From: Treponema denticola
Lineage (GTDB): Bacteria > Spirochaetota > Spirochaetia > Treponematales > Breznakiellaceae
DNA length: 33,917 nt
Assembly (NCBI GenBank): GCA_020719845.1
Contig: DYPP01000024.1
Span: forward strand, 1 to 33,917
Reading direction: 5' to 3'
Below are positions 1 to 33,917 of this stretch, one piece after another; the first letter of the stretch is position 1, and each line of letters opens with the position of its first letter. The notes beneath the pieces were generated by a model. That model had not been told where the DNA came from and searched no databases. It was given only the letters and a program-made list of their open reading frames with translations. Position numbers and translations under genes: made by a program.

Positions 1-51
1 GTCCGGGTGCGCTTGCCGAGCCGCCCGTCTGCGAGTACACTTGTTCAATAA
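1..51 (+). CDS. Possible 3' end of an upstream gene (partial)
   Basis: Frame 1 is open from the window edge to a TAA at 49-51 and would encode a 16-residue tail ending in STLVQ. The stop lies 15 nt before the threonine synthase ATG and overlaps its ribosome binding site, a spacing typical of co-transcribed genes. The fragment is too short to recognise. A threonine-pathway gene would be a natural neighbour, but nothing in the residues shows it. Confidence 0.3.
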   Translation, partial: VRVRLPSRPSASTLVQ

Positions 52-66
52 GGAGACCGCCGCCCT

Positions 67-1368
67 ATGCAGTTTGTTTCTACCCGCAGTTCCGAGCCCG
101 CAGTGTCTTTCCGGGACGCGGTGCTGCGCTGTCTGCCCGGAGACGGGGGGCTCTACGTCCCGGCATCGATGGTGGACCTGCGCCAATTCTTCATGTACAT
201 GGACGCGGAAACCACCTATCCCGAACTGGTCGCCACCATCGTGCCGCCCCTGCTGCAGGAAGAGCTGAATCCCTTTTCCGCCGCCCGCATCGCCGGGAGC
301 GCCTTCAATTTTGAACCCCAGCTGAAGCGCCTGGAAGACAACCTGTCCATCCTGGAGCTGCACAACGGCCCGACGGGGGTTTTCAAGGATTTCGGCATCG
401 CCTTTCTGGCGGCGGTGATGGAAGAACTGCTGAAGAAGGACGGCCGGGCCATGACCCTGACCGCCACCACCGGCGACACCGGCGCCAGCGTGGCCCACGC
501 CTTCGCCGGCCGCGCCGGGATCAAGGCGGTCATCCTGTACCCCGCGGGCCCGGTCAGGGGGCTGGATCCGCAGACCTTCATGTCTTCCGGCGGGAACATT
601 CTGCCGATCCGGATCCGGGGCAACTTTGACGACTGCCAGCGCCTGATCCGGGAAGCCTACGGAGACCCGGCCTTCGTCGAGCGCTACGGGCTGACCAGCG
701 CCAACGCCATCAACGTGGGTCGGCTGCTGCCCCAGGCCTTCTACTACTTGTACGCCTTTACCAAAATAAAGAAGGAACTGAACGGCGATCTGTTCTTCAG
801 CGTGCCTTCGGGCAATTTCGGCAACCTGCTGGCGGGTTTGTACGCCTGGAAGTTCGGCATGCCCGTCAACGGGTTCATCGCCGCCATGAACGCCAATGAT
901 TCCTTCGGGGATTTTCTGCGGGGCAAGGCCTTTGTGCCCCATCAGCCGCTGGAGACGATGTCCCCGTCCATGGACGTCGCCAATCCGGCCAACTTTGAGC
1001 GGCTGGCCGCTTTTTACCGGGAAGCCCCGGCGGTGATGCGCAACATGGTCTACCCGGAACGGGTAGACGACGCAGCCACGGCGGCGGCCATCCAGCGGGC
1101 GTGGAAACGATACGGGCTGCAATTGGATCCCCACGCCGCAGTGGGATTCGCCGCAGCCCAGCGCATGCTGACCGGGGATATTGAAGACGGCCACGTGGTG
1201 GTGCTTTCCACGGGCCATCCGGCCAAACACGCGGCGCTGCTGCGTACCCTGACCGGCCAATACCCGGAGACGTCGGAGACGCTGGTGGCGCTGCAGCGGG
1301 AAGTGGAACCCGCGGCCACCATCGACGCCCGGCTGGCCGACTTGCAGGCGCTGATCGCCGGCGCCTGA
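67..1368 (+). CDS. thrC: Threonine synthase
   Basis: Cytosolic PLP enzyme converting O-phospho-L-homoserine to L-threonine, the last step of threonine synthesis. The PLP-lysine box HNGPTGVFKDFG is at residues 99-110, with Lys107 as the expected Schiff-base lysine. TATTGDTGAS at 132-141 and the glycine-rich SGNFGN near 247-252 fit the fold-type II PLP pocket. The length, 433 aa, is normal for the family. The start is set by AAGGAG at 50-55, 11 nt before the ATG. It converges on the broken HD-domain gene with a 47-nt gap in which I see no strong terminator. Isoleucine here is probably made through citramalate (cimA at 28981), so threonine from this enzyme need not feed isoleucine synthesis. Confidence 0.97.
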   Translation: MQFVSTRSSEPAVSFRDAVLRCLPGDGGLYVPASMVDLRQFFMYMDAETTYPELVATIVPPLLQEELNPFSAARIAGSAFNFEPQLKRLEDNLSILELHNGPTGVFKDFGIAFLAAVMEELLKKDGRAMTLTATTGDTGASVAHAFAGRAGIKAVILYPAGPVRGLDPQTFMSSGGNILPIRIRGNFDDCQRLIREAYGDPAFVERYGLTSANAINVGRLLPQAFYYLYAFTKIKKELNGDLFFSVPSGNFGNLLAGLYAWKFGMPVNGFIAAMNANDSFGDFLRGKAFVPHQPLETMSPSMDVANPANFERLAAFYREAPAVMRNMVYPERVDDAATAAAIQRAWKRYGLQLDPHAAVGFAAAQRMLTGDIEDGHVVVLSTGHPAKHAALLRTLTGQYPETSETLVALQREVEPAATIDARLADLQALIAGA

Positions 1369-1415
1369 CCGGGGCAAGTTCCGGGGGCGTTCAAAATCCG
1401 CCGGTGGTCGGCGCT

Positions 1416-2787
1416 TCAGCGTTTCAGCTTCTTGCCGTCCGCCGAGCGGTAGGGGTTCTTCAGGTGGCGCAGGTACGATTGATAGGCTGCGGCGCTTTCG
1501 TAATAGCCCCCGGGTCCCTTGAACGAAGAAAACTCGTCGCAGCGGTACAGCTCCAGCAGCGTGGGGAAAAGGGGCGATTCCAGCGTCGCCTGGGTGCGGG
1601 TCAGGGGTAGCCGGGGCAGGGCGGCGGGCAACATGTGGTTGCGCACCAGATAGCGGACGTCGGCGATCAAGGGCGGGTCGAAGTCCAGGCGCTCCAGGAA
1701 TTTGCCCGCCGCCCGCTCTCCCAGCTCGGCGTGCTGGTCGAAGCGGCGGGTCCCGGACGCCGCCGCCAGCGGTTTGCCGACGTCGTGGAGCAGGAGCCCC
1801 AGGGACAGGCGTAGATCGGCGCTCTTGCGGTACTGGAAGGTTTCCAGCGTATGCACCCAGACGTTCCCTTCGGGATGAAACTCCTTGGCGTGGTCGACCC
1901 GCGCCATGGCCGCCAATTGAGGCTGTCCCGTAACTCAGGGAGTTACGGGACAGCTACCTTAATATCGTATTTTCGCAGGATTTTGGCGGTTTTACCTGGT
2001 TCTAGCAACACAAACCGTTTAAATCCGCCAAAATCCGAGAAAATACTGAGGCTGTCTGATAACTAACCGAGTTATCAGACAGCCTCAATTCGGGCCATAC
2101 TTCGTCGATGAAGCCGGTTTCCAGCAAGAGGTTGAGGCCCCGGTCGGGCCGCCGGGAAGCGAGCATCCGGGTCAGCGCCCAGCGCTGGATTTCCGGACGC
2201 GGCGCCGGGCCGTCGGGCAGCCGGTCCAGGACGTCGGCGATGCCGGACATGCAGGCTGTGTCTTCGGATGCGCGGGACGTGACTGAGGCGGCCTGGCTTG
2301 CGTCGGCTCGGGGTTGTTCGGCCAGGTCGTAGCGGGCCAGCACCACTGCGGCGTCCAGCGCCGCGGTGTAGAAGTCGGCATCCGCCGGAAGCTCCCGCCG
2401 CCAGGGCGCGGCCGCGCCTGCTCCTTCGGGCAGTACGCCGTCCCGCAACAGCCGGAGTTGAGGATACACCCCCCGGGGGTCGCGGAACCGCTGGGCTTGG
2501 TCGTCCCAGGCAAGGCTGAGCAGGTTCCAGGAAGACGGCCCCGTCGGATGGTTTTCCCGACAGAACAGGTAGGCGGTCCCTTCCGGCCGGTCCAAAGCGG
2601 CGTCGGCGATTTCCGCGCCGGGATAGCGGATGCCGTCGAAAATGTGGGCCAGGGTGCCCAGGTCGGCGGAGGTGCGGATAAAGGACGAAGACAGCCCGGG
2701 CAAACGGAAATAACGGTCCAGGGCGCTGAAATGAATCAGTTCCGCCGTGTGGCCCGCGGCCCGCAGGCTGTTGAGGATGGCGCGCAT
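1416..2787 (-). pseudogene. HD-domain protein related to CCA-adding/poly(A) polymerases, split by a MITE
   Basis: Two minus-strand fragments form one gene. The upstream part (from the ATG at 2785-2787) runs about 234 residues to VWPEL. The reading then enters a 168-bp hairpin element and terminates at 2002. The downstream part resumes at LAAMARV and runs to a stop at 1416-1418. Removing the element and one AATT copy joins CCC GAA TTG GCG GCC in frame and restores a protein of about 399 aa. The C-terminal half has metal-dependent HD motifs: HPEGNVWVHT, LHDVGK, a later HAEL and VRNHM, as in the HD region of tRNA nucleotidyltransferases. The N-terminal half resembles the nucleotidyltransferase region only loosely (FRDPRGVYPQLR). 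It lacks the GG...DxD catalytic signature, so even the intact ancestor was probably not a CCA-adding enzyme. It begins 7 nt after the GH13 gene stop and is likely the last gene of that operon. Confidence 0.85.
1919..2086. mobile_element. 168-bp hairpin MITE flanked by AATT direct repeats (copy 1)
   Basis: The ends are GAGGCTGTC and GACAGCCTC, flanked by AATT at 1915-1918 and 2087-2090; AATT is a candidate target-site duplication. There are two terminal hairpins. One is a 13-bp stem (CTGTCCCGTAACT 1923-1935 with 1941-1953, loop CAGGG). The other is an 18-bp perfect stem (2047-2064 with 2070-2087, loop AACCG). An inner imperfect inverted repeat pairs about 1967-1990 with 2021-2046 (shared cores GTATTTTC and GGATTTTGGCGG). 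It has no coding capacity and is more AT-rich than its host gene. A non-autonomous transposable element is the simplest reading; the mobilising transposase is not in the window. Confidence 0.8.
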
Positions 2788-2794
2788 GCTGCGT

Positions 2795-5700
2795 TTACGG
2801 CCGGGGGCTCCCTTTTTTGACGGTGGCCTGGACGGGCTTAGCGGCTTTGGCGGGCTTGAGCCGCGTCTTGGCCGTCGCGTCCCCGTCCAGGGCCGCCAGC
2901 AGGGCGGCCACCTGGTATCCCGAACCGGCTTCCGCGCGCTCCAGTTCCCGGTATGTCCGGGCGATGCCGTCTATCCGCCGTATCCACTGGGCGGCGTTGA
3001 TCTTGGAAGGGTGGGGCGTAGCCGTCGACTCGCCGGGCGCGTTTTTTTTCTTTTTGGCGTCCCCGGCGGGCTCCAAGGCCGCATCGCCTTCCATGACCAG
3101 GCAGAGGGAAGCGTAGAAGAGGGCTTCATCGAAGCGTTCCTTGTTGTACCAGGTCACGCCCTCGAACGTATTGACCCCCAGATAGAGGCGGGAGTCGTCG
3201 GCCGAAAAGGCTTCGGCCGCGCAGGCCTGGGCCAGGGACCCGGTTTGGTAGGGAGCCGGGTCCGCCGGCGCGGTGCGGGACAGGATGAGCTTGATGAGTT
3301 CCACGATGCGGTAGCTTTCGTCGCCGGGGAACCCCGCGGCCTGGTAACTTTCCCGCAGTTTCCGGTCCAGGCACCAGTGGTCGTTCAGGCGGCGGCCGTC
3401 TTCGCCGGACGCGCCCTGACCGACCAGGGACCGGGAGAGGGACAGGACCGCGTAGCCTGCGGCGTAGGCCGCCGCCCGGCTGTCCGCAGCGAACCGTTCG
3501 GCCACCAGCGCCAGGTAGGCTTTGCCCTCCGCCTGCAGCGCTGTCGGCGCCTTGGCGGAGTATTCGGCCAGATGGATGAGCCGCTGGATGGACTGGGCAA
3601 AGGCGCCCCACAGGGCTTCGGCTTCCAGGGCGGGCAGCTCCCGGTCGCGGTGGAAGGATTCGTACTTGCCCGACGCGCCGTCCAGGTACTCGACGGCGAT
3701 GCGGATGAAGCGCAGCGTCGCTTCGTGCAGCGTTTCGATGAAGGGCGCGGCCTTGGGCGCTCCCGGACCGCCCTTCTTGCCTGAGGCGGCGGTTTCGGGC
3801 ACGAAGAAGCCCCGGATCGCGTTGAAGTAGGAAGGCTTGGCCACTTCCAGGAAGGCCGCGTAGAGATCCCGCAGGAACAGGTCCTGGAAGGCGGCGTGGA
3901 GGTCGGCGACGCCCCGACCCGACAGCTCGTCGCAGAGCCGGCGCCAGCGGCCGTGGTCCGTATCTTCCACTTCGTGGATGTCCAGGAAGATCTGGGACTG
4001 GTAGCCGTCCAGGGCGATGAAGAGCCCCTCTTCGGCGATGTCCCGGCTGGGCCGGATGAACCAGAGGTCCGAGCGCTGTTCCCGGAAGACGGTAAAGCGC
4101 GCCCCGCCGCCGTTGAGGCCCAGGGCCTCCGAAACGGAACGGTGCTGGGCTTTGCCGCCGCCGGAAGCGCCCTTGGCGGCCACCACCGCGGACCGGCGGA
4201 TCCAGCCGGTAGCCCGGTGATAGGAATTGTTGAACAGCACCAGCGCCCGCTCGTCGTTGAAGCGGTTGGAATAGGCAAAGACGTTCTCGTTGACCGCACC
4301 GTCGGAAGTGAAGAGGTCGTACAGGGCAAAGTCGGCGCTGCCCGCAAAGAGGCGCCGCTTCTTGAGCAGGGGAAAGATTTCCCGTTCGTGGCGCTGTACC
4401 AGGCCGGAGTCGGCGACTTCGTCCCGGTAGGAGCGGCGGTACTCCATGCCGTACTTTTCCTCAAACCCCTCGATCTGTCCGTGGCCGAACATGGGCAGCC
4501 CCGGCATGGTGGCCATCAGCGTGCAGATGCCGAAATACTTGTCCCCCCTGCCGAACTGGGCCACCGCGGTGTCTTCGTCCGGATTGTTCATGAAGTTGAC
4601 GAAGCGCTGCAGGATTTGGGGATCGAATTCCAGCGTGTTCTTGATCGTGGACCGGTATTTGGCGTTTTCTTCGCTCTTGAGCATGTTCATGAAGGCCGAA
4701 TTGTAGACCCGGTGCATGCCCAGGGTGCGCACGAAGTAGCCTTCCATCATCCAGAAGGCTTCCGCCAGCAGCAGCGTATCCGGCGCCTCGACGGCGCAGC
4801 GGTCCACCACTTCCCGCCAGAATTCGTCGGGGATGCGCTGGTCGAAGTCCGCCCGGGAAAGCCCGTGCTCCGCCCGGCTGGCGATGTCGCCGCCGTGGCC
4901 GGGTTCGGGATACCAGAGGCGGGCGATGTGCTTTTTGGCCAGCGTCATGGCCGCGTCGAAGCGGACGATGGGGAACTGGCGGCAGACGCCGACGATGGTG
5001 GCGATGACCGCTTCCCGGGCTTCGGGGTTGAGGAAGTCGATCTGGGCGGTATCGTTCCAGGGCATGGAGGTGCCGTCGTTGCCGTGGTAGATGTAGCGGG
5101 CGTGGCCGCTGTGGAAATCCACCCGTTTGAAGACCACCGCCGCGTCGCTGCGGTCGTAGTAGTGGTCTTCGATGTAGATGCCCACGCCGTCCCGGTTGGA
5201 CAGGTTTTCGCCGTTGAAGGTGTAGCCCGGGAAGGGCGGCTGGTCCAGCTGCAGAAAGCGGTCCGGGTTTTCCATCACCCAGCGGGAATCGATGCCCGTA
5301 TGGTTGGGCACCATGTCGGAGCCCAGCTTGATGCCCCGCCAGGCGCAGCGGCCGCGCAGGTTGTCCAGGGCACCCCAGGAACCCAGTTCATGGGCGATGT
5401 CGTAGTCGTGCAGGCTGTAGGCGCTGGCTGCGGCTTCCGGGTTGCCGCAGCGGCGTTTGATTTCCCGGCTGGCGCCGCTGCGCTCCCAGAGTCCGATCAG
5501 CCAGAGGCCGGTAAAGCCCCGGCGGGCCAGTTCGTCCAGTTCCTCGTCCGGGATCTGGTCCAGCCGTTCGATGGGCCGGCCGTATTTTTGGGTCAGCTGG
5601 TACATCCAGACCAGGGTGCTCTTGGCCATCAGCACGGTGCGGGGCATCCAGTCCTGGTCGGGGCTGAAGCGTTCGTACTCGTGCTCCAGTTCGCTGTACA

Positions 5701-6568
5701 CGTAAGCCCGGGTGGGGCCGGGACCGAAGAAAACGGGTTTTTCTTCTTCCTTGATGACGTCCAGGGTGGTCAGCAGGCGGATCAGGTATTTGCCGACGAT
5801 CAGGCCCCATTTGCGGCGGATATAGTCCAGCTGGCCGGTCAGGGAATAGGGCTCCGCCAGCGCCGGCGCCCGGAGCAGGTCCCAGAGGCTCTCGTCGTCC
5901 GGCCCGAAATGGGGCTGTTCGGCGAAGAAAGCGGTCAGCTCATCGATGGCTTCGGTATAGACCGACGTCGCCGTCAGGTCGGCGTCGTCGAACAGAAAGC
6001 GGTAGGGTTCAAAGGCGGGGTTCCGGTTGGCGATGGCCAGCATCAGCAGTTCTTCCAGCGCCAGGCTGCGGTTGGATTCGCCGCCGTCCGTCCCCGCCAG
6101 GTAGGCCTGGACCGAGAGTTGGCCCTGGTGGACCGACAGGGGCGGGAAGCGTTCGGTGAATTTCTTAAGCAGGGCGTCAACTTTGGGTTTGCCCAGCCGG
6201 GCTTCCAGGCGGTCCAGGGCGGCCTCGAAGGAACCCGGCGCGGCTTGCTGGCGGTACAAGGCCGCCACGTAGTGCAGGATTTCATCGATCAGGCCCATGG
6301 CGTTGAGATGACCCGCTTTGACGAAGCGTTCCGGATGCACCACGGCGTTCACTTTGGCGTTCAGCTTCTGCGTAAATTCGCGCACCCCGTGGAAGTCGGC
6401 GAATACGACGTTGCCCCGCAGTTCAAAAAGCGATTCATGAAAGCCGTATTCTTCCCGAACCGAGCGGGCGACGTGGAATTCCATGCGCGCCGTCCGTCGA
6501 TCCGCCGCTGGTCCCGCCGCCGGGCCGGTGCGGTCGAACGCGGCAAGGGTAAGGGGTAGATAATTCAT
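2795..6568 (-). CDS. Very large GH13 alpha-amylase-family enzyme (1257 aa)
   Basis: Glycoside hydrolase expected to act on alpha-glucan (starch, glycogen or maltodextrin). GH13 landmarks, in order: conserved region I GSDMVPNHTG near residue 419, the nucleophile region VRFDAAM near 537, the acid/base region LLLAEAFW near 602, and FMNNPDED near 662, where most family members have an NHD motif. About 350 residues precede the barrel and about 550 follow it; I recognise no domain in either. The C-terminus has a poly-lysine patch and a basic Lys/Pro/Ala tail. There is no signal peptide, so it is probably cytoplasmic. The ATG at 6566-6568 overlaps the malQ stop (ATGA) and has AAGGAA just upstream, so the two are translationally coupled. 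The open frame upstream of this ATG only shadows malQ. Exact substrate and product are unknown. Confidence 0.85.
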   Translation of the reverse strand: MNYLPLTLAAFDRTGPAAGPAADRRTARMEFHVARSVREEYGFHESLFELRGNVVFADFHGVREFTQKLNAKVNAVVHPERFVKAGHLNAMGLIDEILHYVAALYRQQAAPGSFEAALDRLEARLGKPKVDALLKKFTERFPPLSVHQGQLSVQAYLAGTDGGESNRSLALEELLMLAIANRNPAFEPYRFLFDDADLTATSVYTEAIDELTAFFAEQPHFGPDDESLWDLLRAPALAEPYSLTGQLDYIRRKWGLIVGKYLIRLLTTLDVIKEEEKPVFFGPGPTRAYVYSELEHEYERFSPDQDWMPRTVLMAKSTLVWMYQLTQKYGRPIERLDQIPDEELDELARRGFTGLWLIGLWERSGASREIKRRCGNPEAAASAYSLHDYDIAHELGSWGALDNLRGRCAWRGIKLGSDMVPNHTGIDSRWVMENPDRFLQLDQPPFPGYTFNGENLSNRDGVGIYIEDHYYDRSDAAVVFKRVDFHSGHARYIYHGNDGTSMPWNDTAQIDFLNPEAREAVIATIVGVCRQFPIVRFDAAMTLAKKHIARLWYPEPGHGGDIASRAEHGLSRADFDQRIPDEFWREVVDRCAVEAPDTLLLAEAFWMMEGYFVRTLGMHRVYNSAFMNMLKSEENAKYRSTIKNTLEFDPQILQRFVNFMNNPDEDTAVAQFGRGDKYFGICTLMATMPGLPMFGHGQIEGFEEKYGMEYRRSYRDEVADSGLVQRHEREIFPLLKKRRLFAGSADFALYDLFTSDGAVNENVFAYSNRFNDERALVLFNNSYHRATGWIRRSAVVAAKGASGGGKAQHRSVSEALGLNGGGARFTVFREQRSDLWFIRPSRDIAEEGLFIALDGYQSQIFLDIHEVEDTDHGRWRRLCDELSGRGVADLHAAFQDLFLRDLYAAFLEVAKPSYFNAIRGFFVPETAASGKKGGPGAPKAAPFIETLHEATLRFIRIAVEYLDGASGKYESFHRDRELPALEAEALWGAFAQSIQRLIHLAEYSAKAPTALQAEGKAYLALVAERFAADSRAAAYAAGYAVLSLSRSLVGQGASGEDGRRLNDHWCLDRKLRESYQAAGFPGDESYRIVELIKLILSRTAPADPAPYQTGSLAQACAAEAFSADDSRLYLGVNTFEGVTWYNKERFDEALFYASLCLVMEGDAALEPAGDAKKKKNAPGESTATPHPSKINAAQWIRRIDGIARTYRELERAEAGSGYQVAALLAALDGDATAKTRLKPAKAAKPVQATVKKGSPRP

Positions 6569-8571
6569 TGCTTGTTCCTTTTTGGCGACCGCACCGCGCA
6601 CAGCGCGGCGGCGGCCTGCGTGAATTCGGCATCGGCGGCGATTTGGGCGATGCTGGCGGGCAGCCGGTAGGTCCAGTTGAAATCGTTGACGCTGCCGGGC
6701 ACGTTGACCCGTTCCGCCGCGCTGTCCGGCGCGTACCAGCGGGAAGAGAGGTGCAGCAGGTCCTGGATCTGGAAGACGCAGAGCCGGGACCGCGCCCGGG
6801 CGATACCGCCCAGCAGCCGCCGGGCGGTGTCGGGCGAATAGGCGTCGCCCAGGGACGGGTCGCCGATAAAGGCGCGCACCCCGTCGCGGTCCGCTTCCCG
6901 TTCCCACCACTCCCGCACGGTGGAGCTGTCGTGCACCGCCGGCGTGCAGACGCTCAGCTCGGGATAGGCGTCGAGGTCCGTATACGGTTCGCCGGGCTCG
7001 CCCCAGCGCCGGGCCCAGCGTACCACCCGCAGGCCGAGCACGCCCAGTTCGCCCAGCACCCGGGGTACGCAGTCCGGGACGGCGCCCAGGTCTTCGGCGC
7101 AGGCCAGCATCGGGCTGGACGAGATCAGCACCGAAAGCAGCCGGCGGCCCTGGGTTTCCCAGGAAGCTTCCGAATCCCGGCGTTTTTGGGAGATCAGGGC
7201 TTCCAGATTTCGGCGTTCGCCCTCCGACAGGGTCGGGAAGGCCCGGGTGTCCCAGTAGGACCAGGCCGGGGCGTAGGTATCGGCCGCGTATTCCAGCAGC
7301 ACCCGGTTGCGCCAGGCCCGCTGCAGGTATTCCGCGGCGGCGGGGTGCAGGGTCAGGGCGGCGACATCCCGTTCGCCGCGGACGGCGGCCTTGAAAAGCC
7401 ACAGTTCCTCGCTGCCGATGCGCTGCAGCGCCGCGGCAAAGGTCTTTTGGGCTTCGATTTCCACCGCGGCATCGTCCAGTCCGGCGGCTCGCAGGGCGTC
7501 GTAGATTTCGCCCGAGGGAAGGTGCGGCTGGGACAGCCAGCGCAACCTGCCGGAATCGAAGCCCAGGGCGGCTAGTTCCTTTTTTTCCAGCGGCAGGGAG
7601 GGGATGAAGCGGCCCAGGACGGCGGAATAATCATCCCGGGAAGCAGCCCAGATGCGGAAAAAGCCCAGCACGTGGTCGATGCGGTAGGCGCTGTAGTAGC
7701 GGTCCGCCAGCTCAAGCCGCCGCCGCCACCAGGAAAAGTCATCCCGCCCCAGCGCGTCCCAGTCGTAGATGGGGAACTGCCAGTTTTGGCCCAGGGGGCT
7801 GAACATGTCCGGCGGCGCGCCGGCGGCCAGGTCGCGGCGGAAAAACTCCGGGTGGGCCCAGACGTCGCAAGAATCTTCGTTCATCAAGATGGGCAGGTCG
7901 CCCTTGAGCACCAGGGCCTGTCCGGCCACGTAGGCGGCGGCCCGGGTAAACTGTTCGTCCAGGGCCTGCTGCACCCAAGCCCAGAAAAGGTGTTCGGACT
8001 TGAGTTTTTCGTCCTGCCAGAGCTTGCGGATATCCGCGGCCGTCGGGCTGCGGTGGGCCTTCCATTCCTTCCAGTGCTTGCCCTTGTTGGCTTCTTTGAG
8101 CCGTTGGTAGACGGCGTATTCGATCACCCAGGGATTCGCTTTGATCCAGGCGTCCATCAGACCGCCCGGGGCGCAGGACGCGACGATTGCCGGCGCGTTT
8201 TCGGTAAATATTTCGCGCAGCAGCTTTATTTTTTCCGCCAGCAGTTCAGCGTAGGCAAAGCGCGGGGCACCGTCGAACCGCGCTCTCAACCCGGCCAGCT
8301 TGGACGCCTTGCCGGCGGCTTCCGGCAGGTCCCCGATCCTCAGGTACAGGGGATGCAGGGCAAAAGCGCTCAGCGCGCTGTAGGGGGAACTCTGGAAGCC
8401 CGAATCGTTGACCGGCAACAGCTGGATCAGGTCCAGGCCGACGCTTTTGCATAAGTCCGCGAGGGGGATGAGGTCCAGAAATTCACCCACGCCGATGCTT
8501 TCGGTTCCCCGGAGCGCCCCGACCGGAACCACCACGCCGGTAGCCCGGTTTTCCCTATTTGAATAACGCAT
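6565..8571 (-). CDS. malQ: 4-alpha-glucanotransferase (GH77, amylomaltase)
   Basis: Transfers alpha-1,4-glucan segments between maltodextrins, releasing glucose, in the cytosol. GH77 signatures: the nucleophile region YRIDHVLGFF near residue 297, the acid/base region AEDLGAVPD near 494, and HDSSTVREWWE further on. Near the N-terminus are LLPVNDSGFQSSPYSA and the following residues, typical of the acceptor/donor cleft. The length is 668 aa, nearer the long E. coli MalQ type than the roughly 500-aa thermophile type. The start chosen is the ATG at 8569-8571, preceded by GAGGGG. Another in-frame ATG at 8581-8583 would add MRGT. A TATAAT box at 8582-8587 overlaps that upstream ATG, which favours the downstream start. 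It heads an operon with the GH13 enzyme (4-nt overlap), implying joint glycogen or maltodextrin turnover. Confidence 0.93.
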   Translation of the reverse strand: MRYSNRENRATGVVVPVGALRGTESIGVGEFLDLIPLADLCKSVGLDLIQLLPVNDSGFQSSPYSALSAFALHPLYLRIGDLPEAAGKASKLAGLRARFDGAPRFAYAELLAEKIKLLREIFTENAPAIVASCAPGGLMDAWIKANPWVIEYAVYQRLKEANKGKHWKEWKAHRSPTAADIRKLWQDEKLKSEHLFWAWVQQALDEQFTRAAAYVAGQALVLKGDLPILMNEDSCDVWAHPEFFRRDLAAGAPPDMFSPLGQNWQFPIYDWDALGRDDFSWWRRRLELADRYYSAYRIDHVLGFFRIWAASRDDYSAVLGRFIPSLPLEKKELAALGFDSGRLRWLSQPHLPSGEIYDALRAAGLDDAAVEIEAQKTFAAALQRIGSEELWLFKAAVRGERDVAALTLHPAAAEYLQRAWRNRVLLEYAADTYAPAWSYWDTRAFPTLSEGERRNLEALISQKRRDSEASWETQGRRLLSVLISSSPMLACAEDLGAVPDCVPRVLGELGVLGLRVVRWARRWGEPGEPYTDLDAYPELSVCTPAVHDSSTVREWWEREADRDGVRAFIGDPSLGDAYSPDTARRLLGGIARARSRLCVFQIQDLLHLSSRWYAPDSAAERVNVPGSVNDFNWTYRLPASIAQIAADAEFTQAAAALCAVRSPKRNKQ

Positions 8572-8581
8572 GGTACCCCTC

Positions 8582-8587
8582 ATTATA
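8582..8587 (-). promoter_or_regulatory. Candidate -10 box of the malQ operon
   Basis: TATAAT on the minus strand ends 10 nt before the chosen malQ ATG, so transcription would begin only a few bases before the gene. The -35 match is poor (TTCCAA with a 16-nt spacer). If used, the transcript would be nearly leaderless. Confidence 0.35.
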
Positions 8588-8660
8588 TACCCGACCGCGG
8601 ATCTTGGAAGCGAAGGCGGGATATTTTTCAGTATAAAGCAGTTAAACCGGTTTTGTAAAC

Positions 8661-8686
8661 AAAAGGCGCCGGATTCGGTGCCTTTT
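8661..8686 (-). terminator. Hairpin terminator after the UlaG-like gene
   Basis: An 11-bp stem (8661-8671 with 8676-8686, one G-T pair, loop GATT) ends in four Ts followed by GTTT on the minus strand. It lies downstream of the minus-strand hydrolase gene and upstream of malQ, and would separate the two units. The T-run is present on both strands, so it may work bidirectionally. Confidence 0.6.
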
Positions 8687-8707
8687 AACGAGCTCGGCCT
8701 GGCGCCC

Positions 8708-8826
8708 TCAGAAATACACGGCGATCCGGGGCAGGACCGAAAAGCCGCTCCGGTCCACGTCCCCGGCGGCGGTGGCCCCGGACAGCTGCAGCTCCAGTTC
8801 GGTCAAAATCCGATCCAGGTCTTTCT
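8708..8826 (-). other. Orphan coding-like tail after the UlaG-like gene
   Basis: Between the hydrolase stop and the terminator, a different minus-strand frame stays open and ends at 8708. It encodes about 40 protein-like residues beginning KKDLDRILTELELQL and ending LPRIAVYF. No ATG or GTG start with a ribosome binding site fits. It could be the remnant of a gene, a tail cut off by a frameshift, or chance in GC-rich DNA. Confidence 0.22.
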
Positions 8827-9708
8827 TCAGGGCACCAGCGTAAAGCCGCCGCTTGTATAGTCGTACCTTCGCGCCCGCTCCATCAGGCTGTAGACGGCGG
8901 CGGGGGCGTTCTTGGCCAATGAAGTCCGGAAGGGCTCGGGGTTGAGCGAATTGTGGGGGAACAGGTCCCAGTGGGCGGGTACGACGAAGCGGGCGCCCAC
9001 CGCGCCGGCCAGCTTGGACGCGTCCCAGTGGGAAAGGTTGCCGTAGCCGGTATTGATGCACACCGCCATGACGGCGGGTTTGGCGACGCCCGCGCCGGCC
9101 AGTTCGGGCAGCTGTTCGCACCAGGCGCTGTCCCCGGTATTCCAGAAGCTGCCGCCGCCGGGAAAGCGGATCAAAAACCCCAGGTGGTTGAGGTCGGTGC
9201 CGTCCGTGGGCAGGGCAAAGGTGACCCGGATGGTCACGCCGCTTTCGCCCTGGCCGGCGCGGAGGCGCTGTATCGCCGCAAAGATGCCCGGCGGCCGGCC
9301 GTAGGCAAGTTCCTCGCCGGCGTGGACGACGCGCAGCCGTTCCGGCGCAAAGCCCGCCTCCGCGGCGATCCGCAGGGCGTCTACCGAACCGGCGATCCGG
9401 ATGCGCGGATTCCGGGCCAGGGCGCCCAGGGTTTGCGGGTCGGCGTGGTCGCAGTGGGAGTGGGTCAGCAGGACCAGGTCCGCGTCCAGCTCCGCCGCCT
9501 GAAGGGGCGGCGGAAACAGCCGGCTTTTGGGCGTCGGTCGGGTTGATTTGCCCCGGGTGGCGCACCAGTCGCTCAGGTAGGGGTCCACGGCGACGGTGAA
9601 ACCGTCGCTGCCCTTGAGCACAAAGGAATTCTGCCCCAAAAACCAGATCGAAAAGCCGCCGGTCGGCGTCCGGGCGGCAGCGATGTCCCGCGCCAAGTTT
9701 CCTGCCAT
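8827..9708 (-). CDS. UlaG-like metallo-beta-lactamase-fold hydrolase
   Basis: Zinc or manganese hydrolase of the metallo-beta-lactamase superfamily, in the broad group that includes L-ascorbate-6-phosphate lactonase (UlaG). The metal-binding motif THSHCDHAD is at residues 82-90 (His83, His85, Asp87, His88). Further ligands are probably in NTGDSAW and in VVPAHWDLF near the C-terminus. The length is 293 aa with no signal peptide. No ascorbate-uptake or sugar-phosphate genes lie nearby, so the substrate cannot be inferred and lactonase activity is only one possibility. The start has no Shine-Dalgarno; a good promoter ends 6 nt upstream, suggesting a leaderless mRNA. It is divergent from corA. 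Confidence 0.8.
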   Translation of the reverse strand: MAGNLARDIAAARTPTGGFSIWFLGQNSFVLKGSDGFTVAVDPYLSDWCATRGKSTRPTPKSRLFPPPLQAAELDADLVLLTHSHCDHADPQTLGALARNPRIRIAGSVDALRIAAEAGFAPERLRVVHAGEELAYGRPPGIFAAIQRLRAGQGESGVTIRVTFALPTDGTDLNHLGFLIRFPGGGSFWNTGDSAWCEQLPELAGAGVAKPAVMAVCINTGYGNLSHWDASKLAGAVGARFVVPAHWDLFPHNSLNPEPFRTSLAKNAPAAVYSLMERARRYDYTSGGFTLVP

Positions 9709-9714
9709 GGTTCT

Positions 9715-9743
9715 AGTCTACGCTACCCGGCGCGTCGCGTCAA
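9715..9743 (-). promoter_or_regulatory. Promoter of the UlaG-like gene (probably leaderless)
   Basis: On the minus strand: -35 TTGACG at 9738-9743, a 17-nt spacer, and -10 TAGACT at 9715-9720. The -10 box ends six bases before the ATG, placing the predicted +1 on the start codon itself. No Shine-Dalgarno is present. Confidence 0.55.
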
Positions 9744-9768
9744 AGCCCCCGAGGGGCAGGCGGGATAC

Positions 9769-9797
9769 TTGTACGCTTTGGCCAAGGGTAGTACTTT
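9769..9797 (+). promoter_or_regulatory. Candidate promoter of corA
   Basis: TTGTAC at 9769-9774, a 17-nt spacer, and TACTTT at 9792-9797, then 7 nt to the corA ATG. The hexamers match the sigma-70 consensus weakly, but the spacing resembles that of the divergent gene's promoter. The AGGA at 9798-9801 is too close to the ATG to be a good ribosome binding site. Confidence 0.35.
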
Positions 9798-9804
9798 AGG
9801 AACC

Positions 9805-10860
9805 ATGGAAATTCCCGTCGAACGACCGGATCTGGGCTTGCCGCCGGGCAGCGCCGTCTACGTGGGCAGCCGCAAGCCGACGGAAATGGTCTTGTCCATC
9901 ATCGGCTACGACCCGATCGGCACCTGGACCAAGGCGGCGCTGACGGTGGACGAACTGCTGACCTACCGCAATACCGGCGGCATCAACTGGATCAACGTCA
10001 ACGGGCTCAAGGACCAGGAGGCCATCAGCCGGCTGGCGGAAGCCTACCATATCCACCCGCTGACGGTGGAGGACATCCTCAACACCGAACACCGGCCCAA
10101 AATAGAGGAATTCGACGAATACCTCTTCATCACCCTCAAGGCGATCAGCTGGAAGCCGGAGATCGGCTCGGTGTATGAACAGATCAGCATCGTCTTTACT
10201 CCCGATACGGTGATCACCTTTCAGGAAGAAGTGGGCGATTCCTTCGACGCCATCCGACGGCGGATCGAAGTCAACGCCGGCCGGATCCGCAAGATGGGCA
10301 GCGACTACCTGGCTTACGCGCTGGTGGACTCCATCGTGGACGCCTATTTCCTGGTTCTGGACGAGCTGGGCACCCAGCTGGAGGAATTCGAAGTCCGGGC
10401 CACGGAAGAAACCGGCCGGAGCTTCATGCGCGACCTGCAGCTGATCAAGCAGGAAGTCCACCGCATCCGCCGGGTGGTCTGGCCCCTGCGGGAAAGCATC
10501 GCCGCCCTGCTGCGCCTGGAATCGGACCTGATTTCCGACGACCTGCTGCCCTTCCTCAAGGACCTGCACGACAACGTCGTCCAGGCGGCGGAAACGGTGG
10601 AAAGCTACCGGGAACTGGTGGCGGGCATCCTGGAGGTCAATCTTTCTTCCATCAGCAACCGCATGAACGAAGTCATGAAGGTGCTGACCATCATTTCCAC
10701 CATCTTTATCCCCCTGACCTTCATCGTCGGCGTGTACGGTATGAACTTCCGCTACATGCCCGAACTGGACCAGGTCTGGGGCTACCCGCTGGCCTGGGGC
10801 GTGATGGCGGCCATCGCCCTGGGCATGGTCGTGTTCTTCAAAAGAAGGAAGTGGCTGTGA
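9805..10860 (+). CDS. corA: CorA magnesium/cobalt channel
   Basis: Inner-membrane pentameric divalent-cation channel, usually for Mg2+. The protein closely follows the Thermotoga-type CorA as I remember it. It starts with a GLPPG segment, has a large cytoplasmic funnel domain, a first transmembrane helix ending in the selectivity motif YGMNF (GMN at 312-314), a second transmembrane helix, and a basic KRRKWL terminus. From the ATG at 9805 the protein is 351 aa, the typical length; this is why I prefer it to the in-frame TTG at 9769. Downstream Sua5 begins 31 nt after the stop, so the two may share a transcript. Confidence 0.95.
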   Translation: MEIPVERPDLGLPPGSAVYVGSRKPTEMVLSIIGYDPIGTWTKAALTVDELLTYRNTGGINWINVNGLKDQEAISRLAEAYHIHPLTVEDILNTEHRPKIEEFDEYLFITLKAISWKPEIGSVYEQISIVFTPDTVITFQEEVGDSFDAIRRRIEVNAGRIRKMGSDYLAYALVDSIVDAYFLVLDELGTQLEEFEVRATEETGRSFMRDLQLIKQEVHRIRRVVWPLRESIAALLRLESDLISDDLLPFLKDLHDNVVQAAETVESYRELVAGILEVNLSSISNRMNEVMKVLTIISTIFIPLTFIVGVYGMNFRYMPELDQVWGYPLAWGVMAAIALGMVVFFKRRKWL

Positions 10861-10891
10861 GCCGCCCGGCGGCATGCCGGAAGGAACGCCC

Positions 10892-11917
10892 GTGCGGATG
10901 CTGACCTGTTCCGAAGCGGACCTGCGTCTGGCCGCCGCCGCCCTGGGCGCGGGGGAGCTGGTGGCCTTTCCCACCGAAACCGTGTACGGCCTGGGGGCGG
11001 ACGCCTTCAACCCCGTCGCCCTGGCCCGGATCTTTGAAGCCAAGCGGCGTCCCCATTTTGACCCGCTGATCGTGCACATCGCCGACCTGGCGGATCTGCC
11101 GGTGCTGGCGGACGTCGGCGCCCTGGAGGCCGCGGCGGCGGCCAGGGTGCGGCTTTTGGCGGAACGGCTCTGGCCGGGGCCGCTGACCCTGATTCTGCCC
11201 AAAAAGCCGGCGGTGCCCGACCTGGCCACCAGCGGCCTGCCCACCGTGGCGGTGCGCTTTCCCGCCCATCCGGTGGCCCGGCGGCTGATCGAACTGGCGG
11301 GCCGGCCGATCGCCGCGCCCAGCGCCAATCCCTTCGGCTACCTGAGCCCCACCCGGGCGGAGCACGTCCGGGACCAGCTGGGCGAGCGGGTGGACTATAT
11401 CCTGGACGGGGGACCCTGCGCGGTGGGGGTGGAATCGACGGTGCTGGACCTCTGCCGGACGCCGCCGGCCATCCTGCGGCCCGGCGGCACGGAACGCGAG
11501 CGCCTTGAAGCGCTGATCGGACCGGTGGCGGTGGTGGACGGCAGCGCCGTCCTGCCCACGGCGCCGGGCCAGCTGGCCGGCCACTACGCCCCCGGGGCAC
11601 CGCTGGCCCTCTACGCCCGGGGTGCCCTGGCGGGACGGAAATTCCCGCCGGAAGACGCGGTGGTCTTCTTCGACGCCGCCGCCCGGGACGCCTGGCTGGG
11701 CGCCGCCGGCACCGGTCCGCTGCCGCTGACGGCGGTCCTGTCGGAGAGCGGGTCCTGCCTGGAAGCTGCGGCGGCGCTCTTTGAGCTGCTGCACCGCCTG
11801 GACGCCCGGGGCGTGGCGGCCATCCACGTGGAACGTGGCCCCGAGGCGGGCCTCTGCGTGGCCGTCCACGACCGCCTGGTCCGGGCCGCCGCCGGGAAAG
11901 ACCTCCGGGGTCTTTAA
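10892..11917 (+). CDS. tsaC: L-threonylcarbamoyladenylate synthase (Sua5/TsaC with Sua5 domain)
   Basis: Makes threonylcarbamoyl-AMP from threonine, bicarbonate and ATP for the t6A37 modification of ANN-decoding tRNAs. The YrdC domain carries VAFPTETVYGLGA, AERLWPGPLTLIL and APSANPFGYLSPT. The Sua5 linker motif PGQLAGHYAPGAPL leads into a C-terminal Sua5 domain, so this is the long Sua5 type. AAGGA at 10881-10885 fits a start at GTG 10892 (6-nt gap) or ATG 10898; the in-frame ATG at 10874 lies upstream of it. The stop codon TAA at 11915-11917 sits inside a hairpin repeat. The last few residues, GKDLRGL, may be altered or ended by that insertion, but the catalytic parts are complete. Confidence 0.92.
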   Translation: MRMLTCSEADLRLAAAALGAGELVAFPTETVYGLGADAFNPVALARIFEAKRRPHFDPLIVHIADLADLPVLADVGALEAAAAARVRLLAERLWPGPLTLILPKKPAVPDLATSGLPTVAVRFPAHPVARRLIELAGRPIAAPSANPFGYLSPTRAEHVRDQLGERVDYILDGGPCAVGVESTVLDLCRTPPAILRPGGTERERLEALIGPVAVVDGSAVLPTAPGQLAGHYAPGAPLALYARGALAGRKFPPEDAVVFFDAAARDAWLGAAGTGPLPLTAVLSESGSCLEAAAALFELLHRLDARGVAAIHVERGPEAGLCVAVHDRLVRAAAGKDLRGL

Positions 11918-12017
11918 AAAACTTCAGTTTTTTAAAGTCAACCATTAAAAACCGCAAATCCTGAAAGGATTTGCCAAGGCAAATCTAAAAACCAACCGAG
12001 TTTTTAGATATGCCCTC
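11912..12017. repeat. Hairpin repeat element (copy 2) between convergent genes
   Basis: AT-rich island of about 106 bp with three hairpins: a 12-bp stem (11912-11923 with 11926-11937), a 9-bp stem (11954-11962 with 11966-11974) and a 10-bp stem (11983-11992 with 12000-12009, loop CAACCGA). The right end reads CCCTCAAT. On the minus strand, the order TGAGG, stem, CTCGGTT loop, stem matches copy 1 at 2047-2087, although the stem bases differ. The left end does not match copy 1 well, so the left boundary is uncertain. Both flanking genes end inside it. It may also act as a bidirectional terminator. Confidence 0.65.
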
Positions 12018-13983
12018 AATCCGCGGTAACGTACTCCCCGAACTCGTCGTCTACGGAGATCAGCAGATCCCCCAATTCGTGGTCGCCCAGGTCGGCCACC
12101 GCGCCCAGGGTGCGCGGCCGGCCGGTGTCCAGGTCCAGGTCGCCCCGGCGCCAGGTGGCTTCGTAGAAGAGCAGCTTCTTGTCCGCCGGCACGGCCATAT
12201 CGATCAGCCGCTGGGCGCCGGCGCGGACCAGGGCGGCCTTGCGCCGGCCGTCGTCGGCGTCGCCGATTTCCCACACCCCCAACTGAATCGGGTTGTCCGG
12301 ATTCTGCACGTCCCCGAAAAATTCGCCCCGCAGCAGCCGGTCCCGGGTGGCGCCCAGGTAGGGCACAAAGTCGGCGTGCTCCGCCAGCTTGCGGTCCGTG
12401 GCGCCGAAGCGCCCGGTGGCGGGGTTGAGCGTAAAGATGACCGTTCTTTCCGTCGCCTGGCCGTAGGACTTGAAGCGGATCCCCGCCCAGGCGCCGTCGG
12501 GGTCGACGCTTTCCATGGCCGCGTCCCCCCGCTTGACCAGCCGGGCCGCGTCGGCCAGCCATAGGCGCAGTTCCGGCGTGTCGGTCTTGAAGGATTCCAG
12601 CTCTTCCTTGAAGGCGGTGGAGGTGGTGCCGCCGTAGCGGAAGCTGAGAAAAAGCCGGTACAGTTCCCGGACGTTGTTCTTGCGGGCAAACTGCAGGATC
12701 AGGTCCCAGACCAGAATCTCCAGCTTGCGGCAGCGCCAGATGAAGGCCGACAGCTCGGCGTGGTCCGCGGCGGCGTCGGAGGCGCCGACGGCGGGCACGT
12801 CGGAGGCGCCGACGGCCTTGAATTCCGCCAGTCGGGTTTCCAGGGAAGCCAGTTCGCTTTCGTCCCGCAGCTCCGCCTTGGGCAGGCGGATGGTCCAGCG
12901 CGTGCCGCCGCCGTTTTCGCTGCGCACGGAAATGTTTTCCGCGCCGAAGGCGGCGTAGATCTGGCGCGTGCCCTGGCCTTCGCCGGAATCGGCCTTGGTG
13001 GTGACGCCCACAAAGCGGGGTTTGCCGTCCAGGCCCGGCGCCAGGCGCTCGCTGTCGATGCCGATGCCGTTGTCCTCCACGGACAGCACGATCCAGCCCG
13101 CGGCTGCTTCCAGGGAGATGGAAAGGACCCCCGGTTTTTCCGCGGACCGGATGGCGTCCAGGGCGTTGGACACCAGGTTGACGATGGCCCGGCCGGCCTC
13201 CAGGTAGTGGGCCCGGGCTTCGCCCACGTGGGGCGCGAATTTGAGCCTGAGCTCGCAGGGCACCGGCGAATGCTCGATCATGGGGATGATGCGGTCGATG
13301 ACCAGGTCCTTGAGGTTGACCGTGCGGAAGCGCTGGATGGAATCCCGGAACAGGTTGAGGGTGTTGATCAGCGCCGTGGTCTCCCGGTTGATGTCCTCGA
13401 TGATCCGGTCGCAGTTCTCCGCCGTCAGCGCGCCGGCCATGTCGGCGATCAGGCGGATGGCCTTTTTGGCGTCATGCCGGATCTTGCCCAGCTCTTCGGC
13501 GGATCCGGACTCCACCCCCGCCTTGGCGATGGCCTCCTTGACCGTCCGGGTTTCGCCTTCCAGGCGGATGAAGTTGAGCGCCCGCCAGGCCAGGCGTTCG
13601 CGTTCGACAAAGCCCCGGCGCTTGTAGAAGGACAGCGATTCGGTCTGGCGTTCCCAGATGTAGAGGTCCATGGCCGAAAAAGCCGGCGCTTCTTCCGCCA
13701 GGTGGTTCAAAAAGGCCGAACCGATGCCCTTGCCCCGGCCGAAGGGACTGGTGACCTGCCGGTAGATGTGCAGCCGTTTCTTGGCCGGGTCGATCCAGGT
13801 TTCGATATAGCCCAGGATTTCCCGCTCCTCTTCCCAGACGTAGGAATGGTCGTAATCCTTTTCCAGGGATTCGTCGGCCACGAAGGGGGAAGGAATGATG
13901 AAGCTGTCGATGTTCAGGCTGGGATTGCGGCGGATGCGGTCTTCCAACTCCGTGGTCAGCGCCTTGATGTAGGGGGAACTCAT
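12016..13983 (-). CDS. GNAT acetyltransferase-histidine kinase fusion protein
   Basis: A 655-aa protein with an unusual domain order. Residues about 25-145 are a GNAT acetyltransferase fold with the acetyl-CoA loop GRGKGIGSAFL at 82-92. Residues about 160-225 are helical with a possible H-box KIRHDAKKAI (His170). Residues about 262-368 are a GHKL ATPase domain: N-box NLVSNALDAI (Asn273), G1 box DNGIGID 304-310, and GEGQG 334-338. The last 280 residues are unrecognised; a linker there holds a duplicated VGASD segment. No membrane helix is seen, so it is cytoplasmic. It might be a kinase that senses through the GNAT domain, or an ATP-dependent enzyme that only borrows the fold. Its ATG overlaps the HAD gene stop (ATGA). 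Its own TGA lies in the hairpin repeat. Confidence 0.75.
   Translation of the reverse strand: MSSPYIKALTTELEDRIRRNPSLNIDSFIIPSPFVADESLEKDYDHSYVWEEEREILGYIETWIDPAKKRLHIYRQVTSPFGRGKGIGSAFLNHLAEEAPAFSAMDLYIWERQTESLSFYKRRGFVERERLAWRALNFIRLEGETRTVKEAIAKAGVESGSAEELGKIRHDAKKAIRLIADMAGALTAENCDRIIEDINRETTALINTLNLFRDSIQRFRTVNLKDLVIDRIIPMIEHSPVPCELRLKFAPHVGEARAHYLEAGRAIVNLVSNALDAIRSAEKPGVLSISLEAAAGWIVLSVEDNGIGIDSERLAPGLDGKPRFVGVTTKADSGEGQGTRQIYAAFGAENISVRSENGGGTRWTIRLPKAELRDESELASLETRLAEFKAVGASDVPAVGASDAAADHAELSAFIWRCRKLEILVWDLILQFARKNNVRELYRLFLSFRYGGTTSTAFKEELESFKTDTPELRLWLADAARLVKRGDAAMESVDPDGAWAGIRFKSYGQATERTVIFTLNPATGRFGATDRKLAEHADFVPYLGATRDRLLRGEFFGDVQNPDNPIQLGVWEIGDADDGRRKAALVRAGAQRLIDMAVPADKKLLFYEATWRRGDLDLDTGRPRTLGAVADLGDHELGDLLISVDDEFGEYVTAD
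12775..12816. repeat. Imperfect tandem duplication in the GNAT-kinase linker
   Basis: An 18-bp unit occurs at 12775-12792 and 12799-12816 (24-bp period) inside the gene and encodes two VGASD segments. It lies in a low-complexity linker after the ATPase domain, so it probably affects only linker length. Confidence 0.6.
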
Positions 13984-14765
13984 CCGGGTATCTCGAAGAC
14001 GCCTTCCAGGATGTGCCTTGGCCGGTAGGCGAAGCGCCGCACGTCGGCCTCGGCGGACACGCCGGACAGGACCAGCACGGTTTCGATCTCCGCTTCCACG
14101 CCGGCCATGATGTCCGTATCCATCCGGTCGCCGATGATGACGGTTTCTTCGCGCTGGGCGTTCAGGCGGCGCAGGGCGTGGCGCATCATCAACGGGTTGG
14201 GTTTACCCACAAAATAGGCCTTGTTGCCCGTGGCCAGCTCGATGGGCGCGACCAGGGCGCCGCAGGCCGGCACGATGCCGTGTTCCGCCGGGCCGTTCAG
14301 GTCCGGGTTGGTGCCGATCAGCCGCGCGCCGGCGATGACCATGCCCACCGCCCGGTCCAGGGCTTCCAGGCTGTAGCCCCGGCCTTCGCCGACCACCACG
14401 TAGTCGGGGTTGACGTTGTTCATGGTAAAACCCGCGTCGTAGAGGGCGGAGATCAGGCCGGGTTCGCCGATTACGTAGACCGATCCGCCGGGATTCTGGG
14501 CGGCCAGAAAACCGGCGGTGGCTAGGGCGCTGGTGTAAAAATGCTCCGGCTCCACGGCGATGCCCAGCCGGGCCAGCTTCTGGGACAGCTCGATGGGGGA
14601 ACGCTCGCTGGAATTGGTCAGGAACAGGTAGGATTTTTCCTTTTCCCGCAGCCATTCCACCAGTTCCGCCGCGCCCTTCAGCAGCCGGTTGCCGTGGTAG
14701 ATTACCCCGTCCATGTCGATGATGAAGGCCTTCTTGGAACGGATCAAGGTCAAATCGTTGTTCAT
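13980..14765 (-). CDS. HAD-superfamily sugar phosphatase (NagD-like, subclass IIA)
   Basis: A 261-aa cytosolic phosphatase. All four HAD motifs are visible: IIDMDGVIYHG (nucleophile and acid/base aspartates), LTNSS, the lysine in VGKPNPLMM, and IIGDRMDTDI. The cap between motifs II and III is of the IIA type found in NagD and p-nitrophenyl phosphatases. Typical substrates are nucleotide or sugar monophosphates; nothing local identifies one. The ATG at 14763-14765 gives the N-terminus MNNDLTLIR; a TTG 36 nt upstream is in frame but adds a proline-rich stretch that looks non-native. It follows the glutamate dehydrogenase gene by 59 nt and overlaps the GNAT-kinase gene by 4 nt, so it may be co-expressed with both. 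Confidence 0.87.
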   Translation of the reverse strand: MNNDLTLIRSKKAFIIDMDGVIYHGNRLLKGAAELVEWLREKEKSYLFLTNSSERSPIELSQKLARLGIAVEPEHFYTSALATAGFLAAQNPGGSVYVIGEPGLISALYDAGFTMNNVNPDYVVVGEGRGYSLEALDRAVGMVIAGARLIGTNPDLNGPAEHGIVPACGALVAPIELATGNKAYFVGKPNPLMMRHALRRLNAQREETVIIGDRMDTDIMAGVEAEIETVLVLSGVSAEADVRRFAYRPRHILEGVFEIPG

Positions 14766-14824
14766 GCCTTCATTAGGACACGGAGCGCCGGGGTACGTCA
14801 ACGCCGGTGCGGCAAAGCCGGAGC

Positions 14825-17695
14825 CTACCCCTTCTTCAAAGCCTCCACGTAGTCGGCAAAGTCCACCTCGTTGGCTTTGAGGCCCCGGGAATAGACAAAG
14901 TCGGTGGCCATCTTGGCGGCGATGATGGCTTTGATGTACGACGCCGGGACGCGTTGCAGCAGGACCGGCAGGCCGAGCAGGTCCAGCAGGACCTGGGGCG
15001 TATAGTCGGTCAGGATCCGGTCCCGGATGGACGGTTCGTCCGCCAGGGCGGATTCGCGCACCGCGTCGGCGATCTGGTTGATCTTGCCCGAGACGACGTT
15101 GGACAGGGTACAGAGCGGCAGCTTGGTGGTGGCCCGTTCCTGCCAGAGCAGTTCGAATTCCGACCGGGCGTTGCCCCGGATCTTGACGATGATGTCGTCG
15201 ATATAGGCTTTGCGGAAGGCCGGCAGGCTGCCGTCTTCGGCGGCCCGCAGGTGGGCGTCGTACTCGGCGTCGTTCAGAGCCAGGGAAGCGAAGACTTCGA
15301 AGGAAGAAGAGGTGACGCCGCCCTTGTTGGTGCTGGCGTCCTTGAGCACCACCACGCCCCGTTCTTCCAGGCGCAGCCGCGCTTCTTCGGTGATGAAGAG
15401 GTTGGCGCCTTCGACGATGTAGGGGAACTTGGCCCGGCCCTGTTCGTCGAAGAGCTGCTTCCAGTTGCCGATGTTCACCGCTCCGGGGCGTCCGCCGCAG
15501 GGCACAAAGAGGTCCGCCCGGGCGTAGGGGCCCAGGTGGAAGGCGTTGCGGAATTCTTCGCCGTTGGCCACCTTCGCGCCATCCGGCAGGGTCAGGTCCC
15601 GGTCGTTGACGGAGACGAAGAAGCCGCCCTTGGACAGCAGCGTGCGGTCGAACTCCAGCACCATGGCCCGTTTTTTGGCCAGCCGGGCCAGTTCCTTGCG
15701 GTCCAGGCCGCGGGGATCGTAGATGACCCCCGAACCGTCCACGATGGCCGTGGTCTTGTCCTTGGAAACCAGGATTTCGTTGCTGCCCAGGTCGCCGTCG
15801 GGTCCGCCGGTCTGCAGCTTGCGCACGTCTTTTTCCGAGATGCCCTGTTTTTCCAGCAGACCCAGCACGTATTCGTGGATGCCGATGGTGGTCATGCCGT
15901 ACAGGTCGTGGGGAATGCCGCCCAGCTCCGGCGCCTTGCCGGTGCTGAAGGCCTTCCAGAAGGGGTAGCCCCGCAGCCGGGCGTGCAGGGCGGCCCAGTC
16001 CATCAGCGGGGCGCTGCCCTCGTCGGGGCCCAGGAACAGGATTTCCCGGGCCCGGGCCTGGCCCTGGCCGTCGACTTCCATCAACAGGTCCAGCAGGCCG
16101 TCCACGTAGTCCTTGAAGGCCCGTTCCGCCGCGTCCTGACTCTTGAGGTTGAGCAGGATGGTGCCCTTGGAGCCGCCCTCGGGGATGTCCTTGTTCTTGC
16201 GCTGTTGCGTCCAGGCCAGGTTGTAGTTTTCGGTAAAGATGGTATCGATGTTGTGGGCGAAAATATCGATGGACCGGGAACGGACGATGCGGATGCCCCC
16301 CCGGGCGATGTCCCGGAAGCGGACGTGGAAGCCGATGAAGTCGTGGCCAATGAGGAAAAAGAGGCCGAAGGGCCGTTCGGGGAAGTCCGCCGGGTCCAGG
16401 ATGGACGGGTCCAGCCGGTAGGACATGCAGGTTTTTTCCTTCTGGTAAAAATTGGTCCGCTGGATGGTTTTGTTGAACACCAGAAAGTACTGCAGGATGG
16501 CCCGGTCCTTGGCGTACGAGACTTCCCGGTCGATGAGCGTGCGGATGCGCTGTTCCTCGGCGGCGTAGGCTGTTTTGTCGTCGGACTTGAAGCGCAGCTG
16601 GAAGTGCCGGTACAGCTGTTCGACGATGGCCGCCTGGTTGGCCACGGTGTTGGAGATGCGGGACGAGGAGTAGGTGTCCTTGATCAGGTGCAGCTTCAGG
16701 TTGTCCACGATGCCCCGGGCTTCGGGCTGGTCCTTGAGCGCCCGCTGCAGGGTCTGGTATTCGTCGGTTAAGAGGGACAGGAACTGGTGGGTAAAGGCGC
16801 CGGCGGACAGGGCGTACATGGCCGCCTGGGGCGAGAGCGCGCCGCGGTAGAACAGGCTGGTGATCGGGCTGTCGGGCAGCATGAGCGAGACGTTCAGGTC
16901 CGCGGTCAGGTCTTCGACGGCGGCTTCGGACAGTTTGGGAAAATAAAAGCTGACGATCAGTTTTTCGTCCGCGAAGGGTTCGATGTACTTGCGGCGCACC
17001 GTCAGGTCGTGCTTGGCCAGCAGGTGCGAGAAGGTGGTCAGCAGCTGGCGGTGGGCGCTGCCCTTGATGCCGATCATGATCCGGGTTTCGTCGGATTCAC
17101 CCTTGAAGGATACGGAAACGTAGGGCGCTTCCCGGCCGTTCATGGTGAGCCAGGTGTCCCGGTAGCGGGTGACCGTCTCGGGCACCGCCCGGGAAAGAAA
17201 GACCGTACTGGCCGCCAGCTCGAAGGTGTCCGCGGCCTTGCCGCCCTTGCGCACCGGAAAGACGGGTCGGGAAAGGATATAGAAGCGGAAGGGCCGGCCA
17301 TGGGTAGCCGCCTTGGTGATGTAGCTTTCCAGGTGGAAGTCGGGATACCGGCCTTCGATGCGTTCTTCCACTTCCAAGGTCTTTTCCCGGCTGTCCTCGA
17401 TGATGTAGACCGCCGTGTCCTCCCGCTCGCCGATCAGCTGGACGCCCGAGCCGCCGCCGCCGTGGGTGCTGATCAGCTCCGAGGCGCTCAGGGAAAGCAG
17501 GTGCCGGGCGATGTCCAGTTCCGGGGTGGTGCGGAAGTAGTATTCGTCGATGCCCATGTCCAGGATGAAGCGCTCCATCTCCTGGTGAGATTTTTCGCTG
17601 GTCATGTAGCCCGTGTTGACCAGGTATTCTTCAATCCGCACCAGCTGTTCCAGCGAAAGGATGCTCTTGGCGGCGATATCGTTCAGGCTCTTCAT
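14825..17695 (-). CDS. gdh: NAD-specific glutamate dehydrogenase, large GDH2-like type
   Basis: Oxidative deamination of L-glutamate to 2-oxoglutarate and ammonium, probably with NAD. At 956 aa it is far longer than the usual 450-aa hexameric GdhA and shorter than the roughly 1600-aa bacterial GDH-180 class; it is closest in size and layout to the fungal GDH2 (about 115 kDa) class. Catalytic-region motifs are ARGGIRIVRSR, DIPEGGSKGT (near residue 507), TGGPDGDLGSNEI in the dinucleotide fold, CGGRPGAVNIGNW and EGANLFIT. The N-terminal 400 residues lack clear motifs and are probably regulatory. AGGAG lies 8 nt before the ATG. It starts 11 nt after the racemase stop, so both are co-transcribed, consistent with acidic amino-acid catabolism. 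Confidence 0.9.
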   Translation of the reverse strand: MKSLNDIAAKSILSLEQLVRIEEYLVNTGYMTSEKSHQEMERFILDMGIDEYYFRTTPELDIARHLLSLSASELISTHGGGGSGVQLIGEREDTAVYIIEDSREKTLEVEERIEGRYPDFHLESYITKAATHGRPFRFYILSRPVFPVRKGGKAADTFELAASTVFLSRAVPETVTRYRDTWLTMNGREAPYVSVSFKGESDETRIMIGIKGSAHRQLLTTFSHLLAKHDLTVRRKYIEPFADEKLIVSFYFPKLSEAAVEDLTADLNVSLMLPDSPITSLFYRGALSPQAAMYALSAGAFTHQFLSLLTDEYQTLQRALKDQPEARGIVDNLKLHLIKDTYSSSRISNTVANQAAIVEQLYRHFQLRFKSDDKTAYAAEEQRIRTLIDREVSYAKDRAILQYFLVFNKTIQRTNFYQKEKTCMSYRLDPSILDPADFPERPFGLFFLIGHDFIGFHVRFRDIARGGIRIVRSRSIDIFAHNIDTIFTENYNLAWTQQRKNKDIPEGGSKGTILLNLKSQDAAERAFKDYVDGLLDLLMEVDGQGQARAREILFLGPDEGSAPLMDWAALHARLRGYPFWKAFSTGKAPELGGIPHDLYGMTTIGIHEYVLGLLEKQGISEKDVRKLQTGGPDGDLGSNEILVSKDKTTAIVDGSGVIYDPRGLDRKELARLAKKRAMVLEFDRTLLSKGGFFVSVNDRDLTLPDGAKVANGEEFRNAFHLGPYARADLFVPCGGRPGAVNIGNWKQLFDEQGRAKFPYIVEGANLFITEEARLRLEERGVVVLKDASTNKGGVTSSSFEVFASLALNDAEYDAHLRAAEDGSLPAFRKAYIDDIIVKIRGNARSEFELLWQERATTKLPLCTLSNVVSGKINQIADAVRESALADEPSIRDRILTDYTPQVLLDLLGLPVLLQRVPASYIKAIIAAKMATDFVYSRGLKANEVDFADYVEALKKG

Positions 17696-17706
17696 AGGGT
17701 CTCCTC

Positions 17707-18483
17707 TTACAGGGGCTTCAATTTTTCCGGCGCCGCTTCCCGGATCAGGGCGCGGGCCAGGATTTCTACCGGATCGACGAAGGGCACGCCCGCAAAATCC
17801 CGTTCCGGCAGGGCCAGGGGGATCTCCGTGCAGCCCAGGATGACCAGTTCGGCGCCCTGGTCGATCAGCAACCGGACCATAGCCAGCATTCGTTCCCGGG
17901 CGCGGCCGGTAACCGGGCTAACGGCCTTGATGCCCCATTCCCGGTCGTAGATGCCTTCCTGGACTTCTGCCTGCCGGTCCTCGCCGACCTGGACGATCAT
18001 TGTAGCACGACTCTGCAGCAAGCGGGGATAGATATTGGTCAGACGCGTTCCGGTGGTGGACAAAAGTCCGATTCTGCGGACCCGGGGATGGACTTGTTGG
18101 ATGAAGCGGGCCGTTTCGGCCAGCATGTGCAGCACGGGCAGGTCGACGTCCGCCCGACGCAGCAGGTCGAGGAAGGGGTCGAATATTTCCGGGGCGTGGA
18201 AAGTGTTGCAGGGGATGCCCGCCACGGCCTGCTGGCCGAAAAGCCCCAGGGAGGCGACGGCGGCGCGCATGACCGCGGCCATGCCGGCTGCCGGATTGGT
18301 CGCCGACTTGCCTAAAAGATAGGCCGTCCGGTCGCCGATAGCGGCGGAGCGGGAAAAATGGTGGACGCTGAGATGGGTCTGGTCGCTGCCGTCGGTCAGG
18401 GTGTGCTCGATGATTTTTTGGTGCAGCGCGACCCCGGCCATGGGGCCGACGCCGCCGCCGATGACGATGGTTTTTTCTTTCAT
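17707..18483 (-). CDS. Aspartate/glutamate racemase family protein
   Basis: PLP-independent racemase using two cysteines as acid/base pair. Cys92 is in GIPCNTFHAP and Cys218 in ILGCTEIPL, the two signatures of the Asp/Glu racemase superfamily; both are intact. The length, 258 aa, is slightly longer than typical aspartate racemases. It is more like the broad-specificity RacX/YgeA/aspartate racemase group than MurI, as the N-terminus VIGGGVGPMAG suggests. Located between a dicarboxylate/amino-acid symporter and a glutamate dehydrogenase, it probably converts imported D- or L-aspartate/glutamate so that the catabolic enzyme can use it. Actual substrate is not proven by sequence. Confidence 0.85.
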   Translation of the reverse strand: MKEKTIVIGGGVGPMAGVALHQKIIEHTLTDGSDQTHLSVHHFSRSAAIGDRTAYLLGKSATNPAAGMAAVMRAAVASLGLFGQQAVAGIPCNTFHAPEIFDPFLDLLRRADVDLPVLHMLAETARFIQQVHPRVRRIGLLSTTGTRLTNIYPRLLQSRATMIVQVGEDRQAEVQEGIYDREWGIKAVSPVTGRARERMLAMVRLLIDQGAELVILGCTEIPLALPERDFAGVPFVDPVEILARALIREAAPEKLKPL

Positions 18484-18506
18484 TTCCTGATTCCTGTACC
18501 GGAAGC

Positions 18507-18532
18507 GGCGGCCCGGAAAAATCCGGGCCGCC
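18507..18532 (-). other. GC-rich intergenic hairpin between symporter and racemase genes
   Basis: Perfect 11-bp stem (18507-18517 with 18522-18532) with an AAAA loop, lying in the 75-nt gap after the symporter stop. On the minus strand no T-run follows, so it is more likely an mRNA-stabilising or attenuating stem than a full terminator. It could make symporter mRNA more abundant than racemase-gdh mRNA. Confidence 0.55.
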
Positions 18533-18558
18533 TTTGTCTGCGTTTCAGCGCGGGCGGC

Positions 18559-19872
18559 TTAGGCCCACTTGGCCATGTCCAGTTCTTTTTCGGTTTTGGC
18601 CACGATGGCGGTGCCCGCCATGTCGCCGGTGACGTTGAGGCTGGTGCGGCCCATGTCCAGCAGGGCGTCGATGCCCAGGATCATGGCGTAGGCCGCGGCC
18701 ACCGCCGAGCCCGCTTCGACCTTGAGGCCCACGGATTCCAGCACCATGAGCAGCATGATGGCTCCCGCGCCGGGTACGCCGGCGGTGCCGATGGAAGCCA
18801 GGGTGGCGGTGATGACCACGGTCAGCTGCTGGTTGAAGCTCAGGGGCCGGCCGATGGCGTAGCCGATGAACATGGCGCAGACGCCCAGGTAGATGGCGGT
18901 GCCGTCCATGTTGATGGTGGCGCCCAGGGGCAGGGTAAAGGAGCTGATGTTCCGGGGAATGCCCAGGTTTTCTTCGGACACGCGCATGGTCACCGGCAGG
19001 GTGCCGCCGGAAGAACGGGTGACGAAGGCGGTGATCATGGATTCGTTGGCGCCCTTGAGGAACTTGATGAAGCCCAATTTATAGACCGACAGCAGTCCGC
19101 CGTACACGCCTACCAGGTGGACGATCAGGCCCAGGTAGACCACCAGGGTGACCATCAGCAGCGGCCCCAGGGCTTTGGCGCCCTGCTGGGCGAATACCTG
19201 GGCGATCAGGACGAAGACGCCGATGGGGGCGTACTGCATGATGCCGCCGACGACCTTGTACATGGCTTCCGCCGCGGCGTTGCAGACGTCGAACAGGAAC
19301 TCCGCGCCCTTGGCCACCGCGGGGATGGTGGAGTCCTTGACGTAGGAGATGGCCAGTCCGAAGACGACGGCGAAGAAGATGATCGGCAGCACGTCGCCCT
19401 TGGCCAGGGATTCAAAGGGGTTGGTGGGGACGATATTGAGAATGGTCTGGACCAGGGTCGGCGCCACCATCTCCTTGCCTTTGAGCGCGGCGTCGCCGAC
19501 GATACCCATGCCCGCGCCGGGCTGGAAGATGTTGGCGAACACGAGGCCGATGGTGACCGCCAGGGCGGAGGTCAGCAGGTAGAAGGCCATGATCTTGACG
19601 CCCACCCGGCCCAGGCGGGAGGGGGCGATGCTGGCGGCGCCGGCGATCAGGCTGAACAGGATGACCGGATTGACGATCATCTTGAGCAGCCGGACAAAGA
19701 GGTCGCCGAAGAATTTGCTGTTGTCGACGAAGGGTTTGACCGCGTCGGGGTTAAAACCCAGGATGATGCCGACGACGGCGCCCAGAACGAGGCCGACCAG
19801 GATCCGGACCAGCAGGTTGGTCTTGAAATACCAATCCAGCAGGCCCTTCTTTGCGGTGGTTTGCGCTGACAT
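18559..19872 (-). CDS. Dicarboxylate/amino-acid:cation symporter (GltP/GltPh type)
   Basis: Inner-membrane Na+- or H+-coupled importer of the DAACS family, 437 aa with eight transmembrane segments and two re-entrant loops expected. The hairpin-1 motif [14 protein letters not shown] (near residue 286) is very close to the glutamate/aspartate transporter GltPh. NMDGTA (near 321) and GVPGAGA supply the ion and substrate site. These favour acidic amino acids over C4-dicarboxylates, but discrimination by eye is limited. The ATG at 19870-19872 has AAGGAG 6 nt upstream, part of a possible switching hairpin. The gene is just downstream of a two-component system and upstream of an Asp/Glu racemase and GDH. 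Confidence 0.93.
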
Positions 19873-19878
19873 ACCGAA

Positions 19879-19924
19879 CTCCTTGAGGAGGAATAAGGAG
19901 CGTCAAAGTCGCTCCCGTACTCAT
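19879..19924 (-). promoter_or_regulatory. Symporter leader with alternative hairpins and an upstream start codon
   Basis: On the minus strand, GGAGCG (from CGCTCC 19910-19915) can pair with CGCTCC (from GGAGCG 19897-19902). Alternatively CTCCTT (from AAGGAG 19895-19900) can pair with the symporter Shine-Dalgarno AAGGAG (from CTCCTT 19879-19884). The two stems share bases and cannot coexist, so one frees and one hides the ribosome site. An ATG at 19922-19924 with AAGGA 7 nt upstream opens a 57-codon out-of-frame ORF that spans the leader and runs into the symporter gene, ending at 19751. Translating it would disturb the stems. This is a predicted regulatory region only. Confidence 0.4.
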
Positions 19925-19998
19925 GGTAAGGTCCTTTTTGCGACACTGAAATGCTCCCAAGGATGTATATTCGCCGTTTCCGGGTCGATCCCAGACAC

Positions 19999-20024
19999 AG
20001 GCATACACCAAAAGGTGTATGCCT
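19999..20024 (-). terminator. Hairpin at the end of the response regulator gene
   Basis: Perfect 11-bp stem (19999-20009 with 20014-20024) and AAAA loop, overlapping the response regulator stop at 20023-20025. No clear T-run follows on the minus strand. It probably ends or attenuates the kinase-regulator transcript before the symporter gene, which has its own 150-nt upstream region. Confidence 0.5.
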
Positions 20025-20703
20025 AGACCAGATTTTCCCTGATGGCCTTGCGGACGAACTCGGCCTTGGTGCTGACCCCCAGCTTCTGGTAGATGTGCAG
20101 GATGTGCTTTTTGGCGGTGGAAGCGGCGATGCCGTGCTTTTCGGCGATCTCCTTATGGGTCAGGCCGTCGGCGATGTCCCGCAGCACCTGGTTTTCCCGG
20201 GCCGAAAGGCCGTAGTCCCCGTGTTCCCGTTCGTCCCCGGCGCGCTTGATCTCTTCCAGCAGGCGCCGGGCGACCCGGGGGCTGAGGGGCGCCCCGTCGG
20301 AAACGGAACTGATGATCTGTTCCAGCAGCAGCTCGGGCTTGGTGTTCTTCAGAATGTACCCGTTGGCCCCGGCCCGGATGGAATCCAGCAGCCGGTCTTC
20401 GTCCTCGAAGACGGTAAAAATGATGATGTTGAGGTCCGGGTAGGACTTGCGCAGCCGCCGGGTCGCTTCGATGCCGTTCATCTGGGGCAGCCCGATGTCC
20501 ATCAGGACGACGTCCGGCACGGTCAGGGAAGGCAAGAAGTCGAACAGGGCTTCCGCCCGGTCAAAGGTCTTGAGCAGCTGGACGCGGGCGTCCAGGTTGA
20601 GCAGGTAGGACAAGCCTTCCCGCACTTCCTTCTGGTCCTCGACGATGACCAGCTTGATCCGTTTGGCGCCGCCGTCGGAATTCATTCCGCCTCCGGAATT
20701 CAT
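20023..20703 (-). CDS. NarL/FixJ-family response regulator
   Basis: DNA-binding partner of the adjacent kinase, 226 aa. The receiver domain (about 16-135) has the acidic pair Glu22-Asp23 in VIVEDQ, the phospho-acceptor Asp69 in VVLMDIGLP, and the conserved Lys in YILKNT. A LuxR-type helix-turn-helix follows at about 160-220, with LSARENQVLRDIADGLTHKEIA. The ATG at 20701-20703 overlaps the kinase TGA. A second in-frame ATG at 20683-20685 has GGAGG just upstream; both arise from an 18-bp tandem duplication, so either start is possible. The nearest downstream gene in the same direction is the glutamate/aspartate symporter, the most plausible target. Confidence 0.93.
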   Translation of the reverse strand: MNSGGGMNSDGGAKRIKLVIVEDQKEVREGLSYLLNLDARVQLLKTFDRAEALFDFLPSLTVPDVVLMDIGLPQMNGIEATRRLRKSYPDLNIIIFTVFEDEDRLLDSIRAGANGYILKNTKPELLLEQIISSVSDGAPLSPRVARRLLEEIKRAGDEREHGDYGLSARENQVLRDIADGLTHKEIAEKHGIAASTAKKHILHIYQKLGVSTKAEFVRKAIRENLV

Positions 20704-20711
20704 TCCGCCTC
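20676..20711. repeat. Perfect 18-bp tandem duplication at the kinase/regulator junction
   Basis: The unit CGGAATTCATTCCGCCTC occurs at 20676-20693 and 20694-20711. On the coding (minus) strand it carries GAGG and an ATG, so the regulator's ribosome site and start codon are duplicated. Confidence 0.85.
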
Positions 20712-22454
20712 CTCCCGGGGTGCACGGGCCAGGGGCAGGCGCAGGCGGTACTGGGTTCCCCGTCCCTTTCGGGAGGCCAGCGCGACGCTGCCGCCCAGCT
20801 GTTCGACCCGGAAGCGGATGTTGGCCAGCCCCGACCCGGCGGTGCGCCGGCGTTCCGGGTCAAAGCCCTGGCCGTTGTCCCGGAAGCGGATGTCCAGGAA
20901 TCCGGCTTTGGCCGTCAAGGACAGGCCGACCCGGTCGGCGCCGGAATGCTTGAGCACGTTGCTGACCAGTTCGTCGAAGACCTTGGCCAGTTCGGTGCCT
21001 GCGGCGGCGTCCAGGGCGTCGGCGGCGTGGGCGGGACGGGACCGGAAGACCAGGGCGACCCGGTTGCGGGCCAAGCGGCCGCGGATTTCCGCCGCCAGCC
21101 GGGAGGTAAAGTTTTCCGGCGCCGGGCGGTCTTCCTTCAGGCCGCCGATGATCTCCTTCAGGTTCCGCACCGCGTCCAGGCAGTTGGCCTCGATGTCGTC
21201 GAAGAGCTCCCCCAGCTTTTCCGGCTCCCGCTCGCGGGCGCTGCGGGCCACGTTGTTGCAGAAAAAAATGTTGGTCAGCCGAGCGCCGATGCTGTCGTGC
21301 ATGTCCCGGTAGATGCGTTTGCGTTCCTCCACCACCCGCAGCCGGGTGTTCTCTTTCTGCAGGCGGCGCAGCTTTTCGGTCCGCTGCCGGACCTTGGATT
21401 CCATAGTTTCGGCGTACTCTTCCACGGTTTCCAGCAGTTTGTTCAGTTCCCGTCCCAGCAGCCCGAACTCGTCCCGGGAGACCACCGCGACCCGGGCGGT
21501 GCGTTCGCCCTTTTCCCGCCGGTTGATGACCGAGACGATGCGTTGCAGGGGCGAAGAAATCAACCGGTTGGAGATGGCGCCGAGGGCGACGATCAGCAGG
21601 GTCATCAGAAAAATTTCGGTGATCGAAATCAGGGACAGCACCGCCCGGGCGGAAGCCATGACCGCGTCCACGGGGATGCCGACCAGCAGGAACCAGGGCA
21701 CCGGCGCGCTGCGGCGGTAATGGAACAGCATGGCGCGCCCCTCGTAGTCGGCGGTGAACTTGCCCGCTTCCTTCTTCAAGAGCTCCCGGATCTCCGGCAG
21801 GGGAAAGGCGGGCAGGGGCAGGCTGACCAGCGCTTCTCCTTCCGTGTCGGCGCTGATGATGTTGCCGTCCCGGTCCAGGATCAGGGCGCGGCCGTTCTTG
21901 GGGATGTTCAGGTCGGTCAGGATGCTCTTCAGGTTCCTCAATAATATGTCCAGGCCGATGACGCCCACAAAGCCCCCCCGGGCGTCGCGCACCTGGTAGA
22001 CGCAGGTGATGCCCAGGTCGTTGACGCTGGCGAAGCGGTAGGGCGGGGAAACGGAGAACCCGTCGGCGGCCAGGGCGGCCTGGTACCAGGGGCGTTGCCG
22101 CGGATCGTAGCCCGGGGGGAAGGTGGGCGTGTAGTCGACGAATTCCAAGCCGTGGCCCCACTCGTACATCCTGCCGTCCGCGGTGCCCAGATAGATGGCC
22201 CGGATGTAGCGCTTCCAGGCCAGGACGGAAGAGATGAACAGGTCCCGCATGTCTGCGGCGCGCACTTCCTTGACCGCCTGGGTCCCCGCCAGACCCACGG
22301 CCAACGCTTCAAAACTGCCGAACAGGCTCCGTACCCGGTTGTCCGTCCCCTCCAGGATGGTAAAGGCCACCTCGTCGGCGGTTACCAAGGAAAAATCCCG
22401 CAGCATGCGGAAGCTGATCAAGTAGATGGCGACCAAGAACAGGACCGTGGCCAT
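20700..22454 (-). CDS. Cache-domain sensor histidine kinase (NarX/LiaS-type core)
   Basis: Membrane sensor kinase. From the ATG at 22454 it has an N-terminal transmembrane helix, a periplasmic double-Cache domain (about 25-265), a second transmembrane helix (about 272-297), a HAMP-like region and coiled coil (about 300-375), a HisKA_3 domain with RDMHDSIGARLTNI (His386), and an HATPase domain (FDELVSNVLKHSG, DNGQGFD). The Cache domain has Tyr116, Arg121, Trp123, Tyr124 and Asp169, the spacing of the dCache_1AA amino-acid-binding motif. In frame upstream of this ATG lies EKSGWSINFKFTLLIL, which would complete the first helix. It is preceded by GGGAG at 22512-22516 and an ATC at the expected start position, so the true start may be 22505. 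The gene overlaps the regulator by 4 nt. Confidence 0.92.
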   Translation of the reverse strand: MATVLFLVAIYLISFRMLRDFSLVTADEVAFTILEGTDNRVRSLFGSFEALAVGLAGTQAVKEVRAADMRDLFISSVLAWKRYIRAIYLGTADGRMYEWGHGLEFVDYTPTFPPGYDPRQRPWYQAALAADGFSVSPPYRFASVNDLGITCVYQVRDARGGFVGVIGLDILLRNLKSILTDLNIPKNGRALILDRDGNIISADTEGEALVSLPLPAFPLPEIRELLKKEAGKFTADYEGRAMLFHYRRSAPVPWFLLVGIPVDAVMASARAVLSLISITEIFLMTLLIVALGAISNRLISSPLQRIVSVINRREKGERTARVAVVSRDEFGLLGRELNKLLETVEEYAETMESKVRQRTEKLRRLQKENTRLRVVEERKRIYRDMHDSIGARLTNIFFCNNVARSAREREPEKLGELFDDIEANCLDAVRNLKEIIGGLKEDRPAPENFTSRLAAEIRGRLARNRVALVFRSRPAHAADALDAAAGTELAKVFDELVSNVLKHSGADRVGLSLTAKAGFLDIRFRDNGQGFDPERRRTAGSGLANIRFRVEQLGGSVALASRKGRGTQYRLRLPLARAPREEAE

Positions 22455-22518
22455 CAGGATGAGCAGGGTGAACTTGAAATTGATGCTCCAGCCGGACTTT
22501 TCGATTTCCGTCTCCCAA

Positions 22519-22597
22519 AGGAGCCGAGTTTATCGGGATTTACAGGCCCTAAGGGGCACCCTTAGGGCTTGTAAATCCACAAGCCCGACAGGCTCCT
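22519..22597. repeat. 79-bp hairpin repeat (copy 3) in the kinase leader
   Basis: Outer arms AGGAGCC (22519-22525) and GGCTCCT (22591-22597) enclose a 20-bp stem with one G-T pair (22536-22555 with 22559-22578, loop GCA). On the minus strand it begins GGAGCCTGTC, similar to GAGGCTGTC of copy 1, but its kinship is less certain. No direct repeat is visible at its edges. It sits between the predicted kinase promoter and the coding region, so it would fold in the mRNA leader. Confidence 0.65.
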
Positions 22598-22602
22598 AGT
22601 TC

Positions 22603-22631
22603 AGGATAGCATCCGGGATCGGAGGAATCAA
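22603..22631 (-). promoter_or_regulatory. Promoter of the kinase-regulator operon
   Basis: Minus strand: -35 TTGATT (22626-22631), a 17-nt spacer, and -10 TATCCT (22603-22608). The start point would be at about 22596, the first bases of the hairpin repeat. A GC-rich stem (22632-22639 with 22656-22663) lies directly upstream, in the divergent region shared with the HDAC gene. Confidence 0.45.
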
Positions 22632-22653
22632 GGGGGCGCGATCCGCCGGGCCC

Positions 22654-22682
22654 TTGCGCCCCCCGGCCAGGTCCCGTATCAT
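22654..22682 (+). promoter_or_regulatory. Candidate promoter of the HDAC-family gene (leaderless)
   Basis: TTGCGC (22654-22659), a 17-nt spacer, TATCAT (22677-22682), then 6 nt to the ATG at 22689. The -10 match is good and the -35 match weak. No Shine-Dalgarno precedes the ATG. Confidence 0.45.
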
Positions 22683-22688
22683 GCCCGC

Positions 22689-23708
22689 ATGATCCTTTAC
22701 GACCCTGCCCTGGCGCTGCGCTTCGGCGATTACGGCATCCTCATTCCCGTGCTCGACTCCCGGGCCGACGCGGTGGCCGAAGGCCTGCACGCCGTCCTGC
22801 ACGGCCACGACGAGTCCTGGTTGCGCCGGGGTGTGGTCGAGCGCATCCAACGGGAAGACCTGGAACGCGTGCACGATCCGGAATACGTCCGGCGGCTGTA
22901 CGCCGGCGGGCCGGAGCTGGAGGCGGAACTGCTCCAAACCTACGAATTGATCGGGTCCGACGGACGTCCGCACCGCTACGCCCCGGACCGCGCCGTCCGG
23001 CCCCTGTCGGCGCTCTTCGACACCATCCTGCTGCAGGTCGCCGGCACCTACCAGGCGGCGCGCCTGGCCCTGGAAGGCGGCTTCTGCTACTTTTTGGGCG
23101 GCGGCATGCACCACGCCCGCCGGGACGGGGGGTCGGGCTTCTGCCTGCTGAACGATGCGATGATCGCTTTGGCCCGCCTGCGCGCCGAAGGCCGCTCCCG
23201 CCGGGTTTGGATCATCGACCTGGACGCCCACAAGGGGGACGGCACCGCCGAGCTGGCCCGGGGCGATCCGGACACGCTGACCCTGTCCATCCACATGGCC
23301 GCGGGCTGGCCGCTGGACGCGGCGGGGCTGGAAGCCGCCCGCCGCCAAGGCCGGGGACCGGACCGGGCGCCGCTGGCGCCCAGCGACGTGGATATTGCTG
23401 TGGGCCGTGGGGAAGAAGCGCTGTACAACAGCCGGCTGGATCTGGGACTCCGGCGGCTGGAAGCCCTGTCCGGCGGCGACTCGCCGGACCTGGCCATCGT
23501 CGTGGACGGCGCCGACCCCTACGTGCACGACGCCCTTCCGTCCACCGCCGACCTGGCGCTGAGCCTGGACCAGTGCGTCGCCCGGGACCTGCTGGTCCTG
23601 GAATTTTTGCGCAGCCGGGATATCCCGTCGGCCTGGCTGCTGGCCGGCGGCTATGGTCCCCGGGCTTTTGAGGTGCCGACGGCTTTTTTGGCTCGTGTTC
23701 TGGGGTAA
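22689..23708 (+). CDS. Histone-deacetylase-family (AcuC/acetylpolyamine amidohydrolase) protein
   Basis: Zinc-dependent deacetylase, 339 aa. Landmarks: the catalytic His pair in GGGMHHA (141-142), zinc ligands Asp179 and His181 in IIDLDAHKGDG, the third ligand probably Asp276 in VVDGADPY, and a C-terminal GGYGPRAF loop near the substrate tunnel. In bacteria, relatives remove acetyl groups from polyamines or from acetyl-CoA synthetase (AcuC); no acetyl-CoA synthetase or polyamine gene is nearby, so the target is open. A GNAT-domain gene lies elsewhere in the window, but no direct link is visible. The gene stands alone, divergent from the kinase, with a leaderless-looking start. Confidence 0.88.
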   Translation: MILYDPALALRFGDYGILIPVLDSRADAVAEGLHAVLHGHDESWLRRGVVERIQREDLERVHDPEYVRRLYAGGPELEAELLQTYELIGSDGRPHRYAPDRAVRPLSALFDTILLQVAGTYQAARLALEGGFCYFLGGGMHHARRDGGSGFCLLNDAMIALARLRAEGRSRRVWIIDLDAHKGDGTAELARGDPDTLTLSIHMAAGWPLDAAGLEAARRQGRGPDRAPLAPSDVDIAVGRGEEALYNSRLDLGLRRLEALSGGDSPDLAIVVDGADPYVHDALPSTADLALSLDQCVARDLLVLEFLRSRDIPSAWLLAGGYGPRAFEVPTAFLARVLG

Positions 23709-23729
23709 GGTTTTTCTTTAGCCGGACTG

Positions 23730-23758
23730 TTGCAACTTTAATTATAGAAAAATATACC
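23730..23758 (+). promoter_or_regulatory. Candidate promoter of the aro/ilv/leu operon
   Basis: TTGCAA at 23730-23735, 17-nt spacer, TATACC at 23753-23758, in a conspicuous AT-rich stretch. The transcript would start at about 23765 and have a leader of roughly 87 nt, unlike the leaderless genes elsewhere in the window. Confidence 0.45.
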
Positions 23759-23774
23759 AAAAATAGAGCAAAAA

Positions 23775-23790
23775 ATGCATACTCATGCAT
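23775..23790 (+). promoter_or_regulatory. Inverted repeat ATGCAT-N4-ATGCAT, possible operator
   Basis: A perfect 6-4-6 palindrome lies about 10 nt after the predicted transcription start of the amino-acid operon, an ordinary position for a repressor site. A small stem (CCCTT 23796-23800 with AAGGG 23805-23809) follows. I cannot assign a regulator. Confidence 0.35.
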
Positions 23791-23851
23791 AACCGCCCTT
23801 GATAAAGGGGACGAGAATCGCTAGCATGGTCGGCACGGAGGCTTGTCCGGC

Positions 23852-25783
23852 ATGTTGGTCGTCCTTTCAAAAAACGTTGAACCCCGCGACAAGGATCGCA
23901 TCCGTTCCTTTTTGAGCGAACGGGGCTTTTCGGTGCGGGAACAGGTTTTTGGGGAAGACGCCATCATCGGCGCCGCCGGAAAGGGCCCGGTGGACATCCG
24001 GGAGCTTTCTTTGCTGCCCGGTGTGGAACGGGTAGCCCAGACGTCCAAACCCTACGAGCTGGCTTCCCGGGAAACCCAGCCCGAGGACAGCATCGTCTCC
24101 GTCGGGCCGGTCAAGATCGGCGGGGCCCGCATCACCGTCATCGCCGGGCCCTGCGCCGTCGAAAGCCGGGACCAGATCATGGAGACCGCGGCCCGGGTGC
24201 GCGAATCCGGGGCGGTCATGCTGCGGGGCGGCGCGTTCAAGCCCCGCAGCAGTCCCTACGCCTTCCAGGGCCTGGGCATCAAGGGCCTGGAGTACATGCG
24301 CGAAGCCGGAGACGCCTACGGCATGCCCATCGTCACCGAAATCGTGTCCTCCGAAACCGCGGCGCAGATGAAGGACCTGACCGACATGTTCCAGATCGGC
24401 GCCCGGAACATGCAGAACTTTGAACTGCTGAAGAAGGTCGGCTCCCTGGGCATGCCGGTGCTGCTCAAGCGCGGCCCCTCGGCCACCATCGAAGAATGGC
24501 TCTTGTCCGCCGAATACCTGCTGGCCTCGGGCACCCGGGACGTGGTGCTCTGCGAGCGGGGCATCCGCACCTTCGAGACCTATACCCGCAACACCCTGGA
24601 CATCTCCGCCATTCCGGTGGTCAAGAAGCTTTCCCACCTGCCGGTCATCGTCGACCCCAGCCACGCCGTGGGCATCCGGGCCATGGTCAGCTCCGCCGCC
24701 CTGGCGGCCATCGCCGCCGGCGCCGACGGCCTGACGGTGGAAGTGCATCCCCGGCCCGAAGAAGCCCTGTCCGACGGGCCCCAGTCGCTGTATCCGGAAC
24801 AGTTTGAAAAGCTGATGCGCGATATCGAAGCTCTGTCCCCGGTGGTGGGCAAGGAACTGCTGCGCACCCCCCACGCCGTCCTGAGCGTCGGCGACCGCGT
24901 GCCCGCAGCCGCCGCGGCAACGGCGTCCAGTGCGACGACGGTCGCTTTTTCCGGCGAGAGCGGCGCCTTTGCCGAGCAGGCCCTGCTGCGGGCTTTCGGC
25001 GAGGAAGCGCCCCGGCTGGCGGTGGACTCCTTCCCGGCGGTCTTCGACGCGGTGCTGGAAGACAAGGCCCGCTACGGCATCGTGCCGGTGGAAAACAGCC
25101 TGGCCGGATCGGTGCACGAGAACTACGACCTGTTCATCCGCTATCCGGACATCGGCATCGTGGGCGAGCTGAAGCTGCGCATCGTCCACTGCCTGATCGC
25201 CCATCCCGACGCCGACCTGGAGGGTATCCGGGTGGTCCGCAGCCACCCCCAGGGCTTCGCCCAGTCCAGGGAATTCCTGGACCAGCATCCGTCCTGGAAG
25301 CTGGAGCCCTGCAACGACACCGGCGGCTCGGTGGCGTCCATCAGCCGCGAGGGCCTGACTGATACCGCCGCCATCGCCGGCGAGGCGGCGGCCAAAATCT
25401 ATGGCCTTAAAATTCTGAGGGAAGGGATCGAGACCAATCCGCTCAACTATACCCGTTTCGTGATCCTGGCCCGCCGGGACGAGGGCAGGGCCACGCCGAT
25501 TCCGCCTTCCCTGGGATCCGGCACGGCCAACAAGGCATCCATCGTGTTCACCACGCCCAACGAGCCGGGTTCGTTGTTCGTCTGCCTCAAGATCCTCAGC
25601 GAACGGGGCATCAACTTGTCCAAGCTGGAGTCCCGGCCGATTCCGGGCAAGCCCTGGCGTTATATGTTCTACGCGGACGTGTCCATTCCCGAAGCCGAAG
25701 GCGTCTTCGACCGGGCGATGGAAGAACTGAAAACGAAGACCGAGGACTTCCGCTTCCTCGGAGCGTATCGGGCCTCGCTGTAG
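23852..25783 (+). CDS. Bifunctional DAHP synthase-prephenate dehydratase
   Basis: A 643-aa fusion. Residues 1-70 are a small ferredoxin-like regulatory domain as in Thermotoga-type DAHP synthase. Residues about 85-345 are the DAHP synthase barrel (IAGPCAVES 97-105, RGGAFKPRSSPYAFQG 125-140), joining phosphoenolpyruvate and erythrose 4-phosphate at the shikimate pathway entry. Residues about 363-545 are prephenate dehydratase (VAFSGESGAFAEQA, NDTGGSV, NYTRFVIL with the TRF motif), committing prephenate to phenylalanine. Residues about 560-640 are an ACT domain with LESRP, the phenylalanine-binding signature. No chorismate mutase domain is present. GGAGG at 23837-23841 supports the ATG at 23852. 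It leads the branched-chain operon, with ilvN starting 20 nt after it. Feedback inhibition by phenylalanine on both activities is likely but inferred. Confidence 0.93.
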   Translation: MLVVLSKNVEPRDKDRIRSFLSERGFSVREQVFGEDAIIGAAGKGPVDIRELSLLPGVERVAQTSKPYELASRETQPEDSIVSVGPVKIGGARITVIAGPCAVESRDQIMETAARVRESGAVMLRGGAFKPRSSPYAFQGLGIKGLEYMREAGDAYGMPIVTEIVSSETAAQMKDLTDMFQIGARNMQNFELLKKVGSLGMPVLLKRGPSATIEEWLLSAEYLLASGTRDVVLCERGIRTFETYTRNTLDISAIPVVKKLSHLPVIVDPSHAVGIRAMVSSAALAAIAAGADGLTVEVHPRPEEALSDGPQSLYPEQFEKLMRDIEALSPVVGKELLRTPHAVLSVGDRVPAAAAATASSATTVAFSGESGAFAEQALLRAFGEEAPRLAVDSFPAVFDAVLEDKARYGIVPVENSLAGSVHENYDLFIRYPDIGIVGELKLRIVHCLIAHPDADLEGIRVVRSHPQGFAQSREFLDQHPSWKLEPCNDTGGSVASISREGLTDTAAIAGEAAAKIYGLKILREGIETNPLNYTRFVILARRDEGRATPIPPSLGSGTANKASIVFTTPNEPGSLFVCLKILSERGINLSKLESRPIPGKPWRYMFYADVSIPEAEGVFDRAMEELKTKTEDFRFLGAYRASL

Positions 25784-25803
25784 GCCCGGCAATGGGGGTA
25801 GGC

Positions 25804-26304
25804 ATGAAACGGCACGTGGTGTCGGCCTTGGTGGAAAACCGATCGGGTACGCTCAGTCGGATTTCCGGCCTCTTCAGCCGTCGCGGATTCAACATCGACG
25901 GTTTGACCGTCGGCGAGACCGACGATCCGTCGGTGTCCCGCATGACCATCGCGGTGAGCGGCGACGAAGCGGGCCTGGATCAGATCGTCAAGCAGTTGGG
26001 CAAATTGGTGGACGTCATCGCCGTCCGGGAGCTGGATTCGGCTTCCTGCATCCGGCGCGAACTGATGTTGGTCAAAGTGAACGCCGACGAGGCTTCCCGG
26101 CCTGCGGTCATAGAAATCGCCTCGATTTTCCGCTCCCGCATTATCGACGTATCTCCCGCTACGATTACCATCGAGGCCACCGGCGACTCGGACAAGCTGG
26201 AAGGCCTGCTGCTGCTTCTTCGCCCCTACGGCATTCTGGAACTAGCCCGTACCGGCCTTGTAGCCCTGGAACGCGGCTCCCTAGCACTAAGCATCAGCAT
26301 TTAA
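25804..26304 (+). CDS. ilvN: Acetolactate synthase regulatory (small) subunit
   Basis: Small subunit of acetohydroxyacid synthase; binds valine and confers feedback inhibition on IlvB. The protein is 166 aa, two ACT-like halves: VVSALVENRSGTLSRISGLF with RRGFNIDGLTVG at the N-terminus is the signature of the family, followed by a C-terminal ACT_5 half (ASIFRSRIIDVSPATITIEA). The ATG at 25804 begins MKRHVVSALV, which matches the family; another ATG 12 nt upstream is in frame. Unusually, it is separated from its catalytic partner ilvB (31753) by four genes, although both are in one operon. Confidence 0.95.
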   Translation: MKRHVVSALVENRSGTLSRISGLFSRRGFNIDGLTVGETDDPSVSRMTIAVSGDEAGLDQIVKQLGKLVDVIAVRELDSASCIRRELMLVKVNADEASRPAVIEIASIFRSRIIDVSPATITIEATGDSDKLEGLLLLLRPYGILELARTGLVALERGSLALSISI

Positions 26305-26387
26305 GCGGCGCAAGCGAAAGTTGCGACGCAGGATTCTCCGCGCTTCGGCGTGGGACTCTACCGTCGTATCCCATCGTTTGCGCCTGA

Positions 26388-27413
<1,026 letters not shown>

Positions 27414-27422
27414 GAGTCAAGC

Positions 27423-28988
27423 ATGGCCCGCATGGTTCGGATTTTTGATACGACGCTCCGGGACGGCGAACAAGCCCCGGGTTGCAGCATGAATTTGCAG
27501 GAAAAGGTCGAGGTTGCCCGGCAGCTGGAGCGCCTGGGCGTGGACGTGATGGAAGCGGGCTTCCCGGCGGCCAGTCCCGGCGACCTGGCCTCGGTCCAGG
27601 CCGTGGCGGCGGTCGTCAAATCCAGTACCGTGGCGGGCCTGTGCCGGGCCCTGGAAAAAGACATCGACGCGGGCTGGGAAGCCCTGAAGGCGGCGGCGGC
27701 GCCGCGGATCCACACCTTCATCGCCACTTCGCCCATCCACATGGAGCACAAGCTCAAGATGAGCGCCGACCAGGTGGTGGAACGGGCGACGGCGGCGGTC
27801 AAGTACGCCAAAAAGTTCTGTTCCGACGTTGAATTTTCCGCCGAGGACGCGTCCCGCAGCGACCCGGCCTTTCTGTGCCGCGTCTTCGAGGCCGTCATCG
27901 ACGCCGGGGCGACGGTGCTGAACATTCCCGACACCGTGGGCTACGCCATCCCGGAGGAATTCGGCCGGATGGTGGCCTACGTCAAGGCGCACACGCCGAA
28001 CATCCACAAGGCCCTCATTTCCGTACACTGCCACAACGACCTGGGGCTGGGGGTGGCCAATACGCTGGCCGCCGCCGTCGCCGGGGCGGACCAGCTGGAG
28101 TGCACCATCAACGGCCTGGGGGAACGGGCGGGGAACGCCTCGCTGGAAGAGATCATCATGGCCCTGCGCACCCGCAAGGACCTGCTGGACCTGAGCACCC
28201 GCGTCGATACGACCCAGATCTACGCCACCAGCCGCCTGGTTTCCCAGGTGACGGGGGTCAAGGTGCAGCCCAACAAGGCGGTGGTGGGGGAAAACGCCTT
28301 TGCCCACGAAGCGGGCATCCACCAGCATGGCGTGCTGGCCAACCGGGCCACCTACGAGATCATGACCCCCGAATCGGTGGGCATTCCCAGCAACCGCATG
28401 GTGCTGGGCAAGCATTCCGGCCGCCACGCCTTTGAGGAACGCCTGCAAGCCCTGGGCTTCGGGCTGGAGCCCAAGGCGGTGGACGAGGCCTTCGGCCAGT
28501 TCAAGGCGCTGGCGGACAAGAAGAAGGTGGTCAGCGACCGGGACATCGAAGCCCTGGTGGTGGGTTCCGCCGCGGCGGTGCCGGAAACCTGGAAGCTGGA
28601 CCGCTGGGTGGTCAACTCGGGGTCCACCCTCAGCGCCACCAGCACCATCCGGCTGCAGTTCAAGGACGGTTCCTTCCACGAGCAGGTGGCCGTGGGCGAC
28701 GGCCCGGTGGACGCGGCTTTCAAGGCCATCGACAAGATCATCGGCAAGGACCTGGAGCTGGACACCTTTGAGCTGGGCGCGGTCACCGGCGGCGAGGACG
28801 CCCAGGGCGAAGCGACGGTCAAAATCTCCTGGGACGGGCGGCGCTGGAACGGCCGCGGCCTTTCCACGGACATCATCGAATCCACCATCAAAGCCTACGT
28901 CACGGCCATCAACGCCATGGAATGGGAATTATCGGCCACCGCGCCCGGCGCGGGGGGCAGGCGACTGAAGGAGACCGACGGTGTCTGA
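27423..28988 (+). CDS. leuA: 2-isopropylmalate synthase
   Basis: Condenses acetyl-CoA with 2-oxoisovalerate, the first committed leucine step. The DRE-TIM barrel motif FDTTLRDGEQAPG is at 8-20, metal ligands in HCHNDLGLGVANT, and the family signature NGLGERAGN. A C-terminal LeuA dimer (allosteric) domain spans about 385-505, consistent with leucine feedback. The length, 521 aa, is normal. It starts 9 nt after ilvC and overlaps cimA by 8 nt. LeuC and LeuD are not in the window. Confidence 0.95.
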   Translation: MARMVRIFDTTLRDGEQAPGCSMNLQEKVEVARQLERLGVDVMEAGFPAASPGDLASVQAVAAVVKSSTVAGLCRALEKDIDAGWEALKAAAAPRIHTFIATSPIHMEHKLKMSADQVVERATAAVKYAKKFCSDVEFSAEDASRSDPAFLCRVFEAVIDAGATVLNIPDTVGYAIPEEFGRMVAYVKAHTPNIHKALISVHCHNDLGLGVANTLAAAVAGADQLECTINGLGERAGNASLEEIIMALRTRKDLLDLSTRVDTTQIYATSRLVSQVTGVKVQPNKAVVGENAFAHEAGIHQHGVLANRATYEIMTPESVGIPSNRMVLGKHSGRHAFEERLQALGFGLEPKAVDEAFGQFKALADKKKVVSDRDIEALVVGSAAAVPETWKLDRWVVNSGSTLSATSTIRLQFKDGSFHEQVAVGDGPVDAAFKAIDKIIGKDLELDTFELGAVTGGEDAQGEATVKISWDGRRWNGRGLSTDIIESTIKAYVTAINAMEWELSATAPGAGGRRLKETDGV

Positions 28989-30600
28989 CGCGTTGTTTCT
29001 GCCGGAGGTCGAAATTTTCGACACCACCCTGCGGGACGGAGCCCAGGGCGAAGGCATCACTTTTTCCGTCCAGGACAAGATCGCCGTGGCCCGGGCGCTG
29101 GACGAACTGGGCGTGGCCTGGATCGAGGCGGGCAACCCGGGGAGCAATCCCAAGGACATGGAATTTTTCCGGGCCGCCGCTTCCCTGGGGCTGACCACGG
29201 CCAAGCTCTGCGCCTTCGGCGCTACCCGCAAAAAAGGCGTGACCCCCCGGGAAGATCCCAACGTGCAGAGCCTGCTGCAGGCCAATACGGAAGCCATCGT
29301 GCTCTTCGGCAAGAGCTGGGACCTGCACGCCACGGAAGTGCTGCGGGTCAGCCTGGAAGAGAACCTGGCCATGATCCGGGAAACCGTGGCCTTCTTCAAG
29401 GATGCGGGCAAGACGGTCATCTACGACGCGGAGCACTTCTTCGACGGCTGGAAGGCCAACGCCGACTACGCCCTGCTGACGCTCAAGGCCGCCCTGGAAG
29501 CCGGGGTGGACCGCCTGGTCCTGGCGGACACCAACGGCGGCTCCTTCCCGGACACCGTGCAGGCCGGCGTCCAGGCCGCGCTGGCGCTCACCGCCGGCGG
29601 TTCGTCCTGCATGATCGGCATTCACGCCCACGACGACGCGGGCATGGCCACGGCCAACTCGGTGCTGGCCGTGGCCGCCGGCGCCCGGCACGTGCAGGGC
29701 ACGCTGGTGGGCTTCGGCGAACGCTGCGGCAACGCCGCCCTGGCCGCCGTCGTGCCCAGCCTGGAGCTGAAGCTGAACCTGCGCTGCCTGCCCGCAGGTC
29801 GGCTGGAAAAAATATCCGAACTGTCCCGGCGGGTGGCGGAGATCGCCAACGTGGCCGTCCCGGACGGGATGCCCTACATCGGCAGCCACGCCTTTGCCCA
29901 CAAGGCGGGCATGCACGCCGACGGCATCCTCAAGGTGCGCCGCTCCTTCGAGCACGTGGATCCGGCCAAGGTGGGCAACGACCGGCGCTTTTTGATGAGC
30001 GAGGTGGGCGGCCGGTCGGCCATCGCCGAACGCGCCAAAAAAGTCGATCCGGACATCACCAAGGACCACCCCGTGGTAGCCGCAGTGGCCGCCCGGCTCA
30101 AGACGCTGGAGTCCGACGGCTGGCAGTTCGAGGGGGCGGACGCCAGTTTCGAGCTGCTGGTGCGCCGGGAGCTGGGCAGGTACAGGAGCCTGTTCAATAT
30201 CGAACGCTACCGAGTGGTCAGCGAACATCCCAGCGCCGACAAGGCGACCTGCTCCAACGCCTGGGTCAAGGTCAGCGTGGACGGCAACGAAGAAATCGCC
30301 GCCGCCGAGGGCGACGGTCCGGTGAACGCCCTGGACGGCGCGCTGCGCCGGGCTTTGGGCCGCTTCTACCCCGAACTGGGCCAGGTGCGGCTTTCGGACT
30401 ACAAGGTCCGGGTCATCGACGGCAAGGACGCCACCGCGGCCAAGGTGCGGGTGCTGATCGAATCCACCGACGGCGAGAGCACCTGGACCACCGTCGGCGT
30501 CTCGGCGGACAGCATCGACGCCAGCCGGTCCGCGCTGGTGGATTCCATCGAGTACAAATTGATCCGGGATATCGAACGGCGCTTCAAAGCTTATTTATAG
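28981..30600 (+). CDS. cimA: (R)-citramalate synthase
   Basis: Joins acetyl-CoA and pyruvate to citramalate, feeding 2-oxobutyrate for isoleucine without threonine. The DRE-TIM signature FDTTLRDGAQGEG is at 13-25, the metal-ligand region GIHAHDDAGMATANS at 213-227, and GERCGN at 246-251. A C-terminal LeuA-like regulatory domain begins near 400. At 539 aa it matches the long CimA class rather than LeuA or homocitrate synthase, and the presence of a separate LeuA upstream supports the call. The GTG start has AAGGAG 9 nt upstream and overlaps the leuA end. Odd points: Asp218 where relatives usually have Asn (HxHND), and Val243 before GFGER where relatives usually have Asn. Confidence 0.92.
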   Translation: MSDALFLPEVEIFDTTLRDGAQGEGITFSVQDKIAVARALDELGVAWIEAGNPGSNPKDMEFFRAAASLGLTTAKLCAFGATRKKGVTPREDPNVQSLLQANTEAIVLFGKSWDLHATEVLRVSLEENLAMIRETVAFFKDAGKTVIYDAEHFFDGWKANADYALLTLKAALEAGVDRLVLADTNGGSFPDTVQAGVQAALALTAGGSSCMIGIHAHDDAGMATANSVLAVAAGARHVQGTLVGFGERCGNAALAAVVPSLELKLNLRCLPAGRLEKISELSRRVAEIANVAVPDGMPYIGSHAFAHKAGMHADGILKVRRSFEHVDPAKVGNDRRFLMSEVGGRSAIAERAKKVDPDITKDHPVVAAVAARLKTLESDGWQFEGADASFELLVRRELGRYRSLFNIERYRVVSEHPSADKATCSNAWVKVSVDGNEEIAAAEGDGPVNALDGALRRALGRFYPELGQVRLSDYKVRVIDGKDATAAKVRVLIESTDGESTWTTVGVSADSIDASRSALVDSIEYKLIRDIERRFKAYL

Positions 30601-30615
30601 AAGGAGACCATCGCC

Positions 30616-31752
30616 ATGACTTGTTCCATTGCCCTTGTGCCCGGAGACGGGATCGGCCCCGACGTGATCGCCCAGGGGGTGGATATCCTGGACGCCGTGG
30701 GCGACCGCTTCGGCCATATTTTCAACTACGTGGAGCTGGAGGCCGGCGGCAAGGCCATCGATTCCAGCGGCGAGCCCCTGCCGGCGGAAACCCTGGAAGC
30801 CGCCAAACAGTGCGACGCGGTGCTTTTGGGCGCCGTCGGCGGACCCCAGTGGGAAACCCTGCCGGGCCACCTGCGCCCCGAGCGGGCCCTGCTGGGCCTG
30901 CGCGCCGGCCTGGGCGTCTACGCCAACCTGCGCCCCGCCGCCCTGCTGCCCCAGCTGCGGGACGCCTGTCCGATCAAGGACGAGGTGCTCATCGCCGCCA
31001 ACAGCGCAGGCGAGCCCAGCTTCGACCTGCTCATCCTGCGGGAACTGACCGGAGGCATCTACTTCGGCGAGCGGGGCCGCAGCGCCGACGGCGGCTCGGC
31101 CTTCGACACCGAGACCTATTCGGTGCCCGAAATCGAGCGCGTGCTGCGGGCCGGCTACCGGGCCGCGGCGACGCGGCGCAAAAAGCTGTGCGTGGTGGAC
31201 AAGGCCAACGTGCTGGAGTCGTCCCGGCTGTGGCGCGAGGTAGCCCAACGGCTGGCCAAGGAATACCCGGAAATCGAAACCAGCTACCTGTACGTGGACA
31301 ACGCCGCCATGCAGCTGATCCGGGCGCCCGGCCAGTTCGACGTAATGGTGACTTCCAACCTGTTCGGCGACATCCTCTCCGATGAAGCTTCGGTGCTGAC
31401 CGGTTCCATCGGCATGCTGGCTTCCGCCAGCCTGGGCGATCCGTCGCCGGACGGCAAGACCATGGGCCTCTACGAGCCCATCCACGGTTCGGCGCCGGAC
31501 ATCGCCGGGCTGGACATCGCCAACCCGCTGGCCACCATCCTGTCGGTGGCCATGCTGCTGCGCCATTCCTTCGGGCTGGAAAAGGAAGCCCTGGCGGTGG
31601 AGGCGGCGGTGAACGCGGCGCTGGACGCGGGCTACCGCACCAAGGACATCGCCCGGCGCGGCGCCGCAGCCGGCGGGGTTGCGGAAAAAATCGTGGGTAC
31701 CAAAGCGATGGGCCAGGCCGTCCTGCAAGCCCTGGAGCAAGGAGGCAACTAG
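30616..31752 (+). CDS. leuB: 3-isopropylmalate dehydrogenase
   Basis: NAD-dependent oxidative decarboxylation of 3-isopropylmalate in leucine synthesis; may also act on the methylmalate intermediate of the citramalate route. The protein is 378 aa. It has [10 protein letters not shown] at the N-terminus, the substrate loop around [20 protein letters not shown], the catalytic Tyr in ELTGGIYFG, and the Mg2+/cofactor signature [25 protein letters not shown] sits 10 nt before the ATG. It starts 15 nt after cimA and its stop codon touches the ilvB ATG. Confidence 0.96.
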
Positions 31753-33468
31753 ATGCAGTATTCGGGTTCACGCATTCTGATCGAATCCCTGATCGAACAA
31801 GGGGTGGATACGATTTTCGGTTATCCCGGCGGAGCGATGCTCAACGTCTACGACGAGCTGCACAAGCAGCAAGCCCGGATCCGGCACATCCTGACCAGCC
31901 ACGAGCAGCACGCCGCCCATGCCGCCGACGGCTACGCGCGCTCCACCGGCAAGGTCGGGGTCTGCATGGCCACCTCCGGTCCGGGGGCCACCAACCTGGT
32001 GACCGGCATCGCCACGGCCTACATGGATTCCAGCCCCATCGTGGCCATCACGGCCAACGTACCCAATTCCCTGCTGGGCAAGGACAGCTTTCAGGAAGTG
32101 GACATCGCCGGGGTGACCATGCCCATCGTCAAGCACAACTGGATCGTCAAGGACGTCCACGACCTGGCCGAGGTGGTGCGGGAAGCCTTTATTGTAGCCA
32201 AGTCGGGCCGCCCCGGACCGGTGCTGATCGACCTGCCCAAGGACGTCACCGCCGCCCTGGCCGAGTGGGTCCCCCTGGCGGACCGGCTGAAGAGCCTTTC
32301 CGGCGCCACCCAGTCCCGGGCGGAGCGCCTGCTGGCCAAGGCGTCCCAGGTGCGGTATACGGCGGAGGACATCCGGACCGCGGTCCGCCTGCTGAGCGAA
32401 GCCAGGCGGCCCTTTCTCTACGCCGGCGGCGGGGTGATCAGCTCCGACGCCTGCGGGGAGCTCAAGACCCTGGCGGAACGGCTCAATTCTCCGGTCAGCC
32501 TGACCCTCATGGGGTTGGGCTGCTTTCCCCAGACCCACGCCCTGTGCACCGGCATGATCGGCATGCACGGCACCGTGGCCAGCAACCAGGCGGCCCAGAA
32601 GGCGGACCTGCTGGTGGCCATCGGCGCCCGGTTCTCCGACCGGGTGGTCAGCAAGGTGGAAAAATTCGCCCCCCAGGCCAAGATCCTGCACCTGGACATC
32701 GATCCGGCGGAAATCAACAAGAACGTCAAGTCCGAACACTGGGTCATCGGGGACCTTAAAAAGGTGCTGGCCGAAATCCTGCAAAATCTGCCCCAGAATA
32801 CGGTCAGCGAATGGAACGGCGACATCGCGGAATGGAAAAAGATGGTGCCCGCCGCCCACTCCCGGGACGTGCCCCTGCTGCCGCGCTTCATCATGGAAGA
32901 AGTAGCCCGGAAGCTGGGACCCGAGGCGGTGGTGGCCACCGACGTCGGCCAGCACCAGATGTGGGCCGCCCAGTTCTATCCGCTGACCCGGCCGCGGTCC
33001 TTCGTCAGTTCCGGCGGGCTGGGCACCATGGGCTTCGGCATGGGCGCCGCGGTGGGGTCCAAGGTGGGCAATCCCGACCGGCCGGTGGTGCTGTTTTCCG
33101 GGGACGGCTCGTTCCGCATGAACAGCGGCGAGCTGGCCACCCTGTTCAACTACCATATTCCCATCCTGATCGTCGTGCTGAACAACCAGGTGCTGGGCAT
33201 GGTCCGCCAGTGGCAGACCCTCTTCTACGACGAGCGCTACGCGGAAACGACGTTGCACCGGCCGCCGGATTTTGTTAAATTGGCCGACGCCTACGGCCAG
33301 GCCGGATTCCGGGTGGAAGACGAAAAGGGCTTTCTGCAAGCCCTGGACGGGGCGACGGCGATCCTGGCGGAGGGGCGCAGCGTGCTGATCGAAGCCCGGA
33401 TCGACATGGACGAGCAGGTGCTGCCCATGGTCCCCGGCGGCAAGGCCATCGACGAGCAGATCTGGTAG
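31753..33468 (+). CDS. ilvB: Acetolactate synthase catalytic (large) subunit
   Basis: ThDP- and FAD-dependent condensation of two pyruvates (or pyruvate with 2-oxobutyrate). The N-terminal domain has GYPGGAML and the cofactor-activating Glu51 in SHEQHAAHAADGYA. The middle FAD-binding domain has FLYAGGGVIS. The C-terminal ThDP motif runs from GDGSFRMNSGEL to VVLNNQ. The length, 571 aa, is normal, with no inserted or missing part. No gap separates it from leuB, whose last codons hold its GGAGG ribosome site. It is the last large gene of the operon. Confidence 0.97.
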   Translation: MQYSGSRILIESLIEQGVDTIFGYPGGAMLNVYDELHKQQARIRHILTSHEQHAAHAADGYARSTGKVGVCMATSGPGATNLVTGIATAYMDSSPIVAITANVPNSLLGKDSFQEVDIAGVTMPIVKHNWIVKDVHDLAEVVREAFIVAKSGRPGPVLIDLPKDVTAALAEWVPLADRLKSLSGATQSRAERLLAKASQVRYTAEDIRTAVRLLSEARRPFLYAGGGVISSDACGELKTLAERLNSPVSLTLMGLGCFPQTHALCTGMIGMHGTVASNQAAQKADLLVAIGARFSDRVVSKVEKFAPQAKILHLDIDPAEINKNVKSEHWVIGDLKKVLAEILQNLPQNTVSEWNGDIAEWKKMVPAAHSRDVPLLPRFIMEEVARKLGPEAVVATDVGQHQMWAAQFYPLTRPRSFVSSGGLGTMGFGMGAAVGSKVGNPDRPVVLFSGDGSFRMNSGELATLFNYHIPILIVVLNNQVLGMVRQWQTLFYDERYAETTLHRPPDFVKLADAYGQAGFRVEDEKGFLQALDGATAILAEGRSVLIEARIDMDEQVLPMVPGGKAIDEQIW

Positions 33469-33494
33469 CCGCGATTCCCGCCTGAAAGGGAGCG

Positions 33495-33526
33495 CATTCC
33501 CGGCTGGTCTTGACCTTCCGGGAATG
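33495..33526 (+). terminator. Stem-loop after ilvB
   Basis: A 9-bp stem (CATTCCCGG 33495-33503 with 33518-33526) followed at once by a second, 7-bp stem (GGGTTGC 33526-33532 with GCAACCC 33542-33548) that ends just before the next ATG. There is no T-run, so termination is uncertain; the second stem may limit translation of the small downstream gene. Confidence 0.4.
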
Positions 33527-33549
33527 GGTTGCCCAGGCTGCGCAACCCG

Positions 33550-33759
33550 ATGAAAACGCCGGTCTGCAAGTGGTTTTCCGTTTGTCCCATGAAGCGCTTT
33601 AACGAGCGTGGCTTGGTAGCCGACGCCGTCATTGCGGCGTACTGCAAAGGGAACTGGGCCAACTGCGTCCGGTACCAGAAGGAAGAAGCCGGCATCTACC
33701 ACAGCGACGCCCTGCTGCCCGACGGAACCTTGGACGAAAAGTTGGCCCGGGATGGATGA
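33550..33759 (+). CDS. Small cysteine-motif protein (69 aa)
   Basis: A 69-residue protein with four conserved-looking cysteines in the pattern CKWFxVCPM, YCKGNWxxCVRY, and a C-terminal LLPDGTLDEKL. Similar short proteins occur in many anaerobes, often labelled as a uracil-DNA glycosylase-related family, but this fragment has none of a glycosylase's catalytic parts. The cysteines could bind a metal or iron-sulfur cluster. The ATG at 33550 gives MKTPVCKWF; there is no clear ribosome site, and the preceding sequence is a hairpin. Function unknown. Confidence 0.7.
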   Translation: MKTPVCKWFSVCPMKRFNERGLVADAVIAAYCKGNWANCVRYQKEEAGIYHSDALLPDGTLDEKLARDG

Positions 33760-33917
33760 CTTACCGGTAATGCGCTTACCATGTTGCCTCGCCCGCATTC
33801 GTTTCCGCCGCATCGACCAAGGCAATCGGTGCCCGGGATATTTCTTCCTTTTTGGCATTTTAGAGAATGAGAGTCTGATCTTCCTGAAGCAGGGCAACGT
33901 CAACATCGAGGGCTGTA
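33752..33917 (+). CDS. Possible partial gene running off the window
   Basis: A frame opens at ATG 33752, overlapping the end of the small cysteine gene by 8 nt, and stays open for 55 codons to the window edge. The segment includes GYFFLFGILENESLIFLKQ. Its codon third positions are less GC-rich than the operon's. The opposite strand also shows a short open tail ending at 33860, so direction is not certain. Confidence 0.28.
   Translation, partial: MDDLPVMRLPCCLARIRFRRIDQGNRCPGYFFLFGILENESLIFLKQGNVNIEGC

Follow-up and report, generated by a model that had tools for sequence, protein, structure and literature searches.

The window, by which we mean the whole stretch of DNA analyzed here, is a contig of 33,917 nucleotides from a 3.3-Mb genome assigned to Treponema denticola. 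On its minus strand, genes for a sensor kinase, a response regulator, a symporter, a racemase, and an NAD-type glutamate dehydrogenase (GDH) follow one another in the order of transcription. A sequence-only reading of this DNA had placed the sensor, symporter, racemase, and GDH genes on one strand, and all four were located there. The features, in the direction of transcription, are as follows.

20700 to 22454, minus strand: dCache_1-HAMP-HisKA_3-HATPase sensor histidine kinase, 584 amino acids from the first ATG (Pfam; best PDB match PctA).
20023 to 20703, minus strand: NarL/FixJ-type response regulator with receiver and LuxR-type helix-turn-helix (HTH), 226 amino acids (Pfam).
20003 to 20020, minus strand: predicted distal operator box, ATACACCTTTTGGTGTAT, the 18-nt core of a perfect 11-bp inverted repeat at 19999 to 20024.
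19951 to 19968, minus strand: predicted proximal operator box, ATACATCCTTGGGAGCAT, from a gap-free alignment with 17 other loci.
19923 to 19928, minus strand: -10-like hexamer TACCAT of the symporter promoter (multilocus alignment).
18559 to 19872, minus strand: SDF/DAACS-family Na+-coupled acidic amino-acid symporter of the GltPh/GltTk type, 437 amino acids (Pfam SDF, GltTk match).
18507 to 18532, minus strand: perfect 11-bp GC-rich hairpin in the symporter-racemase gap.
17707 to 18483, minus strand: two-cysteine, PLP-independent Asp/Glu-type racemase, 258 amino acids (Pfam Asp_Glu_race, TIGR00035).
14825 to 17695, minus strand: large-class NAD-type GDH, 956 amino acids, in the size range of about 115 kDa (four Pfam domains).

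The regulator gene overlaps the kinase gene by 4 nt, and the spacing between the racemase and GDH genes is 11 nt. The hairpin was considered as a terminator of the symporter gene and rejected; no T-run accompanies it in the direction of the operon, so it probably does not terminate transcription there. An Rfam search of the window returned no matches. Just 5' of the kinase gene, a near-perfect 20-bp inverted repeat (22530 to 22605) was seen, with related REP- or MITE-like forms at about seven other sites in the genome.

The kinase reading frame probably extends about 17 codons 5' of the first ATG, to an ATC at 22505, and would then encode about 601 amino acids, since the first transmembrane segment begins before that ATG. 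No in-frame ATG, GTG, or TTG was found between the upstream stop codon and the ATG inside this segment. The ATC (22503 to 22505, minus strand) follows closely on a GGGAG and agrees with the start in homologues, and a related locus (L123, 9285 to 9287) likewise has an ATC at this place. A noncanonical start or an assembly error are both possible explanations.

The sensor carries dCache_1 (83.8 bits, cut-off 45), HAMP, HisKA_3, and HATPase_c domains and the H-box RDMHD. The amino-acid-binding motif claimed for its Cache domain was confirmed residue by residue: Y116, R121, W123, Y124, and D169 align with Y121, R126, W128, Y129, and D173 of PctA, which was also the best PDB match (E 3e-16), and Y139 aligns with PctA Y144. 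The equivalents of all six residues found in PctA, PctB, and PctC are thus present, but those proteins are chemoreceptors, whereas the dCache domain of the window feeds a NarL-type histidine kinase. Among the eight dCache_1 matches of the genome, the motif was found in the window's sensor only. In a set of 19 sensors, comprising that of the window and relatives 40 to 62% identical to it, the YDPRxRPWY core, the PY, and the D were invariant. A profile of this set ranked amino-acid receptors at the top of the PDB matches (PctA 3e-20, 3c8c/5ave, PctB, and PctC) and placed the amine receptor McpX (6d8v, 3e-5) and the purine receptor McpH (6e-4) far lower. AlphaFold modeling of the Cache region from two sequences gave a mean pLDDT of 53, too poor for fold searches.

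In the receptors, Y121, R126, and W128 contact the ligand carboxylate and two acids hold the ligand amino group (PMC6974571). In PctA these acids correspond to D146, numbered from the alignment, and D173; the paper names the homologous pair of PctC. The second of these acidic contacts, D146, lies outside the five-residue motif and, unlike in PctA, PctB, and PctC, is absent here; F141 occupies its place, and F or Y was found there in 19 of 19 sensors, so the amino group would be held differently. Taken together, the uniqueness and invariance of the motif and the profile ranking make an amino-acid sensor with a changed amino-group contact the best reading of these sequences. Likeness to amino-acid receptors at the profile level does not fix the identity of the ligand. 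The pair may govern the symporter and yet respond to another amino acid (GABA, proline, or a neutral one) or to a dicarboxylate, as a habitat cue and not the transported substrate. This is consistent with the aromatic residue, which is shared with the dCache chain 6mni_A, and with the diversity of dCache_1 ligands (PMC12415202), but all motif residues that contact the carboxylate are invariant and the only other boxed gene found encodes an asparaginase II, which makes aspartate outside the cytoplasm. A nonacidic or nontransported ligand is therefore considered somewhat unlikely, and an acidic amino acid is the preferred ligand.

The regulator contains Response_reg (82.5 bits) and GerE (51.2 bits) domains, the receiver motif LMDIG, and an HTH recognition helix, STAKKHILHIYQKL, that is nearly invariant among the regulators of relatives. 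The adjacent HisKA_3 plus HATPase kinase and the receiver plus GerE/LuxR HTH regulator together place the pair in the NarL-type two-component class. The earlier proposal of a sensor joined to an importer had passed over the regulator gene (20703 to 20023) between the two, with which the sensor forms a two-component system.

The gene order was examined by a kinase search in 197 genomes of the order, which gave matches in 26 genomes and clear orthologues, with 43 to 63% identity, or the window itself in 19. Kinase, regulator, and symporter were adjacent in 16 of the 17 symporter-bearing loci, the window included (16 genomes of the order), so the expected cluster is indeed conserved in near relatives. 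In the remaining locus, that of G058, a symporter-racemase pair lies about 22 kb from the kinase on the same contig. The order is kept across three families of the order, and the racemase gene directly follows that of the symporter in 10 loci. Several kinase-less genomes have the symporter next to a less closely related racemase that is often transcribed divergently, and one of them (L207) also has an asparaginase beside the symporter; the symporter-racemase link is therefore recurrent. Other neighbors differ between lineages. A threonine-synthase-like PLP enzyme is encoded upstream of the kinase in the f5 genomes, and in L015/L124 a type II asparaginase gene precedes the kinase and an aminotransferase gene follows GDH. 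An accidental same-strand run of amino-acid genes without shared control, to which the variable GDH and the NagD-like HAD gene behind it would lend some color, neither being a conserved neighbor, is extremely improbable given the order kept over three families and the operator that these loci share.

The symporter matched Pfam SDF with 397.8 bits and GltTk from end to end (E 5e-149). It shares with GltTk and GltPh the motifs NMDGT (at 321) and LDMGRT (at 405) and differs from them in the third HP1 serine, which is G here (RSSGGT) and S, G, or N among relatives. LDMGRT..N, the acidic-substrate motif of TM8 known from GltPh, was kept in every locus with readable sequence at this position. The racemase matched Asp_Glu_race (82.2 bits) and TIGR00035 (111.7 bits, cut-off 93.1), and its residues C92, C218, R52, and K186 are kept across relatives. 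Both catalytic-cysteine motifs and the Arg and Lys of PDRT and GVKA align with the aspartate racemase of Pyrococcus horikoshii (1jfl), although the window's protein is about 30 residues longer.

The top NCBIfam match of the racemase was nonetheless the CuyB model NF052483 (135.4 bits, below the cut-off of 190), which raises the reading of the locus as a module for cysteate, the sulfonate analogue of aspartate, with CuyB as the racemase and a symporter that imports cysteate. In other genomes, divergent racemases encoded next to the symporter even exceed the CuyB cut-off (203 to 213 bits), but with 251 bits so does the aspartate racemase of P. horikoshii, and the model therefore cannot be used to claim cysteate. 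No sulfo-lyase-like assignment was obtained among the neighbors tested, and the links to asparaginase and GDH favor aspartate. A cysteate module is accordingly very unlikely, and aspartate is retained as the probable substrate.

Both aspartate enantiomers are bound and transported by GltTk, D-aspartate with an affinity four to six times lower (PMC6482001), and by this analogy the earlier suggestion that D-amino acids are used at the locus is plausible. None of the present results points to peptidoglycan as their source or to a gut habitat. A stronger version, in which the sensor is tuned to D-aspartate or other D-acidic amino acids and the aromatic residue in place of PctA D146 reshapes amino-group recognition, is doubtful. 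Were it true, the operon would be a switch by which spirochaetes specifically scavenge D-aspartate.

The GDH contains ELFV_dehydrog (132.1 bits), Bac_GDH_CD (75.8 bits), GDH_2nd (57.7 bits), and GDH2_N (34.7 bits), all above cut-off, and these domains with a chain near 1000 amino acids assign it, by sequence, to the large 115-kDa class of NAD-GDH. Its distribution is patchy, with 3 of 197 genomes of the order and 11 of 393 of the phylum, and GDH2_N was found in 0 of 14 control genomes. Only in the window's family does GDH lie 3' of the racemase (three loci in two genomes), and another member of this family has GDH within a lysine/DAP cluster without the kinase. On this distribution GDH was rejected as part of the module's core; it is a late addition. 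The proposed pathway of sensing, import, racemization, and deamination thus finds support for the sensor, importer, and racemase, which are tied by gene order, by the symporter-racemase clusters of kinase-less genomes, and by the shared operator, but not for GDH. The locus illustrates how a stable core of sensor and importer acquired first neighbors such as a racemase and the rare large GDH. In L146 (7644 to 10709) the GDH gene lies among aspartokinase and DAP genes.

Every regulator-symporter gap contained a 7-2-7 NarL-like palindrome with the consensus ATACWCCCTTTGGTGNAT, whose core consists of two heptamers 2 nt apart (TACACCT-TT-TGGTGTA). The best box per gap had 0 to 3 mismatches, compared to 4 to 5 at best in 200 dinucleotide shuffles of each gap. 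The proximal box lies exactly 22 nt before the -10-like hexamer, gap-free over 18 aligned loci, and by this spacing its center falls near -43. The hexamer reads TACACT in most relatives, TACCAT in the window, and TATCAT or TACAAT elsewhere. Each of the three loci in the window's family has two boxes, spaced by exactly 52 nt or roughly five helical turns. A sigma-70 scan found nothing above shuffles, as expected for a promoter with a poor or absent -35 region.

The palindrome is a predicted site that sits in the regulator-symporter gaps where a NarL-type site would be expected. An engineered NarL site, TACCCCT-AA-AGGGGTA, has the same 7-2-7 form, and at napF and yeaR NarL acts as an activator from sites of this form located at about -40 to -49 and -38 to -47, respectively (PMC4549865). 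The NarX/NarQ-NarL system of Escherichia coli likewise combines a HisKA_3 kinase and a NarL-type regulator with an inverted-heptamer site near -43. It differs in its nitrate sensor, in place of which the window's kinase has dCache, in its half-site (TACCCCT, compared to TACWCCY here), and in its regulon, which here apparently comprises one operon. In the genome of the window, the distal box was the sole site without mismatch and the proximal box the sole site with one; five sites were found at up to two mismatches, compared to four for a reversed-pattern control. The asparaginase promoter in L015 shows the same arrangement of box, 22 nt, TACTAT, and then ribosome-binding site and ATG.

The control set was provided by symporter orthologues in many kinase-less genomes of the order. 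Of the kinase-positive genomes, 16 of 16 had a box 5' of the symporter, G058 with its distant kinase among them, compared to 1 of 26 kinase-negative genomes (Fisher P = 1e-10, relatedness ignored). The one exception, G082, is 72% complete. In 14 of the 25 box-less kinase-negative genomes the symporters were about 79 to 83% identical. At the level of sequence, operator and kinase are tied across genomes. If the box instead served an unlinked factor other than this regulator, or were simply a conserved part of the symporter's own promoter, its presence in G082, where no kinase was detected, and in L136 and L139, which retain it without a symporter, would be accounted for. This is quite unlikely, as the box is missing from the 25 kinase-negative genomes, among them those 14 with closely similar symporters, goes with the kinase even where the symporter is about 22 kb away, and has a form that suits the NarL family. 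The preferred reading, a site for the linked NarL-type regulator, has a practical side; the clean co-occurrence makes the ligand question directly testable by a reporter, and the box can be used for a regulon search in further genomes.

The two loci without a symporter were inspected separately. In L136 (11772 to 11890) the box and the -10 are kept, followed by the apparent last ~14 symporter codons, and it looks like the symporter was lost behind an intact switch or collapsed in assembly. In L139 a perfect box (6133 to 6150) and a TACACT-like hexamer stand before the convergent uvrA with no symporter behind them.

Based on the gene order, the sensor motif, the operator with its spacing, and its tie to the kinase, all of them read in the sequences, the locus is probably an operon dedicated to nutrient sensing. 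A small amino acid would bind to the periplasmic dCache_1 domain, most probably an acidic one such as aspartate and possibly also glutamate or the D-forms, and the ligand-bound kinase would phosphorylate the NarL-type regulator. The regulator would dimerize on the 7-2-7 palindromes at about -43, and in the window's family also at about -95, and recruit RNA polymerase to the symporter promoter with its poor -35 region, so that the symporter-racemase(-GDH) unit is activated. The Na+-coupled GltPh-type symporter would take up L- and probably also D-aspartate, the racemase would interconvert the enantiomers, and in the window's lineage GDH would remove the amino group via transamination to glutamate, if metabolism runs in this direction. 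Most likely, then, the two-component pair directly activates the uptake of an acidic amino acid. Activation is favored over repression because the site overlaps the missing -35, and aspartate is favored because symporters of this type prefer it and because the only further gene with a box encodes an asparaginase.

Two-component systems for acidic amino acids are already known. AauS-AauR of Pseudomonas also serves acidic amino-acid use and governs transporter genes (PMC7962211). In contrast to the NarL-type regulator and GltPh-type symporter of the window, AauR is an RpoN-dependent enhancer-binding protein and the transporter is the ABC system AatJQMP. The searched open-access literature contained neither the combination of a dCache_1AA-type sensor, a NarL-type kinase and regulator, and a GltPh-type symporter nor the operator, and no description of a spirochaete two-component system with aspartate, a racemase, and a symporter was found in it. 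The locus is a well-supported new example of familiar bacterial nutrient control, in which the sensor motif, the operator, and the promoter geometry of a two-component system are defined and the regulon apparently amounts to one operon.

Further genes of the window were noted outside the operon. A hydrolase of the histone deacetylase family is encoded at 22689 to 23708, divergent from the kinase. At 12016 to 13983 lies a gene for a 655-amino-acid fusion of an N-terminal GNAT acetyltransferase with a histidine-kinase-type HATPase that has no recognized HisKA domain. The region 23843 to 25783 encodes a 646-amino-acid fusion of DAHP synthase, prephenate dehydratase, and an ACT domain, the two parts of which match separate places in the related loci L127 and L129.
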